The translations under genes and the position numbers were made by a program. From positions 5,738,001 to 5,802,000 of the forward strand of contig NZ_CP023747.1 of the NCBI RefSeq assembly GCF_008704995.1: a DNA stretch of 64,000 nt, read 5' to 3'. Source of the stretch: Streptomyces nodosus. GTDB lineage: Bacteria; Actinomycetota; Actinomycetes; Streptomycetales; Streptomycetaceae. The notes beneath the pieces were generated by a model. The model saw only the letters and a list, made by a program, of their open reading frames with translations. It was not told the DNA's origin and made no database searches. Shown in pieces: positions 1 through 64,000 of this stretch. Numbering within the stretch: the first letter of the stretch is position 1; each line of letters begins with the position of its first letter.

Positions 1-53
1 TCCTCGATGCGGTGCGGCCGGTGCGGCGGGTGCAGCGGGTGCGGCCGGCGCGG

Positions 54-461
54 TCACTTCGTGGGAGGCCGGCCGCTCCCGGTCGACGCGGCGGCCTGCT
101 CCCGCACGGCACGGCGGGGAAACCGCAGCCGCGCACACACGCCGAAGACCACCAGCGCGACAAGGACACCGGCCTCGATCGCCACGGCGTCGGCGGACAG
201 CCGGTCCAGGTGCGGCCGTAGCTCGTCGGTCAGGAGGAACGCGGTGACCGAGCCGGTCACCGCGGCGGCCGAGCCGGCGAACCAGAACCGGTGCCGGGTC
301 CAGAACCACTGGCTCAGGATCATGACCGCCGCTGGGGGCAGGGACTGGTCCCGGCCTCCCCAGAGGGACAGGATCCCCCAGGCCACAGCGGACATCGCCG
401 AGCAGCCCAGCAGGACCCACACCGCCTCACGCCACTCCACCGGCTGAGTCTCGCCCGCCAT
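54..461 (-). CDS. Small hypothetical membrane protein
   Basis: Codes for about 135 residues. Three hydrophobic stretches (around residues 11-30, 52-75 and 93-112) point to an integral membrane protein; the C-terminus is basic and polar. The ATG at 461 is chosen over a longer frame reaching 533 because GGGAGG sits a few bases before it. No family was recognised and no catalytic motif is visible. It lies at the left edge, so its operon partners may be outside the window. The gene to its right on the same strand is an ABC exporter whose stop is about 230 bases upstream, so the two are probably transcribed separately. Confidence 0.6.
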   Translation of the reverse strand: MAGETQPVEWREAVWVLLGCSAMSAVAWGILSLWGGRDQSLPPAAVMILSQWFWTRHRFWFAGSAAAVTGSVTAFLLTDELRPHLDRLSADAVAIEAGVLVALVVFGVCARLRFPRRAVREQAAASTGSGRPPTK

Positions 462-689
462 GCCGCCTCCCCTTCCCGGGTACCGACATTCAGCCACAGT
501 CGGCACCTTCGCGGCCATGCCGGGCCCCAGCACGATCGGTGTGCGCTTCCCTGCCCGATGACGGCAAGGTACCGCCGGGCGCCGACGCCTTTGGGACGCC
601 TTCGGGGGCGGCAGCGCATCAGTGGCGGTCCGCGACCAGCCAGGGCGCGGACCGGTCGTCCGCGCCCCGGTGCTGCCGGACTCCGGGGA

Positions 690-2573
690 TCACCGGTCCT
701 GGGAGAGGGCGAGCAGCTCGGCGAACGTCCCGTTGGCGCGGACCAGGTCGTCGTAACGGCCCTGTTCGGTGATGCGGCCCTGCTCCATGACGACGATGTG
801 GTCGGCCACCCGGGTGTTCTCCAGCCGGTGGGTGACCACGATGGTGATCCGGTCCGCGGCGATCGCCTTGATCCTCTCGAAGATCTGGTGTTCGCCGCGC
901 GGGTCCATCTGTGACGTCGGTTCGTCCAGGATCAGCAGCGGTGTCCGGCGGTACAGGGCGCGACCGCAGGCGAGCCGCTGCCACTGGCCGCCGGACAGTT
1001 CGACGCCTCCGAAGAGCTCCCGGGCGAGCAGGGTGTCGAGCTGTCGCGGCAGCCGCTCGATGGCGCCGCGCATGCCGACGGCGTCGACGGCCTCCCAGAC
1101 GGGAGCGTCGTCCCAGCTCCTGGGCTGTCCGAGGGTGATGTTCTCCCGTGCGCGCAGCGGCCAGGTGGCGAAGTTCTGCGGCACCAGGGCCGCTCGGGCC
1201 CAGACCGAGTCGGGCGCCGCCCGGGCCAGGTCGGTGCCGTCCCACAGCACCCGTCCCTTGTCGGCGAGCAGGATTCCGGTGATCAGCCTGGTCAGGGTGG
1301 ACTTGCCGGAGCCGTTCTCGCCCACCACGGCCAGGATCTTCCCGCGGCGCAGAGTGAGGGAGACACCGGCCACGGCCGGTTCCTCCTTGCCGGGGTAGCG
1401 GTAGACGACCTCGTCGAGCCGGATCTCGTCGACGCGGGAGGGGATGACCGCCTCCCCGCGCCGGGGCGCCCGCTTCCCGGCGAGGTCGAGGAAGGAGCGC
1501 ATATCGGCGAGGTAGAGCGAGGTGTGGAACAACGCCGCCCCGTAGACGACCAGTTGGGAGAGCGCGCCGAGCGTGGTCTGCACGGCGACCACGGCGGTGG
1601 CGGCGATGGGCAGTGCGACGCGGCCGGTGCCGGCGAGCCAGGCCAGCGTCGCCCAGGTCGCCAGCAGGAACAGCCCGCCCACGGCGGAGGTGGACAGAAC
1701 GATACGGAGCATCCGCGGCGCGGCGGTCAGGGTGCGCTCGTCGATGCGCCGGGACAGGGTCCGGTACCAGTAGATGAGATAGCCGGTCATGCCGTTGGCG
1801 CGGACCTCGTCACTGTGGCGCGGGTCGGTGGCCCACCAGCGCATCATGCCGCGCACATTGCGGTCGCCCACATTGGCGTAGTGCGTCTCGTAGTCCACGC
1901 GGGCGCAGAGCACCGCACCCAGGCCGGCCGGGAGCACGGCGAGCAGCAGCAGCGGGAGCATCAGCCAGTGCAGTGCGGTGATCACACCGCCCGCGGCGAC
2001 CATCCGGATCAGCGAGGCCATGAACCGCTGCGCGTCACTGACCATCATCCGGGTGCGAGTGACGCCGACCTCGGCCGCCTCCTGACGGTCCGCGAACCCG
2101 TCCTCACCGTAGGCGGAGGACTCCACCCGGCACACGGCGGCGACCAGCGCGGTGTCCGCCTCGCTCATCAGGCCCGGGGTGATCCGCCCGTCGGCGTAGC
2201 TGGACAGGGCGCTGGTCACCCGGGCGGCGGCAGAGGCGGCAGTGACCACCATGAGCGCGGGCAGGGCCCCGTGCAGCCGCTCGGACACCGTGCCCGTGCC
2301 GAGGAGGTGTCGCATGGCCTGTGCGGTGAACGCGAGGACGACACCGGCTGCGACCCCGGTGAGCAGCTGACACACCAGCAGCAGGACGACCGCGCTCCGG
2401 TCGACCGCCCAGGCCATGCGTGCGGTGTGTCCCAGGACGGAGGGCAGCCGCCCGCACATCTTGGTGAAACTGGCCTCTTCCAGAGGGTTCTTGCCGTGCT
2501 TCCCCTCGAAGGCGATGGTGGCCGGAGGTGGTGGGGGCGGCGGGTTCGAGCTTTCGGCGGAGGCGTCGGTCAT
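690..2573 (-). CDS. ABC exporter, fused permease-ATPase half transporter
   Basis: A 627-residue protein with an N-terminal six-helix membrane domain and a C-terminal nucleotide-binding domain. The ATPase shows Walker A GENGSGKST near residue 421, signature LSGGQ near 526, Walker B LLILDEP near 548 and the switch histidine in VVTHRLE near 581, so it should hydrolyse ATP. Such half transporters work as dimers and export lipids, peptides or drugs; the substrate cannot be read from the sequence. There is no second half-transporter gene next to it, which suggests a homodimer. The start at 2573 (MTDASAES) follows AGGTGACC; longer starts at 2585 and 2609 are possible. The N-terminus has a run of seven prolines before the first helix. 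Confidence 0.85.
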   Translation of the reverse strand: MTDASAESSNPPPPPPPATIAFEGKHGKNPLEEASFTKMCGRLPSVLGHTARMAWAVDRSAVVLLLVCQLLTGVAAGVVLAFTAQAMRHLLGTGTVSERLHGALPALMVVTAASAAARVTSALSSYADGRITPGLMSEADTALVAAVCRVESSAYGEDGFADRQEAAEVGVTRTRMMVSDAQRFMASLIRMVAAGGVITALHWLMLPLLLLAVLPAGLGAVLCARVDYETHYANVGDRNVRGMMRWWATDPRHSDEVRANGMTGYLIYWYRTLSRRIDERTLTAAPRMLRIVLSTSAVGGLFLLATWATLAWLAGTGRVALPIAATAVVAVQTTLGALSQLVVYGAALFHTSLYLADMRSFLDLAGKRAPRRGEAVIPSRVDEIRLDEVVYRYPGKEEPAVAGVSLTLRRGKILAVVGENGSGKSTLTRLITGILLADKGRVLWDGTDLARAAPDSVWARAALVPQNFATWPLRARENITLGQPRSWDDAPVWEAVDAVGMRGAIERLPRQLDTLLARELFGGVELSGGQWQRLACGRALYRRTPLLILDEPTSQMDPRGEHQIFERIKAIAADRITIVVTHRLENTRVADHIVVMEQGRITEQGRYDDLVRANGTFAELLALSQDR

Positions 2574-2916
2574 GGTCACCTGCATCCCTCCCGGGGGTCG
2601 GCGCCGCACCTGGGTGGTCCGGCGGTGCCCGGCTCAACGAGGGTGACGGTGATTCGAACGCGCTCGATTCCGGACGAAGCGCAGTCCCGGAATCACGGGG
2701 TTCTCCTGGCACGGACACGGTGCCGCACGGTGCCCGGAGCGGTCGGCGTTGGCCGAATCGCCGAGGCTCGTTGCTGATGTGACGGGTGGGGTTCACCTCG
2801 GTGCGGTTCCACCGGCAGGCGGCCCCGGTCGCCGCCCGGTGGGGGCACCCTTCCGACAGCTGCCCCACCGCCGGAAACGGCCGGACCGGGGAGGGGGGAA
2901 CCGATACGCTGCCCCC
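2574..2916. promoter_or_regulatory. Divergent intergenic region with inverted repeats
   Basis: This 343-base gap separates two divergent ABC genes. It holds a perfect inverted repeat GATTCCGG (2666-2673) / CCGGAATC (2687-2694), nested in a wider pair GTGATTC (2649-2655) / GAATCAC (2690-2696). The repeat may be an operator for one or both genes. No small gene with a convincing ribosome site was seen. Confidence 0.35.
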
Positions 2917-3762
2917 ATGACAGGCCGCAGCCTTGGTGCCACCGAATCCCGTCCCGTCATCGCCCTGGCCGGGGTGAGCGTCCATCGCCGTACGACCGGT
3001 CAGGAGATCGTCCTGGACTCGGTCGACTGGACCGTACGGACCGGCGAGCACTGGGCCCTGCTGGGGCCGAACGGCGCCGGCAAGACCACCATGCTGAGGC
3101 TCGCCGGGGCACTGCTGCACCCCACCGCGGGGACGGTGGACGTGCTCGGTCACCGCCTGGGCCGGGTGGACGTACGGGAGTTGCGCGCACGCCTCGGCCT
3201 GGTCACCGCCGCGCAGAAGGTTCCGCTGGACGCCACCGCCCACACCGTGGTTCTCACCGGTGTGACCGGCACGGTGCAGCCGCTGTGGCGGATGTATGAC
3301 GCCGACGACCGTGAGCGGGCCCATGACCTGCTCGCGGAACTGGGCTGCAAGGAACTCGCCGGCCGGGCCTTCGGCGACTGCTCGGGCGGGCAGCGCGCCC
3401 GGGTGCTGATCGCCCGCGCCCTGATGTCCGAGCCGTCCCTGCTGCTGCTCGACGAGCCGTTCAACGCGCTCGACCTGCCCTCCCGGGAGGATCTGGTCGA
3501 CGCGCTGCACCGGCTGGCGGACGGCCGTCCGGGACTGTCGACCGTGACCGTCACCCATCATCCGGAGGAGCTGCCGCCCTCCACCTCGCACGCCTATCTG
3601 CTCAAAGAGGGCCGTGAACTGGTCTCCGGGCCGGTGGACTCGGTGCTCACCTCGGAGAACTTCACCCGGTGCTTCGGACGGCCCATCCGGGTCGAGGCGC
3701 ACGACGGCCGCTGGTACGCCCGGTCCGCGTCCCTGCCGGGCGCGGAGCGGCCGGGCGCCTAG
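2917..3762 (+). CDS. Stand-alone ABC transporter ATP-binding protein
   Basis: A 281-residue cytoplasmic ATPase with Walker A GPNGAGKTT near residue 49, signature CSGGQRARV near 154 and Walker B LLLLDEP near 174. The ATG at 2917 follows GAGGGGGGAA at a slightly long distance; the open frame runs back to 2749 but without a ribosome site. No permease is encoded beside it, so it either energises a permease elsewhere or belongs to the soluble ModF/YlmA-like ABC proteins; the latter fits the short body with a single domain and the early YTT/ST-type linker. The next gene begins ten bases after its stop, on the other strand. Confidence 0.75.
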   Translation: MTGRSLGATESRPVIALAGVSVHRRTTGQEIVLDSVDWTVRTGEHWALLGPNGAGKTTMLRLAGALLHPTAGTVDVLGHRLGRVDVRELRARLGLVTAAQKVPLDATAHTVVLTGVTGTVQPLWRMYDADDRERAHDLLAELGCKELAGRAFGDCSGGQRARVLIARALMSEPSLLLLDEPFNALDLPSREDLVDALHRLADGRPGLSTVTVTHHPEELPPSTSHAYLLKEGRELVSGPVDSVLTSENFTRCFGRPIRVEAHDGRWYARSASLPGAERPGA

Positions 3763-3772
3763 ACGCCGGTCC

Positions 3773-4174
3773 TCAGGTCTCGCGGCCCCCGGGGGACGGA
3801 CGCTCGTCGAGCACATCGCGCAAGGCCTGTTCCTCCTCGGGGCTGAGGCCGGAGACGAACTGCTGGAGCGCGGCGATCGGGTCGGGGCCGCGGTCCAGGG
3901 CCTGGTGCATGGCCTCGGCGGTCAGTTCGGCCGCGTCCTTCGAGGGCCGGTACGCCCCGCGCCGCCCGTCCACGTCCCGCAGGACAAGTCCCTTGTCATA
4001 GAGGCGCTTGAGGATGGTGTGCACGGTGTTGTAGGCGAGGCCGCCGCCGATGCCGGCCTGGATCTCGGCGGGCGTGAGCGCCTGTTCGGTGGCCCACAGC
4101 GCGGCCAGCACCGCGCTCTCCAGCTCACCGGCGCTGCGTCGTTCCGCCCTGCCCTCGGGACCTCTGCCAGCCAT
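3773..4174 (-). CDS. BlaI/MecI/CopY family transcriptional repressor
   Basis: A 133-residue DNA-binding protein. Residues 15-80 form the winged helix of the BlaI/MecI family (LESAVLAALWA, then NTVHTILKRLYDKGL as the recognition helix region), followed by a helical dimerisation tail. Family members repress by binding TACA-n-TGTA type palindromes and are normally released by a BlaR1-type membrane protease encoded next door. No M56 protease gene is present here, which is unusual. A sequence that fits a BlaI operator lies before the DedA-PAP2 pair at 7515-7549, so that pair may be its target. A poorer match (TACA, then GTAG) lies just upstream of its own start near 4187. Confidence 0.8.
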   Translation of the reverse strand: MAGRGPEGRAERRSAGELESAVLAALWATEQALTPAEIQAGIGGGLAYNTVHTILKRLYDKGLVLRDVDGRRGAYRPSKDAAELTAEAMHQALDRGPDPIAALQQFVSGLSPEEEQALRDVLDERPSPGGRET

Positions 4175-4399
4175 GCCCGCAACCTTACAGCGCGTAGGGG
4201 AGCGGGGTGCCGGGAGTGGGGCCGGGCCGACCGTCCACCGGAGTGGGTCCCGCCCACCCGCTCGGCGTAAGAGAGTCCCGGAAGCAGGACAGTTGTGGCT
4301 CTCACGCTGCGCCCGCCGGTCTGTTCGCGTTAGCTTGTTCGTGTTTTAGCGTTTTACCTTTTTCTTTCCCGATTTCCATCGTCGGCCCTACCGGTGCCC

Positions 4400-4429
4400 G
4401 GGGCATGATGCCCCTATGTCCCGTAGGGG
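4400..4429. promoter_or_regulatory. Overlapping palindromes before the GT-C-like gene
   Basis: GGGGCAT-G-ATGCCCC (4400-4414) is a perfect palindrome. Its right arm overlaps a second hairpin, CCCCTA (4411-4416) / TAGGGG (4424-4429). The second arm runs into the ribosome site of the gene starting at 4443. Both structures could not form at once, so a switch in translation or a repressor site are possible readings. A T-rich stretch at about 4335-4378 upstream is the likely promoter region. Confidence 0.35.
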
Positions 4430-4442
4430 GTGAGGGATGGGT

Positions 4443-5957
4443 ATGGCCAACAGCTCCAGCAGCACGCTCGCAAGCGCCCGCCGGCTCGCGGCACCGTCGG
4501 TGGCCGGCATGTCGTGGCGGGACCGGGGCCAGGGGATGACCGCCGCCGTCGCGGCCGCCTTCACCCTGGCCCAACTTCTGCTCGTCCGGCCCGGGATGGG
4601 GCTCGGCTGGGACGAGACGGTGTACGTCAGCCAGATCAGCACCCACGCCCCCGCGGCGTACTTCAGCGCACCCCGTGCCCGGGGCATCTCCCTGCTGGTC
4701 GCCCCGATCACCTCCTGGTCGTCCTCGACCGCCCTGCTCCGGGTCTATCTCGCGGTGCTCTCCGGTGCCACGCTCTTTCTCGCCCTGCGCGCCTGGCGGG
4801 GCATCTTCCCCGCCCGAGCGCTCGCCCTCGGCGGCGCGCTGTTCGCAAGCCTGTGGATCACCCTCTTCTACGGCCCGCAGGCCATGCCCAACTACTGGGT
4901 GGCGGTCGGCGCCCTGGCCGCCGCCGGCTGCTTTCTCCGCGTCCACGCGGACAGCGCCGATCGGCCGGCCCTGTGGGGCCTCGCCGCGAGCGTCACGCTG
5001 ATGACCTGGATGCGGCCCGTCGACGGTGTCTGGATCACGGCCCCGCTCCTGCTCCTGGCGCTTCTCCTGCGGCAGTGGCGGCGCTTCTCGCTGCTGCTGG
5101 CGCTGGTCGGCGGGCTGGCCGCCGGATCGGCCCAGTGGATCGTCGAGGCGCACGACCGCTACGGGGGATTGCTGCGACGTCTGTCCGACGCCTCCCAGGC
5201 CCAGGGCGGCCTCGGCTGGAACATCGCCGTCGGCGACCAGTTGCGCAGCCTCGGCGGGCGCACCCTGTGCCGGCCCTGCACCGGCCCGTTGCCGCACCCG
5301 GCGGTGACCCTCTGGTGGTTCGTGCTGCCCCTGCTCGCCGTGCTCGCGGCGGTCATCGCGTTCCGGGCCCGGCGCCCCGCGCCACCGAGCCGCACCCTGG
5401 TGCCGCTGGCCTGCGCGGCGACGGCCGCCTTCCCCTACCTCTTTCTGATCGGATACGCCGCACCCCGCTTTCTGCTCCCCGCCTATGCGCTGCTCGCGAT
5501 CCCCGTCGCCGACCTCCTCCTCCATCTGGGCACCGCACCGGACGGCCGTCGGCGGCCGGTGACCGCGGCCCTCCTGGCGCTCGGGCTCGCCGCCCATCTG
5601 ACCGTCCAGTACGAGGTGCTGCACAGCACCGTCCACCACACCACCGCCGACCACCGCGCATGGTCCCGCACCGCCGCCGAACTGCACCGGCTCGGGGTGC
5701 GGCCGCCCTGCATGCTGACCGGCGGCGATTCCGTCCCGATCGCCTTCTACGCCGGCTGCTCCTCCGCCGCGACCAGTGGCAACAACGCCAACACCACCGC
5801 CGACGACATCGCGCGCACCGCCCGGCTCCAGCCCGTGGCGTATCTGGGCACCGCCACGGGACGTCCACCGTCCTATGCGCGTGGCTGGAAGCCCCACTCC
5901 TTCCAGGGCCTTCGCCTCTATGTCGGTCCCGTGACGGCCCAGGGCGGACGCGGATGA
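4443..5957 (+). CDS. Integral membrane protein, GT-C glycosyltransferase-like
   Basis: A 504-residue protein with roughly ten hydrophobic segments between residues 25 and 400 and a soluble tail of about 100 residues. The WDETVY motif just after the first helix, in the first external loop, resembles the acidic DE motif of GT-C enzymes (ArnT/PMT family), which transfer sugars from polyprenyl phosphates outside the membrane. The fold assignment is inferred; the acceptor is unknown. GAGGG lies 8 bases before the ATG at 4443; an ATG at 4437 is also open. Its 3' end converges on the PAP2 phosphatase gene, which could act on polyprenyl phosphates, but the two are on opposite strands. Confidence 0.6.
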   Translation: MANSSSSTLASARRLAAPSVAGMSWRDRGQGMTAAVAAAFTLAQLLLVRPGMGLGWDETVYVSQISTHAPAAYFSAPRARGISLLVAPITSWSSSTALLRVYLAVLSGATLFLALRAWRGIFPARALALGGALFASLWITLFYGPQAMPNYWVAVGALAAAGCFLRVHADSADRPALWGLAASVTLMTWMRPVDGVWITAPLLLLALLLRQWRRFSLLLALVGGLAAGSAQWIVEAHDRYGGLLRRLSDASQAQGGLGWNIAVGDQLRSLGGRTLCRPCTGPLPHPAVTLWWFVLPLLAVLAAVIAFRARRPAPPSRTLVPLACAATAAFPYLFLIGYAAPRFLLPAYALLAIPVADLLLHLGTAPDGRRRPVTAALLALGLAAHLTVQYEVLHSTVHHTTADHRAWSRTAAELHRLGVRPPCMLTGGDSVPIAFYAGCSSAATSGNNANTTADDIARTARLQPVAYLGTATGRPPSYARGWKPHSFQGLRLYVGPVTAQGGRG

Positions 5958-5984
5958 CCACTCCGACCGGCACCGGCACGGCTC

Positions 5985-6005
5985 CCGGCACCCGGGCGGT
6001 GCCGG
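5985..6005. terminator. Possible bidirectional terminator
   Basis: Hairpin CCGGCACC / GGTGCCGG with a five-base loop, lying between the stops of two convergent genes (5957 and 6042). It is short and has no T run. Confidence 0.35.
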
Positions 6006-6041
6006 CCCTGCGCGCCGTGCCCGCGCGCGGTCGGGATGCGG

Positions 6042-6794
6042 TCAGCTACGGCTGTCGACCCGTTCCGGGGCGGGGTCCTGCCCGGCTGACGGTCCTGCCG
6101 ACGGCCCGGGTGATGCCGACGATGCCGACGACCCCGAGGACGCTGATGACGTCGACGACCCCGAGGAGGTCGACGACCCCGAGGGCGCTGATGACGCCTG
6201 GAGCAACGGACGCAGGGGAGTGGACTCCAGCCGCCGGGTCAGGGCCCCCGGGTGACGGCTCAGCGGGATCATCGCGAGGTATGCCACCAGGGCTCCGACA
6301 ACGAACCCGGCCACCACGTCGTGCGGATAGTGGGCGCCGACCCAGACCCGGGAGGCCCCCATCGCGGCCGCCGCCACCAGAGCGATCCGGCCGACACGGC
6401 GTGACACCACGAACAGGGCGACCGCGGCCGCCGCGGCTATCGCCGTGTGGTTGCTGGGGAAGGACCAGTCGCCCGGCGCCGGACAGGCCTCCAGCGTGGA
6501 CACATGGAGGCTCTGACAGGGGCGGTCCTCCCGGACCAGCATCTTCAGCCCGTCGTTCAGCGCGTAGGCGAGAACGACCACCAGCGGGACCGCCAGGGCG
6601 ACCAGTGCGTCACGGGGGCCGATATGGCGCGCCCGCCACCAGACGACGATCATCAGCACGGCGAACAGCCCCAGCCCTAACGTCGACCAGGCGGAGATCA
6701 GGGAGTCCAGCCAGGAGGGGGCGCGCCCGGCCAGGTCCACCACATCTCTGTACACGGAGCCGTCCAAAGGCGAGCCGTCGAGGGCGTACATCAT
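6042..6794 (-). CDS. PAP2-family membrane phosphatase
   Basis: A 250-residue membrane protein of the PAP2 acid phosphatase superfamily. All three motifs are visible: KMLVREDRP near residue 84, PSNHT near 112 and RVWVGAHYPHD near 155, so the active-site histidines and arginines are kept. Relatives remove phosphate from lipid phosphates such as undecaprenyl pyrophosphate at the outer face of the membrane. The start ATG at 6794 overlaps the stop of the DedA gene (ATGA), so the two are translationally coupled. The last 50 residues are a low-complexity Ser/Ala/Gly tail encoded by imperfect short tandem repeats (about 6104-6195), which the family does not need for activity. Confidence 0.85.
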   Translation of the reverse strand: MMYALDGSPLDGSVYRDVVDLAGRAPSWLDSLISAWSTLGLGLFAVLMIVVWWRARHIGPRDALVALAVPLVVVLAYALNDGLKMLVREDRPCQSLHVSTLEACPAPGDWSFPSNHTAIAAAAAVALFVVSRRVGRIALVAAAAMGASRVWVGAHYPHDVVAGFVVGALVAYLAMIPLSRHPGALTRRLESTPLRPLLQASSAPSGSSTSSGSSTSSASSGSSASSASPGPSAGPSAGQDPAPERVDSRS

Positions 6795-7456
6795 CCGCGG
6801 GCACCTTCCTTCGCGGTCCGGCGGGAGCGCAGCAGCTCCAGGGCGAGGGGGATCAGGGAGAGCACGACGATCACCGCGATCATCGGCAGCAGATAGGCGT
6901 CGATGTTCGGCACCGAGGAGCCGAGCGCATATCCGGCGAGGATGAGACCGAGGCTCCACACCAGGCCACCGGCCACCTGCCAGACGGTGAAGGTCCGCAG
7001 AGGCACCCGCAGGGCACCGGCCATCGGGTTCAACACCGTACGGACGACGGGGATGAAGCGGGCCAGGACGATCGCCTTGGCGTGGCCGTACCGCTCCAGG
7101 AGCTCCTCGGCGCGCTGGGCGCCCTCGTGCAGCCGGGGCGAGCGGCTCCGGGCGAGCAGCGCGCCGCCCGCCTTACGGCCGATCAGATAGCCGCACTGGG
7201 ATCCGGCGAGCGCGCCCACGGCGGCCGCGACCAGCAGCGGGCCGAGCGCCAGATGTATGCCGTGCCGGCCCGAGCCGGCGCACAGCAGCCCGGCGGTGAA
7301 CAGCAGGGAGTCGCCCGGCAGGAAGAAGCCGATGAGCAGGCCCGTCTCGGCGAACAGCACGACGCCCACGCCCAGCACGCCGAAGGCTGCGAGCAGAGAC
7401 TGGGCGTCCAGCACATTCACCGCGAGCTGTGCCCCCAGTGACAAGGTTGTGGCCAT
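6791..7456 (-). CDS. DedA family membrane protein
   Basis: A 221-residue protein of the DedA/VTT family. It shows the family marks FAETGLLIGFFLPGDSLLF near the N-terminus, GYLIGRKAGG, and the RFIPVVRTVLNPMAG motif in the middle. DedA proteins move lipids such as undecaprenyl phosphate across the membrane and affect envelope stability. It is first in a two-gene operon with a PAP2 phosphatase, a pairing that fits polyprenyl-phosphate recycling. The ATG at 7456 has GGAAGGG upstream; ATGs at 7474 and 7495 lack a ribosome site. The BlaI-like operator at 7515-7549 sits just before it. Confidence 0.85.
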   Translation of the reverse strand: MATTLSLGAQLAVNVLDAQSLLAAFGVLGVGVVLFAETGLLIGFFLPGDSLLFTAGLLCAGSGRHGIHLALGPLLVAAAVGALAGSQCGYLIGRKAGGALLARSRSPRLHEGAQRAEELLERYGHAKAIVLARFIPVVRTVLNPMAGALRVPLRTFTVWQVAGGLVWSLGLILAGYALGSSVPNIDAYLLPMIAVIVVLSLIPLALELLRSRRTAKEGARG

Positions 7457-7514
7457 CGGCGCGAGCCCTTCCATAAGGGAGGCCGGGCGCAGCACGACAC
7501 CACCCGGCAGCTGA

Positions 7515-7549
7515 CTACAGACATGTAGACCGTCTACTGAACTGTAGAC
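7515..7549. promoter_or_regulatory. BlaI/CopY-like operator before dedA-PAP2
   Basis: Two overlapping palindromes are seen: CTACA-gaca-TGTAG (7515-7528) and GTAGAC-c-GTCTAC (7525-7537). TGTAGAC is repeated at 7543-7549, 19 bases after its first copy at 7524. TACA-n4-TGTA resembles sites of the BlaI/MecI/CopY family, and such a repressor is encoded at 3773-4174. The link to that protein is an inference. Confidence 0.5.
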
Positions 7550-7781
7550 GATGGAGAGGCGGCGGGCGTTCCCGTTCGCCTGGACGAGTGAACGGACCCG
7601 GTCCCGGGGTCCCGGGGATCAAGGCGGGCCGGATTCAGGAAAGCAAGCGGGCCGGGTCAGGCTCGGGAGACCGGGCCGGGTGCAGCCGGTACAGACGAAC
7701 GGGCCGCGTCCAAGCAGCCCAAGAGGTCCAAGAGGCCCGAGAGGTTCAGAGAGCGGACGGCAGGATCCGGAGAGCGTCGTG

Positions 7782-8876
7782 TCAGGCCGGATAGGCGTGG
7801 GTCTGCGCCGCCTTGACGGCCGCCCAGACCGTGATCCCCGGCTGGAGCCCGAGTTCCGCCGCGGCGACGGTGGTCAGATCCGCGGCCAGCGGCAGCTCAC
7901 CGGTGAGGTCGACACGGATCCGGTCCCCGTGTGTCTCCAAGCCCGCGACCTCGCACCGCCACAGATTGCGCGCACTCGCACCGCTGGGCCGCTCCCGGAA
8001 CAGGGTGACGGCGGCGGGAGGGAACGCCACGAAGGCGGGGCCGGTCAGCACCTCCGTGCTGATGATCACGGGACCGGTGTCCAGCCGTACCGTATGCCCC
8101 TCGGCGACCCCCCGGTACAGGTTGAGGCCCACCAGCCGGGCGATGTAGTCCGTACGGGGCCGGCGCGCCACATCCGACGGGGTGCCCTCCTGGACCACCC
8201 GGCCGTGCTCCACGACCACCAGTCGGTCGGCGAGCACCATCGCGTCCAGCGGGTCATGGGTGACCAGCACCGCCACCGCCTCGAACTCGGCCAGATGGCG
8301 CCGCAGCCCGGCCCGTACCTCCAGCCGGGTGCGGGCGTCGAGCGCGGCGAGCGGCTCGTCCAGGAGCAGCAGCCGGGGCCGGGTGGCCAGTGCGCGGGCG
8401 AGCGCGACACGCTGCGCCTGGCCGCCGGAGAGCCGGCGCGGCCTGGCCCCGGCGTGGTCGGCCAGCCCCATGCGCTCCAGCCAGTTCGCGGCGACCGCCC
8501 GTGCCTCCGCCTTGGACGCGCCCCGGCAGCGGGGGCCGAAGGCCACATTGTCCAGCGCGGTCAGATGCGGGAAGAGCAGATAGTCCTGGAAGACGACGCC
8601 CACGGGGCGCGCCTCGGGCGGCGTACGGTCCAGCGCGGACCCGTCGAGCAGCAGACGGCCGTCGACGGCGAGCGGTACCAGCCCGGCCAGCGCGCGCAGT
8701 GCGGTGGTCTTCCCGGCGCCGTTGGGTCCCAGCAGCGCGACGACCTCTCCGGGCGCCGCGGTCAGTGTCACATCGAGCCGGAAGGAGCCGCGCTCGACCA
8801 CGATCCGGGCGTCCAGGCCCGCAGTGCGCGCCACGGCCGGCTGGCGGCCGGTGGAGGTCTCCTCGAGGCGGGTCAT
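7782..8876 (-). CDS. modC: Molybdate ABC transporter ATP-binding protein
   Basis: A 364-residue ATPase that powers molybdate uptake. Walker A GPNGAGKTT is near residue 51, signature LSGGQAQR near 150, Walker B LLLLDEP near 170. The C-terminal 75 residues form a TOBE/Mop-like domain, typical of ModC and used for oxyanion sensing. The ATG at 8876 overlaps the modB stop by four bases (ATGA), so expression is coupled. It is the last gene of the leftward mod operon. Length and domain order are standard for ModC. Confidence 0.9.
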   Translation of the reverse strand: MTRLEETSTGRQPAVARTAGLDARIVVERGSFRLDVTLTAAPGEVVALLGPNGAGKTTALRALAGLVPLAVDGRLLLDGSALDRTPPEARPVGVVFQDYLLFPHLTALDNVAFGPRCRGASKAEARAVAANWLERMGLADHAGARPRRLSGGQAQRVALARALATRPRLLLLDEPLAALDARTRLEVRAGLRRHLAEFEAVAVLVTHDPLDAMVLADRLVVVEHGRVVQEGTPSDVARRPRTDYIARLVGLNLYRGVAEGHTVRLDTGPVIISTEVLTGPAFVAFPPAAVTLFRERPSGASARNLWRCEVAGLETHGDRIRVDLTGELPLAADLTTVAAAELGLQPGITVWAAVKAAQTHAYPA

Positions 8877-9727
8877 GACGCCGCCGTCATCCAGCGGTCC
8901 CGGAGCCCCGCCAGGACCGCGATCGACACGGCCAGCAGTACCAGGCTCAGGGCGATCGCCGCCGCCGGGTCGTTCTGCAGCGCCAGATAGACGGCCAGCG
9001 GCATCGTCTGGGTGCGGCCGGGGAAGTTGCCCGCGAAGGTGATCGTCGCCCCGAACTCGCCGAGCGCCCGCGCCCAGGCCAGTACGGCCCCGGCCGCGAT
9101 GCCCGGTGCGATCAGCGGCAGCGTGACCCGGCGGAACGCCGTGAACCGGGAGGCGCCGAGCGTCGTCGCGGCCTCCTCGTAGCGCGGATCGGCGGCCCGC
9201 AGCGTGCCCTCGACGCTGATGACGAGGAACGGCATCGCCACGAACGCCTCGGCCACCACGACCCCGGCGGTGGTGAACGGCAGTGTGATCCCGAACCAGG
9301 CGTCCAGCCACTGCCCGACGATGCCGTTGCGCCCGAGCGCCAGCAGCAGGGCCACACCGCCCACCACCGGCGGCAGCACCAGCGGCAGCGTCACCAGGGC
9401 CCGTACCAGGCCGCGTCCGGGAAAGTCCGTACGGGCCAGCAGCCAGGCCAGCGGCACGCCCAGCACCAGGCTCACCGCGGTGGCCGCGGTGGCGCTCAGC
9501 AGGGACAGCTGGAGCGCCTGCCACACCTCCGTGCTGGTCAGCTGGTGCGGCAGGTCCCGCCAGGGAGCCCGTGCCAGCAGGGCGATCAGCGGCAGCAGCA
9601 GAAACGCCAGGCCGATCACCGCAGGCAGAAGCAGGGGCAGCGGCACCCCCGGCCGCGGGACACGCCCGCGCCGCGGCCCGTCCACCCGGGGGCGGGCCGC
9701 GGTGTCGGAGGTGCCGGGCCGGGTCAC
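8873..9727 (-). CDS. modB: Molybdate ABC transporter permease
   Basis: A 284-residue inner-membrane permease with about six transmembrane helices. The cytoplasmic EAA loop reads EEAATTLGASRFTAFRRVTLP, except that the usual alanine context is slightly changed, and it contacts the ATPase ModC. It starts with GTG at 9727, overlapping the modA stop by four bases (GTGA). The N-terminal 27 residues before the first helix are charged and proline-rich. Substrate assignment rests on the neighbours: a ModA binding protein upstream and a TOBE-bearing ATPase downstream. Confidence 0.88.
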   Translation of the reverse strand: MTRPGTSDTAARPRVDGPRRGRVPRPGVPLPLLLPAVIGLAFLLLPLIALLARAPWRDLPHQLTSTEVWQALQLSLLSATAATAVSLVLGVPLAWLLARTDFPGRGLVRALVTLPLVLPPVVGGVALLLALGRNGIVGQWLDAWFGITLPFTTAGVVVAEAFVAMPFLVISVEGTLRAADPRYEEAATTLGASRFTAFRRVTLPLIAPGIAAGAVLAWARALGEFGATITFAGNFPGRTQTMPLAVYLALQNDPAAAIALSLVLLAVSIAVLAGLRDRWMTAAS

Positions 9728-10563
9728 GGCTCGAGGAACCCCGCCCCGGTCAGGACCTTGCTTCCCTCGGCGGACCGCACCAGCGCGATGAACGCCTTGG
9801 CCGCCTCAGGGTTGCCGGCGTCCTTGAGCAGGGCGATCGGATAGTCGTTGACGGCCTCGGCCGACTCGGGGAACTCCACGCCCTCCACCTTGTCACCGGC
9901 CGCCTGCACATCGGTCTTGTAGACGACCGCGGCGTCGGCCTCCTTCAGCTCCACCTTGGTCAGGGCGCTCTTGACGTCCTGCTCGTACGACACCGGGGTC
10001 AGCTTCAGACCGCTGGCGTCCAGCGCCTTCTGCGCGGCGGCTCCGCACGGCACGGTCTTGTCGCACAGGACGACCTTGAGACCGGACTTGGTGAGGTCCT
10101 TCAGGGAGGAGATCTTGTCCGGGTTGCCGGGCAGGGTGGCGATCTCCAGCTGGTTGCGCACAAAGGTGACCGGCGTGTCGGCCGTGTCCTTCGCATCCGT
10201 CACGATGGCCATCGTCTTGGGGCTGGCGGCGGCGAAGACATCGGCCGGCGCACCCCCGGTGATGCTTGCGGCGAGCGTGTCGCTGCCACCGAAGCTGAAG
10301 GTCACCGTGGTGCCCGGGTGCTGCTTCTCGAACGTCTGGCCGAGGGCCGTGAAGCTCTCCTTGAGGGAGGCGGCGGCGAAGACCGTGACCGTGCCGGACA
10401 CCTTGGCGGAGGAGGGAGCCGAGGCCCCCGACGTCTCCTTGGAGCCGGAGTCGGACGAGCCGGAATCGGACGAGGAGGAGCAGGCGCTCAGGGCCAGCAG
10501 GCCGGCGGCCACCGCTCCGGTCAGCTGTAGTGTCCGGCGGCTCCGACGCTCGGAACGGGTCAT
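9724..10563 (-). CDS. modA: Molybdate-binding lipoprotein
   Basis: A 279-residue extracellular lipoprotein. The basic N-terminus and hydrophobic segment end in a lipobox LSAC, followed by a Ser/Gly/Asp linker. The body carries ModA landmarks: TVFAAASLKESF at the start of domain I, GGSDTLAASITGGAPADVFAAAS, and the late DAAVVYKTDVQAA. It captures molybdate or tungstate and hands it to ModB. The ATG at 10563 has GAGGGAG about ten bases upstream; a longer frame to 10626 adds only non-conserved residues. A -10-like TATGAT lies about 60 bases before the start. Confidence 0.92.
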   Translation of the reverse strand: MTRSERRSRRTLQLTGAVAAGLLALSACSSSSDSGSSDSGSKETSGASAPSSAKVSGTVTVFAAASLKESFTALGQTFEKQHPGTTVTFSFGGSDTLAASITGGAPADVFAAASPKTMAIVTDAKDTADTPVTFVRNQLEIATLPGNPDKISSLKDLTKSGLKVVLCDKTVPCGAAAQKALDASGLKLTPVSYEQDVKSALTKVELKEADAAVVYKTDVQAAGDKVEGVEFPESAEAVNDYPIALLKDAGNPEAAKAFIALVRSAEGSKVLTGAGFLEP

Positions 10564-10621
10564 CACGGGTCCACTCCCTCGGATCGGCCAGGAGGGATTC
10601 CCGAACCCCTCCGATATGCCG

Positions 10622-10627
10622 ATCATA
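10622..10627 (-). promoter_or_regulatory. Candidate -10 box of modA
   Basis: On the minus strand the hexamer reads TATGAT, about 60 bases before the modA start; no good -35 is seen at the right distance. Two direct 8-mers, CCGATATG and CCGATCAT, cover it (about 10610-10626) and could be a regulator site. Confidence 0.35.
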
Positions 10628-10790
10628 CTGTTGCGGATGCTGGCCGGTAGGGCCTTTCGGCATGGCAGGAGCAGGGCCGGTTTTCTGGTCAGGGTGGCAT
10701 CTGCGTTTGCTGGGGGCTGGGTGCTTCCTCACCGCTGCGGGGCGCGGTACGGAGCTGACGGATGGTCACACCGGGCACCGAAGGGCGCGC

Positions 10791-10845
10791 CGCCCGGACC
10801 CGTCCGCGTCGCCCGGACCCGTCCGGTGTCGCCCGGACCCGTCCG
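10791..10845. repeat. Three tandem GC-rich 16-mers
   Basis: Three exact copies of CGCCCGGACCCGTCCG at 10791-10806, 10810-10825 and 10830-10845, 19-20 bases apart. They lie in the 320-base gap between the HTH-TOBE gene and modA. Their purpose is unknown; regulator binding or simple slippage are both possible. Confidence 0.7.
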
Positions 10846-10883
10846 GCAGATCGGGCCCCGCCCGGTCGATCGGGCCCGTTCGC

Positions 10884-11282
10884 TCAGGCCCGGTCGATAT
10901 GCACGTTCGTCGACTTCACCCGGGCGGTGGCCTCCATCCCGACCTCCAGGCCCAGTTCCTCCACGGCCTCCCTGGTCAGCAGGGACACCAGTCGGTGCGG
11001 CCCCGCCTGGATCTCCACCTGGGCGGCCACATCACCGAGCTTCACGGCGGTGACGATCCCCGGGAACGCATTGCGGACCGAGGTGTAGGACGGGGCGTCC
11101 TCCTCGTCCGCGCCGCCGCGGGCCAGTTCCACCGAGAACGCGGCCAGGTCCGCGCCGTCGATGACCCGGCGCCCGCCCTCGTCGCGGCGGGTGGCCACCC
11201 GGCCCGCGTCCGCCCACCGTCGCGCGGTGTCCGGGCTCACTCCCAGCAGACGGGCGGCCTGGCCGATTGTGTAGGACTGCAT
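10884..11282 (-). CDS. HTH-TOBE molybdate-responsive regulator (ModE-like)
   Basis: About 132 residues with two domains. Residues 1-55 are a MerR/excisionase-type helix-turn-helix (YTIGQAARLLGVSPDTARRWADAG). Residues 70-132 are a Mop/TOBE domain (NAFPGIVTAVKLGDVAAQVEI, then a VKSTNVHI end), the fold that binds molybdate in ModE and ModC. This is the actinobacterial layout for ModE-like sensors, different from the enterobacterial LysR-type domain. It is upstream of modABC on the same strand, 320 bases away. A GTG at 11291 would add three residues; neither start has a clear ribosome site. A perfect inverted repeat covers the start codon (11283-11302). Confidence 0.8.
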   Translation of the reverse strand: MQSYTIGQAARLLGVSPDTARRWADAGRVATRRDEGGRRVIDGADLAAFSVELARGGADEEDAPSYTSVRNAFPGIVTAVKLGDVAAQVEIQAGPHRLVSLLTREAVEELGLEVGMEATARVKSTNVHIDRA

Positions 11283-11302
11283 GGGCGCCACGATAGGCGC
11301 CC
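11283..11302. promoter_or_regulatory. Inverted repeat at the start of the ModE-like gene
   Basis: GGGCGCC (11283-11289) and GGCGCCC (11296-11302) with a six-base spacer, directly before the ATG at 11282. It could be an autoregulatory operator or an mRNA hairpin that hides the start. Confidence 0.45.
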
Positions 11303-11499
11303 CGGGTGATCATGGGCGCACCTGGTGGCGGCCGAACACTCCGTCGGACCCGCACGTGGACACTTATGACGCCTGGACCCACGGAACCGCGGACGCACAG
11401 GGCGAGATGCGGGCGCGCGGAGGCACGAGACACGCGACGGACGGGCCCGAGGTCGAAACCGGCGTGGGCGACCGCGTCCGCATGGCAGGATCCCACGGC

Positions 11500-12417
11500 A
11501 TGGGCGCGTCCTGGGCGGTGCGGAGTGTGCGCGCGGCGGTGTTCGCCGTCGTGTGCGTGCTGCTCGCCGCCGGGGGACACACGCTGGCCACCGGCTTCGC
11601 CCCACCGCTGTGGGTCGAAGCGGGCGGATTCCTGGCCGTGTTCACCGTCGGCACGGCGCTCGCCGCGCGCGAGCGCTCGCAGTTCGGTATCGGCGCCGCG
11701 ATGCTCGTGGTGCAGGGCGGGCTCCACCTCGCCTTCGACGCGGCCGGCCCGCCGGACGCGCCGACGCACCCGGCGATGCACTCGCCGGGCCTGCCCACGG
11801 AAGCGCACGGCGCGGGCCCGCATGCGGCGATGTACAGCGAGGGCCTGCACGCGGCGATGCACATGATGGGCACGCCCATGACAGGCATGTCCATGGCGGC
11901 GATGCCTTCGGGCATGCCCCTGGCCGCCCCGTCGCACGGCATGTCCGCTCCCGCCGTCGTCGCGCATCTGGCCGCCGCCCTCGTCGCCTCCTGGTGTCTG
12001 CGGCGTGGCGAGGCCGCCCTGTGGTCGCTGCTGCGCAAGGCCGTCGCGTTCGTACCGGGCCTCGCCGCCTGGTGGCGTACGGCGGCACCGCTGCCGGGGT
12101 ACGCCCTGCCGACCGGCCCCTTCGCCTCTCGGCGTCACCCCCTCCGGCAGACACTGCTGCGCCACGCCCTGTCCCGGCGCGGTCCGCCCCGAGCACCCCG
12201 TACCCGACCCACCCCCCCATATCGAGCACGAGTACGGAGCTTCCCCACCCATGTCCCCGATGCGTACCACCCTGCGCCGCGCCGGCACCGTCACCGCACT
12301 GGCCGCCGTGAGCGTCCTCGCCGCGGCGGGCGCGGCCTTCGCCCATGTCACCGTCCACCCGGAGAGCTACGCCAAGGGCTCCACCGACGGTGTGCTGACC
12401 TTCCGGGTGCCCAATGA
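11500..12417 (+). CDS. Met/His-rich membrane protein, probable copper handling
   Basis: About 305 residues if read to the stop. Three hydrophobic segments (about residues 7-27, 31-53, 58-78) are followed by a loop of about 65 residues packed with methionine and histidine (HMMGTPMTGMSMAAMPSGM and similar), then a fourth helix. Such Met/His motifs bind Cu(I) in CopA/PcoC-type proteins. The next gene encodes a YcnI-type copper protein, which supports a copper role. The start at 11500 has AGGA ten bases upstream; an ATG at 11482 is open too. After about residue 235 the frame becomes Arg/Pro-rich and runs 167 bases into ycnI, so the true C-terminus may be shorter because of a frameshift. Confidence 0.6.
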   Translation: MGASWAVRSVRAAVFAVVCVLLAAGGHTLATGFAPPLWVEAGGFLAVFTVGTALAARERSQFGIGAAMLVVQGGLHLAFDAAGPPDAPTHPAMHSPGLPTEAHGAGPHAAMYSEGLHAAMHMMGTPMTGMSMAAMPSGMPLAAPSHGMSAPAVVAHLAAALVASWCLRRGEAALWSLLRKAVAFVPGLAAWWRTAAPLPGYALPTGPFASRRHPLRQTLLRHALSRRGPPRAPRTRPTPPYRARVRSFPTHVPDAYHPAPRRHRHRTGRRERPRRGGRGLRPCHRPPGELRQGLHRRCADLPGAQ

Positions 12418-13012
12418 GGCGGACACCGCCGCGACCACCAAGGTGCAGGTCTTCCTGCCCACCGACCACCCGATCCTGGGCGTGCTGGTCAGTCCGCAGG
12501 ACGGCTGGACCGCGCAGATGACCACCACCAAGCTGAAGAAGCCGGTCAAGACGGACGACGGCACCGTCACGGACGCCGTCTCCGAGATCACCTGGACCGG
12601 CGGGCGCATCCGGCACGGCCAGTACCAGGACTTCCAGGTGGCCTTCGGTCAGCTCCCGGACGACACCGACCAGTTGACCTTCAAGACGTTGCAGACCTAC
12701 TCCGACGGAAATGTCGTCCGCTGGATCGAGGAGACCCACAAGGGCGGTGACGAGCCCGAGAACCCGGCGCCCGTCCTCCGGCTCACCGCCGAGGGCACGG
12801 CCCAGGACAGCGGTACGGCGGCCTCCGCCCCCGCCGCGACGCAGGAGAAGTCCGGCGGTTCCACGGCGCAGGCCGCCTCCGGCAGCGACTCGACCGCCCG
12901 TGGGCTCGGGGTGGCCGGCCTGGTCGTGGGCGCCCTGGGCCTGGCCGCCGCGGGCTTCGCGCTCGCCCGCGGCCGTACCCGTCCGTCGACGTCGACACCC
13001 TCCTCCGAGTGA
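12251..13012 (+). CDS. YcnI-type copper-binding protein (DUF1775)
   Basis: A 253-residue secreted, membrane-anchored protein. A signal peptide ends in AFA and leaves a mature N-terminus HVTVHPE; in B. subtilis YcnI the equivalent first histidine forms a mono-histidine brace for Cu(II). The DUF1775 body spans about residues 27-175 (LTFRVPNE, GWTAQM, ITWTGGRI, FQVAFGQLP). A Ser/Ala-rich linker, one C-terminal helix (GVAGLVVGALGLAAAGFAL) and an Arg-rich end anchor it to the cell. It sits directly after the Met/His-rich membrane protein. The usual YcnJ/CopCD partner is not present here. The ATG at 12251 is used; 12260 is an alternative. Confidence 0.85.
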   Translation: MSPMRTTLRRAGTVTALAAVSVLAAAGAAFAHVTVHPESYAKGSTDGVLTFRVPNEADTAATTKVQVFLPTDHPILGVLVSPQDGWTAQMTTTKLKKPVKTDDGTVTDAVSEITWTGGRIRHGQYQDFQVAFGQLPDDTDQLTFKTLQTYSDGNVVRWIEETHKGGDEPENPAPVLRLTAEGTAQDSGTAASAPAATQEKSGGSTAQAASGSDSTARGLGVAGLVVGALGLAAAGFALARGRTRPSTSTPSSE

Positions 13013-13020
13013 CCGCACCC

Positions 13021-13054
13021 CGCCCCGCCGACGGCACCCTCCGTCGGCGGGGCG
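13021..13054. terminator. Bidirectional rho-independent-type terminator
   Basis: A perfect 14-base stem, CGCCCCGCCGACGG / CCGTCGGCGGGGCG, with a six-base loop. It lies eight bases after the ycnI stop and twelve before the stop of the convergent gene. Confidence 0.75.
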
Positions 13055-13066
13055 GGGGAGGGGCGG

Positions 13067-14731
13067 TCATGGCGCGGGTGCCGGCTCGCGTTCCAGTGGG
13101 ACGTCCTGGCTCGACAGGGTCATGGGGGACGCGGTGAAGGCACGCACCCGGATGCGGGCGCCCTTCCCGGGGAGGACGAGCCGCCCGTCGGGTGACTGGA
13201 GCAGATAGGTGGCCCTCGCATGGCCGGCGACCGACGAGGGTCCGGCGAGCACCTTCCAGTAGCGGCTCATGCCTTGACCGGTGGTCACCATGAAGTGCGG
13301 TTGGAGGTCCGCGTCGCCGGTGTTGTGGACCCGTACCGTGAGCGTCCTGACCGTGAGGGCCGTCCGGGAGGCCGCGGTGGCCTTCATGCGCAGTGGCGGT
13401 CCCCCGGTCGCCGCCAGGGTCACGGCCGCCAGCGACGGGGCCAGCAGGGCCGCCGCCACCGCCGTACGGAAGCCCCGTCGTCCCTGCGGCAACCGGGGCT
13501 GCCAGGCGGTGGCGAAAGCTCCGGGCGGCACGGTGACGGCGGCGGCCAGCCACAGCGGCGTCATCAGCAGGTAGTAGCCGTCCTGAGAGCGGGTCGCGAG
13601 GAAGAAGGCGCACCAGGGCAGCACCGTCGCGGCCGGACCCAGCCGGCGCACGAACAGGACGAACACCGCCAGCAGGCCCGCCGTGAGCAGCATTCCCGCA
13701 TGGGAGTACCAGACCACGCGGTCGCTGCCGTCGGTGAAGTACAGGGAGATGTCGACCAGGCCCTGGCCGTGGAGGACGGCCCCCTGGGTGAGCGGCAGCG
13801 CGATGCCCGAGAGCCAGGTGCGCGGCTCGCTCACCACGAAGTACGCGTTGATCAACAGCCAGGTGGCGGCGGCCGTACCGGCGATGCGTGCCACGGCCGC
13901 AGCGGCGCCGCGCGGCCCCAGCTCGCCGCGGCGCAGCGCATAGACCCCGGCGATCAGGAACGGCGTAAGGAACCACGGCAGTTGCTGGGAGGCGCAGGCG
14001 GCGCCCAGACAGGCCGCGCGCGCCCAGTCGGCCCGGCCGCCGGTGCCCATGCGGGTCCAGCGCACCACCACCGGGACCAGGAAGGCCAGTGCGACGACCG
14101 CCGGATAGCCGAGCCGGGCGTACGTCGGGACCAGGCCGAAGCCCAGACACACCAGCGTCGCCGCCGAACGCCACGGGACCGGCAGCAGCTTCCACATGAC
14201 GATCGTGCCGAGGACCAGCGCGCTCGTGGTGACCAGGGCCGCCGGCAGCGCGCCATGGCCCAGCCACAGCAGTGGCGCGGTGAGCAGCATGGTCAGCGGT
14301 GGATAGCCGTAGGTGTAGTCGTAGCCGCCGGTCACCGTCGGGGTGTAGGCGATGTTGTGCCGGAACAGCCAGGGCCACGGCTGCCCGTACGTCGGCCGGC
14401 CGTGGAGCAGTTCCCGGGCCGCCTGGGTGGTGAGGGCCGACTCGTCGCTGAAGCCGTGCTTCACGGACAGGGCGCAGTAGACGAGCGCGACGGCCGTCAC
14501 CAGCACGACGAGGTCGAGGCGGGCCAGCGACCGGGTGCCGCGCACCACCAGTGCCAGCACACCGGTGATCAGGATCGACGCGTAGCAGACGCAGACGACC
14601 GCGGCGATCGTCAACTGGTGGCCGGCCGCGGAGGTCCACACCCCGCGCGTCCCGATGAACAGGCTGATGTCCGCGAGCAGCGTCAGAACGCGATGCCACT
14701 GCGCGGCGTCCCGGTCCGGCTGGTCCCGCAT
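13067..14731 (-). CDS. Large integral membrane protein, GT-C-like
   Basis: About 554 residues with ten or more transmembrane segments and a C-terminal soluble beta-rich domain of about 110 residues. The first large loop has DESALTTQAARELLHG, then GRPTYGQPWPW and YDYTYGYPPLT, a layout seen in actinobacterial GT-C/DUF2029-like mannosyltransferases; the loop acidic residues would be catalytic. The assignment is by architecture only. The start at ATG 14731 is uncertain: the frame stays open to 14992 and a GTG at 14788 is possible, but the extra residues are not hydrophobic or conserved-looking. It converges on ycnI and is divergent from sflB. Confidence 0.6.
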   Translation of the reverse strand: MRDQPDRDAAQWHRVLTLLADISLFIGTRGVWTSAAGHQLTIAAVVCVCYASILITGVLALVVRGTRSLARLDLVVLVTAVALVYCALSVKHGFSDESALTTQAARELLHGRPTYGQPWPWLFRHNIAYTPTVTGGYDYTYGYPPLTMLLTAPLLWLGHGALPAALVTTSALVLGTIVMWKLLPVPWRSAATLVCLGFGLVPTYARLGYPAVVALAFLVPVVVRWTRMGTGGRADWARAACLGAACASQQLPWFLTPFLIAGVYALRRGELGPRGAAAAVARIAGTAAATWLLINAYFVVSEPRTWLSGIALPLTQGAVLHGQGLVDISLYFTDGSDRVVWYSHAGMLLTAGLLAVFVLFVRRLGPAATVLPWCAFFLATRSQDGYYLLMTPLWLAAAVTVPPGAFATAWQPRLPQGRRGFRTAVAAALLAPSLAAVTLAATGGPPLRMKATAASRTALTVRTLTVRVHNTGDADLQPHFMVTTGQGMSRYWKVLAGPSSVAGHARATYLLQSPDGRLVLPGKGARIRVRAFTASPMTLSSQDVPLEREPAPAP

Positions 14732-15096
14732 CGTGGCCGGGCTCGCCGATCGGCTGACGGTCGCTGGTCCTGCTTCTGTCAACTGCACGACAGGGAAGGT
14801 AAAGGGGCCCGATGAAGGCCACCCGTCCGGACGTGAAGAGTCCGGTGTGAGGGTCGTAAGAAGCACCCGTACGGGTGGCTGTCTCCGGCTGTTCCGGGCC
14901 GGGCCGCCGCATGTCACACAGGTTCCCCCGCCGGTGACCGGACGGCTCGGTGCCTGGTCGTCCCGGGTCGCCCGGGAGAGCCGTACACACACGGTGGAGG
15001 ATGTCGCGGTACGTGTCGCAGTTGGGCCGAACGGGTGACCATGCGTAAGAATTGGCCGATGCAGACGATGAGGGCGAGTCAGCGCGGGGAGGGCCG
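14732..15096. promoter_or_regulatory. Divergent intergenic region with palindrome
   Basis: About 365 bases between the GT-C-like gene and sflB. It contains a perfect 14-base palindrome CACCCGTACGGGTG (14864-14877). No RNA gene or small ORF with a good ribosome site was seen. Confidence 0.35.
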
Positions 15097-15486
15097 GTGA
15101 ACAGCCACGATGTCACCGACGAACAGTGGGAGGGGCTTGCTCAGGTCGTTCCGCTGCGTGGCCGGGACGCCTGGCCGTCCGCGGTCGACCACCGCGCGAC
15201 GCCCTATGCCGAGACCGAGACGCGACGCCGCCTGGTGGTGCTTCGGGTCAATGTGTTCGCGGACGCCCGTGAGGTGGCTCAGACACTGATGGCGGGGGTG
15301 CCCGTGCTGCTCGATCTGACGGGCGCCGAGACCGAGGTCGCCAAGCGGGTGCTGGACTTCAGCACGGGGGTGGTCTTCGGGCTCTCCTTCGGGATGCACC
15401 GGGTCGACCGCAATGTGTTTCTGCTGACGCCGAAGGGGACCGAGGTGCGTGCCCTGATGGAGGGGGCGGAGGCTCCGGGGATCTGA
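15097..15486 (+). CDS. sflB: SepF-like protein (SflB type)
   Basis: A 129-residue cytoplasmic protein of the SepF family. SepF links FtsZ to the membrane; Streptomyces has extra SepF-like proteins, SflA and SflB. The SepF core is seen in residues 45-120 (RLVVLRVNVFADAREVAQTL, LLDLTG, KRVLDFSTGVVFGL, NVFLLTP). It lacks the long N-terminal membrane-binding helix and linker of SepF1. The GTG at 15097 has GGGAGG five bases before it. Naming it sflB rests on recalled synteny with SCO5967, since the genes to its right follow the same order. Confidence 0.75.
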   Translation: MNSHDVTDEQWEGLAQVVPLRGRDAWPSAVDHRATPYAETETRRRLVVLRVNVFADAREVAQTLMAGVPVLLDLTGAETEVAKRVLDFSTGVVFGLSFGMHRVDRNVFLLTPKGTEVRALMEGAEAPGI

Positions 15487-15634
15487 GGTCCGGCAGGGCG
15501 GCTTGCCGCGCGCTGCGGGCCGGTGGGGCCCCATGGCCGGAGGGTTGCGGGTGCCTCGGGGGGAGAGCGGGCGCGGTGACCGAGGTGCCGGGGGCCGTGG
15601 GGGCGGACGGACGGGCGGTGGTAGACCTGTGCCC

Positions 15635-15991
15635 GTGACGGAAGAAGAACCCGGACGGCGCGAGGGCCTGGATGTGGCGGGGTTGCAGCGGCGGCTCGCC
15701 GACTTCGCCGCGGCACGCGACTGGCAGCCGTACCACACGCCCAAGAACCTGGTGGCCGCGCTCAGCGTGGAGGCTTCCGAACTGGTCGAGATCTTCCAGT
15801 GGCTGACGCCGGATCAGTCCGCTCGGGTGATGGACGACCCCGGCACGGCGCACCGGGTGACCGACGAGGTGGCGGACGTGCTCGCGTATCTGCTCCAGCT
15901 GTGCGAGGTGCTGGGCATCGATGCGCTGTCGGCGCTGGATGCGAAGATCGACCGCAATGAGAAGAGGTTTCCGGTGCCGGGAGCGGAGTGA
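15635..15991 (+). CDS. MazG-like nucleotide pyrophosphohydrolase
   Basis: A 118-residue all-alpha NTP pyrophosphohydrolase of the MazG/RS21-C6 type. The metal-binding EASELVEIFQW (EXXE) and later TDEVADVLAYLL (EXXD) motifs are complete. Relatives hydrolyse dCTP, 5-substituted dCTP or other non-canonical nucleotides to the monophosphate and pyrophosphate. It probably acts as a dimer or tetramer in the cytoplasm. The GTG at 15635 is preferred because the family starts just before GLDVAGLQRRLADFAAARDW; there is no strong ribosome site. It follows sflB by 148 bases. Confidence 0.82.
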   Translation: MTEEEPGRREGLDVAGLQRRLADFAAARDWQPYHTPKNLVAALSVEASELVEIFQWLTPDQSARVMDDPGTAHRVTDEVADVLAYLLQLCEVLGIDALSALDAKIDRNEKRFPVPGAE

Positions 15992-16000
15992 GCCGGAGCC

Positions 16001-16016
16001 GCCCCCGCACGGGGGC
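16001..16016. terminator. Short GC-rich hairpin after the MazG-like gene
   Basis: GCCCCCG-ca-CGGGGGC, ten bases after the stop. It has a tight loop and no T run, so termination is only possible. Confidence 0.35.
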
Positions 16017-16207
16017 CGGGCCAGGCAACAGGAACCCGTTCCTCCGCTGTCACTCTCCGGAGTTATGGAGTTGTCCCAGTCTCCTTGGTTGTCCACAGAT
16101 TTCGCCTCACCTCTGGCTTTTCGTCCCGAGTGCCTTCACTCTGGGTAGTGGACAACGGAGTTCGGGCAGACGTGCGGGAGTACGTCGGGACAGAGCGGGG
16201 GCAGCGC

Positions 16208-16684
16208 ATGGACGCGGTGCGGCTCATCGTGACGAGCAGGCGCGCCCTGGCGGGGAGCGAGGACGGGCCGAGGATCATGACCGAAGCATGGCAGGCATAT
16301 GCCTTGGCGCAGGCGATCGGAAGTCGGCTGGCGGTCTCCGGACCGCCTGAACTACGAGGCGAGGCACTGGGGTTGACGGAGCTGGCGGGCCGGGGCTGCG
16401 GCGTCCTGGACACGCCTCCGCTCGATGTGGCCGATCTGCGCGCCGCCCGGCTCACGGACCTGGGCGATGCCCGCAGGGCCCTCCTCGATCTCGCCACCCT
16501 GCTGGTGGAGTTGGGCATGGCGCTGGTGGCCGTGGCGAGCGCCGCGGCCGACGAAGGCACCTACTGGCAGTGCATGGAGGCCATAGACGCGGCGGACGAG
16601 TCCAGGGACCGGGTCAGGGAGATGCTGCGCAGAATGGCGGCGCGGGACGGGGAGATACGGGAGCGGCACCGGGCGGCGGGCTGA
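16208..16684 (+). CDS. Hypothetical helical protein (DUF6099-like)
   Basis: A 158-residue protein predicted to be mainly alpha-helical and cytoplasmic. I recall similar Streptomyces proteins grouped as DUF6099, but the function is not known. It has no membrane segment or metal motif; the C-terminal part is rich in Arg and Glu. The ATG at 16208 matches the conserved MDAVRLI start; the frame is open back to 16085 but that part has a lower GC content (about 16055-16150), which looks like a promoter region. The next gene starts 80 bases downstream on the same strand. Confidence 0.6.
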   Translation: MDAVRLIVTSRRALAGSEDGPRIMTEAWQAYALAQAIGSRLAVSGPPELRGEALGLTELAGRGCGVLDTPPLDVADLRAARLTDLGDARRALLDLATLLVELGMALVAVASAAADEGTYWQCMEAIDAADESRDRVREMLRRMAARDGEIRERHRAAG

Positions 16685-16764
16685 GGGCGTCCATGTCCGG
16701 TGAGGAGGGCGGGACCGGTGGGGCTGACAGGACGGACCGGCACCCGAACATGCAGGATGGAGGC

Positions 16765-17688
16765 ATGGACCTTCGCATCTTCACCGAGCCCCAGCAGGGG
16801 GCGACCTACGACACCCTTCTCGCCGTCGCCAAGGCCACCGAGGACCTCGGCTTCGACGCCTTCTTCCGGTCGGACCACTATCTGAAGATGGGCGATGTCG
16901 ACGGTCTGCCCGGCCCCACCGACGCCTGGATCACCCTGGCCGGCCTCGCCCGTGAGACCAAGCGCATCCGTCTCGGCACGCTGATGACCGCCGCCACCTT
17001 CCGTCTGCCCGGCGTCCTCGCCATCGAGGTCGCGCAGGTGGACCAGATGTCCGGCGGCCGTGTCGAGCTGGGACTGGGCGCGGGCTGGTACGAGGAGGAG
17101 CACAAGGCATACGGCATCCCCTTCCCGAAGGAGAAGTTCGGTCGCCTGGAGGAGCAGCTGGCGATCGTCACCGGACTGTGGGCGACCGAGGCCGGCAAGA
17201 GCTTCAGCTTCCACGGGAAGCACTACGACCTCACCGACTCGCCGGCCCTGCCCAAGCCCGCCCAGGCCAAGGTCCCGGTGCTCATCGGCGGTCTCGGAGC
17301 GTCCCGTACCCCGCGGCTGGCCGCGCAGTACGCCGACGAGTTCAATGTGCCGTTCGCGTCGATCGAGGACAGCGAGCGTCAGATCGGCCGGGTCCGTGCC
17401 GCCGCCGAGGAGGCCGGGCGGAGTGCGGACGCCCTGACGTACTCCAACGCGCTGGTGGTCTGCGTCGGCAGGGACGACCAGGAGGTGGCCCGTCGCGCGG
17501 CCGTGATCGGCCGTGAGGTCGACGAGCTGAAGGAGAACGGCCTGGCCGGCTCCCCGGCCGAGGTCGTGGACAAGATCGGCAGGTACGCGGAGGCCGGTTC
17601 CAGCCGTTTCTACCTCCAGATCCTCGATCTCCAGGACCTGGACCACCTGGAGCTGATCTCTTCTCAGGTCCAGTCCCAGCTGTCCTGA
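16765..17688 (+). CDS. LLM-class F420/flavin-dependent oxidoreductase (TIGR03560-like)
   Basis: A 307-residue TIM-barrel enzyme of the luciferase-like superfamily. It starts MDLRIFTEPQQG and shows the family features DHYLKMGDVDGLPGPTDAW, LGTLMTAATFRLPGVLA, GGRVELGLGAGWYEEEH and PVLIGGLG. The short F420-type barrel suggests coenzyme F420 rather than FMN as cofactor; the substrate is not known. GGAG lies five bases before the ATG at 16765. A long hairpin at 17698-17780 follows its stop. Confidence 0.85.
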   Translation: MDLRIFTEPQQGATYDTLLAVAKATEDLGFDAFFRSDHYLKMGDVDGLPGPTDAWITLAGLARETKRIRLGTLMTAATFRLPGVLAIEVAQVDQMSGGRVELGLGAGWYEEEHKAYGIPFPKEKFGRLEEQLAIVTGLWATEAGKSFSFHGKHYDLTDSPALPKPAQAKVPVLIGGLGASRTPRLAAQYADEFNVPFASIEDSERQIGRVRAAAEEAGRSADALTYSNALVVCVGRDDQEVARRAAVIGREVDELKENGLAGSPAEVVDKIGRYAEAGSSRFYLQILDLQDLDHLELISSQVQSQLS

Positions 17689-17697
17689 TCCCTGCAC

Positions 17698-17780
17698 GGC
17701 CGCGTCCCGCGTCGCCCCGTTCCCGCGGTTCTACAGTTCTGCGGTTCCGCGGTTCCGCGGGAACCTACCGGGACGCGGCC
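17698..17780. terminator. Nested long hairpin after the LLM gene
   Basis: Outer arms GGCCGCGTCCCG (17698-17709) and CGGGACGCGGCC (17769-17780) enclose inner arms GTTCCCGCGG (17719-17728) and CCGCGGGAAC (17755-17764). All pair perfectly. It starts ten bases after the stop, so a terminator is the simplest reading. Confidence 0.55.
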
Positions 17781-17904
17781 GGAGCGGGCACCTGCGCCCT
17801 GCACGGATGCCTGCACCCTGCGCAGAGGAGGGGGGCGAGGGGACCGGGGTGCGGTGCGAAAACTCCATGGCCACGCGGGGGCCGGCCCGTTGATACTCAG
17901 GCGT

Positions 17905-19365
17905 GTGTTTCTGACGATCTCCACCACAGGCGACGAGAAGAACCCTGCCACCGACCTGGGCTTTCTGCTGCACAAGCATCCCGGCCGCGCGCAGGAGTTC
18001 AGCACTTCCCACGGCATCGCGCATGTCTTCTACCCCGAGGCGGATGCCGAGCGCTGCACGGCGGCGCTGCTCCTGGAGGTCGATGCGGTGGCACTGGTCC
18101 GGCGCGGCAAGGGCAAGGCCCGGGGCGGAGCTCCCGACGCGGCACTCGGACGCTATGTCAACGACCGCCCCTACGCCGCCTCCTCCCTGCTGGCCGTGGC
18201 GCTGAGCGGTGTGTTCTCCAGCGCGATACGCGGAGTGTGCCGGGCCAGGCCCGAGCGTGCCCGGCAGCCGCTGCCGCTGCGCATCGAGGTGCCCGCGCTG
18301 CCCGCCCGGGGCGGTCCCGGCCTGGTAGGCCGGCTGTTCGAGCCGCTCGGCTGGACGGTGACCGCCGAACCGGTGCCGCTGGACACCGAGTTCCCCGAGT
18401 GGGGCGACTCGCGGTATCTCCGCCTGGTCCTGGAGTCCACCGCGCTGACGCTGGCCGAGGCCCTGCGCCACCTCTATGTCCTGCTCCCCGTCCTCGACGA
18501 CGCCAAGCACTACTGGGTGTCCTCGGACGAGGTCGACAAGCTGCTGCGGGCCGGTGAGGGCTGGCTCGCCGGCCACCCGGAGCAGACGCTGATCACCAGC
18601 CGCTATCTCTCCCGCCGCTGGTCCCTGACCCGGCAGGCGACGGAGCGGCTCGAACTGGTCCGGCTGGCCGAGGCGGACGACAGCGAGGTCGAGGAGATCG
18701 ACAACGCGGTCGAGGAGGAGACCGCCACGGAGGAGAAGCCCACCCCGCTCGCCGTGCGACGCCGGGCGGCGATCCTCACGGCGCTCGGCAGTGCCGCCGC
18801 CGCCCGGGTCCTGGACCTCGGCTGCGGACAGGGCCAGTTGGTGCAGGAACTGCTCAAGGACCCCCGGTTCACGGAGATCGTCGGTGTGGATGTGTCGATG
18901 CGCGCGCTCGGCATCGCCTCCCGACGGCTGAAACTGGACCGCATGGGCGAGCGGCAGGCCGCACGCGTCACCCTCCTCCAGAGCTCGCTCACCTACACCG
19001 ACCAGCGGCTCGAGGGCTATGACGCCGCCGTGCTCAGCGAGGTCGTCGAGCATCTCGACCTGCCCCGCCTGCCCGCCCTGGAGTATGCGGTGTTCGGCGC
19101 TGCACGACCCCGCACGGTGCTCGTGACGACGCCGAACGTCGAGTACAACGTCCGCTGGGAGACCCTCCCGGCCGGACACACCCGCCACGGCGACCACCGC
19201 TTCGAGTGGACGCGCGAGGAGTTCCGCTCCTGGGCGGGCCAGGTGGCCGAACGGTACCGCTACACCGTCGAGTTCACCCCCGTGGGCCCCGACGACCCCG
19301 AGGTGGGGCCGCCCACCCAGATGGCCGTGTTCACCCGCATAGTGAAGGAGGAGAAGGCCGCATGA
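17905..19365 (+). CDS. hen1: Hen1, 3'-terminal RNA ribose 2'-O-methyltransferase
   Basis: A 486-residue bacterial Hen1. It adds a methyl group to the 2'-OH at the 3' end of a cleaved RNA before ligation, so the repaired site cannot be cut again. The N-terminal half (about 1-250) is the bacterial Hen1 N-domain (ISTTGDEKNPATDLGFLLHKHP) that works with Pnkp. The C-terminal half has SAM motif I DLGCGQG near 305 and the metal site SEVVEH near 377, with downstream histidines in HTRHGDHRF. The start is taken as GTG 17905 because homologues begin at this point; upstream codons add nothing conserved. The stop overlaps the pnkp start (ATGA). Confidence 0.93.
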   Translation: MFLTISTTGDEKNPATDLGFLLHKHPGRAQEFSTSHGIAHVFYPEADAERCTAALLLEVDAVALVRRGKGKARGGAPDAALGRYVNDRPYAASSLLAVALSGVFSSAIRGVCRARPERARQPLPLRIEVPALPARGGPGLVGRLFEPLGWTVTAEPVPLDTEFPEWGDSRYLRLVLESTALTLAEALRHLYVLLPVLDDAKHYWVSSDEVDKLLRAGEGWLAGHPEQTLITSRYLSRRWSLTRQATERLELVRLAEADDSEVEEIDNAVEEETATEEKPTPLAVRRRAAILTALGSAAAARVLDLGCGQGQLVQELLKDPRFTEIVGVDVSMRALGIASRRLKLDRMGERQAARVTLLQSSLTYTDQRLEGYDAAVLSEVVEHLDLPRLPALEYAVFGAARPRTVLVTTPNVEYNVRWETLPAGHTRHGDHRFEWTREEFRSWAGQVAERYRYTVEFTPVGPDDPEVGPPTQMAVFTRIVKEEKAA

Positions 19366-21899
19366 CCGAGACCGAGGGACGCACCCTGCCCGTCACCGAC
19401 CTCAGCCTCGTGGTGCTGATCGGTGCGTCGGGATCCGGCAAGTCCACCTTCGCCCGCCAGCACTTCAAGCCCACAGAGATCATCTCCTCGGACTTCTGCC
19501 GGGGCCTGGTCAGCGACGACGAGAACGACCAGAGCGCCACCCGGGACGCCTTCGACGTCCTGCACTACATCGCCGGCAAACGCCTGGCGGCCGGCCGCCG
19601 AACCGTCGTCGACGCCACCAGCGTGCAGCAGGACGCGCGCCGTCAGCTGATCGACCTGGCCAGGCAGCACGACGTACTGCCCATCGCGATCGTGCTCGAC
19701 ATACCGGAGGAGGTGTGCGCCGCACGCAACGCGGAACGCGCCGACCGGGCCGGCATGCCGCGCCGGGTGATCCAGCGCCACACCCGTGAACTGCGCCGCT
19801 CCCTCAGGCACCTGGAGCGGGAGGGCTTCCGCAAGGTGCACGTTCTGCGCGGGGTGGAGGAGACCGAGAGCGCGACCGTCGCCACCGAGAAGCGCTACAA
19901 CGACCTGACCCACCTCACCGGCCCCTTCGACATCATCGGCGACGTCCATGGCTGCTCGGCCGAGCTGGAGGTGCTGCTGGGCAAGCTCGGATACGTCGAC
20001 GGGACGCACCCGGAGGGCCGTACCGCCGTCTTCGTCGGCGACCTGGTGGACCGCGGCCCGGACAGCCCCGGGGTGCTGCGCCGGGTGATGTCCATGGTGG
20101 CGTCCGGGGACGCGCTCTGCGTGCCCGGCAACCACGAGAACAAGTACGGCCGTCATCTGCGCGGCCGCAAGGTGCAGCACACCCATGGGCTCGCCGAGAC
20201 CATCGCGCAGATGGAGGGCGAGAGCGAGGAGTTCCGGCAGCGGGTACGGGAGTTCATCGACGGGCTGGTCAGCCACTACGTCCTCGACGGCGGCAGTCTG
20301 GTCGTCTGCCACGCAGGACTGCCGGAGAAGTACCACGGCCGCACCTCGGGCCGGGTCCGCTCGCACGCGCTGTACGGCGAGACCACGGGGGAGACCGACG
20401 AGTTCGGCCTGCCGGTGCGCTATCCGTGGGCGGAGGAGTACCGGGGCCGGGCGGCGGTGGTGTACGGGCACACCCCGGTGCCGAAGGCCGGCTGGCTCAA
20501 CAACACCATCTGCCTGGACACCGGCGCGGTCTTCGGCGGCCGGCTGACCGCGCTGCGCTGGCCGGAGCGGGAACTGGTCGACGTACCGGCCGAGCGGGTC
20601 TGGTACGAGCCGCTCAAGCCGCTGGCCGACGAGGCGCCCGGCGGTCACGACTGCCGTCCGCCGGCACTCTCTGACGTCCACGGCCGCCGGGTGGTGGAGA
20701 CCCGGCACGCGGGCCGGATCTCGGTGCGCGAGGAGAACGCCGCGGCGGCCCTGGAGGTCATGAGCCGTTTCGCGGTGGACCCGCGGCTGCTGCCGTATCT
20801 GCCGCCGACCATGGCGCCGACGGCCACCTCGGGCGTCGACGGCTATCTGGAGCACCCCTTCGAGGCCTTCGCGCAGTACCGGCAGGACGGGGTCACCCGG
20901 GTCGTGTGCGAGGAGAAGCACATGGGCTCGCGGGCGGTGGCCCTGGTGTGCCGGGACACGGACGCGGCACGCGACCGTTTCGGGGTCGACGGCCCGGCCG
21001 GAGCCCTGTACACCCGCACCGGCCGCCCCTTCTTCGACGACCCGGCGACGACCGAGGAGGTCCTCGGCCGGGTGCGGTCGGCGATCGGCGCCGCGGGCCT
21101 GTGGGAGGAGCTGGACACCGACTGGCTGCTGCTGGACGCCGAGCTGATGCCCTGGTCGCTGAAGTCCACCGGACTGCTGCGCACCCAGTACGCGGCGGTC
21201 GGAGCGGCGTCCGGGGCGGCGTTCCCGGGGGCGCTCGCCGCACTGGAGGGCGCGGCGGCGCGGGGCGTCGAGGTGGCCCCCCTGCTGGCACGCCAGCGTG
21301 AACGGGCGGCCGACGCGGCGGCGTTCACCGACGCCTACCGCCGCTACTGCTGGACCACGGACGGTCTGGACGGGGTGCGTCTGGCCCCCTTCCAGATCCT
21401 TGCCGCACGGGGCCGCAGCCTCGCCGCCGTCCCCCATGACGAGCAGCTCGCCCTGATCGACCGGCTGGTCGCGCACGACACCTCCGGGCTGCTGCGCTCG
21501 ACGGAACGCCTGTTCGTCGACACCGGGGACCCGGAGTCGGTGCGGGCCGGGATCGACTGGTGGCTGGAGCTGACCGGGCGCGGCGGCGAGGGCATGGTGG
21601 TCAAGCCGGTCGGCGCGATGCGGCGCGACGGGCGGGACCGCCTGGTGCAGCCCGGCATCAAGTGCCGTGGCCGTGAGTATCTGAGGATCATCTACGGCCC
21701 CGAGTACACCCGACCGGAGAACCTCGCCCGGCTCCGCGGGAGGTTCCTGAACCACAAGCGCTCGCTGGCCCTGCGCGAGTACGCCCTCGGCCTGGAAGCC
21801 CTGGACCGCCTGGCGGAGGGCGAACCCCTGTGGCGGGTCCACGAGGCGGTCTTCGCGGTCCTGGCCCTGGAGTCGGAGCCGGTGGACCCCCGGCTGTGA
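19362..21899 (+). CDS. pnkp: Pnkp, polynucleotide kinase-phosphatase-ligase
   Basis: An 845-residue RNA repair enzyme. Three domains are in the known order: 5'-OH kinase (P-loop GASGSGKST near residue 21), 2',3'-phosphatase of the calcineurin type (GDVHG 192, GDLVDRG 225, GNHENK 256, GHTP 368), and an adenylyltransferase/ligase domain with the AMP-binding lysine in EEKHMGSR near 518 and GGEGMVVKP near 741. Family knowledge: Pnkp heals both ends and, with Hen1, seals tRNAs or other RNAs cut by ribotoxins. The ATG at 19362 overlaps the hen1 stop by four bases. Residue content of all active sites seems intact. Confidence 0.95.
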   Translation: MTETEGRTLPVTDLSLVVLIGASGSGKSTFARQHFKPTEIISSDFCRGLVSDDENDQSATRDAFDVLHYIAGKRLAAGRRTVVDATSVQQDARRQLIDLARQHDVLPIAIVLDIPEEVCAARNAERADRAGMPRRVIQRHTRELRRSLRHLEREGFRKVHVLRGVEETESATVATEKRYNDLTHLTGPFDIIGDVHGCSAELEVLLGKLGYVDGTHPEGRTAVFVGDLVDRGPDSPGVLRRVMSMVASGDALCVPGNHENKYGRHLRGRKVQHTHGLAETIAQMEGESEEFRQRVREFIDGLVSHYVLDGGSLVVCHAGLPEKYHGRTSGRVRSHALYGETTGETDEFGLPVRYPWAEEYRGRAAVVYGHTPVPKAGWLNNTICLDTGAVFGGRLTALRWPERELVDVPAERVWYEPLKPLADEAPGGHDCRPPALSDVHGRRVVETRHAGRISVREENAAAALEVMSRFAVDPRLLPYLPPTMAPTATSGVDGYLEHPFEAFAQYRQDGVTRVVCEEKHMGSRAVALVCRDTDAARDRFGVDGPAGALYTRTGRPFFDDPATTEEVLGRVRSAIGAAGLWEELDTDWLLLDAELMPWSLKSTGLLRTQYAAVGAASGAAFPGALAALEGAAARGVEVAPLLARQRERAADAAAFTDAYRRYCWTTDGLDGVRLAPFQILAARGRSLAAVPHDEQLALIDRLVAHDTSGLLRSTERLFVDTGDPESVRAGIDWWLELTGRGGEGMVVKPVGAMRRDGRDRLVQPGIKCRGREYLRIIYGPEYTRPENLARLRGRFLNHKRSLALREYALGLEALDRLAEGEPLWRVHEAVFAVLALESEPVDPRL

Positions 21900-21905
21900 G
21901 GGGAG

Positions 21906-21952
21906 CGGTCCGCGGTGCGGGTGCGGGGAATCCGGCCCCGCACCGCGGACCG
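21906..21952. terminator. Strong hairpin terminator after pnkp
   Basis: Perfect 16-base arms (21906-21921 and 21937-21952, left arm CGGTCCGCGGTGCGGG) with a 15-base loop, six bases after the pnkp stop. Confidence 0.7.
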
Positions 21953-21987
21953 GCGGGCCGTGGCCCTCCAGCGGACCGGCGGGACGT

Positions 21988-22090
21988 GCCCCCCCCCGTG
22001 GACCCGTGGACCCGTGGACCCGCCGGTCCTGCGGTCCCGCGGTCCCGTGGACTCGCGGTCCTGCGGTCCGTGGGACCTGCGTCCGGACCG
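21988..22090. repeat. Low-complexity GTGGACCC/GCGGTCC repeats
   Basis: Tandem copies of GTGGACCC followed by alternating GCGGTCC-type units fill much of the 309-base gap between pnkp and arcA. The units are partly complementary, so they can fold. No gene is seen. The arcA ribosome site lies at about 22198-22204. Confidence 0.6.
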
Positions 22091-22208
22091 TCCGCGCCCC
22101 GTCACCGGCGGGGCCCGGGCGCGGACCGGGCGGGGCGCGGACGGTCGGATCCGTACGGGTCAGGGCGATCGAAGGGTGAAGGTGCGTCCGAATGGTCAGG
22201 ATGGAGGC

Positions 22209-23447
22209 ATGGGATTCCATGTCGACTCCGAGGTCGGCCGCCTGCGCCGCGTCATCCTGCACCGGCCGGATCTCGAACTGAAAAGGCTCACCCCCAGCAA
22301 CAAGGACGCCCTGCTCTTCGACGATGTGCTGTGGGTGCGCCGGGCGCGCGCGGAGCACGACGGGTTCGCCGATGTGCTGCGCGACCGCGGGGTCGTCGTC
22401 CATCTCTTCGGCGATCTGCTGACCGAGGCGCTGGAGATCGCGGCCGCCCGGTCCCTGGTCCTGGGCCGGGTCTTCGACGAGAAGGAGTACGGGCCGCTCG
22501 CCACCGATCACCTCCGTGCCGCCTTCGAGGCGCTGCCCTCGCCCGAGCTGGCCGAGGCCCTGGTCGGCGGCATGACCAAGCGGGAGTTCCTGGACGCCCA
22601 TCCCGAGCCGACCTCCGTGCGGTTCCATGCGATGGAGCTCGACGACTTCCTGCTGCGGCCCCTCCCCAACCACCTCTTCACCCGCGACACCTCCGCCTGG
22701 ATCTACGACGGCGTCTCCATCAACGCCATGCGCTGGCCCGCGCGGCAGCGCGAGACCGTCCACTTCGAGGCGATCTACCGGCACCACCCGCTGTTCCGGG
22801 ACGAGGACTTCCAGGTCTGGTCCGAGGGGCAGTCGGACTATCCGTCCACCATCGAAGGCGGTGATGTGCTGGTCATCGGCAGCGGTGCGGTGCTGATCGG
22901 GATGAGCGAGCGGACCACCCCCCAGGCCGTGGAGATGCTCGCCCACAAGCTCTTCGCGGCCGGCTCGGCGCGGACCATCGTGGCGCTCGACATGCCCAAG
23001 CGGCGCGCCCTGATGCACCTCGACACCGTGATGACCATGGTCGACGGTGACACCTTCACCCAGTACGCGGGGCTCGGCATGCTCCGCTCGTACACCATCG
23101 AGCCCGGGTCGGGCGACAAGGAGCTGAAGGTCACCGACCATCCGCCGGAGCATATGCACCGGGCGATCGCCGCGGCGCTCGGCCTCAGCGAGATCCGTGT
23201 GCTCACCGCCACCCAGGATGTGCACGCGGCCGAGCGGGAGCAGTGGGACGACGGATGCAACGTCCTCGCGGTCGAGCCCGGTGTGGTGATCGCCTATGAA
23301 CGCAACGCCACCACCAACACCCATCTGCGGAGACAGGGGATCGAGGTCATCGAGATCCCTGGGAGCGAGCTGGGGCGGGGGAGGGGCGGGCCCCGGTGCA
23401 TGAGCTGCCCGGTGGAGCGGGACGCGATCCCGGTGCTCTCCGGGTGA
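22209..23447 (+). CDS. arcA: Arginine deiminase
   Basis: A 412-residue cytoplasmic enzyme that hydrolyses L-arginine to citrulline and ammonia. Guanidino-modifying fold motifs are present: substrate-binding [16 protein letters not shown] near 215, the catalytic [10 protein letters not shown] near 269 and a nucleophilic Cys in GGPRCMSC near residue 397. Length is normal for ADI (about 410). GGATGGAGGC lies before the ATG at 22209. It is followed by an ornithine carbamoyltransferase and an APC permease, which completes uptake and two steps of the arginine deiminase route; no carbamate kinase gene is seen nearby. Confidence 0.93.
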
Positions 23448-23473
23448 GGTGCCGCGCCCTCCGGACAGGGTGC

Positions 23474-23501
23474 CGTATAGAAATGTGGAGGATCGTATAG
23501 A
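23474..23501 (+). promoter_or_regulatory. Repeated CGTATAGA before arcB
   Basis: CGTATAGA occurs at 23474-23481 and 23494-23501, exactly 20 bases apart, in the gap between arcA and the carbamoyltransferase. Each holds a -10-like TATAGA, so a promoter or a two-turn operator is likely. The area is AT-richer than its surroundings. Confidence 0.4.
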
Positions 23502-23552
23502 CTTTCATTCGTCCCTATGTTCGCCTTCTGTTCTCGTACTCTGGAGCGCCCC

Positions 23553-24578
23553 ATGGCGACAGTTCCGACCGCCCTCGCCGGACGCCACTTCCTCAAGGAG
23601 CTGGACTTCTCCGCCGAGGAGTTCCGTTCGCTGATCGAGCTGGCGGCCGAGCTGAAGGCGGCCAAGAAGGCCGGGGCCGAGACGCGGTATCTCACGGGCC
23701 GGAACATCGCCCTGGTCTTCGAGAAGACCTCGACCCGCACGCGCTGCGCCTTCGAGGTCGCCGCCGCCGACCAGGGCGCGCACACCACCTATCTGGACCC
23801 CGTGGGCTCACAGATCGGGCACAAGGAGTCGGTCAAGGACACCGCCCGTGTACTCGGCCGGATGTTCGACGCCATCGAGTACCGCGGGCACGGTCAGGGC
23901 GTCGTCGAGGAACTGGCCGCCCACGCCGGGGTGCCCGTCTACAACGGGCTCACCGACGAGTGGCACCCCACCCAGATGCTCGCCGATGTGCTCACGATGA
24001 CCGAGCACAGCGACAAGCCGCTGACCGGGACGGCCTTCGCCTACCTGGGCGACGCCCGCTACAACATGGGCAACTCCTACCTGGTCACCGGCGCCCTGCT
24101 CGGCATGGACGTCCGTATCGTCGCGCCCCGGGTGCTCTGGCCGGACGACACCATCGTCGAGCTCGCCCAGCATCTCGCCGGTGCCTCCGGGGCCCGTGTC
24201 ACGCTCACCGAGGACGTGAAGAAGGGCGTCCATGGCGCGGACTTCGTCGCCACCGACGTCTGGGTGTCCATGGGGGAGCCCAAGGAGGTCTGGGACGAGC
24301 GCATAGAGCTGCTCGGCCCCTACGCCGTGACCATGGACGTGCTGCGCGCCACCGGCAACGACAACGTGAAGTTCCTGCACTGCCTGCCGGCTTTCCACGA
24401 CCTCGGCACGCACGTCGGCCGCGAGATCCACCGGCGCCATGGCCTGACCGAACTGGAGGTCACCGACGAGGTGTTCGAGTCCGAGCACTCCGTCGTCTTC
24501 GACGAGGCGGAGAACCGGATGCACACGATCAAGGCCGTCCTCGTCGCCACCCTCGCCCGACCGGCCCGCCCTTCCTGA
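23553..24578 (+). CDS. arcB: Ornithine carbamoyltransferase (likely catabolic)
   Basis: A 341-residue enzyme that interconverts ornithine plus carbamoyl phosphate and citrulline. Carbamoyl-phosphate motif STRTR is near residue 60, DEWHPTQ near 134 and the ornithine-site HCLP near 275. The position between arcA and a permease suggests the catabolic direction (citrulline phosphorolysis); the anabolic argF is usually in the arg cluster elsewhere. The ATG at 23553 has CTGGAGC upstream; a leaderless ATG at 23517 is possible and would sit close behind the -10-like TATAGA. Confidence 0.92.
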
Positions 24579-24721
24579 CCGGGCGCCGGTCGGGAACCTC
24601 CGTCACGACCACCGGCGGGCCCGGTACCACCCCTTCCGCGGCCCGTCGCGCGACACCCCCACCGCCCCTGACCAGGGGCACCCCACCGTCGCACCCGCAC
24701 CATCGAGAGAGCACCACCCGT

Positions 24722-26176
24722 ATGCCCGGCAGTACCGCCAATCCCTTCCGGATCAAGTCCCCCCAGCTGCTCGTCGCCCAGTCCGGCGGCGATCTCGAGG
24801 GCCACGGCCTCAGACGCCATATGGGCCTCTTCCAGCTGATCTGCTTCGGTGTCGGAGCCATCGTCGGCACCGGTATCTTCGTCGGCCTGTCCGACTCGGT
24901 CGCCCAGGCCGGGCCCGCCGTCGTGGTCTCCTTCGTGCTGGCGGCGCTCACCTGCGTCCTCACCGCGTTCGCCTTCGCCGAGCTGGGTGGTGCGATCCCG
25001 GTCTCCGGATCCTCGTACTCCTTCGCCTATGCGGGCCTCGGCGAGCGCGTGGCCTTCCTGGTCGGCTGGTGTCTGCTCCTGGAGTACGGCGTGTCCGTGT
25101 CGGCGGTCGCGGTCGGCTGGAGCCAGTACGTCAACGAGCTGCTGCGCTATCTCCTCGGCCTGCAGCTGCCCGCCGAGCTGTCCGCCGGACCCGGCGACGG
25201 CGGGGTGATCAACCTGCCCGCCGTGATCGTCATCGCCCTGGCCTCCCTGCTTCTGGTGCGGGGGGTCCGGGAGAGCGCCCGGGCCACCGCCGCCATGGCC
25301 GTGCTCAAGCTCGCCGTCCTCGTCGCCTTCTGCGCCATCGCCTTCACCGCCTTCCGGCACGGCAGGCTCACTCCGTTCGCCCCGGCCGGGCTCGGTGGCA
25401 TCGGTGCCGGCACCACGGCGGCCTTCTTCTCCTACATCGGCTTCGACGCGATCACCACCGCCGGCGAGGAGGCCAAGAACCCCCGCCGCAACATCCCGAT
25501 CGCGATCCTCGTCTGCATCGGACTGGTCACGCTGCTGTACTGCACGGTCGCGATCGCCGCCATCGGCGCCGTCGGCGGCGCCGAGGTGGGCGGCCGGTCC
25601 GCGGCCCTCTCCCATGTCGTGGACCGGGTCACCGGTTCCGCGGTCGGGGGTGGGGTGATCGCCTTCGGCGCGGTCGTCGCCATCGCCTCGGTGGTGCTCG
25701 CGGTGATGTACGGCCAGACCCGCATCCTGATGTCGATGTCCCGCGACGGCCTCATCCCGCGGGTCTTCGAACGGGTCTCGCCGAAGACCTCCACCCCGGT
25801 CACCGGCACCCTGATCACCGCGGTCGTCTTCGCCGTCCCGGCGGCCTTCTCCTCGCTGGACGCGGTCGTCAACCTGTGCACCATCGGCACCCTCGCCACA
25901 ATGGCCGTGGTCAATATCGCGGTGATCGCCCTGCGCCGCCGTGAGCCGGGACTCGCCCGCAGCTTCCGGGTGCCGCTCTATCCGGTGGTGCCGCTGCTGG
26001 GTGTCGGCTTCTGCAGTTATCTGATGTACGAGACGGGCTGGACGACCTGGGTGCAGTTCGCGGCGTTCCTGACGATCGGCTGCCTGGTGTACGCGGCCTA
26101 CGGGCGGCGGAACTCCCGGCTGGTGAACGACGCCGTCACACCGGACGCCACTGCCGTGGAAGCACGGGCAGTCTGA
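24722..26176 (+). CDS. APC-family amino acid permease
   Basis: A 484-residue membrane protein with 12 predicted helices of the cationic amino acid transporter branch (APC superfamily). Helix 1 carries the substrate motif VGAIVGTGIFVGLSD and the helix 6 region reads AFFSYIGFDAITTAGEEAKNP, both typical for this group. It probably imports arginine or a related amino acid for the two upstream enzymes, or exchanges it for ornithine; this is inferred from its place. The ribosome site is weak. Its last 41 bases overlap the convergent anti-sigma-type gene. Confidence 0.88.
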   Translation: MPGSTANPFRIKSPQLLVAQSGGDLEGHGLRRHMGLFQLICFGVGAIVGTGIFVGLSDSVAQAGPAVVVSFVLAALTCVLTAFAFAELGGAIPVSGSSYSFAYAGLGERVAFLVGWCLLLEYGVSVSAVAVGWSQYVNELLRYLLGLQLPAELSAGPGDGGVINLPAVIVIALASLLLVRGVRESARATAAMAVLKLAVLVAFCAIAFTAFRHGRLTPFAPAGLGGIGAGTTAAFFSYIGFDAITTAGEEAKNPRRNIPIAILVCIGLVTLLYCTVAIAAIGAVGGAEVGGRSAALSHVVDRVTGSAVGGGVIAFGAVVAIASVVLAVMYGQTRILMSMSRDGLIPRVFERVSPKTSTPVTGTLITAVVFAVPAAFSSLDAVVNLCTIGTLATMAVVNIAVIALRRREPGLARSFRVPLYPVVPLLGVGFCSYLMYETGWTTWVQFAAFLTIGCLVYAAYGRRNSRLVNDAVTPDATAVEARAV

Positions 26177-26585
26177 ACCACACCGCCTTGCCGGACGCGG
26201 TGAGGCGGTGACCGCAGGACGAACTGAGACTGCGGATCAGCAGCAGGCCCCGCCCGTGTTCCTGCCAGGGGTCGGGGGCCCGCATACCCGGCTGGGTCAG
26301 CCGGCCGGGCGGTGCCGGGTCGGGGTCGTGCACCTCGACCTTGCAGCCCGTCGGCGCCAGCTCGACCACCAGCTCTATCGGACCCTCGCCCGTGGCGTGC
26401 TCCACGGCGTTGGCGACCAGCTCCGCGGTGAGCAGCTCCGCGGTGTCGCAGTCCGCCGCGTGATCCAGCTCCGCCAGCGCCGTACGGACCAGCGCACGCG
26501 CCACGGGCACGGCCGCGGAGGTGTGCGGCAGCGCGACGCGCCAGGAGGCGGGGATGGATGGTTCGTACACGGTGTGTCCGTTCAT
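26136..26585 (-). CDS. RsbW/SpoIIAB-like ATP-binding regulator
   Basis: A 149-residue protein with one HATPase_c_2 domain. The N-box ELLTAELVANAVEHA and G2 box HGRGLLLIRSL are clear; the G1 region reads VHDPDPAPP, lacking the usual DxGxG, which is common in the large Streptomyces family of such proteins. Family members are anti-sigma or anti-anti-sigma partner kinases, but most have no known partner. No sigma or STAS gene is beside it. The ATG at 26585 follows AGGAC at a long distance. It overlaps the permease end by 41 bases. Confidence 0.75.
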   Translation of the reverse strand: MNGHTVYEPSIPASWRVALPHTSAAVPVARALVRTALAELDHAADCDTAELLTAELVANAVEHATGEGPIELVVELAPTGCKVEVHDPDPAPPGRLTQPGMRAPDPWQEHGRGLLLIRSLSSSCGHRLTASGKAVWFRLPVLPRQWRPV

Positions 26586-26850
26586 GGCGCAGGTCGTCCT
26601 GCTTTCAAACAAGAGGCATGGTACGGCCCGCCCTCTTCGGGGCCGTCGGCGGGCTTCCCCCGGGAACTCCGTCGGCCCCGGCACCCGGTTGCCTACCCCG
26701 GACGGCGCCCCCGCCCCCGCTCCGGTGCCTGTCGTTACCGGTCCGTCGACGAGGTGTGACATGCCTGCGGGCCGCCGCCCCCGGCGCGTCCAGCCCCCGC
26801 CACCGGCGCGCCCCTGCGGGGCGTACGCACCCGCACTCTATCGCGTACTC

Positions 26851-26864
26851 GTGACGACAGTCAC
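26851..26864. promoter_or_regulatory. GTGACGACAGTCAC operator candidate before the ECH gene
   Basis: GTGAC-gaca-GTCAC is an inverted repeat in the 347-base gap ahead of the enoyl-CoA hydratase gene. Its first 13 bases recur exactly at 33168-33180, before the acyl-CoA dehydrogenase gene of the same cluster. It may be the site of the PaaX-type regulator at 30158-31012 (inference). Confidence 0.55.
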
Positions 26865-26932
26865 AGATAGGTGATAACTTCAATCGCAGCGGCACCGCCG
26901 ACCGTCGCCCCCGTCCGAGGAGGCCGTACGTC

Positions 26933-27760
26933 ATGAGTCCCTTCACCGGATCCGCCGCCCGCACCTCCGAGTGGCGTCACCTCAGATGCGATCGCGCCGA
27001 CGGGATCGCGACGGTCACCCTGGCCCGCCCCGAGAAACTCAACGCGCTCACCTTCGGCGCCTACGCCGATCTGCGCGATCTGCTCGCCGAGCTGTCCCGG
27101 GAGAGAGCCGTACGGGCCCTGGTGCTGGGCGGCGAGGGCCGGGGCTTCTGCTCGGGCGGCGATGTCGACGAGATCATCGGCGCCACCCTCGCCATGGACA
27201 CCGCCCAGCTGCTCGACTTCAACCGGATGACCGGGCAGGTCGTACGGGCCCTGCGGGAGTGCCCCTTCCCGGTGATCGCCGCCGTGCACGGGGTGGCCGC
27301 GGGCGCGGGCGCGGTCCTCGCGCTGGCCGCGGACTTCCGGGTGGCGGACGCCTCGGCCCGCTTCGCCTTCCTGTTCACCCGGGTCGGCCTCTCCGGAGGC
27401 GACATGGGCGCTGCCTATCTGCTCCCCAGGGTCGTCGGGCTCGGCCATGCGACCAGGCTGCTGATGCTCGGCGAGCCGGTGCGCGCCCCCGAGGCCGAGC
27501 GGATCGGGCTGATCAGCGAGTCGGCCGAGGAGGGCCGGGTCGACGAGGCGGCCCGGGCGCTGGCCCGCCGGCTCGCCGACGGCCCGGCGCTCGCCCACGC
27601 CCAGACGAAGGCCCTGCTCACGGCCGAGCTGGACATGCCGCTCGCCGCCTCCGTCGAGCTGGACGCCTCGACCCAGGCGCTGCTGATGAACGGCGAGGAC
27701 TACGCGGAGTTCCACGCCGCCTTCACCGAGCGGCGGTCTCCGAAATGGCAGGGGAAGTAG
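26933..27760 (+). CDS. Enoyl-CoA hydratase/isomerase family protein
   Basis: A 275-residue crotonase-fold enzyme. The oxyanion-hole motif GRGFCSGGDVDE and the second one HGVAAGAGAVLALAADFRVA are present; the FTRVGLSGGDMGAAYLLPRVVG block is typical of the group. It would hydrate or hydrolyse a ring-derived CoA thioester. GAGGAGG precedes the ATG at 26933. The next gene, a bifunctional monooxygenase/reductase, begins three bases after its stop, so both are co-transcribed. Confidence 0.87.
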   Translation: MSPFTGSAARTSEWRHLRCDRADGIATVTLARPEKLNALTFGAYADLRDLLAELSRERAVRALVLGGEGRGFCSGGDVDEIIGATLAMDTAQLLDFNRMTGQVVRALRECPFPVIAAVHGVAAGAGAVLALAADFRVADASARFAFLFTRVGLSGGDMGAAYLLPRVVGLGHATRLLMLGEPVRAPEAERIGLISESAEEGRVDEAARALARRLADGPALAHAQTKALLTAELDMPLAASVELDASTQALLMNGEDYAEFHAAFTERRSPKWQGK

Positions 27761-27762
27761 CC

Positions 27763-30117
27763 ATGGAGGCCAAGGACCGGGCGTGGGTCCGGACTCCGCG
27801 GGTCGCCGTGATCGGCGGGGGCCCCGGCGGTCTGTACGCCGCCGCCCTCCTCAAGCGCCTCGACCCGTCCCGTGAGATCACCGTCTGGGAGCGCAACGCC
27901 CCCGACGACACCTTCGGCTTCGGGGTGGTGCTGTCCGACGAGACCCTCGGTGGGATCGCCCACGCCGACCCGGTCGTCCATGCGGCGCTCCAGGACGAGT
28001 TCGTGCGCTGGGACGACATCGACATCGTGCACCGGGGCGAGCGGCACACCTCCGGCGGCCATGGCTTCGCCGCGCTCGGCAGACGCCGGCTGCTGGCGGT
28101 CCTGCACGAGCGCTGCCGTTCGCTCGGCGTCGAGCTGCGCTTCGGCACCGAGGCCCCGCACCCGGACCGGCTCAGCCAGTCGTACGACCTGGTGATCGCC
28201 GCCGACGGGGTGCACAGCACCACCCGCGAGGCCGGTGCCGAGGTGTTCCGGCCCACGGTCCGGGAGCACCGCTGCCGTTACATCTGGCTCGCCGCCGACT
28301 TCGCCTTCGACGCCTTCCGCTTCGAGATCGCCGAGACCGAGTACGGCGTGATGCAACTGCACGGCTACCCGTACTCCCGCCCCTCGCCCGACCCCCTCCC
28401 CGCTTCGGTTCCCGCCGGGCCGTCCGGCCGACCCGGCGCCTCCACGGTGATCGTGGAGATGCGCGAGGAGGTCTGGCGGGCGGCCGGGTTCGCGGACATG
28501 GAGACCGCGGAAAGCGTCGAGCGATGCGCCAAGATCTTCACGGAGGCGCTCGGCGGGCGACCCCTGCGCTCCCGCAACTCCGCCTGGACCACCTTCCGCA
28601 CGGTCGTCAACGAACGCTGGTCGCACGGCAATCTGGTGCTGCTCGGCGACGCCGCGCACACCGCGCACTTCTCCATCGGCTCCGGCACCAAACTGGCCAT
28701 GGAGGACGCGCTGGCCCTGGCCGCCTGCTTGGAGGAGCACACCACACTGCCGGAGGCCCTGACCGCCTACGAGGAGGAGCGGCGCCCGGTCGTCGCCTCC
28801 ACCCAACGCGCGGCCCGGGCCAGCCTGGAGTGGTTCGAGAACCTCGGGCTCCATGTCGGCCGGCCCGCCCGGCAGTTCGCCTTCGACCTGCTCACCCGCA
28901 GCCGCCGGGTCACCCACGACAATCTTCGACTGCGTGACCCGCACTTCACCGAGGCCGTGGAGCGAGACTTCGGCTGCCCGCCCGGCACACCCCCGATGTT
29001 CACCCCCTTCCGGCTGCGCGGACTGACCCTGCGCAACCGGGTCGTGGTCTCCCCGATGGACATGTACTCGGCCGAGGACGGGGTCCCGGGCGACTTCCAC
29101 CTGGTCCACCTGGGCGCACGGGCGCTCGGCGGAGCCGGCCTGGTGATGACCGAGATGGTGTGTGTGAGCCCCGAGGGCCGGATCACTCCCGGCTGCGCCG
29201 GGCTCTGGACCGGCGATCAGACGCAGGCCTGGCGGCGGATCACCGACTTCGTGCACACCCGGGCACCGGGCGTCGCGATCGGCGTACAGCTCGGGCACAG
29301 CGGCCGCAAGGGCTCCACCCGACGGATGTGGGAGGGCATGGACGAGCCCCTGGAGGAGGGCAACTGGGGTCTTGTGGCCGCCTCCCCGATCCCGTACAGA
29401 CCCGGGAGTCAACAGCCCCGCGAGCTGTCCCGCGCCCAGCTGACCGATATCCGCGAACAGTTCATGGCCGCCGCCTGGCGCGCCGTACGCGGCGGCTTCG
29501 ATCTGCTCGAACTCCACTGCGCCCACGGCTATCTGCTCTCCGGCTTCCTCTCACCGCTCACCAACCGGCGGACCGACGCCTACGGCGGCACACTCGACAA
29601 CCGGCTGCGATACCCGCTGGAGGTCTTCGACGCCGTACGGTCGGTGTGGCCCGAGGAACGGCCCCTGACGGTAAGGATCTCCGCCACCGACTGGGCCGAG
29701 GGCGGCACCACCGCGGAGGACGCCGTGGAGATCGCCCGAGCCTTCGCCGCGCACGGCGCCGACGCCATCGATGTGTCCACCGGGCAGGTGGTGGCCGAGG
29801 AGCGGCCGGAGTTCGGGCGCTCCTACCAGACGCCCTACGCCGAGCGGATCCGGCAGGAGATCGGCATCCCGGTGATCGCGGTGGGCGCCATCTCGTCCTG
29901 GGACGACGTCAACTCGCTGATCCTGGCCGGGCGTGCGGATCTGTGCGCGCTGGCCCGGCCGCATCTCTACGACCCCCACTGGACGCTGCACGCGGCGGCC
30001 GAGCAGGGGTACACCGGGTCCGCGGCAGTGTGGCCGGAGCCCTACCGGGCGGGCAGCCGACGCCCCCCGACGGGCCGCACCGATGCCCCCAGACCCCGCC
30101 TCACCCTGGGCCGTTGA
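27763..30117 (+). CDS. Bifunctional 2-aminobenzoyl-CoA (or salicylyl-CoA) monooxygenase/reductase
   Basis: A 784-residue fusion. Residues 1-400 form a flavin monooxygenase: FAD motif IGGGPGGLYAAALL near 15, and GDAAHTAHFSIGSG near 295. Residues 410-775 form an old-yellow-enzyme domain: FTPFRLRGLTLRNRVVVSPM, then HCAHGYLLSGFLSP near 585 and NRRTDAYGG. The same fusion in Azoarcus evansii hydroxylates and then reduces 2-aminobenzoyl-CoA without oxygenolytic ring cleavage; similar proteins are often labelled salicylyl-CoA 5-hydroxylase. The absence of a gentisate dioxygenase and the presence of acyl-CoA dehydrogenase and hydratase genes favour the 2-aminobenzoyl-CoA role. GGGGAAG precedes the ATG. 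Confidence 0.88.
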   Translation: MEAKDRAWVRTPRVAVIGGGPGGLYAAALLKRLDPSREITVWERNAPDDTFGFGVVLSDETLGGIAHADPVVHAALQDEFVRWDDIDIVHRGERHTSGGHGFAALGRRRLLAVLHERCRSLGVELRFGTEAPHPDRLSQSYDLVIAADGVHSTTREAGAEVFRPTVREHRCRYIWLAADFAFDAFRFEIAETEYGVMQLHGYPYSRPSPDPLPASVPAGPSGRPGASTVIVEMREEVWRAAGFADMETAESVERCAKIFTEALGGRPLRSRNSAWTTFRTVVNERWSHGNLVLLGDAAHTAHFSIGSGTKLAMEDALALAACLEEHTTLPEALTAYEEERRPVVASTQRAARASLEWFENLGLHVGRPARQFAFDLLTRSRRVTHDNLRLRDPHFTEAVERDFGCPPGTPPMFTPFRLRGLTLRNRVVVSPMDMYSAEDGVPGDFHLVHLGARALGGAGLVMTEMVCVSPEGRITPGCAGLWTGDQTQAWRRITDFVHTRAPGVAIGVQLGHSGRKGSTRRMWEGMDEPLEEGNWGLVAASPIPYRPGSQQPRELSRAQLTDIREQFMAAAWRAVRGGFDLLELHCAHGYLLSGFLSPLTNRRTDAYGGTLDNRLRYPLEVFDAVRSVWPEERPLTVRISATDWAEGGTTAEDAVEIARAFAAHGADAIDVSTGQVVAEERPEFGRSYQTPYAERIRQEIGIPVIAVGAISSWDDVNSLILAGRADLCALARPHLYDPHWTLHAAAEQGYTGSAAVWPEPYRAGSRRPPTGRTDAPRPRLTLGR

Positions 30118-30157
30118 ACCGCGCCGTGCCGTCCGCCGGGCCCGCCCCACGAGGACG

Positions 30158-31012
30158 TCAGGGCTCGGCCGCGGTCTCCGGGGCAGGGGTCCGGCCCGGC
30201 TCGCCCTCCACAAAGACCGCCCCCGCGTCCCGCAACCGCTCGTGCAGCGCCCGGAAGACGGCGGCCGAGCGCACCCCCGGCCAGTCGGAGGGGAGCAGCT
30301 CGGCGGGCAACCCCGGGTCTGCGTAAGGAAGATGGCGCCAGGAGTCCAGGGCGAGCAGATAGTCGTGGTACGCCTCCTCCGGAGGGGTGTCCGCACGGGC
30401 CTCCCAGGCCCGCAGCACGGGTGCCTGACGATCCAGGAACTCCTCGTGCTGGGCCGCGATCGCCGCCAGGTCCCACCAGCGCGTCGCCGCCTCCGCGGTG
30501 GCCGCGAAACCGAGGTGCTCCCCCCGGAAGAAGTCCACATAGGGGTCCAGGCGCAGCCGGTGCAGGGTGTGCCGGGTCTCCTCGTACAGCCGTGCGGGGG
30601 CGATCCACACCCCGGGGGCCGCCGTGCCGAAGCCGAGACCCGCCAGCCGGGAGCGCAGCAGATGCCGCTTGTGCCGCTCCGACTCCGGCACCGAGAACAC
30701 CGCGAGCACCCAGCCCTCGTCCCCCGGCGGAGCCTTCGCGTACACCCGCAGATCGCCGTCGTCGAGCAGCTGCCGCGCGTCCGGCGACAGCGCATATCCG
30801 GCCGCGCCCTGCGCCGTGCGGGCCGGCAGCAGCAGACCGCGCCGCTTCAGCCGTGACACCGAGGAGCGCACCGAGGGCGCGTCCACGCCGACCGCGCCCA
30901 GCAGCCTGATCAGCTCGGCCACAGGCACCGGGCCTGGGGCGAAGCGGCCGTAGGCGCCGTAGAACGTGACGATGAGGGATCGGGGAACGGGCTGATCGGA
31001 CACGTCGATCAC
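30158..31012 (-). CDS. PaaX-family transcriptional regulator
   Basis: A 284-residue GntR-like winged-helix repressor. The N-terminal PaaX domain (residues 1-85; SLIVTFYGAYGRF, SSVSRLKRRGLLLP) binds DNA; the C-terminal PaaX_C part senses an aryl-CoA thioester (FSVPESERHKRHLLRSRLAGLGFG, then the EEFL segment). PaaX represses phenylacetate genes until phenylacetyl-CoA appears; here the likely ligand is 2-aminobenzoyl-CoA or a relative. It sits between the monooxygenase and CoA ligase genes. Start is GTG 31012; GTG 31003 has a better ribosome site (AGAGTG). Its target may be the 13-base motif found at 26851 and 33168. Confidence 0.87.
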   Translation of the reverse strand: MIDVSDQPVPRSLIVTFYGAYGRFAPGPVPVAELIRLLGAVGVDAPSVRSSVSRLKRRGLLLPARTAQGAAGYALSPDARQLLDDGDLRVYAKAPPGDEGWVLAVFSVPESERHKRHLLRSRLAGLGFGTAAPGVWIAPARLYEETRHTLHRLRLDPYVDFFRGEHLGFAATAEAATRWWDLAAIAAQHEEFLDRQAPVLRAWEARADTPPEEAYHDYLLALDSWRHLPYADPGLPAELLPSDWPGVRSAAVFRALHERLRDAGAVFVEGEPGRTPAPETAAEP

Positions 31013-31027
31013 TCTAATTCGTCCGCG

Positions 31028-33115
31028 TCAATCATGATCACTTTCTGCGGATACGGAGTCGACTTCGAGACAGAGGCCCGTGCCGTCGTCCGGGTGTCCG
31101 TCCCCGGCGTGGTGCGTACGCAGCCGGAAGCGCTGGAGCTTGCCGGTCGCCGTGCGCGGCAGCGCGTCCACGAAGACGAACTCGCGCGGGCACTTGAACG
31201 GCACCAACTCGGACGTCAGAAACGCCCGCAGGGCCTCCGGATCCCGGGGCGCGCCCGCCCTGAGGACCGTGTACGCCACCGCGATCTGTCCGCGCGCCTC
31301 GTCGGGCCGCCCCACCACCGCCGTCTCCAGCACATCGGGATGGCGCAGCAGGGCGTCCTCGACCTCGGGCCCGGCGATGTTGTACCCGGCCGAGACGATC
31401 ATGTCGTCGGCGCGAGCGACAAAGCGGAACCAGCCGTCGGGCTCGCGGACATAGGTGTCGCCGGTGATGTTCCAGCCGTCCCGGACGTACTCCCGCTGCC
31501 GGGGGTCGGCGAGATAGCGGCAGCCCACCGGTCCGCGCACCGCGAGCAGTCCGGGCTCGCCGTCGGGCAGGGGTGTGCCGTCGGCGTCCTGCACACGCGC
31601 CTGCCACCCCGGTACCGGAACACCCGTGGTCCCGGGGCGGATCCGGTCGTCCGCGGCGGAGATGAAGATGTGCAGCAGCTCGGTGGCGCCGATGCCGTTG
31701 ATGATGCGCAGCCCGGTGCGCCGGTGCCAGGCCCGCCAGGTCGCGGCGGACAGGTTCTCGCCGGCCGACACACAGCGCCGCAGCGAGGTGATGTCGTACC
31801 CGTCGAGTTCGTTCAGCATCGTGCGATAGGCGGTGGGCGCGGTGAACAGCACGGAGACCCGGTGCTCGGCGATCGCCGGCAACAGCTGCCTGGGCCCCGC
31901 CTGTTCGAGCAGCAGAGCGCTGGCGCCGGCCCGCAACGGGAAGACGACCAGGCCGCCGAGACCGAAGGTGAAGCCGAGCGGGGGACTGCCCGCGAAGACG
32001 TCGTCGGGGCGCGGTTCCAGAACGTGCCGGGAGAAGGTGTCCGCGACGGCGAGCAGATCGCGGTGGAAGTGGACACACCCCTTGGGGCGGCCCGTGGTGC
32101 CCGAGGTGAACGCGATCAGCGCCACATCGTCGGCCGCCGTGTCCACGGCCGGGTACGGCTCCTCGGGCGTCGGCAGGTGCAGCAGATCGCCGGGGGAGTC
32201 GCCGCCGTAGGGGGTGACGCGCAATCCGGGTACGCCGGCCCCCGCCAGGTCGTCGACCGCGCGGGCGTCGCAGAGGGCGTGACCCACCCGGGCGATCTCG
32301 CAGATGGTGCGCAGCTCGTGCGGGCGCTGCTGGGCCAGCACGGTGACAGCCACCGCACCCGCCTTCAGCACCGCGAGCCAGCAGGCGGCCAGCCAGGGGG
32401 TGGTGGGGCCGCGCAGCAGGACACGGTTTCCGGGGACGACGCCCAGATGCGAGGTGAGGGCGTGCGCGATCCGGTCCACCTGGGTGCGGAGCCGCCCATA
32501 GGTCCAGGTGCCGCCGTCCGGCGTACGGAAAGCGGGACGCTCGGGGGCGGTGCGGGCGAGTAATTCGACGGCGGCGTTGAGCCGTTCGGGGTAGCGCAAC
32601 TCGGGCAGCCCGAAGAGGAGCTCGGGCCACTGCTCGCGGGGCGGGAGATGGTCGCGGGCGAAGGTGTCCTGGTGGGCGGTGCGGGTGGGCTCGTCGGCGG
32701 GCGGAGGGGGTGTCGCCGTATCGGCGGGCCGCTGTCCGTCGGCCGTGCCGGCGGGCTGTCGTCCTTCCGCCGTGCCGGCGGGCCGTTGTTCTTCTGCCGT
32801 GCTGACGGGTTGTTGTTCGTCCGCTGTGTCGGCGGGCTGTGGTCCTTCCGCCGTGCTGGCGGGCTGTGGTCCTTCCGCCGTGCCGGCGGGCTGTTGTTCC
32901 TCCGCTGTGCCGGCGGGCTGTCGTCCTTCCGCCGTGCTGGCGTGCCGGGGCCCGTCTGCCGCTCCGGACCGTGGAGGCGCCGGTGCTGCGCCGGGCCGTC
33001 GGGGCGCCGGTGCCGGGTCGGCCGTGGGAGGAGTGGGTGCCGCCCCGGCCGGGGGCGACGGGTCGGCGCTCGCGCGTGCGGCGTCCGTGGCGCCGGTGGC
33101 GTCCCTCGGGTCCAT
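31028..33115 (-). CDS. Benzoate/2-aminobenzoate-CoA ligase with N-terminal repeat extension
   Basis: A 695-residue acyl-AMP-forming CoA ligase. The usual enzyme begins near residue 148 (TFARDHLPPREQWPELL, typical of aryl-CoA ligases). AMP-binding motif TSGTTGRPKG is near 340 and the catalytic lysine in RTATGKLQ near 657. It would activate 2-aminobenzoate with ATP and CoA as the first step of the cluster. Ahead of the enzyme is a 147-residue Pro/Ala/Gln-rich extension with eight 9-residue repeats (consensus TAEGRQPAG). No start codon is available close to the conserved domain, so the ATG at 33115, with AAGGGGG upstream, is needed. This extension is odd for the family. Confidence 0.87.
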   Translation of the reverse strand: MDPRDATGATDAARASADPSPPAGAAPTPPTADPAPAPRRPGAAPAPPRSGAADGPRHASTAEGRQPAGTAEEQQPAGTAEGPQPASTAEGPQPADTADEQQPVSTAEEQRPAGTAEGRQPAGTADGQRPADTATPPPPADEPTRTAHQDTFARDHLPPREQWPELLFGLPELRYPERLNAAVELLARTAPERPAFRTPDGGTWTYGRLRTQVDRIAHALTSHLGVVPGNRVLLRGPTTPWLAACWLAVLKAGAVAVTVLAQQRPHELRTICEIARVGHALCDARAVDDLAGAGVPGLRVTPYGGDSPGDLLHLPTPEEPYPAVDTAADDVALIAFTSGTTGRPKGCVHFHRDLLAVADTFSRHVLEPRPDDVFAGSPPLGFTFGLGGLVVFPLRAGASALLLEQAGPRQLLPAIAEHRVSVLFTAPTAYRTMLNELDGYDITSLRRCVSAGENLSAATWRAWHRRTGLRIINGIGATELLHIFISAADDRIRPGTTGVPVPGWQARVQDADGTPLPDGEPGLLAVRGPVGCRYLADPRQREYVRDGWNITGDTYVREPDGWFRFVARADDMIVSAGYNIAGPEVEDALLRHPDVLETAVVGRPDEARGQIAVAYTVLRAGAPRDPEALRAFLTSELVPFKCPREFVFVDALPRTATGKLQRFRLRTHHAGDGHPDDGTGLCLEVDSVSAESDHD
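32720..32935 (-). repeat. Eight 27-base coding repeats in the CoA ligase
   Basis: Eight consecutive copies of a 27-base unit encode TAEGRQPAG-type nonapeptides (variants TAEEQQPAG, TAEGPQPAS, TADEQQPVS, TADGQRPAD). The frame is kept throughout. The spread of variants argues for some age, and the unit length for growth by slippage or unequal crossover. Confidence 0.85.
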
Positions 33116-33167
33116 GGCGGTTCGCCCCCTTGTCGTGGTGGGCTCGCGCATCGAGCGTATCGTCTTG

Positions 33168-33180
33168 GTGACGACAGTCA
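33168..33180. promoter_or_regulatory. Second copy of the GTGACGACAGTCA motif
   Basis: An exact 13-base match to the site at 26851-26863. It lies in the 165-base divergent gap between the CoA ligase (start 33115) and acyl-CoA dehydrogenase (start 33281) genes, a fitting place for a common operator. Confidence 0.55.
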
Positions 33181-33280
33181 ATGCTCCGCGATACGGTCGA
33201 GTGAAGGGCTCGTCCGGCCCGGGTTCGCCGGGTGCGTTCCGGGGATCCCCGGGGACGTCGTCAGGGAGAGAGGACCGGCA

Positions 33281-34408
33281 ATGACCGCATTCTCGCTCGA
33301 TCCCGCACATATCGCCTGGTGTGCGGAGCTGCGCAGGGCCGCCGAGCAGCGCCTGCACCCGCTCGCGGAGAAGGGCGAACCGGGCCGTGTCAACCGCGCA
33401 CTGGTCGTCGAACTCGGCCGACTCGGACTCCTCGACCGCCTGTTCACCTCCGGCGCCCTCGATCTCTGCCTGATGCGGGAGTCCCTGGCCTACGCCTGCA
33501 CCGAGGCGGAGACGGCGCTCGCCCTGCAAGGTCTCGGCGCCCATCCGGTGCACGCCCACGGCACCGAGGCCCAGCGCGCCCGCTGGCTCCCCGGTGTCCG
33601 CGCCGGCACCACGGTGGCGGCCTTCGCCCTGACCGAGCCGGACGCGGGCTCGGACGCGGCGGCGCTGTCGCTCACGGCGACCCCGGATTCCCCGTCCGGC
33701 TGGCGGCTCACCGGTGAGAAATGCTGGATCTCCAACGCCCCCGAGGCCGACTTCTACACCGTCTTCGCCCGCACCGCCCCCGAGGCCGGCCCCCGTGGCG
33801 TGACCGCTTTCCTCGTCCCCGCCGACCGCCCCGGGCTGTCCGGAGCCCCGCTCGAGATGCTCTCCGCGCACCCCATCGGCAGGCTGGACCTCGACGCGGT
33901 GCCGGTGACCGAGGACGACGTCCTCGGGGAGCCCGACCGCGGCTTCCGGGTCGCCATGGGCACCCTCAACCGCTTCCGGCCCAGCGTCGGCGCCTTCGCG
34001 GTCGGCATGGCGCAGGCGGCCCTGGACGCGACCCTCGCCCATACGGCCCGACGGGACGCCTTCGGCGGCAAGTTGAAGGACCTCCAGGCCGTCTCCCACC
34101 AGGTCGCGGAGATGGCCCTGCGCACCGAGGCCGCCCGCCTCCTGGTCCATGCGGCGGCGACGGCGTACGACGAGGGCGCCCCCGATGTGCCGCTGCGGGC
34201 CGCCATGGCGAAACTGCTCGCCACCGAGACCGCGCAGTATGTCGTCGACACGGCCGTCCAGTTGCACGGCGCCCGCGCCCTGCGCCGCGGCCACCTCCTC
34301 GAACACCTCTACCGAGAGGTGCGCGCGCCCCGGATCTACGAGGGCGCCAGCGAGGTCCAGCGCGGCATCATCGCCAAGGAGTTGTACGCCACCGTGGAGG
34401 CACCGTGA
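33281..34408 (+). CDS. Acyl-CoA dehydrogenase family protein
   Basis: A 375-residue flavoprotein dehydrogenase. Motifs include ALTEPDAGSDAA and KCWISNAPEADFY (FAD site), and the catalytic base region RIYEGASEVQRGIIAKEL near the C-terminus. It likely oxidises a cyclic or ring-opened acyl-CoA made by the monooxygenase/reductase. GAGAGAGGA precedes the ATG at 33281. Its stop overlaps the next gene's GTG start (GTGA), so it is coupled to a RidA protein. It is divergent from the CoA ligase. Confidence 0.87.
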   Translation: MTAFSLDPAHIAWCAELRRAAEQRLHPLAEKGEPGRVNRALVVELGRLGLLDRLFTSGALDLCLMRESLAYACTEAETALALQGLGAHPVHAHGTEAQRARWLPGVRAGTTVAAFALTEPDAGSDAAALSLTATPDSPSGWRLTGEKCWISNAPEADFYTVFARTAPEAGPRGVTAFLVPADRPGLSGAPLEMLSAHPIGRLDLDAVPVTEDDVLGEPDRGFRVAMGTLNRFRPSVGAFAVGMAQAALDATLAHTARRDAFGGKLKDLQAVSHQVAEMALRTEAARLLVHAAATAYDEGAPDVPLRAAMAKLLATETAQYVVDTAVQLHGARALRRGHLLEHLYREVRAPRIYEGASEVQRGIIAKELYATVEAP

Positions 34409-34827
34409 CCACCGAGCGCACCGACCCGCCCGCCCTCGCACGCGTCAACCCGCCGGCCCTCTCCCCGCCCACCGGTTTCTCGCACGCCGTGGTCGCCACC
34501 GGGTCACGGCTGCTGTTCCTGGCCGGCCAGACCGCCCTCGACCCGGAGGGAAAGGTGACCGGCGACTCCCTTCCCGCCCAGTTCGAAAGGGCGCTCGGCA
34601 ATCTGCTCACCGCCCTGCGGGCCGCCGGCGGCACCCCCGCCGACCTCGCCCGGGTCACCGTCTACGCCACCGATGTGGCCGACTACCGCACCCACGCACC
34701 CCAACTCGGCCGCATCTGGCGCAGGCTGGCCGGCCGCGACTACCCCGCGATGGCCGTCGTAGGCATCACCCGGCTCTGGGACGAGCAGGCCCTCGTGGAA
34801 CTGGACGGCTTCGCCGTGCTGCCCTGA
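34405..34827 (+). CDS. RidA-family enamine/imine deaminase
   Basis: A 140-residue protein of the RidA/YjgF family, which hydrolyses reactive enamines and imines to ketones and ammonia as a trimer. Family marks: FSHAVVATGSRLLFLAGQTALDP, the QFERALGNLLTALRAAGG helix, RVTVYATDVADY and GITRLWDEQALVELDG. The canonical arginine that binds the carboxylate is not at its usual place in the last block, so it may be a RidA subgroup rather than RidA itself. Being coupled to the acyl-CoA dehydrogenase gene, it could deaminate the enamine intermediate of 2-aminobenzoyl-CoA breakdown. Confidence 0.83.
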   Translation: MTTERTDPPALARVNPPALSPPTGFSHAVVATGSRLLFLAGQTALDPEGKVTGDSLPAQFERALGNLLTALRAAGGTPADLARVTVYATDVADYRTHAPQLGRIWRRLAGRDYPAMAVVGITRLWDEQALVELDGFAVLP

Positions 34828-34867
34828 GGGCTGCCCCGTACCGCTGAACGGGGGCCGGGGACCGGAG

Positions 34868-35374
34868 TCAGTCGAAGAGGGCGACGAGTCCGTTCACCCA
34901 GATCGAGAGGAACACAAGGATCGCCACTAGGCATCCAGCCTTTGTCAGGGAGTCGGCGAAGGCGCCTTTCCCGCTGGCTGCCTCCTCGCCGGACGGCACC
35001 GTGTCCCAGTCGACGGGGCGTCCCACGGCCTCGGAGCAGGCTGCTCGTACTGCCGCCAGTTGCTCTCCGGCGAAGGCCGTCCGGGCAAGCGACTCCGGTC
35101 CCCGCCAGGCAAGTGCCCGCATGCGCTGCGGAGCTGTGTGGTACCTCGCCTCGAAGGCGGCGGTCTCAGCCGCGTCCCGGTCCTGTTCGAGGTACATCCA
35201 GCGGCCCGCCTCCGCGGGCTCTCCGTACAGGCGGTACACCTCGGCCAGGCGCCGGCGAAGCGTCAGGTCGTCCGGAAAGGACGACACCAGCCCGCGCAGG
35301 CGCTGGCGCGCGACGGGGACCCGGCCGGCGGCCAGGTCCGCATCGACTCGGGCAAGGGTGTCTCTCGGAGGCAT
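34868..35374 (-). CDS. DUF6584-like protein with C-terminal membrane anchor
   Basis: A 168-residue protein. Residues 1-60 look like a TPR-like helical pair (TLARVDADLAAGRVPVARQR, RRRLAEVYRLYGEPAEAGRW), a block I recall from the DUF6584 group; the function is not known. A single hydrophobic helix near the C-terminus (GCLVAILVFLSIWVNGLVAL) would anchor it to the membrane. The ATG at 35374 starts the conserved region but has no clear ribosome site; GTG 35392 is an alternative with GGTGG ahead. It converges on the RidA gene. Confidence 0.65.
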   Translation of the reverse strand: MPPRDTLARVDADLAAGRVPVARQRLRGLVSSFPDDLTLRRRLAEVYRLYGEPAEAGRWMYLEQDRDAAETAAFEARYHTAPQRMRALAWRGPESLARTAFAGEQLAAVRAACSEAVGRPVDWDTVPSGEEAASGKGAFADSLTKAGCLVAILVFLSIWVNGLVALFD

Positions 35375-35400
35375 GAACGCATGATCGGGCACCGCAATGA

Positions 35401-35982
<582 letters not shown>

Positions 35983-36078
35983 ACGGCACCGCCGCCACCC
36001 CTCGCCCCCGTCACAGCCCGCCCCGTAAATCCCGAAATCCCGGCGACATAGATGCCCTGTTACTGCAGACTCCGACCC

Positions 36079-36897
36079 ATGGAACGCCTGCTGGAGATCG
36101 CGGATCGGCTGGCCGAGGCCGGCGGCATCGTCGGGGTGACCCTGGGCGGCAGCCGGGCCCGGGGCACCCATCGCCCGGACTCCGACCACGACCTGGGCCT
36201 CTACTACCGGGAAGCCCCTGGACACCGCCGCCCTGCGGCGCCTCGCGTCCGAGGTGACCGGCGCCCCGGTCGAGGTGACGGAGCCGGGCGGCTGGGGGCC
36301 CTGGGTGGACGGCGGAGCCTGGCTGACCGTCGACGGCCACCGGGTCGACTGGATCTACCGCGATCTGGACCGGGTCCACCGCATCTGGGAGCAGTGCCGG
36401 GAAGGACACGTCGAGGTGGGCACCCAGCCCGGCCATCCGCTGGGGGTGTACTCCCACGCCTACATCGGCGAGCTGGCCCTCGGGCGCATCCTCGCCGACC
36501 CCGGCGGTGAACTCCAGGGCCTGCGGCGGGAGATGCGGCACTATCCGGAGCCGCTGCGTGAAGCGCTGATCGCCGACGCGCGCCGGCAGGCCCCCTTCAC
36601 CCTGTCCTGCGCCCGCAAGGGAGCGGCGCGCGGCGACGCCTTCTATGTCGCCGGCTGTCTCTTCCGCGCGGTGGGACTCCTCGTACACGCCCTGCACGCT
36701 CACGACCGCAGCTGGCTGCTCAACGAGAAGGGCGCGGTCCAGGCCGCCGCAGACCTCCCCTCCGCCCCTCCGATTTCGCCAACCGGGCCCACCGACTGTT
36801 CGCCGCGCCCGGCACCACCCCGGACGCCCTCCACACCACACTCGACGCGGCCGACCGGCTGACCGCCGAGGTCTGCGACCGGCTGACGCCCCGCTGA
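36079..36897 (+). pseudogene. Broken nucleotidyltransferase-domain gene (two frameshifts)
   Basis: The start encodes MERLLEIADRLAEAGG and the nucleotidyltransferase motif GSRARG with DSDHDLGLYY. Near 36212-36220 the frame is lost; the continuation (LDTAALRRLASEVTGAPVEV...) is in the next frame and runs from about 36221 to 36765. Near 36760 a C-run (CTCCCCTCC) is one base short and the last block (PSDFANRAHRLFAAPGTTP to the stop at 36897) is back in the first frame. Intact relatives are about 270 residues and read all three pieces in one frame. Two separate shifts suggest a pseudogene; base-calling error at the C-run cannot be excluded. Confidence 0.75.
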
Positions 36898-37129
36898 CGA
36901 CCGGTCCCCGGCTGCCCCGCGGCTTCGTCCTCGGTCACACCGGTGACCACCGGCTCGGGACGCCTTGGGCGCCGACCCCCCGAGGCCTCGGTGGAGGACA
37001 CCCGCGACTTCCTGCCCCCGCAGGCGGGTGAGCGGTCGCGCAGGGCGTCGCGTCGCGGCCATGCCGTCACGGTCCGTTGGGCAGGGCGCCGATCGCGGCG
37101 GCGGTTTGAGGGCTACGTCTGGATGCCTT

Positions 37130-37687
37130 CTACACGGTCACGTGTGCGTAGACCAGGGGCGCGGCCGCATCGGTCTCGTCGACGGTCACCTGGGCTGCGC
37201 CGGCGCTGTCGCCCTGCTCGGGGATGTCCGCGTAGAGACCGGCGAGACGACCCTTGGTTCCGATCTTCCAAGGAAGGTCGACCGAGTCGATGTCGTCCTG
37301 TTCCAGGACGACATTCCCGGCCGCCAGGTCCCCGGTGGTCTCGCCCAGCGAGGTCAGGAACTCCTCGAGGCCTTCGGGGGTGGTGCGGAAGCGCAGATAG
37401 AGGTCCTGTCCGCTGTCCGCGCTGCCGTCACCCGGGACCACCAGGTAGGAGGTGTCCTGGGCCCCGGCCGGCACCGCTAGGCGGAAGGTCTTCTGCAGCG
37501 CGGCGGCGGGGATTCCCCGCTTCTCCGCCGAGGCGGAGGAGGACGTGGGCGGAACGGTCACGGTGATGCCCACCATCGGCCAGACCACCATGGCTACGGC
37601 GGCGGCCACCAGCACACCGCATAGCACGAGCAGCACAGGGACGGCGGGTTCCCGCGGGGCGCGCTCCTGGCGCGCGGTGTGCGGCAT
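37130..37687 (-). CDS. Hypothetical membrane-anchored protein
   Basis: A 185-residue protein with one N-terminal transmembrane helix (VLLVLCGVLVAAAVAMVVW) and an extracellular domain of about 145 residues with alternating hydrophobic pattern, probably beta-rich. No family was recognised. Its ATG at 37687 overlaps the stop of the upstream ORF (ATGA), so the two were made as a pair. The pair sits next to an RHS remnant; a role as an immunity or accessory protein for a lost partner is only a guess. Confidence 0.6.
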   Translation of the reverse strand: MPHTARQERAPREPAVPVLLVLCGVLVAAAVAMVVWPMVGITVTVPPTSSSASAEKRGIPAAALQKTFRLAVPAGAQDTSYLVVPGDGSADSGQDLYLRFRTTPEGLEEFLTSLGETTGDLAAGNVVLEQDDIDSVDLPWKIGTKGRLAGLYADIPEQGDSAGAAQVTVDETDAAAPLVYAHVTV

Positions 37688-38049
37688 CACGGCTTCTTCC
37701 TCATCTTGGACGTTCCCCGGACGTCGTAGTCCCGGGCGAGCCCCACGGTGTGGAGATGGGCGATCTCCGGCTGGGCGATGTTGTAGCTGAGCACTCCGGG
37801 GATGGTGATCTTCAGGTTCGCCCTGTGCTCACTCGGGACACCCCAGTCGTAGCGCTTCCTGATGCTCAGGTTGTAGGTGAACCCGTGCTTGGTCTGCAGC
37901 GAGCCGGCCGCCCGCCACTGGAAGTGGTAGAGGGCGTAGTACCAGTCCAGAGTTTTCCACTTGCCGCTGTAGTCGGCATGCGTCTTCCTCCAGCCCGAGT
38001 CGAACGTGCAGAAGAGGAAACCGAACTCGCACGACCAGGTCACCTTCAA
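37687..38049 (-). pseudogene. 5'-truncated ORF fused to an RHS remnant
   Basis: A 120-residue frame (SCEFGFLFCTFDSGW..., rich in Trp, Tyr and His) with no signal peptide, no good start codon (TTG at 38049) and no ribosome site. It ends coupled to the following membrane protein gene, so its 3' end looks intact. Upstream, at about 38050, the sequence becomes RHS repeat DNA in another frame. The simplest reading is that the 5' part of a gene was replaced or deleted when the RHS fragment joined. The family was not recognised. Confidence 0.55.
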
Positions 38050-38050
38050 C

Positions 38051-38674
38051 TGTGAGTTGTCCGGCGCTGTCGTAGCTGTAGAGGGTGGTGGTGGCCGTCG
38101 AGCCGCGGGTGGTGGTGATGGCGGCTGGGCTGCCGGCGTCGTTCCAGGTGACGTCGTACTTGGTGAGGGTGGAGCTGCCCTGGGTGTGGGTCAGGGAGGT
38201 GAGTTCGCCGGTCGCATCGTAGGCGCGGGTGGTCGTCGGACCGTTCTGTCGGGTGGTGGTGAGGGTGTTGCCGGCGGCGTCGTAGGTGTAGTCGACCTCC
38301 GCGGTGGTGCCGGAGGCGGCGGTGAGGGTGGTGCTTGCGAGCAGGTTGTCGTCGTAGACATAGGCGAGGTCGTCGCTGTTGTCGCTGTGGGTGACGGACG
38401 TGGTACGGCCCAGGCTGTCGTAGCCGTAGTGGACACTGCCGCCGGGCAGCGCCTTCTCGGTGAGCCGGCCGCTGATGTCGTAGGTGTAAGAGGTGGTCCG
38501 GCCCGCCGGGGTCGTGGCGGTCTTGAGGCGGCTGGCAGCGTCGTAGCTGTAGGTCTGCGTACGGCCCTTGGGGTTCTTGGCGGTGAGGAGCGCGCTGGAT
38601 TTGTCGTAGGTGTACGCGGTCACGGCGCCGTCCGGGTTGGTGACCTTGGCGACCTTGCCGGCCGCTCCCTCGGC
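38051..38674 (-). pseudogene. RHS/YD-repeat protein fragment
   Basis: About 208 codons of YD repeats (YTYDKSSALL, YSYDAASRLKT, YTYDISGRLTE, YGYDSLGRTTS, YTYDAAGNTLT, YSYDSAGQLT). There is no signal peptide, no start, and no RHS-core end motif, so both ends are cut. On the opposite strand, just beyond at about 38672-38791, another short YD-like stretch (YRYDDKGRGT) ends in a stop, suggesting an inverted rearrangement of RHS DNA. Intact RHS proteins are over 1000 residues and carry C-terminal toxins; none is seen here. Confidence 0.8.
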
Positions 38675-39041
38675 ACTTACGGCGGCCGCCTCCACACGGT
38701 CACGGCCTGGTCGCCCACGCCCTCCTCCAGCACCCCGACCTCCAGGGTGCTCGCCACGTACCGCTACGACGACAAGGGCCGGGGGACGTGAGATGCCACC
38801 GTCACCGCCGCGCCTCGGGCGTTGCGAGGCCACTTCGGCGACAACCCTCCGTGACGGCTGATGGGTGCTCAGACATCTCTGACGTATCGTCAGCAATTTA
38901 AGATCATCTTGCACGTGCGTTGCACAAGGTGCTGAAAAACAACGGTGATCAATGGAGAGCCGCGAAGGTAAGTATTCGCAGGTCAACTGACATGTTGAGG
39001 TGTCGTGCCCTTTGCCTCCAAGGGGCACGACACCGCGCGTA
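38675..39041. other. Rearranged, AT-richer intergenic DNA
   Basis: The stretch has a short plus-strand YD-like fragment up to 38791 and then, at about 38875-38995, DNA with a lower GC content than the rest of the window, including GCACGTGC and two TTGCAC copies. No gene is seen. It ends at the murA terminator. Confidence 0.5.
38999..39034 (-). terminator. Terminator of the XRE-MurA gene
   Basis: Perfect 12-base arms GGTGTCGTGCCC / GGGCACGACACC with a 12-base loop, eight bases after the stop at 39042. Confidence 0.7.
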
Positions 39042-40571
39042 TCAGATGTTCCGGAACGTCTCGATCTGGGCTCCCACCGAGTTGAGCCGTTCGGCCAGGT
39101 CCTCGTAGCCGCGGTTGATGACGTACACGTTCCGCAGCACGGACGTGCCCTCGGCGGCCATCATCGCCAGCAGGACGACCACGGCGGGGCGCAGGGCCGG
39201 CGGGCACATCATCTCGGCGGCGCGCCAACGGGTCGGGCCCTCGACCAGGACCCGGTGGGGGTCGAGGAGCTGGAGGCGTCCGCCGAGGCGGTTGAGGTCG
39301 GTGAGATAGATGGCCCGGTTGTCGTAGACCCAGTCGTGGATCAGGGTCTTGCCCTGCGCGGCGGCCGCGATCGCCGCGAAGAACGGGACGTTGTCGATGT
39401 TCAGGCCGGGGAACGGCATCGGGTGGATCTTGTCGATGGGCGCCTCCAGCTTGGAGGGCCGCACGGTGAGGTCCACCAGCCGGGTACGGCCGTTGTCGGC
39501 GACGTACTCGGGCGAGCGGTCGTGGTCGAGGCCCATCTCCTCCAGCACCGCGAGCTCGATCTCCAGGAACTCGATCGGCACCCGCCGCACCGTGAGCTCC
39601 GACTCGGTGACCACCGCGGCGGCCAGCAGGCTCATCGCCTCGACCGGGTCCTCGGAGGGGGAGTAGTCCACGTCGACGTCGATGTCCGGCACGCCGTGCA
39701 CCGTGAGGGTGGTGGTGCCGATGCCCTCGACCTCGACACCGAGTGCCTCCAGGAAGAAGCACAGGTCCTGGACCATGTAGTTGGACGACGCGTTCCGGAT
39801 GATCGTGACCCCGTCGTGGCGCGCCGCGGCGAGCAGCGCGTTCTCCGTCACCGTGTCGCCGCGCTCGGTCAGCACGATCGGCCGGCCGGGGGAGACGGAC
39901 CGGTCCACCACCGCGTGGTAGTGGCCCTCGGTGGCGGTGACGTCCAGACCGAAGCGGCGCAGCGCGATCATATGGGGCTCGACGGTGCGCGTCCCCAGGT
40001 CGCAGCCGCCCGCGTACGGCAGCCGGAAGCGCTCGGTGCGGTGCAGCAGCGGGCCGAGGAACATGATGATGGACCGCGTACGGCGGGCGGCCGCGGCGTC
40101 GATGGCCTCCAGGTCGAGGTCGGCGGGCGGCACGATCTCCAGATCGACCCCGTCGTTGATCCAGCGGGTCCGTACGCCGATGGAGGTCAGCACCTCGAGG
40201 AGGCGGTAGACCTCCTCGATGCGGGCCACCCGGCGCAGTACCGTGCGTCCCTTGTTGAGGAGCGAGCCGCACAACAGGGCCACACAGGCGTTCTTGCTCG
40301 TCTTGACGTCGATGGCCCCGGAGAGCCGGCGTCCGCCGACCACCCGAAGATGCATGGGGCCCGCATAGCCCAGGGACACGATCTCGCTGTCCAGGGCCTC
40401 ACCGATGCGGGCGATCATCTCAAGACTGAGGTTCTGATTGCCGCGCTCGATACGGTTCACGGCACTCTGACTGGTGCCGAGCGCCTCGGCCAGCTGGGCC
40501 TGAGTCCAGCCACGGTGCTGCCGGGCGTCACGAATGAGCCTGCCGATACGTACGAGGTAGTCGTCTGACAT
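39042..40571 (-). CDS. murA2: XRE-type HTH fused to MurA-like enolpyruvyl transferase
   Basis: A 509-residue fusion. Residues 1-70 are a XRE helix-turn-helix (IRDARQHRGWTQAQLAEAL, TSQSAVNRIERG). Residues 75-509 are an EPSP-synthase-fold domain like MurA, which adds enolpyruvate to UDP-GlcNAc as the first step of peptidoglycan synthesis. The loop cysteine is kept (LPYAGGCDLGTRTVEPH, near 189), and the SKNACVALL start motif replaces the usual KNAALP. The layout matches, from memory, the second MurA of S. coelicolor (SCO5998). The DNA-binding part suggests control of its own gene or the divergent aconitase gene. A palindrome lies 13 bases before its start. Confidence 0.88.
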   Translation of the reverse strand: MSDDYLVRIGRLIRDARQHRGWTQAQLAEALGTSQSAVNRIERGNQNLSLEMIARIGEALDSEIVSLGYAGPMHLRVVGGRRLSGAIDVKTSKNACVALLCGSLLNKGRTVLRRVARIEEVYRLLEVLTSIGVRTRWINDGVDLEIVPPADLDLEAIDAAAARRTRSIIMFLGPLLHRTERFRLPYAGGCDLGTRTVEPHMIALRRFGLDVTATEGHYHAVVDRSVSPGRPIVLTERGDTVTENALLAAARHDGVTIIRNASSNYMVQDLCFFLEALGVEVEGIGTTTLTVHGVPDIDVDVDYSPSEDPVEAMSLLAAAVVTESELTVRRVPIEFLEIELAVLEEMGLDHDRSPEYVADNGRTRLVDLTVRPSKLEAPIDKIHPMPFPGLNIDNVPFFAAIAAAAQGKTLIHDWVYDNRAIYLTDLNRLGGRLQLLDPHRVLVEGPTRWRAAEMMCPPALRPAVVVLLAMMAAEGTSVLRNVYVINRGYEDLAERLNSVGAQIETFRNI

Positions 40572-40583
40572 GAGGTCGAGGTT

Positions 40584-40599
40584 ATCTCAGATATGAGAT
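40584..40599. promoter_or_regulatory. ATCTCA-gata-TGAGAT palindrome before murA2
   Basis: Perfect six-base arms, 13 bases upstream of the XRE-MurA start. Its half-site ATCTC/GAGAT, with six bases between, is shared with the palindrome at 40872-40889 before aconitase. Its position suggests repression of murA2. Confidence 0.6.
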
Positions 40600-40871
40600 G
40601 GCGCCTCCCGGGGGGTCCATTGGAGTGAGTGACCGTCAGTGAGTCGTGAGGGAGAGGGGGTCGGGGGGAAGTCGGGGGGATGGGGAGGGTTCGGCTGAAT
40701 TCCACGATGTCGTATGCCGTTCGATGCCGCCATGTGGGTGAGTGATCCATGCCGGCGTGGCGTACGTGTGGGAGGCGGCCGCGTCGGGGCGCGCCGGGTC
40801 GCCGCCCGGCGGGGGCGCGGGCTGGGTGGGCCGGGCCTGGGCATGACCATTCAGCGCCCATGTACTAGAGT

Positions 40872-40889
40872 TATCTCGACATCGAGATA
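40872..40889. promoter_or_regulatory. TATCTCGACATCGAGATA palindrome before acnA
   Basis: An 18-base inverted repeat with eight-base arms and a CA centre, about 155 bases before the aconitase start. It resembles the murA2 palindrome in its outer bases and spacing. The binding protein is not known to me; the XRE domain of MurA2 is a candidate. Confidence 0.65.
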
Positions 40890-40923
40890 TCTGTTTAGGC
40901 GCACCACGGCCCCCGCGGAGTAA

Positions 40924-43758
<2,835 letters not shown>

Positions 43759-43779
43759 GCGGTCCGGCAGGGCGGTTCA

Positions 43780-43807
43780 GGGCCGCGTCCCCACGGGGGC
43801 GCGGCCC
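43780..43807. terminator. Terminator between acnA and the response regulator
   Basis: GGGCCGCG-T-CCCC / GGGG-CGCGGCCC with a three-base loop and one bulged T, then TTC. It lies 21 bases after the acnA stop and before the stop of the convergent gene. Confidence 0.7.
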
Positions 43808-43868
43808 TTCGCCGTTCACGCCGACCTCCCCGGGCGCGGCGCCGACGCTCCCCCGTCCGCGCGGCGGG

Positions 43869-44531
43869 TCAGGCCACCAGCCCCCGCCGGTAGGCATAGA
43901 CCACCGCCTGCACACGGTCGCGGAGGCCCAGTTTGGTGAGGATGCGGGACACAAAGGTCTTGACGGTCTCCTGGCTGATCACCAGGATCGCGGCGATCTC
44001 GCTGTTGGAGCGGCCGTCCGCGATGAGACGAAGGACCTCCAGTTCGCGGGGCGTCAGCGGGACGTCCTGCGTCGCGCCGTCCCCGGCGGGCCTGATCCGG
44101 GCCGCGTACCTGCCCACCAGTCGGCGCGTCACCTCCGGGTCCAGCAGTGCCGCACCAGTCGCCACAGTGCGGATCCCGTGCAGCAGTTGGGCCGGCGGGG
44201 CGTCCTTGAGGAGGAAGCCGCTGGCCCCCGCGCGCAGCGCCTCATAGACGTACTCGTCCAGGTTGAACGTCGTCACCACGAGCACCTTGACGGGATGCGT
44301 GACCCCGGCGCCGGCCAGCAGGCGGGTGGCCGCGATGCCGTCGAGCCCCGGCATCCGGATGTCCATCACCACCACGTCCGGACGCAGCCGCCCGGCGAGG
44401 TCCACCGCGGCCTGCCCGTCCCCGCACTCGCCCGCCACCTCCAGGTCGGGCTGGGCGTCGATGATCGTCACCAGCCCGGTGCGGATCAGCACCTGGTCGT
44501 CGCAGACCAGCACCCGGATCGGCGCGGTCAC
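43869..44531 (-). CDS. NarL/LuxR-type response regulator
   Basis: A 220-residue regulator. The receiver domain has acidic residues DD near 11-12, the phosphorylated Asp in VVVMDIRMPG near residue 57 and Lys in LLKDAP near 107. The C-terminal LuxR helix-turn-helix (LTPRELEVLRLIADGRSNSEIAAIL, then SRILTKLGLRDRVQAVV) binds DNA. It starts with GTG at 44531, overlapping the kinase stop by four bases. It is the last gene of a three-gene coupled operon with a CPBP protease and a histidine kinase. Targets are unknown; the CPBP gene may be one. Confidence 0.9.
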   Translation of the reverse strand: MTAPIRVLVCDDQVLIRTGLVTIIDAQPDLEVAGECGDGQAAVDLAGRLRPDVVVMDIRMPGLDGIAATRLLAGAGVTHPVKVLVVTTFNLDEYVYEALRAGASGFLLKDAPPAQLLHGIRTVATGAALLDPEVTRRLVGRYAARIRPAGDGATQDVPLTPRELEVLRLIADGRSNSEIAAILVISQETVKTFVSRILTKLGLRDRVQAVVYAYRRGLVA

Positions 44532-45682
44532 GCCGAGCTCCCCGTGGGTATCCGCGCCCGTACGACAAAGCCACCGCCTGATCGCCGGCCCGTGCTGAAG
44601 TCGCCGCCGAGGACATCGACCCGTTCGCGGAGCCCGGCGAGGCCCCGCCCGCTCCCACCGGGGGACCCGGCCGCCGAGCCGGAACCCTCCGTGCCGACTT
44701 CCACCGTGATCTCTCTTTCTCCGTGGCGCACCCTGACCGAGGTGCGGCTGCCATGGGCGTACTTGAGGGCGTTCGTCAGGGCCTCCTGCACCACCCGGTA
44801 GGCCACGAGGTCCGCGCTGCCGGTCGACTCCGCCGGTGTGCCCTCCTCGGTGAACTCCACCGGCTGCCCGGCCCGGCGCGTCTGCTCCACGAGCATGAGC
44901 AGTTTCCCGACCGGCGGTGTCCTGGTCTCGCCGCCGTGGTCGGGGTTGAGCAGATCGAGCAGGTGCCGCAGATCGCCGATGGCCTGCCGGCCGGTGTCGG
45001 TGACCGCATTCAGGGCCTGGTCGAGGCGATCGGGCGCCGCGGTCAGATAGCGGGCCGCCTCGGCCTGCACCACCATCGCCGTCACATGATGGGTCACCAC
45101 GTCGTGGAGCTCACGGGCGATGCGGGTGCGTTCGGCGGCGCGGGTGTCCTCGGCGACCCGGCGGCGGCGTTCGGCCTCCGCGATCCGGGTGAAGCGCAGC
45201 CACGCCCCGATGCCCCAGGCGAGGGCCACCGCCAGGTAGAACGTGACGAACTCGTCCGGCGGTTCGCCCGGGCCGACCCGGAACATCGCGAGGGCCAGCA
45301 GCACATACGCCGCGGAGAAGACGACCGCGGTGGTGCGCCGGTGCCGTTCCAGATGGGATCCCACGCTCAGCAGCGCGACGGGCAGTGCGGTGCCGGCGGG
45401 CGAGTGGTAGCCGCGGAGCTGGTCGAGGGCGAAGCCGAGCGAGACCAGGGCGAGGCAGAGGACCGGCCATCGCCGGCGTACGGTGAGCGGCAGGCACTGC
45501 AGGGCGACCGCCACCACGGCCACCGCGTCGAAGGCACGGTCCGGCAGGCCCCCGAGCTGCGTCCCATGGCTGTGTGACGCCGGCAGCAGCGAGGCGGCGA
45601 ACAGCAGCAGCCCCAACGGGAGATCCCGGAGCGTGACGTCCAACCGGCGCCACAACTCCGGGAGCTGCCGAGCATTCATCAT
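44528..45682 (-). CDS. NarL-system sensor histidine kinase
   Basis: A 384-residue membrane kinase. The N-terminal 170 residues hold about five hydrophobic segments with no large extracytoplasmic domain, so it may sense membrane state. The HisKA_3 box ARELHDVVTHHVTAMV (His near residue 193) and HATPase motifs VVQEALTNALKYAH and GSGRGLAGLRERV are intact. It phosphorylates the response regulator encoded next. The ATG at 45682 overlaps the CPBP gene stop (ATGA). No ribosome site of its own is seen, which fits coupling. Confidence 0.9.
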   Translation of the reverse strand: MMNARQLPELWRRLDVTLRDLPLGLLLFAASLLPASHSHGTQLGGLPDRAFDAVAVVAVALQCLPLTVRRRWPVLCLALVSLGFALDQLRGYHSPAGTALPVALLSVGSHLERHRRTTAVVFSAAYVLLALAMFRVGPGEPPDEFVTFYLAVALAWGIGAWLRFTRIAEAERRRRVAEDTRAAERTRIARELHDVVTHHVTAMVVQAEAARYLTAAPDRLDQALNAVTDTGRQAIGDLRHLLDLLNPDHGGETRTPPVGKLLMLVEQTRRAGQPVEFTEEGTPAESTGSADLVAYRVVQEALTNALKYAHGSRTSVRVRHGEREITVEVGTEGSGSAAGSPGGSGRGLAGLRERVDVLGGDFSTGRRSGGGFVVRARIPTGSSA

Positions 45683-46515
45683 CGGGGGAGTGTAGCGGTG
45701 GCGGCGGCCCGGGCGGCGTGCCGGCGGAGGGGCACCAGATGACCGCGCCGGTGGGCCAGCCACAGGAACACGATCATCACCAGCACGCCGAACAACACCG
45801 AGTACAGGCTTCCCTCCGGGCCGAAGTCGCCGCCGGTGATCGGCACCGGGCCCGAGGTCGTGGCGTTCAGCAGCCCCTGTGCGGTGTCGTTGCCCGAGAC
45901 CTCGGTGCTGAAGATGGCGGACGCGGCGAAGTTCCAGCCGAAGTGCAGGCCGATCGGCACCCATAGATTGCGGGTGGCGGCGTACGCCGCGGCGAGCATG
46001 CCACCGGCCTCAACGGCGATGGCGATGGCGCCCCACACACTGGCATGCGGATTGAGCAGGTGCGCCAGGCCGAAGAGCACACCGGTCAGCGTCAGCGCGA
46101 TCCAGGTGCCGGTGCGTTCCTCGATGATCCTGAACAGTACGCCGCGGAACAGCAGTTCCTCCGTCACGGCGGCGGCGGCCATGAAACCGAACAGCCCCAC
46201 CGCGCCCGAGGGCGAACCCAGTCCGTCCACCGTGTAGTACCCGAGGAAGGCGATGTTGGCGATGACGGCCCCGAACAGGGCGACCCCGATCAGCACCCCC
46301 CTGCCGATCGCAGCCGCGGCGCCTTCCCGGGCCACCTCCGTGGACGGGCGGTGCTCGGTCCGCCGTACCACCCACCCGTAGACGGGCAGCGCGAGCACGG
46401 CTGTCAGCAGCCCGACGCCCAGCGTGAGCCACGGGTTGTCCTGGACCGCCATGGCACTGCGGCCGCCGATGAGGGCGACCGCCGAGACCGCCAGAAGCTG
46501 CCACACCAGTCTCAT
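45679..46515 (-). CDS. CPBP-family intramembrane metalloprotease
   Basis: A 278-residue multi-pass membrane protein of the CPBP (Rce1-like) family. Catalytic motifs are seen: EE in TEELLFRGVLF near residue 119, the FxxxH block LFGLAHLLN, and HFGWN near 198. Relatives cut prenylated proteins, anti-sigma factors or bacteriocins in the membrane. AAGGAG precedes the ATG at 46515. It leads a coupled operon with a histidine kinase and response regulator, which suggests that the protease feeds into or is controlled by that pathway. Confidence 0.85.
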   Translation of the reverse strand: MRLVWQLLAVSAVALIGGRSAMAVQDNPWLTLGVGLLTAVLALPVYGWVVRRTEHRPSTEVAREGAAAAIGRGVLIGVALFGAVIANIAFLGYYTVDGLGSPSGAVGLFGFMAAAAVTEELLFRGVLFRIIEERTGTWIALTLTGVLFGLAHLLNPHASVWGAIAIAVEAGGMLAAAYAATRNLWVPIGLHFGWNFAASAIFSTEVSGNDTAQGLLNATTSGPVPITGGDFGPEGSLYSVLFGVLVMIVFLWLAHRRGHLVPLRRHAARAAATATLPR

Positions 46516-46964
46516 GAAGACTCCTTCGCCGAATCCGCGGCCGGGGCGCCGCGGCTGATTCGTACGCTACGGATCCGGCGGCCCGGAATCGTCACCGTGC
46601 GGTGGACACCTGTCTGTAGCTCGCACGGGGGACAGACAGCGGGCCGGTCCTGCCGGCCGCCCCGCTTTGCGTCGCGTGCAGTGCGGTCGTATGGCGTTTA
46701 CACGCAAACGCCGGTCCGCGACCGAACGGCCCCTCATCATGGCTGTGACAAGCATCCGTTCCCCTCCGGAGCGGAGGTGATCCGGGGCCCGGATCCCGTT
46801 GCACGGAGGCCGCGGCATGCCCGGCGTGGCCGAGCGCGTCGCCCTCCGTCCGTCAGAAAGCCAACCCTGACCATGGGCAGACTCGCGGGGTGGTCATGCG
46901 GCCGATGCGGGCGGGCCCTCGTCCCGCCCGCACCCGCGAGCCCGGCATGATCCGGACGAGCGGA
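46516..46964. other. 449-base gap without a visible gene
   Basis: This holds the promoter of the CPBP-kinase-regulator operon at its left end. A small hairpin CCTCCG-gag-CGGAGG is at 46763-46777. No small gene, RNA or repeat stood out. Confidence 0.4.
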
Positions 46965-47327
46965 TCAGATCCACCCCGCGACCTGGGCGACGGCGAACGG
47001 CGCGGGTACCAGGGTCGACATGCCGAGCCACAGGTTCAGTGGCCTGCCCTCCTGCCAGGGGATCAGGATGTCCACCACCAGGATCATGCCGAGCACGAAC
47101 GCGCTGCCCAGCACGGCGCCCAGCACCATGCCGACCGCCTCGTCCGGCGTCCCGTCGGCGCAGCCGAAGCCGCCGCAGGGGATGACGGCGTATCGGGTCA
47201 GCAACCACCGCACACAGACGCCCGGCAGGATCGCGGCCAGTCCGATGAGGAGGTTCGCCGTCGCGGCCGCCCACCAGGAACCGGCGGCGCCCCGTGTGCG
47301 GCCGCCGTCCGTACCGGAACCATGCAC
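46965..47327 (-). CDS. Small hypothetical membrane protein
   Basis: A 120-residue protein with three or four transmembrane helices (ATANLLIGLAAILPGVCVRWLL, GMVLGAVLGSAFVLGMILVVDIL, WLGMSTLVPAPFAVAQVAGW). Between helices is a Cys-containing loop (VIPCGGFGCADGTPDEA), which could hold a disulfide. No family was recognised. The GTG at 47327 has GAGAGGG seven bases upstream; the frame stays open to 47657 but without coding-like character. A CebR-type palindrome lies about 245 bases upstream. Confidence 0.6.
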   Translation of the reverse strand: MHGSGTDGGRTRGAAGSWWAAATANLLIGLAAILPGVCVRWLLTRYAVIPCGGFGCADGTPDEAVGMVLGAVLGSAFVLGMILVVDILIPWQEGRPLNLWLGMSTLVPAPFAVAQVAGWI

Positions 47328-47564
47328 AGCCCGCCCTCTCCCCGGTGTCGTGTTCGTAGAGCTAGATGACCACGAGAGCACCGGGGTTGCCCTGCGCGCC
47401 GCCCGGTGCGGGCAACACCGCCCCCAAGGGTGACGTTCCAGGACTTCGGGTGCGCCGCGGGCCGTTCTGCCGTATCCGGTCGGGCGCGTCCTTGGCGAAG
47501 ACCGGCCGTAGCGTGTGTGCCTGAGGTTTACAGCGATGGCCGCGCACGCTAGCTTCAAGCTCCT

Positions 47565-47643
47565 GTGGGGTGGGAGCGCTCCCATTCTCGGCGGTCCGGG
47601 TGGACCGGAACCCGCGCGGGCCGCCGAGCGGCTCCCACCCCAC
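47565..47643. repeat. Long imperfect hairpin around the CebR-type box
   Basis: Arms GTGGGGTGGGAGC (47565-47577) and GCTCCCACCCCAC (47631-47643), with inner arms CTCGGCGG (47587-47594) and CCGCCGAG (47621-47628). The left arm overlaps the 14-base palindrome at 47571. It is 39 bases beyond the stop of the YunG-like gene, so it may also serve as its terminator. Confidence 0.6.
47571..47584. promoter_or_regulatory. Perfect CebR-type operator TGGGAGCGCTCCCA
   Basis: This exact 14-base palindrome is the published CebR box that controls cellobiose and cellulose genes in Streptomyces. Upstream on the plus strand is TTTACA (47527-47532), 17 bases, then TAGCTT (47550-47555), a possible promoter with the box just after the start point. 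No plus-strand gene follows, so the site looks orphaned, or serves the minus-strand membrane gene at 47327. Confidence 0.6.
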
Positions 47644-47681
47644 ACCCTTTCGCGCACCGAAGCCCTGCGTGGCGTGCCCGG

Positions 47682-48089
47682 TCAGGCAGCGGGCTCGGGG
47701 AGCCGGCCGAGGTGCTTGGTGACCCGCTCACGCAGAAGGAGATACTCCTCCCAGCGCCGAGGCAGCGGCCCCGGCGGACGCTCGACGACGCGGACCGCGC
47801 TGACGGTCTGGCCCCAGGTGAACTGCTCGTAGGTCAGGTCCAGTTCCACACCGCTGGGCAGCCGGTTCCACCAGTGGAACCCGTGCTGTTCCCCGTCGCA
47901 GTGGACCTCCCCGACCAGGAGGTCGCCGCCGAAGAGGTCGTTCACGATCAGGGCCGTGATGTCGCAGTGGCCCCACGACGGGTTGTCGGGCTGCCACGGG
48001 GCGCGGTCGAGGTCGTCCGGGGAGCAGGTGTCGGCGGACCAACTGGCCCGCAGAGCCTTGTCGATGTCCAGCAGATTCCAAGAAGTCAT
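47682..48089 (-). CDS. YunG-family hypothetical protein
   Basis: A 135-residue cytoplasmic protein similar to the YunG group. It has SWNLLDIDKALRASWSADTCSP, PDNPSWGHCDITALIVNDLFGG and HGFHWWNRLPSGVELDLTYEQF, a Cys-His-Asp arrangement reminiscent of small cysteine-peptidase or transglutaminase-like folds, but no activity is known to me. The start ATG at 48089 has no clear ribosome site. It is flanked by the fold-back element on its 5' side and the CebR-type hairpin on its 3' side. Confidence 0.7.
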   Translation of the reverse strand: MTSWNLLDIDKALRASWSADTCSPDDLDRAPWQPDNPSWGHCDITALIVNDLFGGDLLVGEVHCDGEQHGFHWWNRLPSGVELDLTYEQFTWGQTVSAVRVVERPPGPLPRRWEEYLLLRERVTKHLGRLPEPAA

Positions 48090-48126
48090 GGCGGCAGCAT
48101 CGCAGCCACCACTGACATCGGCCGGC

Positions 48127-48294
48127 TAAGAGCTCCGAACAAAAGTGGGGCCCGGCGGGCGGCGCCCGGCACGCACGCTCGCCGCGTTGCCGGAAGGCCC
48201 TGGTAGCTCCGCTACAAGGACCTTCCGGCGCCTTGCGATCGCACGCACCGGACACCGCCCGCTGATCGGACCCCACTTTTGTTCGGAGCTCTAA
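48127..48294. mobile_element. MITE-like fold-back element with TAA target duplication
   Basis: Perfect 21-base terminal inverted repeats (48130-48150 and 48271-48291, outer bases GAGCTCCGAACAAAAG) are flanked by direct TAA on both sides. The interior is also partly self-complementary (for example GCCGGAAGGCCCT against AAGGACCTTCCGGC), so the whole 165-base element can fold into one long hairpin. There is no transposase. I recall similar repeats, with spurious RAPNKSG-type translations, in other Streptomyces genomes. Confidence 0.75.
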
Positions 48295-48431
48295 GGCCAC
48301 CCGCTCGGGCGGACCGGGTGGCCGGTGTGGGTGCCACCCGGTCCGCGAGCCGGGCCGGTCCGGGGGGAGAGGGCCGGCGCCGGGTGGGAAGTGGCTTGTG
48401 CGGGGCCTGTGATGACGACCGCGCTGACGAC

Positions 48432-48491
48432 GACAGCGTTGTCGGATGATGATTTGTACGTGACTGTACTCCCGTCGCGGACAACGATGTC
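48432..48491. promoter_or_regulatory. Two GACAACGTTGTC-like sites downstream of GH92
   Basis: GACAGCGTTGTC (48432-48443) and GACAACGATGTC (48480-48491) each differ by one base from the perfect palindrome before the GH92 gene (52418-52429). They are 48 bases apart, between the fold-back element and the GH92 terminator. A 15-codon frame MSRLFPRKAEAAAPR (48487-48534) overlaps the second site; it has no ribosome site. Confidence 0.4.
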
Positions 48492-48532
48492 AAGGTTGTT
48501 CCCTCGTAAGGCTGAAGCCGCAGCACCACGAT

Positions 48533-48571
48533 GACGGGGCGGGCGCGGAAGGATCCCGCGCCCGCCCCGTC
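48533..48571. terminator. Terminator of the GH92 gene
   Basis: Perfect 16-base stem GACGGGGCGGGCGCGG / CCGCGCCCGCCCCGTC with a seven-base loop, 12 bases after the GH92 stop. Confidence 0.8.
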
Positions 48572-48583
48572 CGGCCGAGCCGC

Positions 48584-51500
48584 TCAGGCCAGCAGCTCCA
48601 CCTCCGCCAGGGTCGACTCCCCGTTCAGGACCAGGCGGTAGTGCGTGTACGCGCCGGCCTGGGGGATCGAGAACGCCCGCGTCTGCCGGGCCCAGGCGAA
48701 GGATTCACCCGAGCGCTTGTCGAGCGTCGTCCACCGGGTGCCGTCCTGGGAGGCCTGGAGGGTCCAGCCGGCGGGTGCCTTGGCCGGGTCGGCCGGGGAC
48801 GTCAGGGTGTACTGCACCGCCTTGCTGCGGTCACCGACCGGGAGGTCCACGGTCGTCACGGTCGCCTCCGTGGCCGAGGTGTTGTCGAAGAGCGGACCGT
48901 CACCCTTGAGTACATCGGTGCGCGGCGAGGGCACCTTGTCGTCCTGGGTGATCGACACCGGCGCCGCGTTCTTGCCCGTGCCCCAGGACGAGGGCCGCGG
49001 ACCCATGTCGAACTCCAGCACTCCGCCCTTGGCCAGCAGCGTGTGCGGCAGGGACGTCGAGGTCCACGCCTTGCCGTTCACCTTCAGACCCTGGACGTAG
49101 ATGTTCCGGGTGCTGTTCCGCGGGGCCTTGATCACCAGGTCCTTGCCGTTCTCCAGGTGCACCGTGGCCTTGGTGAACAGCGGCGATCCGACGGCGTACT
49201 CCCCGCCGCCCATCACCAGCGGGTAGAAGCCCAGCGCCGAGAACACGTACCAGGCCGACTGCTCGCCGTTGTCCTCGTCGCCGTGGTAGCCCTGGCCGAT
49301 CTCGCTGCCGGTGTAGAGCCGGGAGAGGACCTCGCGGACGTTCTGCTGCGCCTTCCACGGCTGTCCGGCCGCGTCGTACATGTAGATCACATGGTGCGCG
49401 ACCTGGTTGGAGTGGCCGTAGTTGCCCATCCGGACATCGCGTGCCTCCGTCATCTCATGGATGACACCGCCGTAGGAGCCCACGAACTCCGGCCCGGCCG
49501 TCTCCGGTGTCGAGAAGTACTCGTCCAGCTTGTCGCCCAGCTTGGCGCGGCCCCCGTACAGGTTCGCCAGGCCCCGGCTGTCCTGCGGGGCGGTGAAGGC
49601 ATAGCCCCAGCCGTTGGTCTCCGTGTAGTCGTAACCCCACACCCGCGGGTCGTACTTCGAGGAGTCCAGCCGCCAGTTCCCCTGCGCGTTGCGGCCCTGG
49701 AAGAAGCCGGCCTTGGAGTCGAAGAGGTTGACGTAGTCACGGGCACGGTTGAGGAAGTACTCCGACTCCTCCTGGTAGCGCTTCTTGCCCGTCTTCTCGA
49801 ACAGCGCCTGGCCCATCCGGGCGATGCCGTAGTCGTTGACATAGCCCTCCATCGCCCACGACAGGCCCTCGCCGGTGGCGGTGCTGGTGTAGCCGAGGAA
49901 GGGCGAGGTCGTCATGCCCTTGCGGCCGACCCCGGACGACGGCGGCACCGCGGTCGCGTTCTTCACCGCCGCCTCATAGGCCGCCTCCGCGTCGAACTTC
50001 ACGCCCTTGACATAGGCGTCCGCGAACGCCACGTCCGAGGAGGTGCCCGTCATCAGGTCCGCATAGCCGGGCGAGGACCACCGGGAGGTCCAGCCGCCGT
50101 CCTTGTACTGCTGGACGAAACCGTCGACCAGCTCACCGGCCTCCTTCGGGGTGAAGAAGGAGTACGCCGGCCAGGTCGTGCGATAGGTGTCCCAGAAGCC
50201 GTTGTTGACGTACACCTTGCCGTCGACGATCTTCGCCCCGGTGTGGGTCGGGGTGTCGGGGCCCGTCATCGAGGAGAACGGGGAGGCGTACTTGTAGGAC
50301 GATCCCACCTTCTCGAAGCCGGAGTTGGGGTACAGATACAGCCGGTAGAGCGAGGAGTACAGCGTGGTCAGCTGGTCGGGGGTGGCGCCCTCGACCTCGA
50401 CCGTGCCGAGCAGCTTGTCCCAGGTGCGCTGGGCGCCCGCCTTCACCTGGTCGAAGGAGGTCCCGTCGGGGATCTCCTGGCGCAGATTGTCCTTCGCCTG
50501 GTCGACGCTGATCAGCGAGGTCGCCAGGCGCAGGGTCACCGCGTGGCCGGCGCGCGGCTTGAAGCGCAGATAGCCCTTGACCCCGGAGGCCGCGCCGTCC
50601 GTCACCGGAGCGTCGAAGACGCCGTACACGAACAGGCGGGTGGCACCCGTGGACAGTCCGGACTTCACATCGGAGTAGCCGGTGACGATCCCGTTGTCCT
50701 TGTCGAGGGTCAGCCCGGCCTGTTCGGTCACATTGTCGAAGATCACGCTCGCGTCGTCACCGGGGTAGGTGAACCGCAGCGCCGCCGCGTGGTCCGTGGG
50801 CGCCATCTCCGCCTTGAGACCGTTCTCGAAGGTCACCCCGTAGTAGTAGGGGCGCGCGATCTCGTTCTCGTGCCGGAACGCCAGTTCCCGTGCGGCGCGG
50901 CCCGTGTCCGGGGTGCCGGAGGCCGCCGACGGCATCACCTGGAAGGTCTGCCGGTCGCCCATCCACGGGCTCGGCTCATGGCTGGCGCTGAACGCCTGGA
51001 TCGTGGGCAGGTTGTCCGAGTTGTTGGCCCGGGCGTAGTCGTACAGCCAGCTCAGCGAGCCCGCGTTGGTCACCGGCGTCCAGAAGTTGAAGCCGTGCGG
51101 GACGGCCGTCGCCGGGAAGTTGTTGCCACGGGAGAAGGAGCCGCTGGAGTTGGTGCCCCGGGTGGTCAGCGCATAGTCCGACAGATGCGCCTTGGGCTTC
51201 TCCGGCTGCGCGACCTTCAGGGTGATGTCGTCCAGCCAGCCGCGGAACTTCGCCGGACCCTTGGGGGAGTCATAGGCGACCAGGATCCGGTCCACGGTCT
51301 TGCCGGCCGCGACCGACCCGATCCGCGAGACCACGTTGTTCCACTGGTTGACGTAGAGGACCTTGGACGCGCCCTGGCCGCTCGGGGTGAGCGCGAAGCC
51401 GTGCTGGTCGAGGGCCCCGAGGCCGCTCAGATAGGTGCCGTCGGTGAAGGCCAGGTCGACGGAGACATTGGTGGCGTCGTAGTCCAGGTCACCGTCCGCC

Positions 51501-52384
51501 ATCGACGGGAAGACCCGGTACGACAGCTCGGTGTCCCGCTGGACGCCCACATTCACGTCGAAGACCTTGTTGTACGAGTAGGCCCGGCCCTTGGCCGTGT
51601 GCGTGCCCGCGTACCGCAGTGCCCGCTTGCCCGTGAAGCCCGCGCCCGCCTTGGCGGTGGGGGAGCCGGTGGGGCCGCGGTCCACCAGGGTGCGCATGTC
51701 CTTGGGGGCGGGCTCGTCGCTCTTGCCCGTGGAGAACTGCACATCGGCCAGCTGAAGGATGTCCCCGCTGTGATTGCGGGTGAAGTCGATGCGGAAGTGC
51801 GCGTACTCGGCGGGCTCCGCGAGATCGTAGGACTTGGTCTGGAAGCGCTCGGCGAACGATTCACCGGTGCGTTTGTCGAGGGTCTTCCAGTCCTTGCCGT
51901 CCGTGGAGCCCTGAAGGGTCCAGTCCGCCGGGTCCCGCTCATCGTGGTCATTGGCCGAGGTCAGTGCGTAGGTGACCACCTTGACGGGCTTGTCGAGGTC
52001 GAATTCGACCCAGCCGGTCGACGCGAACGTCAGCCATTTGGTGCCCGGCTCGCCGTCGATGAGGTTCTCCTTGACCTCACCGCCGTCGGTGTTCTCGGCG
52101 CTGGCCCGGACATCGGTGACCTCATCGGTCACATTGCCCGGAATTCCGGTCGTATACCCTCCGTCCACGCCGGACGCCCGCTTTTCACCGTTCCTCGCGG
52201 TGTCCACGGTGTTGAGCCATGTCGGCGCCGGATCGTCGGTTTCGAACGACGAGGTGAACTCCCGGTCCGTCGTCGGCCGGCCGGGCAGTGCCACCGCCAC
52301 GCCCTGGGTGGCCATGAGCAAGGCCAGGGCGGTCGTCGCCACGACCGCCGTAGGAGCCCCTCTATGGCGAGATCTGTGCTGCAT
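48584..52384 (-). CDS. Secreted GH92 alpha-mannosidase with discoidin-like domains
   Basis: A 1266-residue exported enzyme. The N-terminal 35 residues form a signal peptide. A first F5/8-type C (discoidin-like) domain spans about residues 70-225, a linker beta-sandwich follows, and the GH92 region runs from about 400 to 1090, with the catalytic-site block GDEDNGEQSAWYVFSALGFYP near 1036 (Glu as general acid side). A second discoidin-like domain ends the protein. GH92 enzymes are calcium-dependent exo-mannosidases that act on yeast mannan or N-glycans. The ATG at 52384 follows GGGAGGG at a long distance; a LacI-type palindrome sits 34 bases upstream. It is divergent from ngcEFG. Confidence 0.9.
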   Translation of the reverse strand: MQHRSRHRGAPTAVVATTALALLMATQGVAVALPGRPTTDREFTSSFETDDPAPTWLNTVDTARNGEKRASGVDGGYTTGIPGNVTDEVTDVRASAENTDGGEVKENLIDGEPGTKWLTFASTGWVEFDLDKPVKVVTYALTSANDHDERDPADWTLQGSTDGKDWKTLDKRTGESFAERFQTKSYDLAEPAEYAHFRIDFTRNHSGDILQLADVQFSTGKSDEPAPKDMRTLVDRGPTGSPTAKAGAGFTGKRALRYAGTHTAKGRAYSYNKVFDVNVGVQRDTELSYRVFPSMADGDLDYDATNVSVDLAFTDGTYLSGLGALDQHGFALTPSGQGASKVLYVNQWNNVVSRIGSVAAGKTVDRILVAYDSPKGPAKFRGWLDDITLKVAQPEKPKAHLSDYALTTRGTNSSGSFSRGNNFPATAVPHGFNFWTPVTNAGSLSWLYDYARANNSDNLPTIQAFSASHEPSPWMGDRQTFQVMPSAASGTPDTGRAARELAFRHENEIARPYYYGVTFENGLKAEMAPTDHAAALRFTYPGDDASVIFDNVTEQAGLTLDKDNGIVTGYSDVKSGLSTGATRLFVYGVFDAPVTDGAASGVKGYLRFKPRAGHAVTLRLATSLISVDQAKDNLRQEIPDGTSFDQVKAGAQRTWDKLLGTVEVEGATPDQLTTLYSSLYRLYLYPNSGFEKVGSSYKYASPFSSMTGPDTPTHTGAKIVDGKVYVNNGFWDTYRTTWPAYSFFTPKEAGELVDGFVQQYKDGGWTSRWSSPGYADLMTGTSSDVAFADAYVKGVKFDAEAAYEAAVKNATAVPPSSGVGRKGMTTSPFLGYTSTATGEGLSWAMEGYVNDYGIARMGQALFEKTGKKRYQEESEYFLNRARDYVNLFDSKAGFFQGRNAQGNWRLDSSKYDPRVWGYDYTETNGWGYAFTAPQDSRGLANLYGGRAKLGDKLDEYFSTPETAGPEFVGSYGGVIHEMTEARDVRMGNYGHSNQVAHHVIYMYDAAGQPWKAQQNVREVLSRLYTGSEIGQGYHGDEDNGEQSAWYVFSALGFYPLVMGGGEYAVGSPLFTKATVHLENGKDLVIKAPRNSTRNIYVQGLKVNGKAWTSTSLPHTLLAKGGVLEFDMGPRPSSWGTGKNAAPVSITQDDKVPSPRTDVLKGDGPLFDNTSATEATVTTVDLPVGDRSKAVQYTLTSPADPAKAPAGWTLQASQDGTRWTTLDKRSGESFAWARQTRAFSIPQAGAYTHYRLVLNGESTLAEVELLA

Positions 52385-52417
52385 GCGCGAGCACCCTCCC
52401 TGCGCTGAGAAAATTCG

Positions 52418-52429
52418 GACAACGTTGTC
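52418..52429. promoter_or_regulatory. LacI-type palindrome GACAACGTTGTC before GH92
   Basis: A perfect 12-base palindrome with a central CG, typical for LacI-family repressors. It lies 34 bases upstream of the GH92 start. No LacI gene is in the window. Confidence 0.6.
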
Positions 52430-52618
52430 AGCTTCGCTGCGCAAGGACCAGTAGGAGTCAAGTGGCCAGTGATGTCAAGGGTGTTGGCTGTGGCATTCGG
52501 GGCCAATGTGGCGGATATCCCGATTCGGGAGGTGCGGAAACTTCCCTGGTTTCCCTGAGGTCTCAACTCGGAAAAGCAAAGAGTGAACCTTGCATTTGAT
52601 CTTGCTCCGTCGGCGGAA

Positions 52619-52634
52619 AGTGGACTATACCTGT
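52619..52634. promoter_or_regulatory. DasR-like (dre) site before ngcE
   Basis: AGTGGACTATACCTGT matches about 12 of 16 positions of the DasR responsive element AGTGGTCTAGACCACT. DasR represses GlcNAc and chitin genes in Streptomyces, so the place before an NgcE-type uptake operon makes sense. It is 209 bases before the ngcE start. Confidence 0.6.
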
Positions 52635-52843
52635 CGGCGTTCGGGCGGCCGTCATCATGGTGTGACACGGCCCGCAGACAGGCACGACCGGGGGAATCGG
52701 GAGGCGACGGATCTGTTCGGATGCGGTCGGCCGGCGTGCCGTCCCACTGAATCCCTCATGCACGACCCCAGCTTCACCATCACCGCGGTGCCGGGGAGGA
52801 TCCGGTTCACCGCCTGAGTCCTGGAGAAGGCGAGGACTTGAGC

Positions 52844-54292
52844 ATGGGATCCACCTCCGGCGGGAAGACCCCCGCAGGCGTCGGCCGTCGCGATCTGATC
52901 AAGCGGTCCGCCGCGCTCGGTCTGATCTCCGTTCCCACGATGGGCTTTCTGTCCGCGTGTGCCAGCAGTGGGGGCGGCGGCGAGGAGAAGGCCAAAGCGG
53001 GCAAGAAGACCGCGAAGAACCCGCTCGGTGTCAATGACACCGCGCAGATGGAATTCGTATTGTTCGACGGCGGCTTCGGCAAGGAGTACGCCCAGGACGC
53101 GGTCAAGATCTATGAGAAGGCCTTTCCCGGGGCGAAGGTCAAGTTCTCGGCCACCCAGAAGATCCAGTCCACCCTGCAGCCCCGCTTCAACCAGGGCACG
53201 CCGCCGGACCTGATCGACAACTCCGGCGCCGAGCAGATGGACATGGGCGTCCTCGTCGGCAAGAACCAGCTCGCCGACCTCACCCCGCTCCTCGACGCCC
53301 CCTCCTACGACGACCCGAACAAGAAGGTCCGCGACACGCTGCGCCCGGGCATCGTGGAGATGGGCCAGTTCGACGGCGACCCCGTCTGGATCATGTACTA
53401 CGCCTACACCGTCTACGGCGTCTGGTACTCGCGGAAGGCCCTGGGGTCGCTCGACGAGCAGTACCCGGAGACCTGGGACGAGATGCTCAAGGTCTGCGCG
53501 AAGGCCAAGAAGAAGGGCATCGCCGGCTGGACCTACGCCGGCAAGTACCCGTACTACATCCCCTTCTCCCTCTACCCGATGATCGGCAAGGTCGGCGGCC
53601 GCGAGGTCCTCGACGCCATCGACAACCTGGAGCCGAACGCCTGGAAGAACCCGGCCGTCAAGGCCTGCTTCGAGGCGTACTTCGAGCTGTACCGGAAGGG
53701 CTACGTCCTCCAGGGCACGCCCGGCCTGGACCACATCCAGTCGCAGACCGCCTGGGCCAAGGGCAAGGCACTGTTCATCCCGAACGGCTCCTGGGTGGAG
53801 AACGAGTCCGCGAACGTCATCCCCGCCGATTTCGATCTCGCCGTCAACGCCCCCTCCGGGCTGGACGGCTCCGACAAGATGCCCTTCGGCACCATCTGGG
53901 CATCCGGCGGTGAGCCCTTCGTCGTCCCGGCCAAGGCGAGGAACGCCGCGGGCGGCATGGAACAGCTGCGCATCATGCTCAGCGAGGCGTCCTCGAAGAA
54001 CTTCACCGACAAGGTCAAGTCGCTGACGGCGCTCAACGGCGGGACCACCGGCCTCAGCCTCACCCCGGGCCTCGAGTCCGGTGTGGCGGCGCTGGAGAAG
54101 GCCGGCAGCAATGTCCTGAACCCGCGCCTGCAGGACTGGTACGTGCAGCTCCAGAAGGAGAAGATCGGTGTCTCCGGTCTCGGCGAGATGATGGCCGGCC
54201 GGCTCACTCCGGCCGAGGCCATCAAGAAGATCCAGGGATTCGCCGACGAGGCCGCCAAGGACACGTCGATCAAGCACTACAAGCACCAGTGA
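52844..54292 (+). CDS. ngcE: Sugar-binding lipoprotein, NgcE type
   Basis: A 482-residue solute-binding protein of an ABC importer. It has a twin-arginine motif (GRRDLIKRS) and a lipobox LSAC with Cys near residue 39, so it is probably a Tat-exported lipoprotein. The body matches NgcE, the N-acetylglucosamine and N,N'-diacetylchitobiose binding protein (TIGR03851 type), with many aromatic residues for sugar stacking (WIMYYAYTVYGVWYS). GAGGAC lies before the ATG at 52844; TTG 52838 is also open. Synteny with SCO6005-6007, recalled, supports the name. A strong hairpin follows its stop. Confidence 0.87.
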   Translation: MGSTSGGKTPAGVGRRDLIKRSAALGLISVPTMGFLSACASSGGGGEEKAKAGKKTAKNPLGVNDTAQMEFVLFDGGFGKEYAQDAVKIYEKAFPGAKVKFSATQKIQSTLQPRFNQGTPPDLIDNSGAEQMDMGVLVGKNQLADLTPLLDAPSYDDPNKKVRDTLRPGIVEMGQFDGDPVWIMYYAYTVYGVWYSRKALGSLDEQYPETWDEMLKVCAKAKKKGIAGWTYAGKYPYYIPFSLYPMIGKVGGREVLDAIDNLEPNAWKNPAVKACFEAYFELYRKGYVLQGTPGLDHIQSQTAWAKGKALFIPNGSWVENESANVIPADFDLAVNAPSGLDGSDKMPFGTIWASGGEPFVVPAKARNAAGGMEQLRIMLSEASSKNFTDKVKSLTALNGGTTGLSLTPGLESGVAALEKAGSNVLNPRLQDWYVQLQKEKIGVSGLGEMMAGRLTPAEAIKKIQGFADEAAKDTSIKHYKHQ

Positions 54293-54298
54293 GCGTCC

Positions 54299-54338
54299 GC
54301 TCCCGGCGCCGGCCGCCCGTGCGGCCGGCGCCGGGAGC
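54299..54338. terminator. Intercistronic hairpin between ngcE and ngcF
   Basis: A perfect 18-base stem (left arm 54299-54316, right arm 54321-54338) with a four-base loop CCGT. It likely stabilises the ngcE message or stops part of the transcripts, so more binding protein than permease is made. Confidence 0.7.
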
Positions 54339-54365
54339 CATGCAGCGAGATCGGGGTCGGTGGCA

Positions 54366-55292
54366 ATGCAGCACGGCAAGTACCGGTTCATCGTGGGGTT
54401 CCTGGCGGCCCCCCTCGGGCTGTACGCGATCTTCGTCGTGTGGCCCTTCATCCAGTCCATCTACTACTCGTTCACGGACTGGACCGGTCTGAGCCCCGAT
54501 TTCCAGATGGTGGGCTTCGACAACTACACCAGGATGTTCCACGACGACATCTTCTGGAAGTCGCTCTGGCACAGCCTCCTGTTCGCGCTGCTGCTGCCCC
54601 TGGTGACCATCAGCCTGGCGCTGTTCTTCTCCTTCATGATCAATGTGGGCGGGCGGCGGCGCAGGGGCGGGCCGGCGATCTCCGGTGTGCGCGGTTCGTC
54701 CTTCTACAAGATCGTCTACTTCTTCCCGCAGGTCCTTTCGATCGCCATCGTGGCGCTGCTCTTCGCGTTCGCCTACAACCCGGACAGCGGCGCGATCAAC
54801 TCGCTGCTGCGCGGCATCGGGCTCGACGGCGTCCAGCCGCTGTGGCTGGGCGACCCGAACCTCGCCCTGTGGTGTGTGATGGCGGTCCTCGTCTGGTCCA
54901 CGGTCGGCTTCTTCGTGGTCCTCTTCTCGGCCGGTATGGCCTCCATCCCGGCGGACCTCTATGAGGCCGCGCTGCTCGACGGGGCGGGCCGCGCGAAGAC
55001 GTTCTTCCGGATCACCCTGCCCCTGCTGTGGGACACCGTGCAGTCCGGCTGGGTGTACATGGGCATCCTGGCCCTGGGCGCCGAGTCGTTCGCGGTCGTA
55101 CAGATCATGACGACCGGACCGGGCGGGCCCGACTACTCGACCACCGTGATGGTGCTGTACGTCTACCAGAAGGCCTTCCGCGACGGTCAGGCCGCCTACG
55201 CAACCACGATCGGTGTCGCCCTGCTCATCGTGACGCTGCTCTTCGCGGCGGTCGTGATGCGACTGGGCCGGCGCGAGCGGCTGGAGTTCTGA
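54366..55292 (+). CDS. ngcF: Sugar ABC transporter permease, NgcF type
   Basis: A 308-residue permease with six transmembrane helices of the MalF type. The EAA loop reads YEAALLDGAGRAKTFFRITLPLLW in its expected place. It pairs with NgcG and takes GlcNAc or chitobiose from NgcE. The start ATG 54366 is close to a GTG at 54360; GGGGTCGG precedes both. A small cytoplasmic insert (GGRRRRGGPAISGVRGS) follows the second helix and seems particular to this group. The next gene begins three bases after its stop. Confidence 0.87.
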   Translation: MQHGKYRFIVGFLAAPLGLYAIFVVWPFIQSIYYSFTDWTGLSPDFQMVGFDNYTRMFHDDIFWKSLWHSLLFALLLPLVTISLALFFSFMINVGGRRRRGGPAISGVRGSSFYKIVYFFPQVLSIAIVALLFAFAYNPDSGAINSLLRGIGLDGVQPLWLGDPNLALWCVMAVLVWSTVGFFVVLFSAGMASIPADLYEAALLDGAGRAKTFFRITLPLLWDTVQSGWVYMGILALGAESFAVVQIMTTGPGGPDYSTTVMVLYVYQKAFRDGQAAYATTIGVALLIVTLLFAAVVMRLGRRERLEF

Positions 55293-55294
55293 GC

Positions 55295-56218
55295 ATGAAG
55301 ACGACCGAGACCCCCGCCCCGATCCCGGCCGAGCCCGGCGTCACCCTGACCGTGCCCGGCACCCCGGCCGGCAAGCCGCCGCGGCGCGGACGTGAGGGCA
55401 CCGTCCTCAATGTCTTCTCGCACGGCATGCTCGTGCTGTGGGCGTTCATGGTGGTCATGCCGCTGCTGTGGGCGGTGATGACCTCCTTCAAGGACGACAG
55501 CTCGATCTTCACCTCGCCCTGGTCGCTGCCGGACAAGCTGCATCTCGACAACTGGGCGCGGGCGTGGACCGACGCCAATATGAGCGACTACTTCCTCAAC
55601 ACCGTCCTGGTGGTGGGCGGTTCGCTCGTCGGCACGCTGGTGCTCGGCTCGATGGCCGCCTATGTCCTGGCCCGCTTCGACTTCCCGGGCAACCGGTTCA
55701 TCTACTACCTGTTCATCGGCGGCATGAGCTTCCCGATCATGCTCGCGCTGGTCCCGCTGTTCTACGTCGTGAACAACATGGGCCTGCTGAACACGATCCA
55801 CGGTCTGATCCTGGTCTATATCGCCTACTCGCTGCCCTTCACGGTCTTCTTCCTGACCGCGTTCTTCCGCTCGCTGCCGACCTCGGTGGCCGAGGCCGCC
55901 TTCGTGGACGGGGCCTCGCACACCCGTACGTTCTTCCAGATCATGCTGCCGATGGCGAAGCCCGGACTGATCAGCGTGGGGATCTTCAACTTCCTGGGCC
56001 AGTGGAACCAGTACATGCTGCCGACGGTCCTGAACACCGACCCCGACAAACGCGTCCTCACCCAGGGCCTGGTGCAGCTCGCCACCAGCCAGGGATACAA
56101 GGGGGACTGGTCGGGCCTCTTCGCGGGCCTGGTGATGGCGATGCTGCCGGTGCTGGCGGCATACATCGTCTTCCAGCGGCAGGTGGTGCAGGGGCTCACC
56201 GCGGGGGCCCTGAAGTAG
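55295..56218 (+). CDS. ngcG: Sugar ABC transporter permease, NgcG type
   Basis: A 307-residue MalG-type permease with six helices and the EAA loop AEAAFVDGASHTRTFFQIMLPMAKPG. A 35-residue Pro-rich N-terminal tail precedes the first helix. GGAG lies in the end of ngcF, nine bases before the ATG. No ATPase gene is present in this operon; known Ngc, Das and Ceb importers share the ATPase MsiK encoded elsewhere. A terminator hairpin follows. Confidence 0.88.
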   Translation: MKTTETPAPIPAEPGVTLTVPGTPAGKPPRRGREGTVLNVFSHGMLVLWAFMVVMPLLWAVMTSFKDDSSIFTSPWSLPDKLHLDNWARAWTDANMSDYFLNTVLVVGGSLVGTLVLGSMAAYVLARFDFPGNRFIYYLFIGGMSFPIMLALVPLFYVVNNMGLLNTIHGLILVYIAYSLPFTVFFLTAFFRSLPTSVAEAAFVDGASHTRTFFQIMLPMAKPGLISVGIFNFLGQWNQYMLPTVLNTDPDKRVLTQGLVQLATSQGYKGDWSGLFAGLVMAMLPVLAAYIVFQRQVVQGLTAGALK

Positions 56219-56263
56219 CCCCGGGGCTTCACCGGGGCACCCGTACGTATCCGAACGAACCGG

Positions 56264-56306
56264 CACGCCGGCGTCCTCCCCGTGAACCGGGGGCGGCGCC
56301 GGCGTG
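56264..56306. terminator. Terminator after ngcG
   Basis: Arms CACGCCGGCG (56264-56273) and CGCCGGCGTG (56297-56306) with an inner CCCC / GGGG pair in the loop. Confidence 0.6.
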
Positions 56307-56481
56307 TCCATGTGCCCCCGCATCCGTTCGCCCTCGATTTCCGTCAAGGTCTTGACTGCGGTAACCCGTTCAGCGGAGCTTGGAGTTCACAACTTGTAAG
56401 TAGCCCGGGTTCCATTGTCGTGACCTGGGTCACACCGGCGGCATCGTGGCCGTTGGGCTGAGGGCAGGAGTGGATGAGTCG

Positions 56482-57681
56482 ATGGAGACTCCGGGGTCGC
56501 AGTCGTCGCTGCACCGAGCCAACCTGGAGCGGGTCATACGTGCCGTGCGGCTGGCCGGATCCCTCACACAGGCCGAGATCGCGAGGACCACGGGCCTGTC
56601 CGCGGCGACGGTGTCCAATATCGTGCGAGAGCTCAAGAACGGCGGAACGGTCGAGGTCACGCCCACATCCGCGGGTGGCCGCAGGGCCCGCAGCGTCTCC
56701 CTCAGCGGCGACGCCGGCATTGTGATCGGCGTCGACTTCGGGCATGCCCATCTGCGGGTCGCGATAGGAAACCTGGCCCATCAGGTGCTCGCCGAGGAGT
56801 CCGAGCCACTGGATGTGGACGCCTCCGCCGCGCAGGGCTTCGACCGGGCGGAAGAGCTGGTCAGCAGGCTGATCGAGGCGACCGGGGTGGACCGCTCCAA
56901 GGTCGCGGGGGTGGGGCTCGGCGTGCCGGGGCCCATCGATGTCGAGTCGGGCACCCTCGGCTCCACCGCCATCCTGCCGGGGTGGAGCGGCGCCAGGCCC
57001 GCCGAGGAGCTGCGGGGGCGGCTCGGCGTGCCGGTGCACGTGGACAACGACGCCAATCTCGGGGCCCTCGGCGAGCTGGTCTGGGGCAGTGGCCGCGGGG
57101 TCAGGGACCTGGCGTACATCAAGGTCGCCAGCGGTGTCGGCGCAGGTCTGGTGATCGACGGCACGATCTACCGGGGCCCCGGCGGCACGGCCGGGGAGAT
57201 CGGTCACATCACCCTCGACGAGTCCGGCCCCGTCTGCCGCTGCGGCAACCGCGGCTGCCTGGAGACCTTCGCCGCGGCCCCGTACGTGCTGCCGCTGCTC
57301 CAGCCCGGTCACGGAGCCGACCTGACCATGGAAGGCATGGTCAGGCTGGCCCGGGAGGGCGACCCCGGCTGCCGCCGGGTGATCGCCGACGTGGGCCGTC
57401 ACATCGGCAGCGGGGTCGCCAATCTCTGCAATCTGCTGAACCCCAGCCGGGTGGTGCTCGGCGGGGACCTCGCGGAGGCGGGGGAGCTGGTCCTGGGGCC
57501 CATCAGGGAGTCCGTCGGGCGCTATGCGATCCCCAGCGCGGCACGTCAACTCTCCGTTCTCCCCGGGGCCTTGGGAGGTCGCGCGGAGGTGCTCGGGGCG
57601 CTCGCCCTGGCGCTCAGCGAGATGGGGGATTCAACCCTTTTGGACGGAACACTCTCCACGTCGACCCCTGTCTTCACTTAG
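56482..57681 (+). CDS. rok7B7: ROK-family transcriptional regulator (Rok7B7-like)
   Basis: A 399-residue ROK regulator. A winged-helix domain (residues 12-75: LTQAEIARTTGLSAATVSNIVREL) precedes a sugar-kinase-like ROK domain with GVDFGHAHLRVAI, VPGPID, the sugar-site EIGHI with His, and the zinc motif CRCGNRGC near 252. In S. coelicolor Rok7B7 (SCO6008) represses the adjacent xylFGH genes and affects carbon control and antibiotic onset; the gene here lies in the same place between ngcG and xylF. The ATG at 56482 is used; GTG 56470 is possible. A 7-4-7 palindrome at 57688 is the likely operator. Confidence 0.87.
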   Translation: METPGSQSSLHRANLERVIRAVRLAGSLTQAEIARTTGLSAATVSNIVRELKNGGTVEVTPTSAGGRRARSVSLSGDAGIVIGVDFGHAHLRVAIGNLAHQVLAEESEPLDVDASAAQGFDRAEELVSRLIEATGVDRSKVAGVGLGVPGPIDVESGTLGSTAILPGWSGARPAEELRGRLGVPVHVDNDANLGALGELVWGSGRGVRDLAYIKVASGVGAGLVIDGTIYRGPGGTAGEIGHITLDESGPVCRCGNRGCLETFAAAPYVLPLLQPGHGADLTMEGMVRLAREGDPGCRRVIADVGRHIGSGVANLCNLLNPSRVVLGGDLAEAGELVLGPIRESVGRYAIPSAARQLSVLPGALGGRAEVLGALALALSEMGDSTLLDGTLSTSTPVFT

Positions 57682-57687
57682 AGAACG

Positions 57688-57705
57688 GATGGCACCGTTG
57701 CCATC
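57688..57705. promoter_or_regulatory. GATGGCA-ccgt-TGCCATC palindrome before xylF
   Basis: Perfect seven-base arms, seven bases after the ROK gene stop and about 100 bases before xylF. It is the best operator candidate for the Rok7B7-like protein (inference). A -35-like TTGACG follows at 57724-57729. Confidence 0.6.
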
Positions 57706-57802
57706 TCGTTAAGGATTTACTTCTTGACGTCGCACGCGCGGCCGAGTTGACTTCCAGCCACCTCGGCCGCAACGACGCGGCCTCGTCAGGGAGGTTTCTG
57801 AA

Positions 57803-58918
57803 GTGAACACGCGTATGCGTCGTGCCGCCGTTGCCGTTGCCGTCGGTGCGATGGCCGTCTCGCTGGCCGCCTGTGGCAGTGCCAAGGAGTCCGGTGGCGA
57901 CTCCGCCAAGTCGTCCGGCAGCGAGAAGAAGGGCGACGCCATCAAGGTCGGCCTGCTGCTGCCCGAGAACCAGACCGCGCGGTACGAGAAGTTCGACCGC
58001 CCGTTGATCGAGAAGAAGGTCAAGGAGCTCACCAACAACAAGGGTGAGGTCGTCTACGCCAACGCCAAGCAGGACGCCACGCTGCAGAGCCAGCAGGTCG
58101 AGACCATGATCACCAACAAGGTCGACGTGCTGGTCGTGGACGCGGTGGACGCCGCGGCCATCAAGAACTCCGTGCAGAAGGCCAAGGACGCCGGCATCCC
58201 GGTCGTCGCCTACGACCGCCTGGCGCAGGGCCCGATCGACGCCTACACCTCGTTCGACAACGTGTCCGTCGGCAAGGCCCAGGGCGAGGCGCTCCTCAAG
58301 GCCCTCGGCTCCAAGGCCAAGTCCGGCAAGATCGTGATGATGAACGGCTCGTCCACCGACCCGAACGCCGCCCAGTTCAAGCAGGGCGCCCACGAGGCCC
58401 TCGACGGCAAGGTGAACGTCGGCAAGGAGTACGACACCAAGGAGTGGAAGCCGGAGAACGCCAACGCCAACATGGAAGGCGCCATCTCCGCGCTCGGCAA
58501 GAAGAACATCATCGGTGTCTACTCCGCCAACGACGGCATGGCCGGCGGTATCATCACGGCCCTCAAGGGCGCCGGCATCACCGGTGTCCCGGTGACCGGC
58601 CAGGACGCCGAACTCGCGGGTGTGCAGCGCATCGTGACCGGTGAGCAGTACATGAGCGTCTACAAGTCCTACCCGCAGGAGGCGACCGTCGCCGCCGAGA
58701 TGGCCGTCGCGCTCGCCCAGGGCAAGTCGCTCGACTCGATAGCGAAGGACAAGGTCGACAGCCCGACCACCAAGGGCGTCCCGTCCGTCCTGGTCCCGGT
58801 CATCTCGCTGACCAAGGACAACATCACGGACACCGTCGTCAAGGACGGTTTCTACACGGTCGCCGACATCTGCGCCGGCCAGTACAAGGCCGCCTGCGAC
58901 AAGATCGGTCTGAAGTAA
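57803..58918 (+). CDS. xylF: Xylose-type sugar-binding lipoprotein
   Basis: A 371-residue periplasmic-binding-protein-like I lipoprotein. Signal peptide ends in lipobox SLAACGS (Cys near 24). The mature fold shows VGLLLPENQTARYEKFDRPLIEKKVKEL, QVETMITNKVDVLVVDAVDA, PVVAYDRLAQG and VTGQDAELAGVQRIVTGEQYMSVYK, all like XylF. It binds D-xylose or a related pentose outside the cell. The GTG at 57803 has GGGAGG eight bases ahead. It is the first gene of xylFGH, after the ROK regulator. Confidence 0.9.
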   Translation: MNTRMRRAAVAVAVGAMAVSLAACGSAKESGGDSAKSSGSEKKGDAIKVGLLLPENQTARYEKFDRPLIEKKVKELTNNKGEVVYANAKQDATLQSQQVETMITNKVDVLVVDAVDAAAIKNSVQKAKDAGIPVVAYDRLAQGPIDAYTSFDNVSVGKAQGEALLKALGSKAKSGKIVMMNGSSTDPNAAQFKQGAHEALDGKVNVGKEYDTKEWKPENANANMEGAISALGKKNIIGVYSANDGMAGGIITALKGAGITGVPVTGQDAELAGVQRIVTGEQYMSVYKSYPQEATVAAEMAVALAQGKSLDSIAKDKVDSPTTKGVPSVLVPVISLTKDNITDTVVKDGFYTVADICAGQYKAACDKIGLK

Positions 58919-58934
58919 CCGGTCGGAAGTCCTT

Positions 58935-58974
58935 TCCCCGTACCGGAATTCACCCTTGAATACCCGTACGGGGA
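58935..58974. terminator. First hairpin between xylF and xylG
   Basis: Perfect nine-base arms TCCCCGTAC / GTACGGGGA with a 22-base loop, 16 bases after the xylF stop. With the next hairpin it may lower downstream expression. Confidence 0.5.
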
Positions 58975-58993
58975 CTGGCGCACCAAGGCTCCG

Positions 58994-59041
58994 CCGGCGC
59001 CCCGCACTCACCAGCCCCGCAAGCTCGTTGCGGGGCGCCGG
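58994..59041. terminator. Second hairpin between xylF and xylG
   Basis: Perfect 13-base arms CCGGCGCCCCGCA / TGCGGGGCGCCGG with a 22-base loop. Same proposed role: stabiliser of xylF mRNA or partial terminator. Confidence 0.6.
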
Positions 59042-59106
59042 ACGGAACATCCCCCCAACTGTTGCACTACCTTCCGCCGGGTCAGGCGGCGAAGGAGATG
59101 GTTCAC

Positions 59107-59889
59107 GTGTCCGCTACGCCCGTGCTGGCGTTGCGCGGGGTCTCCAAGCGGTTCGGTGCCGTTCAGGCGCTCACCGACGTAGAGCTTGAGGTCCATGCCG
59201 GTGAGGTGGTCGCCCTCGTCGGCGACAACGGCGCCGGAAAATCCACGCTGGTCAAGACGATCGCCGGCGTGCACCCCATCGATGAGGGCGTCATCGAATG
59301 GGCAGGAAAGGCCGTCCAGATCGGCAAGCCGCACGACGCCCAGAACCTGGGCATCGCGACGGTGTACCAGGACCTCGCGCTGTGCGACAACATCGATGTC
59401 GTCGGCAACCTCTACCTGGGCCGGGAGCTGCGCAAGCGCGGCGTCCTGGACGAGGTGGAGATGGAGCGCCGCTCGCGCGAACTCCTCGACACGCTGTCGA
59501 TCCGCATCCCCAGCGTCCGCATCCCGATCGCCTCGCTCTCCGGCGGTCAGCGCCAGGTCGTGGCCATCGCCCGGTCCATGCTCGGCGAGCCCAAGCTGGT
59601 CATCCTCGACGAGCCCACCGCCGCCCTCGGTGTGGAGCAGACCGCCCAGGTCCTCGACCTGGTGGAGCGGCTGCGCGAACGCGGTCACGCCGTGATCCTC
59701 ATCAGCCACAACATGGCCGATGTGAAGGCCGTCGCCGACAAGGTGGCGGTGCTGCGCCTGGGTCGCAACAACGGCGTCTTCGAGGTCAAGTCGACCTCCC
59801 AGGAAGAGATCATCTCCGCCATCACCGGCGCCACGGACAACGCCGTGACCCGCCGTGCGGCGCGCAGCAATGGGGAGATCAAGAAGTGA
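59107..59889 (+). CDS. xylG: Sugar ABC transporter ATP-binding protein, single-domain XylG
   Basis: A 260-residue ATPase with Walker A GDNGAGKST near 39, signature LSGGQRQVV near 144, Walker B LVILDEP near 165 and the switch His in LISHNMADV. E. coli XylG and RbsA have two fused ATPase domains (about 500 residues); this one has a single domain, as in Streptomyces xylFGH. It would act as a homodimer. GTG 59107 is chosen since AAGGAG lies nine bases ahead; ATG 59098 lies too close to it. Its stop overlaps the xylH start (GTGA). Confidence 0.9.
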   Translation: MSATPVLALRGVSKRFGAVQALTDVELEVHAGEVVALVGDNGAGKSTLVKTIAGVHPIDEGVIEWAGKAVQIGKPHDAQNLGIATVYQDLALCDNIDVVGNLYLGRELRKRGVLDEVEMERRSRELLDTLSIRIPSVRIPIASLSGGQRQVVAIARSMLGEPKLVILDEPTAALGVEQTAQVLDLVERLRERGHAVILISHNMADVKAVADKVAVLRLGRNNGVFEVKSTSQEEIISAITGATDNAVTRRAARSNGEIKK

Positions 59890-61175
59890 GCATCGACAAG
59901 ACGTCCACGCCGCCCAAGGACGAGGCGGTGGAGAACCCCGAGGCAGCCGCAGGCGCCGATGTCGCCGTCGACCCCCGGCTGCTGGTGCGTGAACAGGGCT
60001 TCGCGGGCTACCTCACGGAGTTCAAGCGCAAGATGAAGGCGGGCGACCTGGGGTCCCTCCCGGTCGTCGTCGGCCTGATCGTCATCTGGATCATCTTCCA
60101 GAGCCTGAACTCCAACTTCCTCACCGCGGGGAACCTCTCCGACATCTCCGTCGCCATGGTCGGCACGGGCATGATCGCCGTCGGTATCGTCTTCGTGCTG
60201 CTGCTCGGCGAGATCGACCTCTCGGTCGGCTCCGTCTCCGGTGTCGCGGGCGCCACCTTCGCGGTGCTGAACATCACGCACGGGATGAACGAGGTGCTGG
60301 CCCTGGTGCTGGCCGTCCTCACCGGTACCGTGGCCGGCGCCGTCCACGGCTTCTTCTTCGCCCGGATCGGCGTCCCCGCCTTCGCCGTGACGCTGGCCGG
60401 ACTGCTGTTCTGGCAGGGCTTCATGCTCCAGATCCTCGGGAGCAACGGAACCATCAACCTCGACGACGGCATCGTCACCAACCTCACCAGCTACTACTTC
60501 ACCGACGTCGCCGCCGCCTACGGGCTCGCGGTCGTGGCCGTGGCCGGTTACTTCCTCACCGCGTACCTGGGCAACCGCCGCCGGGAGGCCGTCGGGATCC
60601 CCTCCCGCCCGCTCAGCGACATCGTGGTGCGCACGGTGCTCCTGGCCGTCGTCTCCTTCGCCGTGGCGATCGTCTACAACCAGTACAAGGGCCTCCCGCT
60701 CGCCGTGGTGATCTTCCTCGCCGTGCTGGTGATCAGCGACTTCGTGCTGCGCCGCACCGCCTACGGCCGCAAGATCTTCGCGCTCGGCGGCAGCGTCGAG
60801 GCCTCCCGGCGGGCCGGCATCAACGTGGAGATGGTCCGGATCTCGGTCTTCGCGATCGCCGGCACCTTCGCCGCGATCGGCGGCCTCTTCGTCGCCTCGA
60901 AGATCGCCTCAGCCAACCAGGGCGCGGGCACCGGTGAGTTCCTGATGAACGTCATCGCCGCGGCCGTGATCGGCGGCACGTCCCTCTTCGGCGGCCGGGG
61001 CCGTACCTGGGACGCGCTCCTCGGTGTGCTGGTCATCGTCTCGATCCAGTACGGCCTCGCACTGGAGGGCGTCGGCGCGCCGGTCCAGTACATGATCACC
61101 GGTGGTGTGCTGCTGGCCACCGTCGTCATCGACGCGGTGACCCGCAAGACCCAGAAGACGGCAGGCCGCGCCTGA
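59886..61175 (+). CDS. xylH: Xylose-type ABC transporter permease
   Basis: A 429-residue membrane protein of the BPD_transp_2 (ribose/xylose) family with about ten helices. The long 60-residue cytoplasmic N-terminus and the motif GEIDLSVGSVSGVAGA, then GGSVEASRRAGINVEMVRISVFAIAG and IGGTSLFGGRG, are typical XylH features. It forms the channel with XylG. It starts with GTG at 59886, overlapping xylG by four bases. A terminator hairpin follows the stop. Confidence 0.91.
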   Translation: MSIDKTSTPPKDEAVENPEAAAGADVAVDPRLLVREQGFAGYLTEFKRKMKAGDLGSLPVVVGLIVIWIIFQSLNSNFLTAGNLSDISVAMVGTGMIAVGIVFVLLLGEIDLSVGSVSGVAGATFAVLNITHGMNEVLALVLAVLTGTVAGAVHGFFFARIGVPAFAVTLAGLLFWQGFMLQILGSNGTINLDDGIVTNLTSYYFTDVAAAYGLAVVAVAGYFLTAYLGNRRREAVGIPSRPLSDIVVRTVLLAVVSFAVAIVYNQYKGLPLAVVIFLAVLVISDFVLRRTAYGRKIFALGGSVEASRRAGINVEMVRISVFAIAGTFAAIGGLFVASKIASANQGAGTGEFLMNVIAAAVIGGTSLFGGRGRTWDALLGVLVIVSIQYGLALEGVGAPVQYMITGGVLLATVVIDAVTRKTQKTAGRA

Positions 61176-61187
61176 GCCTCTTCCGAC

Positions 61188-61221
61188 CTGTGCCCGGTAC
61201 CCCTGGTGGTGCCGGGCACAG
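61188..61221. terminator. Terminator after xylH
   Basis: Arms CTGTGCCCGG (61188-61197) and CCGGGCACAG (61212-61221), 12 bases after the stop. Confidence 0.7.
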
Positions 61222-61343
61222 CCGTGGGTACGGCCGGACGCGCGGCACGGAAGACGAGGCCCGGCCAAGATCCGTAGCAACGGAACATTAGACTCGACGA
61301 GCCCGGAAAAACCTGGACACAGTTCTACTGCAAGGAGGCACGG

Positions 61344-63317
61344 GTGCCGTTGCTGACCCGCATCAGGGGACCGCGCGATCTGGACCGGCTCAGCCTGGAG
61401 CAGCTGGACCAGCTGGCGGAGGAGATCCGTACCTTCCTCGTCGGCGCCGTCTCCAAGACCGGCGGCCACCTCGGCCCCAACCTCGGTGTGGTCGAGCTCA
61501 CCATCGCCCTGCACCGCGTCTTCGAATCGCCCAAGGACAAGGTCCTCTTCGACACCGGTCACCAGGCCTATGTCCACAAGCTGCTCACCGGCCGTCAGGA
61601 CTTCTCCAAGCTCCGTGCCAAGGGCGGTCTGTCCGGCTACCCCTCGCGCGCCGAGTCCGAGCACGACATCATCGAGAACTCGCACGCCTCCACCGTCCTC
61701 GGCTGGGCGGACGGCCTCGCCAAGGCCAACCAGCTCCTCGAGCGCGACAGTCGTGTGGTGGCCGTCATCGGCGACGGCGCCCTCACCGGCGGCATGGCCT
61801 GGGAGGCGCTCAACAACATCGCCGACGCCAAGGACCGCCCGCTGGTCATCGTCGTCAACGACAACGAGCGTTCCTACTCGCCGACCATCGGCGGTCTCGC
61901 CAACCACCTGGCCACCCTGCGCACCACCGACGGCTACGAGAAGTTCCTCACCCGGACCCGGGAGGTGCTGGAGCGCACCCCGGTCGTCGGCAGGCCCCTC
62001 TACGAGACCCTGCACGGCGCCAAGAAGGGCCTGAAGGACTTCATCGCCCCGCAGGGCATGTTCGAGGACCTGGGCCTGAAGTACGTCGGCCCGATCGACG
62101 GCCATGACATCGAGGCCCTGGAGTCCGCCCTCGCCCGTGCCAAGCGGTTCGGCGGCCCGGTCATCGTGCACTGCCTCACCGAGAAGGGCCGGGGCTACCG
62201 GCCCGCGGTCGAGGACGAGGCCGACCGCTTCCACGCCGTCGGCGTGATCCACCCGGACACCGGTCTGCCCATCAAGGCCGCGGCCGCCAGCTGGACCTCC
62301 GTCTTCGGCGACGAGATGGTCAAGCTCGGCCGCGAGCGCGAGGACGTCGTCGCCATCACCGCCGCGATGCTCCATCCCGTGGGCCTGAAGAAGTTCGCGG
62401 AGACCTTCCCGGACCGCATCTACGACGTCGGTATCGCCGAGCAGCACGGCGCGGTCTCCGCGGCCGGCCTGGCCACCGGCGGAGTGCACCCCGTCTTCGC
62501 GGTGTACGCCACCTTCCTCAACCGCGCCTTCGATCAGGTCCTCATGGATGTGGCCCTGCACAAGTGCGGGGTGACCTTCGTGCTCGACCGGGCCGGAGTC
62601 ACCGGCGACGACGGCGCCTCGCACAACGGCATGTGGGACATGTCGATGCTCCAGGTCGTACCGGGCCTGAGGATCGCCGCCCCGCGCGACGCCGAACAGC
62701 TGCGCGCCCAGCTGCGGGAGGCCGTCGACGTCGACGACGCGCCGACCGCGCTGCGCTACTCCAAGGGCGTCGTCGGACCGGCCGTCCCCGCGGTCGGCAC
62801 GGTCGGCGGCATGGACGTACTGCGCCGGGCCGACGCGCCCGCACCGGATGTGCTGCTGGTCTCCGTCGGCGCGCTGGCCCCCATGTGCCTGGAGATCGCG
62901 GGCCTCCTCGACAAGCAGGGCATCTCCACCACCGTGGTCGACCCGCGCTGGGTCAAGCCCGTCGACGAGGCGCTCGCCCCGCTCGCCGCGCGGCACCGCG
63001 TGGTGGTCACCGTCGAGGACAACTCGCGCGTCGGCGGAGTCGGCTCCGCGATCGCCCAGGCCCTGCGGGACGCGGGTGTCGATGTGCCGCTGCGCGACTT
63101 CGGCATCCCGCCGCGCTTCCTCGACCATGCCTCCCGCAAGGAGGTCATGGCGGAGATCGGCCTGACCGCCCCGGACATCGCCCGCCAGGTGACCGGGCTC
63201 GTCGCCAAGCTGGACGGCCTGCCCGACTCCCGGCTCCGCCCGAGCGGGAAGACCCCCACCGACCGCACCAGTGCCGCGGCACGGGTCGCGGACTCGGCCG
63301 AGCCGGCGCACGACTGA
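61344..63317 (+). CDS. dxs: 1-deoxy-D-xylulose-5-phosphate synthase
   Basis: A 657-residue thiamine-diphosphate enzyme that joins pyruvate and glyceraldehyde 3-phosphate in the first step of the non-mevalonate isoprenoid route. Motifs: [18 protein letters not shown], the TPP motif [16 protein letters not shown] near 143, the glutamate in [10 protein letters not shown] near 370 and [10 protein letters not shown]. Length and order are standard. Streptomyces often has two Dxs genes; this place fits SCO6013 from memory. The GTG at 61344 has AAGGAGG upstream. It follows xylFGH but has its own gap of 168 bases and a -10-like TTAGACT near 61290. Confidence 0.95.
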
Positions 63318-63336
63318 TACGGCACCCGCACCGTCC

Positions 63337-63376
63337 GGGCCGGTTTCGCCACCCTTCGAGGTGGCGAAACCGGCCC
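63337..63376. terminator. Terminator after dxs
   Basis: Perfect 17-base stem (left arm GGGCCGGTTTCGCCACC) with a six-base loop, 19 bases after the dxs stop, followed by GTTC. Confidence 0.8.
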
Positions 63377-63420
63377 GTTCGCGTGAATCCTCCCCACTCC
63401 GGGCATAAGCACTGAATCGC

Positions 63421-63439
63421 CTCTCGATCATGTCGAGAG
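63421..63439. promoter_or_regulatory. CTCTCGA-n5-TCGAGAG palindrome before the permease
   Basis: Perfect seven-base arms with a five-base centre, 24 bases before the start of the permease gene. The half-site TCTCGA is shared with the acnA palindrome, but the spacing differs (5 against 2). Confidence 0.45.
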
Positions 63440-63462
63440 GGACGAGTGTGGGAGGTACGCCC

Positions 63463-64000
63463 GTGATCAGCACCCTCTTCCGGACGAAGAACGTCGAGCA
63501 GTCGATCCGGGACACCGAGGAGCCCGAGCAGGCGCTCAGTAAGACCCTCTCCGCTCTGGACCTGACCGTGTTCGGTGTCGGTGTCATCATCGGCACCGGC
63601 ATCTTCGTGCTGACCGGCAAGGTCGCCAAGGAGAACGCCGGTCCCGCGGTCTCCCTGGCCTTCGTGGTCGCCGGTGTGGTCTGTGCGCTCGCCGCGCTCT
63701 GCTACGCGGAGTTCGCCTCCACGGTCCCGGTCGCCGGATCCGCGTACACCTTCTCCTACGCCACGCTCGGCGAGCTGCCCGCCTGGATCATCGGCTGGGA
63801 CCTGGTCCTGGAGTTCGCGCTGGGCACGGCGGTGGTCGCGGTCGGCTGGTCCGGGTACATCCGCTCGCTGCTGGACAACGCGGGCTGGCATCTGCCGGCC
63901 TCGCTCGGCGGGCGGGACGGGGCGCACGGCTTCGGCTTCGACATCCTCGCCGCGGTGCTGGTGCTGGTGCTCACCGCGGTGCTGGTGGTCGGGGTGAAGC
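63463..64000 (+). CDS. Amino acid permease, APC family (partial, runs off the edge)
   Basis: The first 179 residues of a cationic amino acid transporter-type permease. The N-terminal tail (LFRTKNVEQSIRDTEEPEQALSKTLSALDL) and the helix 1 motif GVGVIIGTGIFVLTGKVA match the CAT branch (YfnA/CycA-like). It would import basic or other amino acids at the cell membrane. GTG 63463 has GGGAGG seven bases ahead. The gene is cut by the right end of the window, so C-terminal features cannot be judged. It is similar in type to the permease at 24722-26176, especially around helix 1. Confidence 0.85.
   Translation, partial: MISTLFRTKNVEQSIRDTEEPEQALSKTLSALDLTVFGVGVIIGTGIFVLTGKVAKENAGPAVSLAFVVAGVVCALAALCYAEFASTVPVAGSAYTFSYATLGELPAWIIGWDLVLEFALGTAVVAVGWSGYIRSLLDNAGWHLPASLGGRDGAHGFGFDILAAVLVLVLTAVLVVGVK

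Follow-up and report, generated by a model that had tools for sequence, protein, structure and literature searches.

Two identical 13-mers in the analysed window (the whole stretch of 64,000 nucleotides, to which all positions without a locus label refer) are, judging from sequence, very probably core sequences of two operators for the PaaX-type regulator of the same catabolic cluster, which would act as a repressor and be released by a CoA thioester. We infer each element of this reading, namely the binding of PaaX, repression as its effect and the effector. The kind of system is already known, and the additions made here are a distal operator arm and a genus-wide description. A literature search on the regulation of this monooxygenase cluster found no paper. 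The result pairs a recognition helix with an operator for PaaX proteins, for which no structure of a DNA complex was known to a review of the family (PMC9493321).

Gene content of the cluster

The first operon of the cluster, on the plus strand, encodes an enoyl-CoA hydratase family protein (26933–27760; NF006107, 393 bits against a cut-off of 330) and a fused FAD monooxygenase/old-yellow-enzyme protein (27763–30117; Pfam FAD_binding_3 and Oxidored_FMN). The fused enzyme exceeds the NCBIfam cut-off for 'salicylyl-CoA 5-hydroxylase/oxidoreductase' (NF006101, 1210 bits against 1078), and fusion of a monooxygenase with an old yellow enzyme is the established layout of 2-aminobenzoyl-CoA monooxygenase/reductase. 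The minus strand carries the gene for an aryl-CoA ligase (31028–33115; AMP-binding domains; TIGR02262, the benzoate-CoA ligase family, below its cut-off) and that of the PaaX-type regulator (30158–31012, GTG start; Pfam PaaX, PaaX_M and PaaX_C). Beyond the ligase, the plus strand encodes an acyl-CoA dehydrogenase (33281–34408; Pfam Acyl-CoA_dh_N, _M and _1) and a RidA family protein of the enamine/imine deaminase type (34405–34827; Pfam PF01042, 61 bits). RidA suits an enamine intermediate, and an amino substrate of the cluster is likely. The initial annotation had paaX encoded between the two motif copies, which is correct as to position, but the gene does not stand apart: it comes 15 bp after the ligase gene and in the same orientation, and the second site therefore probably governs ligase–paaX as well as the dehydrogenase.

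The ligase has a long, repetitive N-terminal extension of about 150 residues, coded by 8.5 copies of a 27-bp tandem repeat (32714–33051); in other Streptomyces ligases the same region has a median of 14 residues. An arginine deiminase gene lies near the cluster (22152–23432) and is kept there in most Streptomyces loci.

The repeated motif in the genome

The 13-mer GTGACGACAGTCA occurs in exact form and on the same strand at 26851–26863 and 33168–33180, where a dinucleotide model of the window predicts 0.003 copies per 64 kb. Both places given in the initial annotation, before the hydratase operon and in the gap between ligase and dehydrogenase, were confirmed. The exact repeat is real, but the conserved unit is a 12-bp palindrome, TGAC-N4-GTCA, nested in a larger one, rather than the 13-mer; the leading G stands outside it because the base at this place varies among relatives (G, A or C). 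This core, TGACGACAGTCA, lies at 26852–26863 and 33169–33180 (no strand assigned). A genome-wide count, which had been proposed for the 13-mer, gave for this core exactly two copies in the 7,772,587 bases (one contig), both in this cluster, with no further exact copies; another 25 places in the genome match it with one base changed. Under the same model the genome would hold 0.94 copies of the 12-mer and 0.36 of the 13-mer by chance, and the latter figure leaves some room for an accidental repeat. Such an accident is refuted by conservation, since every relative retrieved keeps the motif at these two places, and we assign it a negligible probability. A genome-wide search for a wider regulon, using the extended pattern described below with up to three mismatches, found only the two cluster sites and one weak third place, and no site was found in the tryptophan dioxygenase region.

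Extent and conservation of the putative operators

Conservation was assessed in 80 Streptomyces loci found through the monooxygenase. TGAC-N4-GTCA was present before the hydratase gene in all 80 and in the ligase/dehydrogenase gap in all 68 loci covering ligase, PaaX and dehydrogenase, counts that are not independent, since the loci are related to one another. Control patterns (reversed or shuffled palindromes) were nearly absent from the same loci. The aligned Streptomyces sites share a conserved block, TATCGCG-N6-TGACGACAGTCA-N6-(G/C)(T/C)GATA, outside which conservation drops, and the drop is steeper for the hydratase site than for the ligase site. We read the putative operator unit as a 38-bp element, TATNNCG-N6-TGACNNNNGTCA-N6-CGNNATA, with the outer arm TATNNCG sitting 6 bp beyond the core, which makes the site longer than the core reported for the Arthrobacter regulator MeqR2 (see below). 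Operator 1 (TATCGCG-N6-TGACGACAGTCA-N6-GGTGATA, 26839–26876) has one mismatch to this pattern and is conserved in 82/82 aligned sites; operator 2 (CGTATCG-N6-TGACGACAGTCA-N6-CGCGATA, 33156–33193) has two mismatches and is conserved in 70/70 aligned sites. Neither is assigned a strand.

Promoter geometry and proposed mode of action

The promoters were recognised by conserved spacing alone; scanning the two promoter regions for the sigma-70 consensus gave no hit. For the hydratase–monooxygenase promoter (plus strand), a putative −35 element, GTGACG (26851–26856), lies inside the operator core and is followed by a putative −10 element, TAACTT (26875–26880); for the dehydrogenase–RidA promoter, the putative −10 element is TACGGT (33192–33197, plus strand). 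TAnnnT is found at the corresponding offset, +23 from the T of TGAC, in 99% of the hydratase sites and 97% of the dehydrogenase sites. The ligase–paaX promoter (minus strand) would combine a putative −35 element within the operator, TTGACT (33176–33181; present in 70/70 aligned sites), with a putative −10 element, TACGCT (33154–33159; TAnnnT at this offset in 70/70), and TTGACT is separated from TAnnnT by a 16-bp spacer in every one of these 70 sites. The fixed distance from TGAC to TAnnnT indicates that the core covers the −35 elements of all three promoters.

The same arrangement could be that of a strong housekeeping promoter only (−35 NTGACG or TTGACT, −10 TAnnnT), whose palindrome would come from divergent −35 elements sharing bases, with no specific regulator involved; in its favour, the half-sites of the core fall on −35 positions, and the arms facing a promoter fall on −10 elements. 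We regard this as improbable. Operator 1 is palindromic over the core and has a conserved distal arm (TATNNCG is matched in 80 of the 82 hydratase sites if one mismatch is allowed). Behind that arm, only 5% of the loci have TAnnnT in the opposite direction; the arm is thus kept on a side where there is no promoter to account for it. The 12-mer is rare in the genome, as a generic promoter would not be, and the core is seen again in other families and on the plasmid pAL1.

Under the preferred reading, repression by PaaX, the regulator would occupy the operators when substrate is lacking and block RNA polymerase at the hydratase–monooxygenase promoter, the dehydrogenase–RidA promoter and the promoter of its own ligase–paaX operon. 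The bound protein would lie over the −35 elements of the flanking promoters at the core half-sites and overlap the −10 elements at the promoter-side arms. The ligase would produce a CoA thioester, most likely 2-aminobenzoyl-CoA, which would bind PaaX and release it from the DNA; the pathway would then be induced, and paaX would regulate itself.

For the 38-bp element as a whole, we see about an even chance that it comprises four half-sites, with the arms about one helical turn off the core and contacted by PaaX, probably through a cooperatively bound second dimer. The architecture would then be common to MeqR2-type regulators across actinobacterial families, and core and arm together would cover both −35 and −10 at each promoter. 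A likeness of the arms to the TTCGYG elements of E. coli was seen and is too weak.

The PaaX protein and its relation to known regulators

The PaaX, PaaX_M and PaaX_C domains of the regulator scored 72.8, 89.6 and 91.8 bits against Pfam cut-offs of 24.8, 24 and 22, and its gene is the only one in the genome with PF07848 (PaaX HTH). The match to the PaaX equivalog TIGR02277 (NCBIfam) was full-length (E 1.1e-39) and, at 136.6 bits, remained well under the cut-off of 264.55, so the protein is not phenylacetate PaaX proper. The AF2 model (pLDDT 89) has a three-domain PaaX fold with a winged helix, and the closest structure in the PDB, that of E. coli PaaX (8a39), shares this fold (Foldseek E 4.9e-15, TM 0.79, 26% identity). 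The predicted recognition helix (residues 45–57, APSVRSSVSRLKR) contains VRSSVSRLKRR and is nearly invariant across Streptomyces clusters. E. coli PaaX, the phenylacetyl-CoA repressor, blocks RNA polymerase, responds to an aryl-CoA and has the operator TGATTC(N27)GAATCA (PMC9493321). That operator is without the TGAC-N4-GTCA core, and the recognition-helix stretch of the E. coli protein is VRTALFRLNKEG. A phenylacetate-type operator was rejected for the cluster, as neither site has TGATTC half-sites.

MeqR2 is reportedly a PaaX-type repressor that is released by anthraniloyl-CoA and whose operator, TGACGNNCGTcA, was published with EMSA data; the earlier remark that little is known of the sites of actinobacterial PaaX proteins should be qualified in this respect. 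MeqR2 is one of the two PaaX proteins of pAL1. The core TGACGACAGTCA at both cluster regions differs from this consensus by one mismatch, and the catabolic promoters and the regulator's own promoter both carry a MeqR2-like operator, the second site preceding ligase–paaX. On pAL1 (NC_009453, Arthrobacter sp. Rue61a), where two PaaX-related regulators share in the control of quinaldine degradation (PMC3534580), TGACGNNCGTCA occurs three times and TGACGATCGTAA once. The pattern is located between the upper-pathway operons (L009:4728 and 5134) and before one of the PaaX genes (25319), and a copy with one mismatch precedes the lower-pathway operon (L009:17609). Both pAL1 PaaX proteins have the helix VRSSVSRLKKR, against VRSSVSRLKRR here, at an overall identity of 39–40%. 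The plasmid and the Streptomyces cluster have in common a PaaX-type regulator beside a CoA ligase, a fused monooxygenase/reductase and RidA, whereas pAL1 has fumarylacetoacetate hydrolase, cupin and thioesterase genes where the Streptomyces cluster has the hydratase and the dehydrogenase. The central core bases are mostly GACA or GGCA in Streptomyces, compared with GNNC in the MeqR2 operator, and the outer arms stand out far less on pAL1 than in Streptomyces.

In three genomes of one genus, ligase and monooxygenase are accompanied by a PaaX with an altered helix, VRTAVFRLKQRG, and a genome-wide search of these three genomes found no operator. The original proposal of an operator candidate is strengthened by conservation at both promoters, by the overlap with predicted promoter elements, by the likeness of helix and motif to those of pAL1 and by the absence of the motif where the helix is changed. 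That the PaaX of the Streptomyces cluster would be a MeqR2-type repressor with a pair of operators is well supported by these comparisons.

Distribution in Streptomyces and other families

Among 296 Streptomyces genomes sampled, this PaaX is present in 277 and the monooxygenase in 263; the cluster is thus common, and the analysis offers a precise and testable operator for a widespread aromatic-acid route. Of the 19 genomes without PaaX, 18 also lack the monooxygenase, and in the one exception, with monooxygenase and no PaaX, the assembly is fragmented and the monooxygenase lies at the edge of a contig. In 199 Streptomyces genomes, the mean number of copies of TGACGRCAGTCA per genome was 2.77 with the monooxygenase versus 0.96 without it (0.63 and 0.22, respectively, for the reversed-pattern control). 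Operators were absent or decayed where the enzymes had been lost.

The extended operator was also found in other families of actinobacteria that share the enzymes and this type of helix; in some, it sits in front of a short-chain dehydrogenase gene heading the hydratase operon. A weight matrix built from the Streptomyces sites was applied to clusters of these families, the sites being chosen by the exact core alone (37 outside mapped genes). The arms ranked within the top 1% of the locus for 20 of the 37 and within the top 0.1% for 14, and several of the remaining sites fall in unrelated coding sequence. Only degenerate cores were seen, despite a VRS-type helix, in the distant loci L011, L014, L015, L144, L145, L147 and L152. 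At L136:2442, an exact core precedes a monooxygenase gene; the genome is fragmented, and no close PaaX was found in it.

Some genomes carry a solitary PaaX gene beside arginine deiminase and ornithine carbamoyltransferase genes. The solitary proteins of six loci (L166:9357–10187, L167, L168, L169, L170 and L171) are 74–85% identical, with the same helix and an intact reading frame; no catabolic cluster and no full operator were found nearby. Next to a solitary PaaX gene in two genomes (L191:6705 and L195:9126) lies a decayed operator, which makes the solitary loci look like remnants left after loss of the enzymes.

Some genomes have a solitary PaaX gene with the same helix and yet lack the motif, which would be compatible with the motif being the operator of another regulator, encoded elsewhere, while PaaX binds other DNA. 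PaaX and the cluster are inherited together, so their co-occurrence alone cannot single out PaaX as the reader of the motif. We nevertheless hold a regulator other than PaaX to be very unlikely, marginally more so than a mere promoter: in nearly all families it is PaaX that accompanies the cluster, the motif agrees with the operator reported for the homologous MeqR2, the motif is missing where the helix is altered (one genus, three genomes), and the solitary loci, two of them with decayed operators, resemble remnants of cluster loss.

Two further arrangements were seen in Streptomyces. In one genome a strong operator precedes PaaX directly, at a distance of about 70 bp and with no ligase between them (L193:4726), an arrangement that, read from the site's position, is one of putative direct autoregulation. 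A Streptomyces genome (G084) combines a solitary PaaX with a second, pAL1-like cluster that has its own PaaX and operator (L197:7255–14191).
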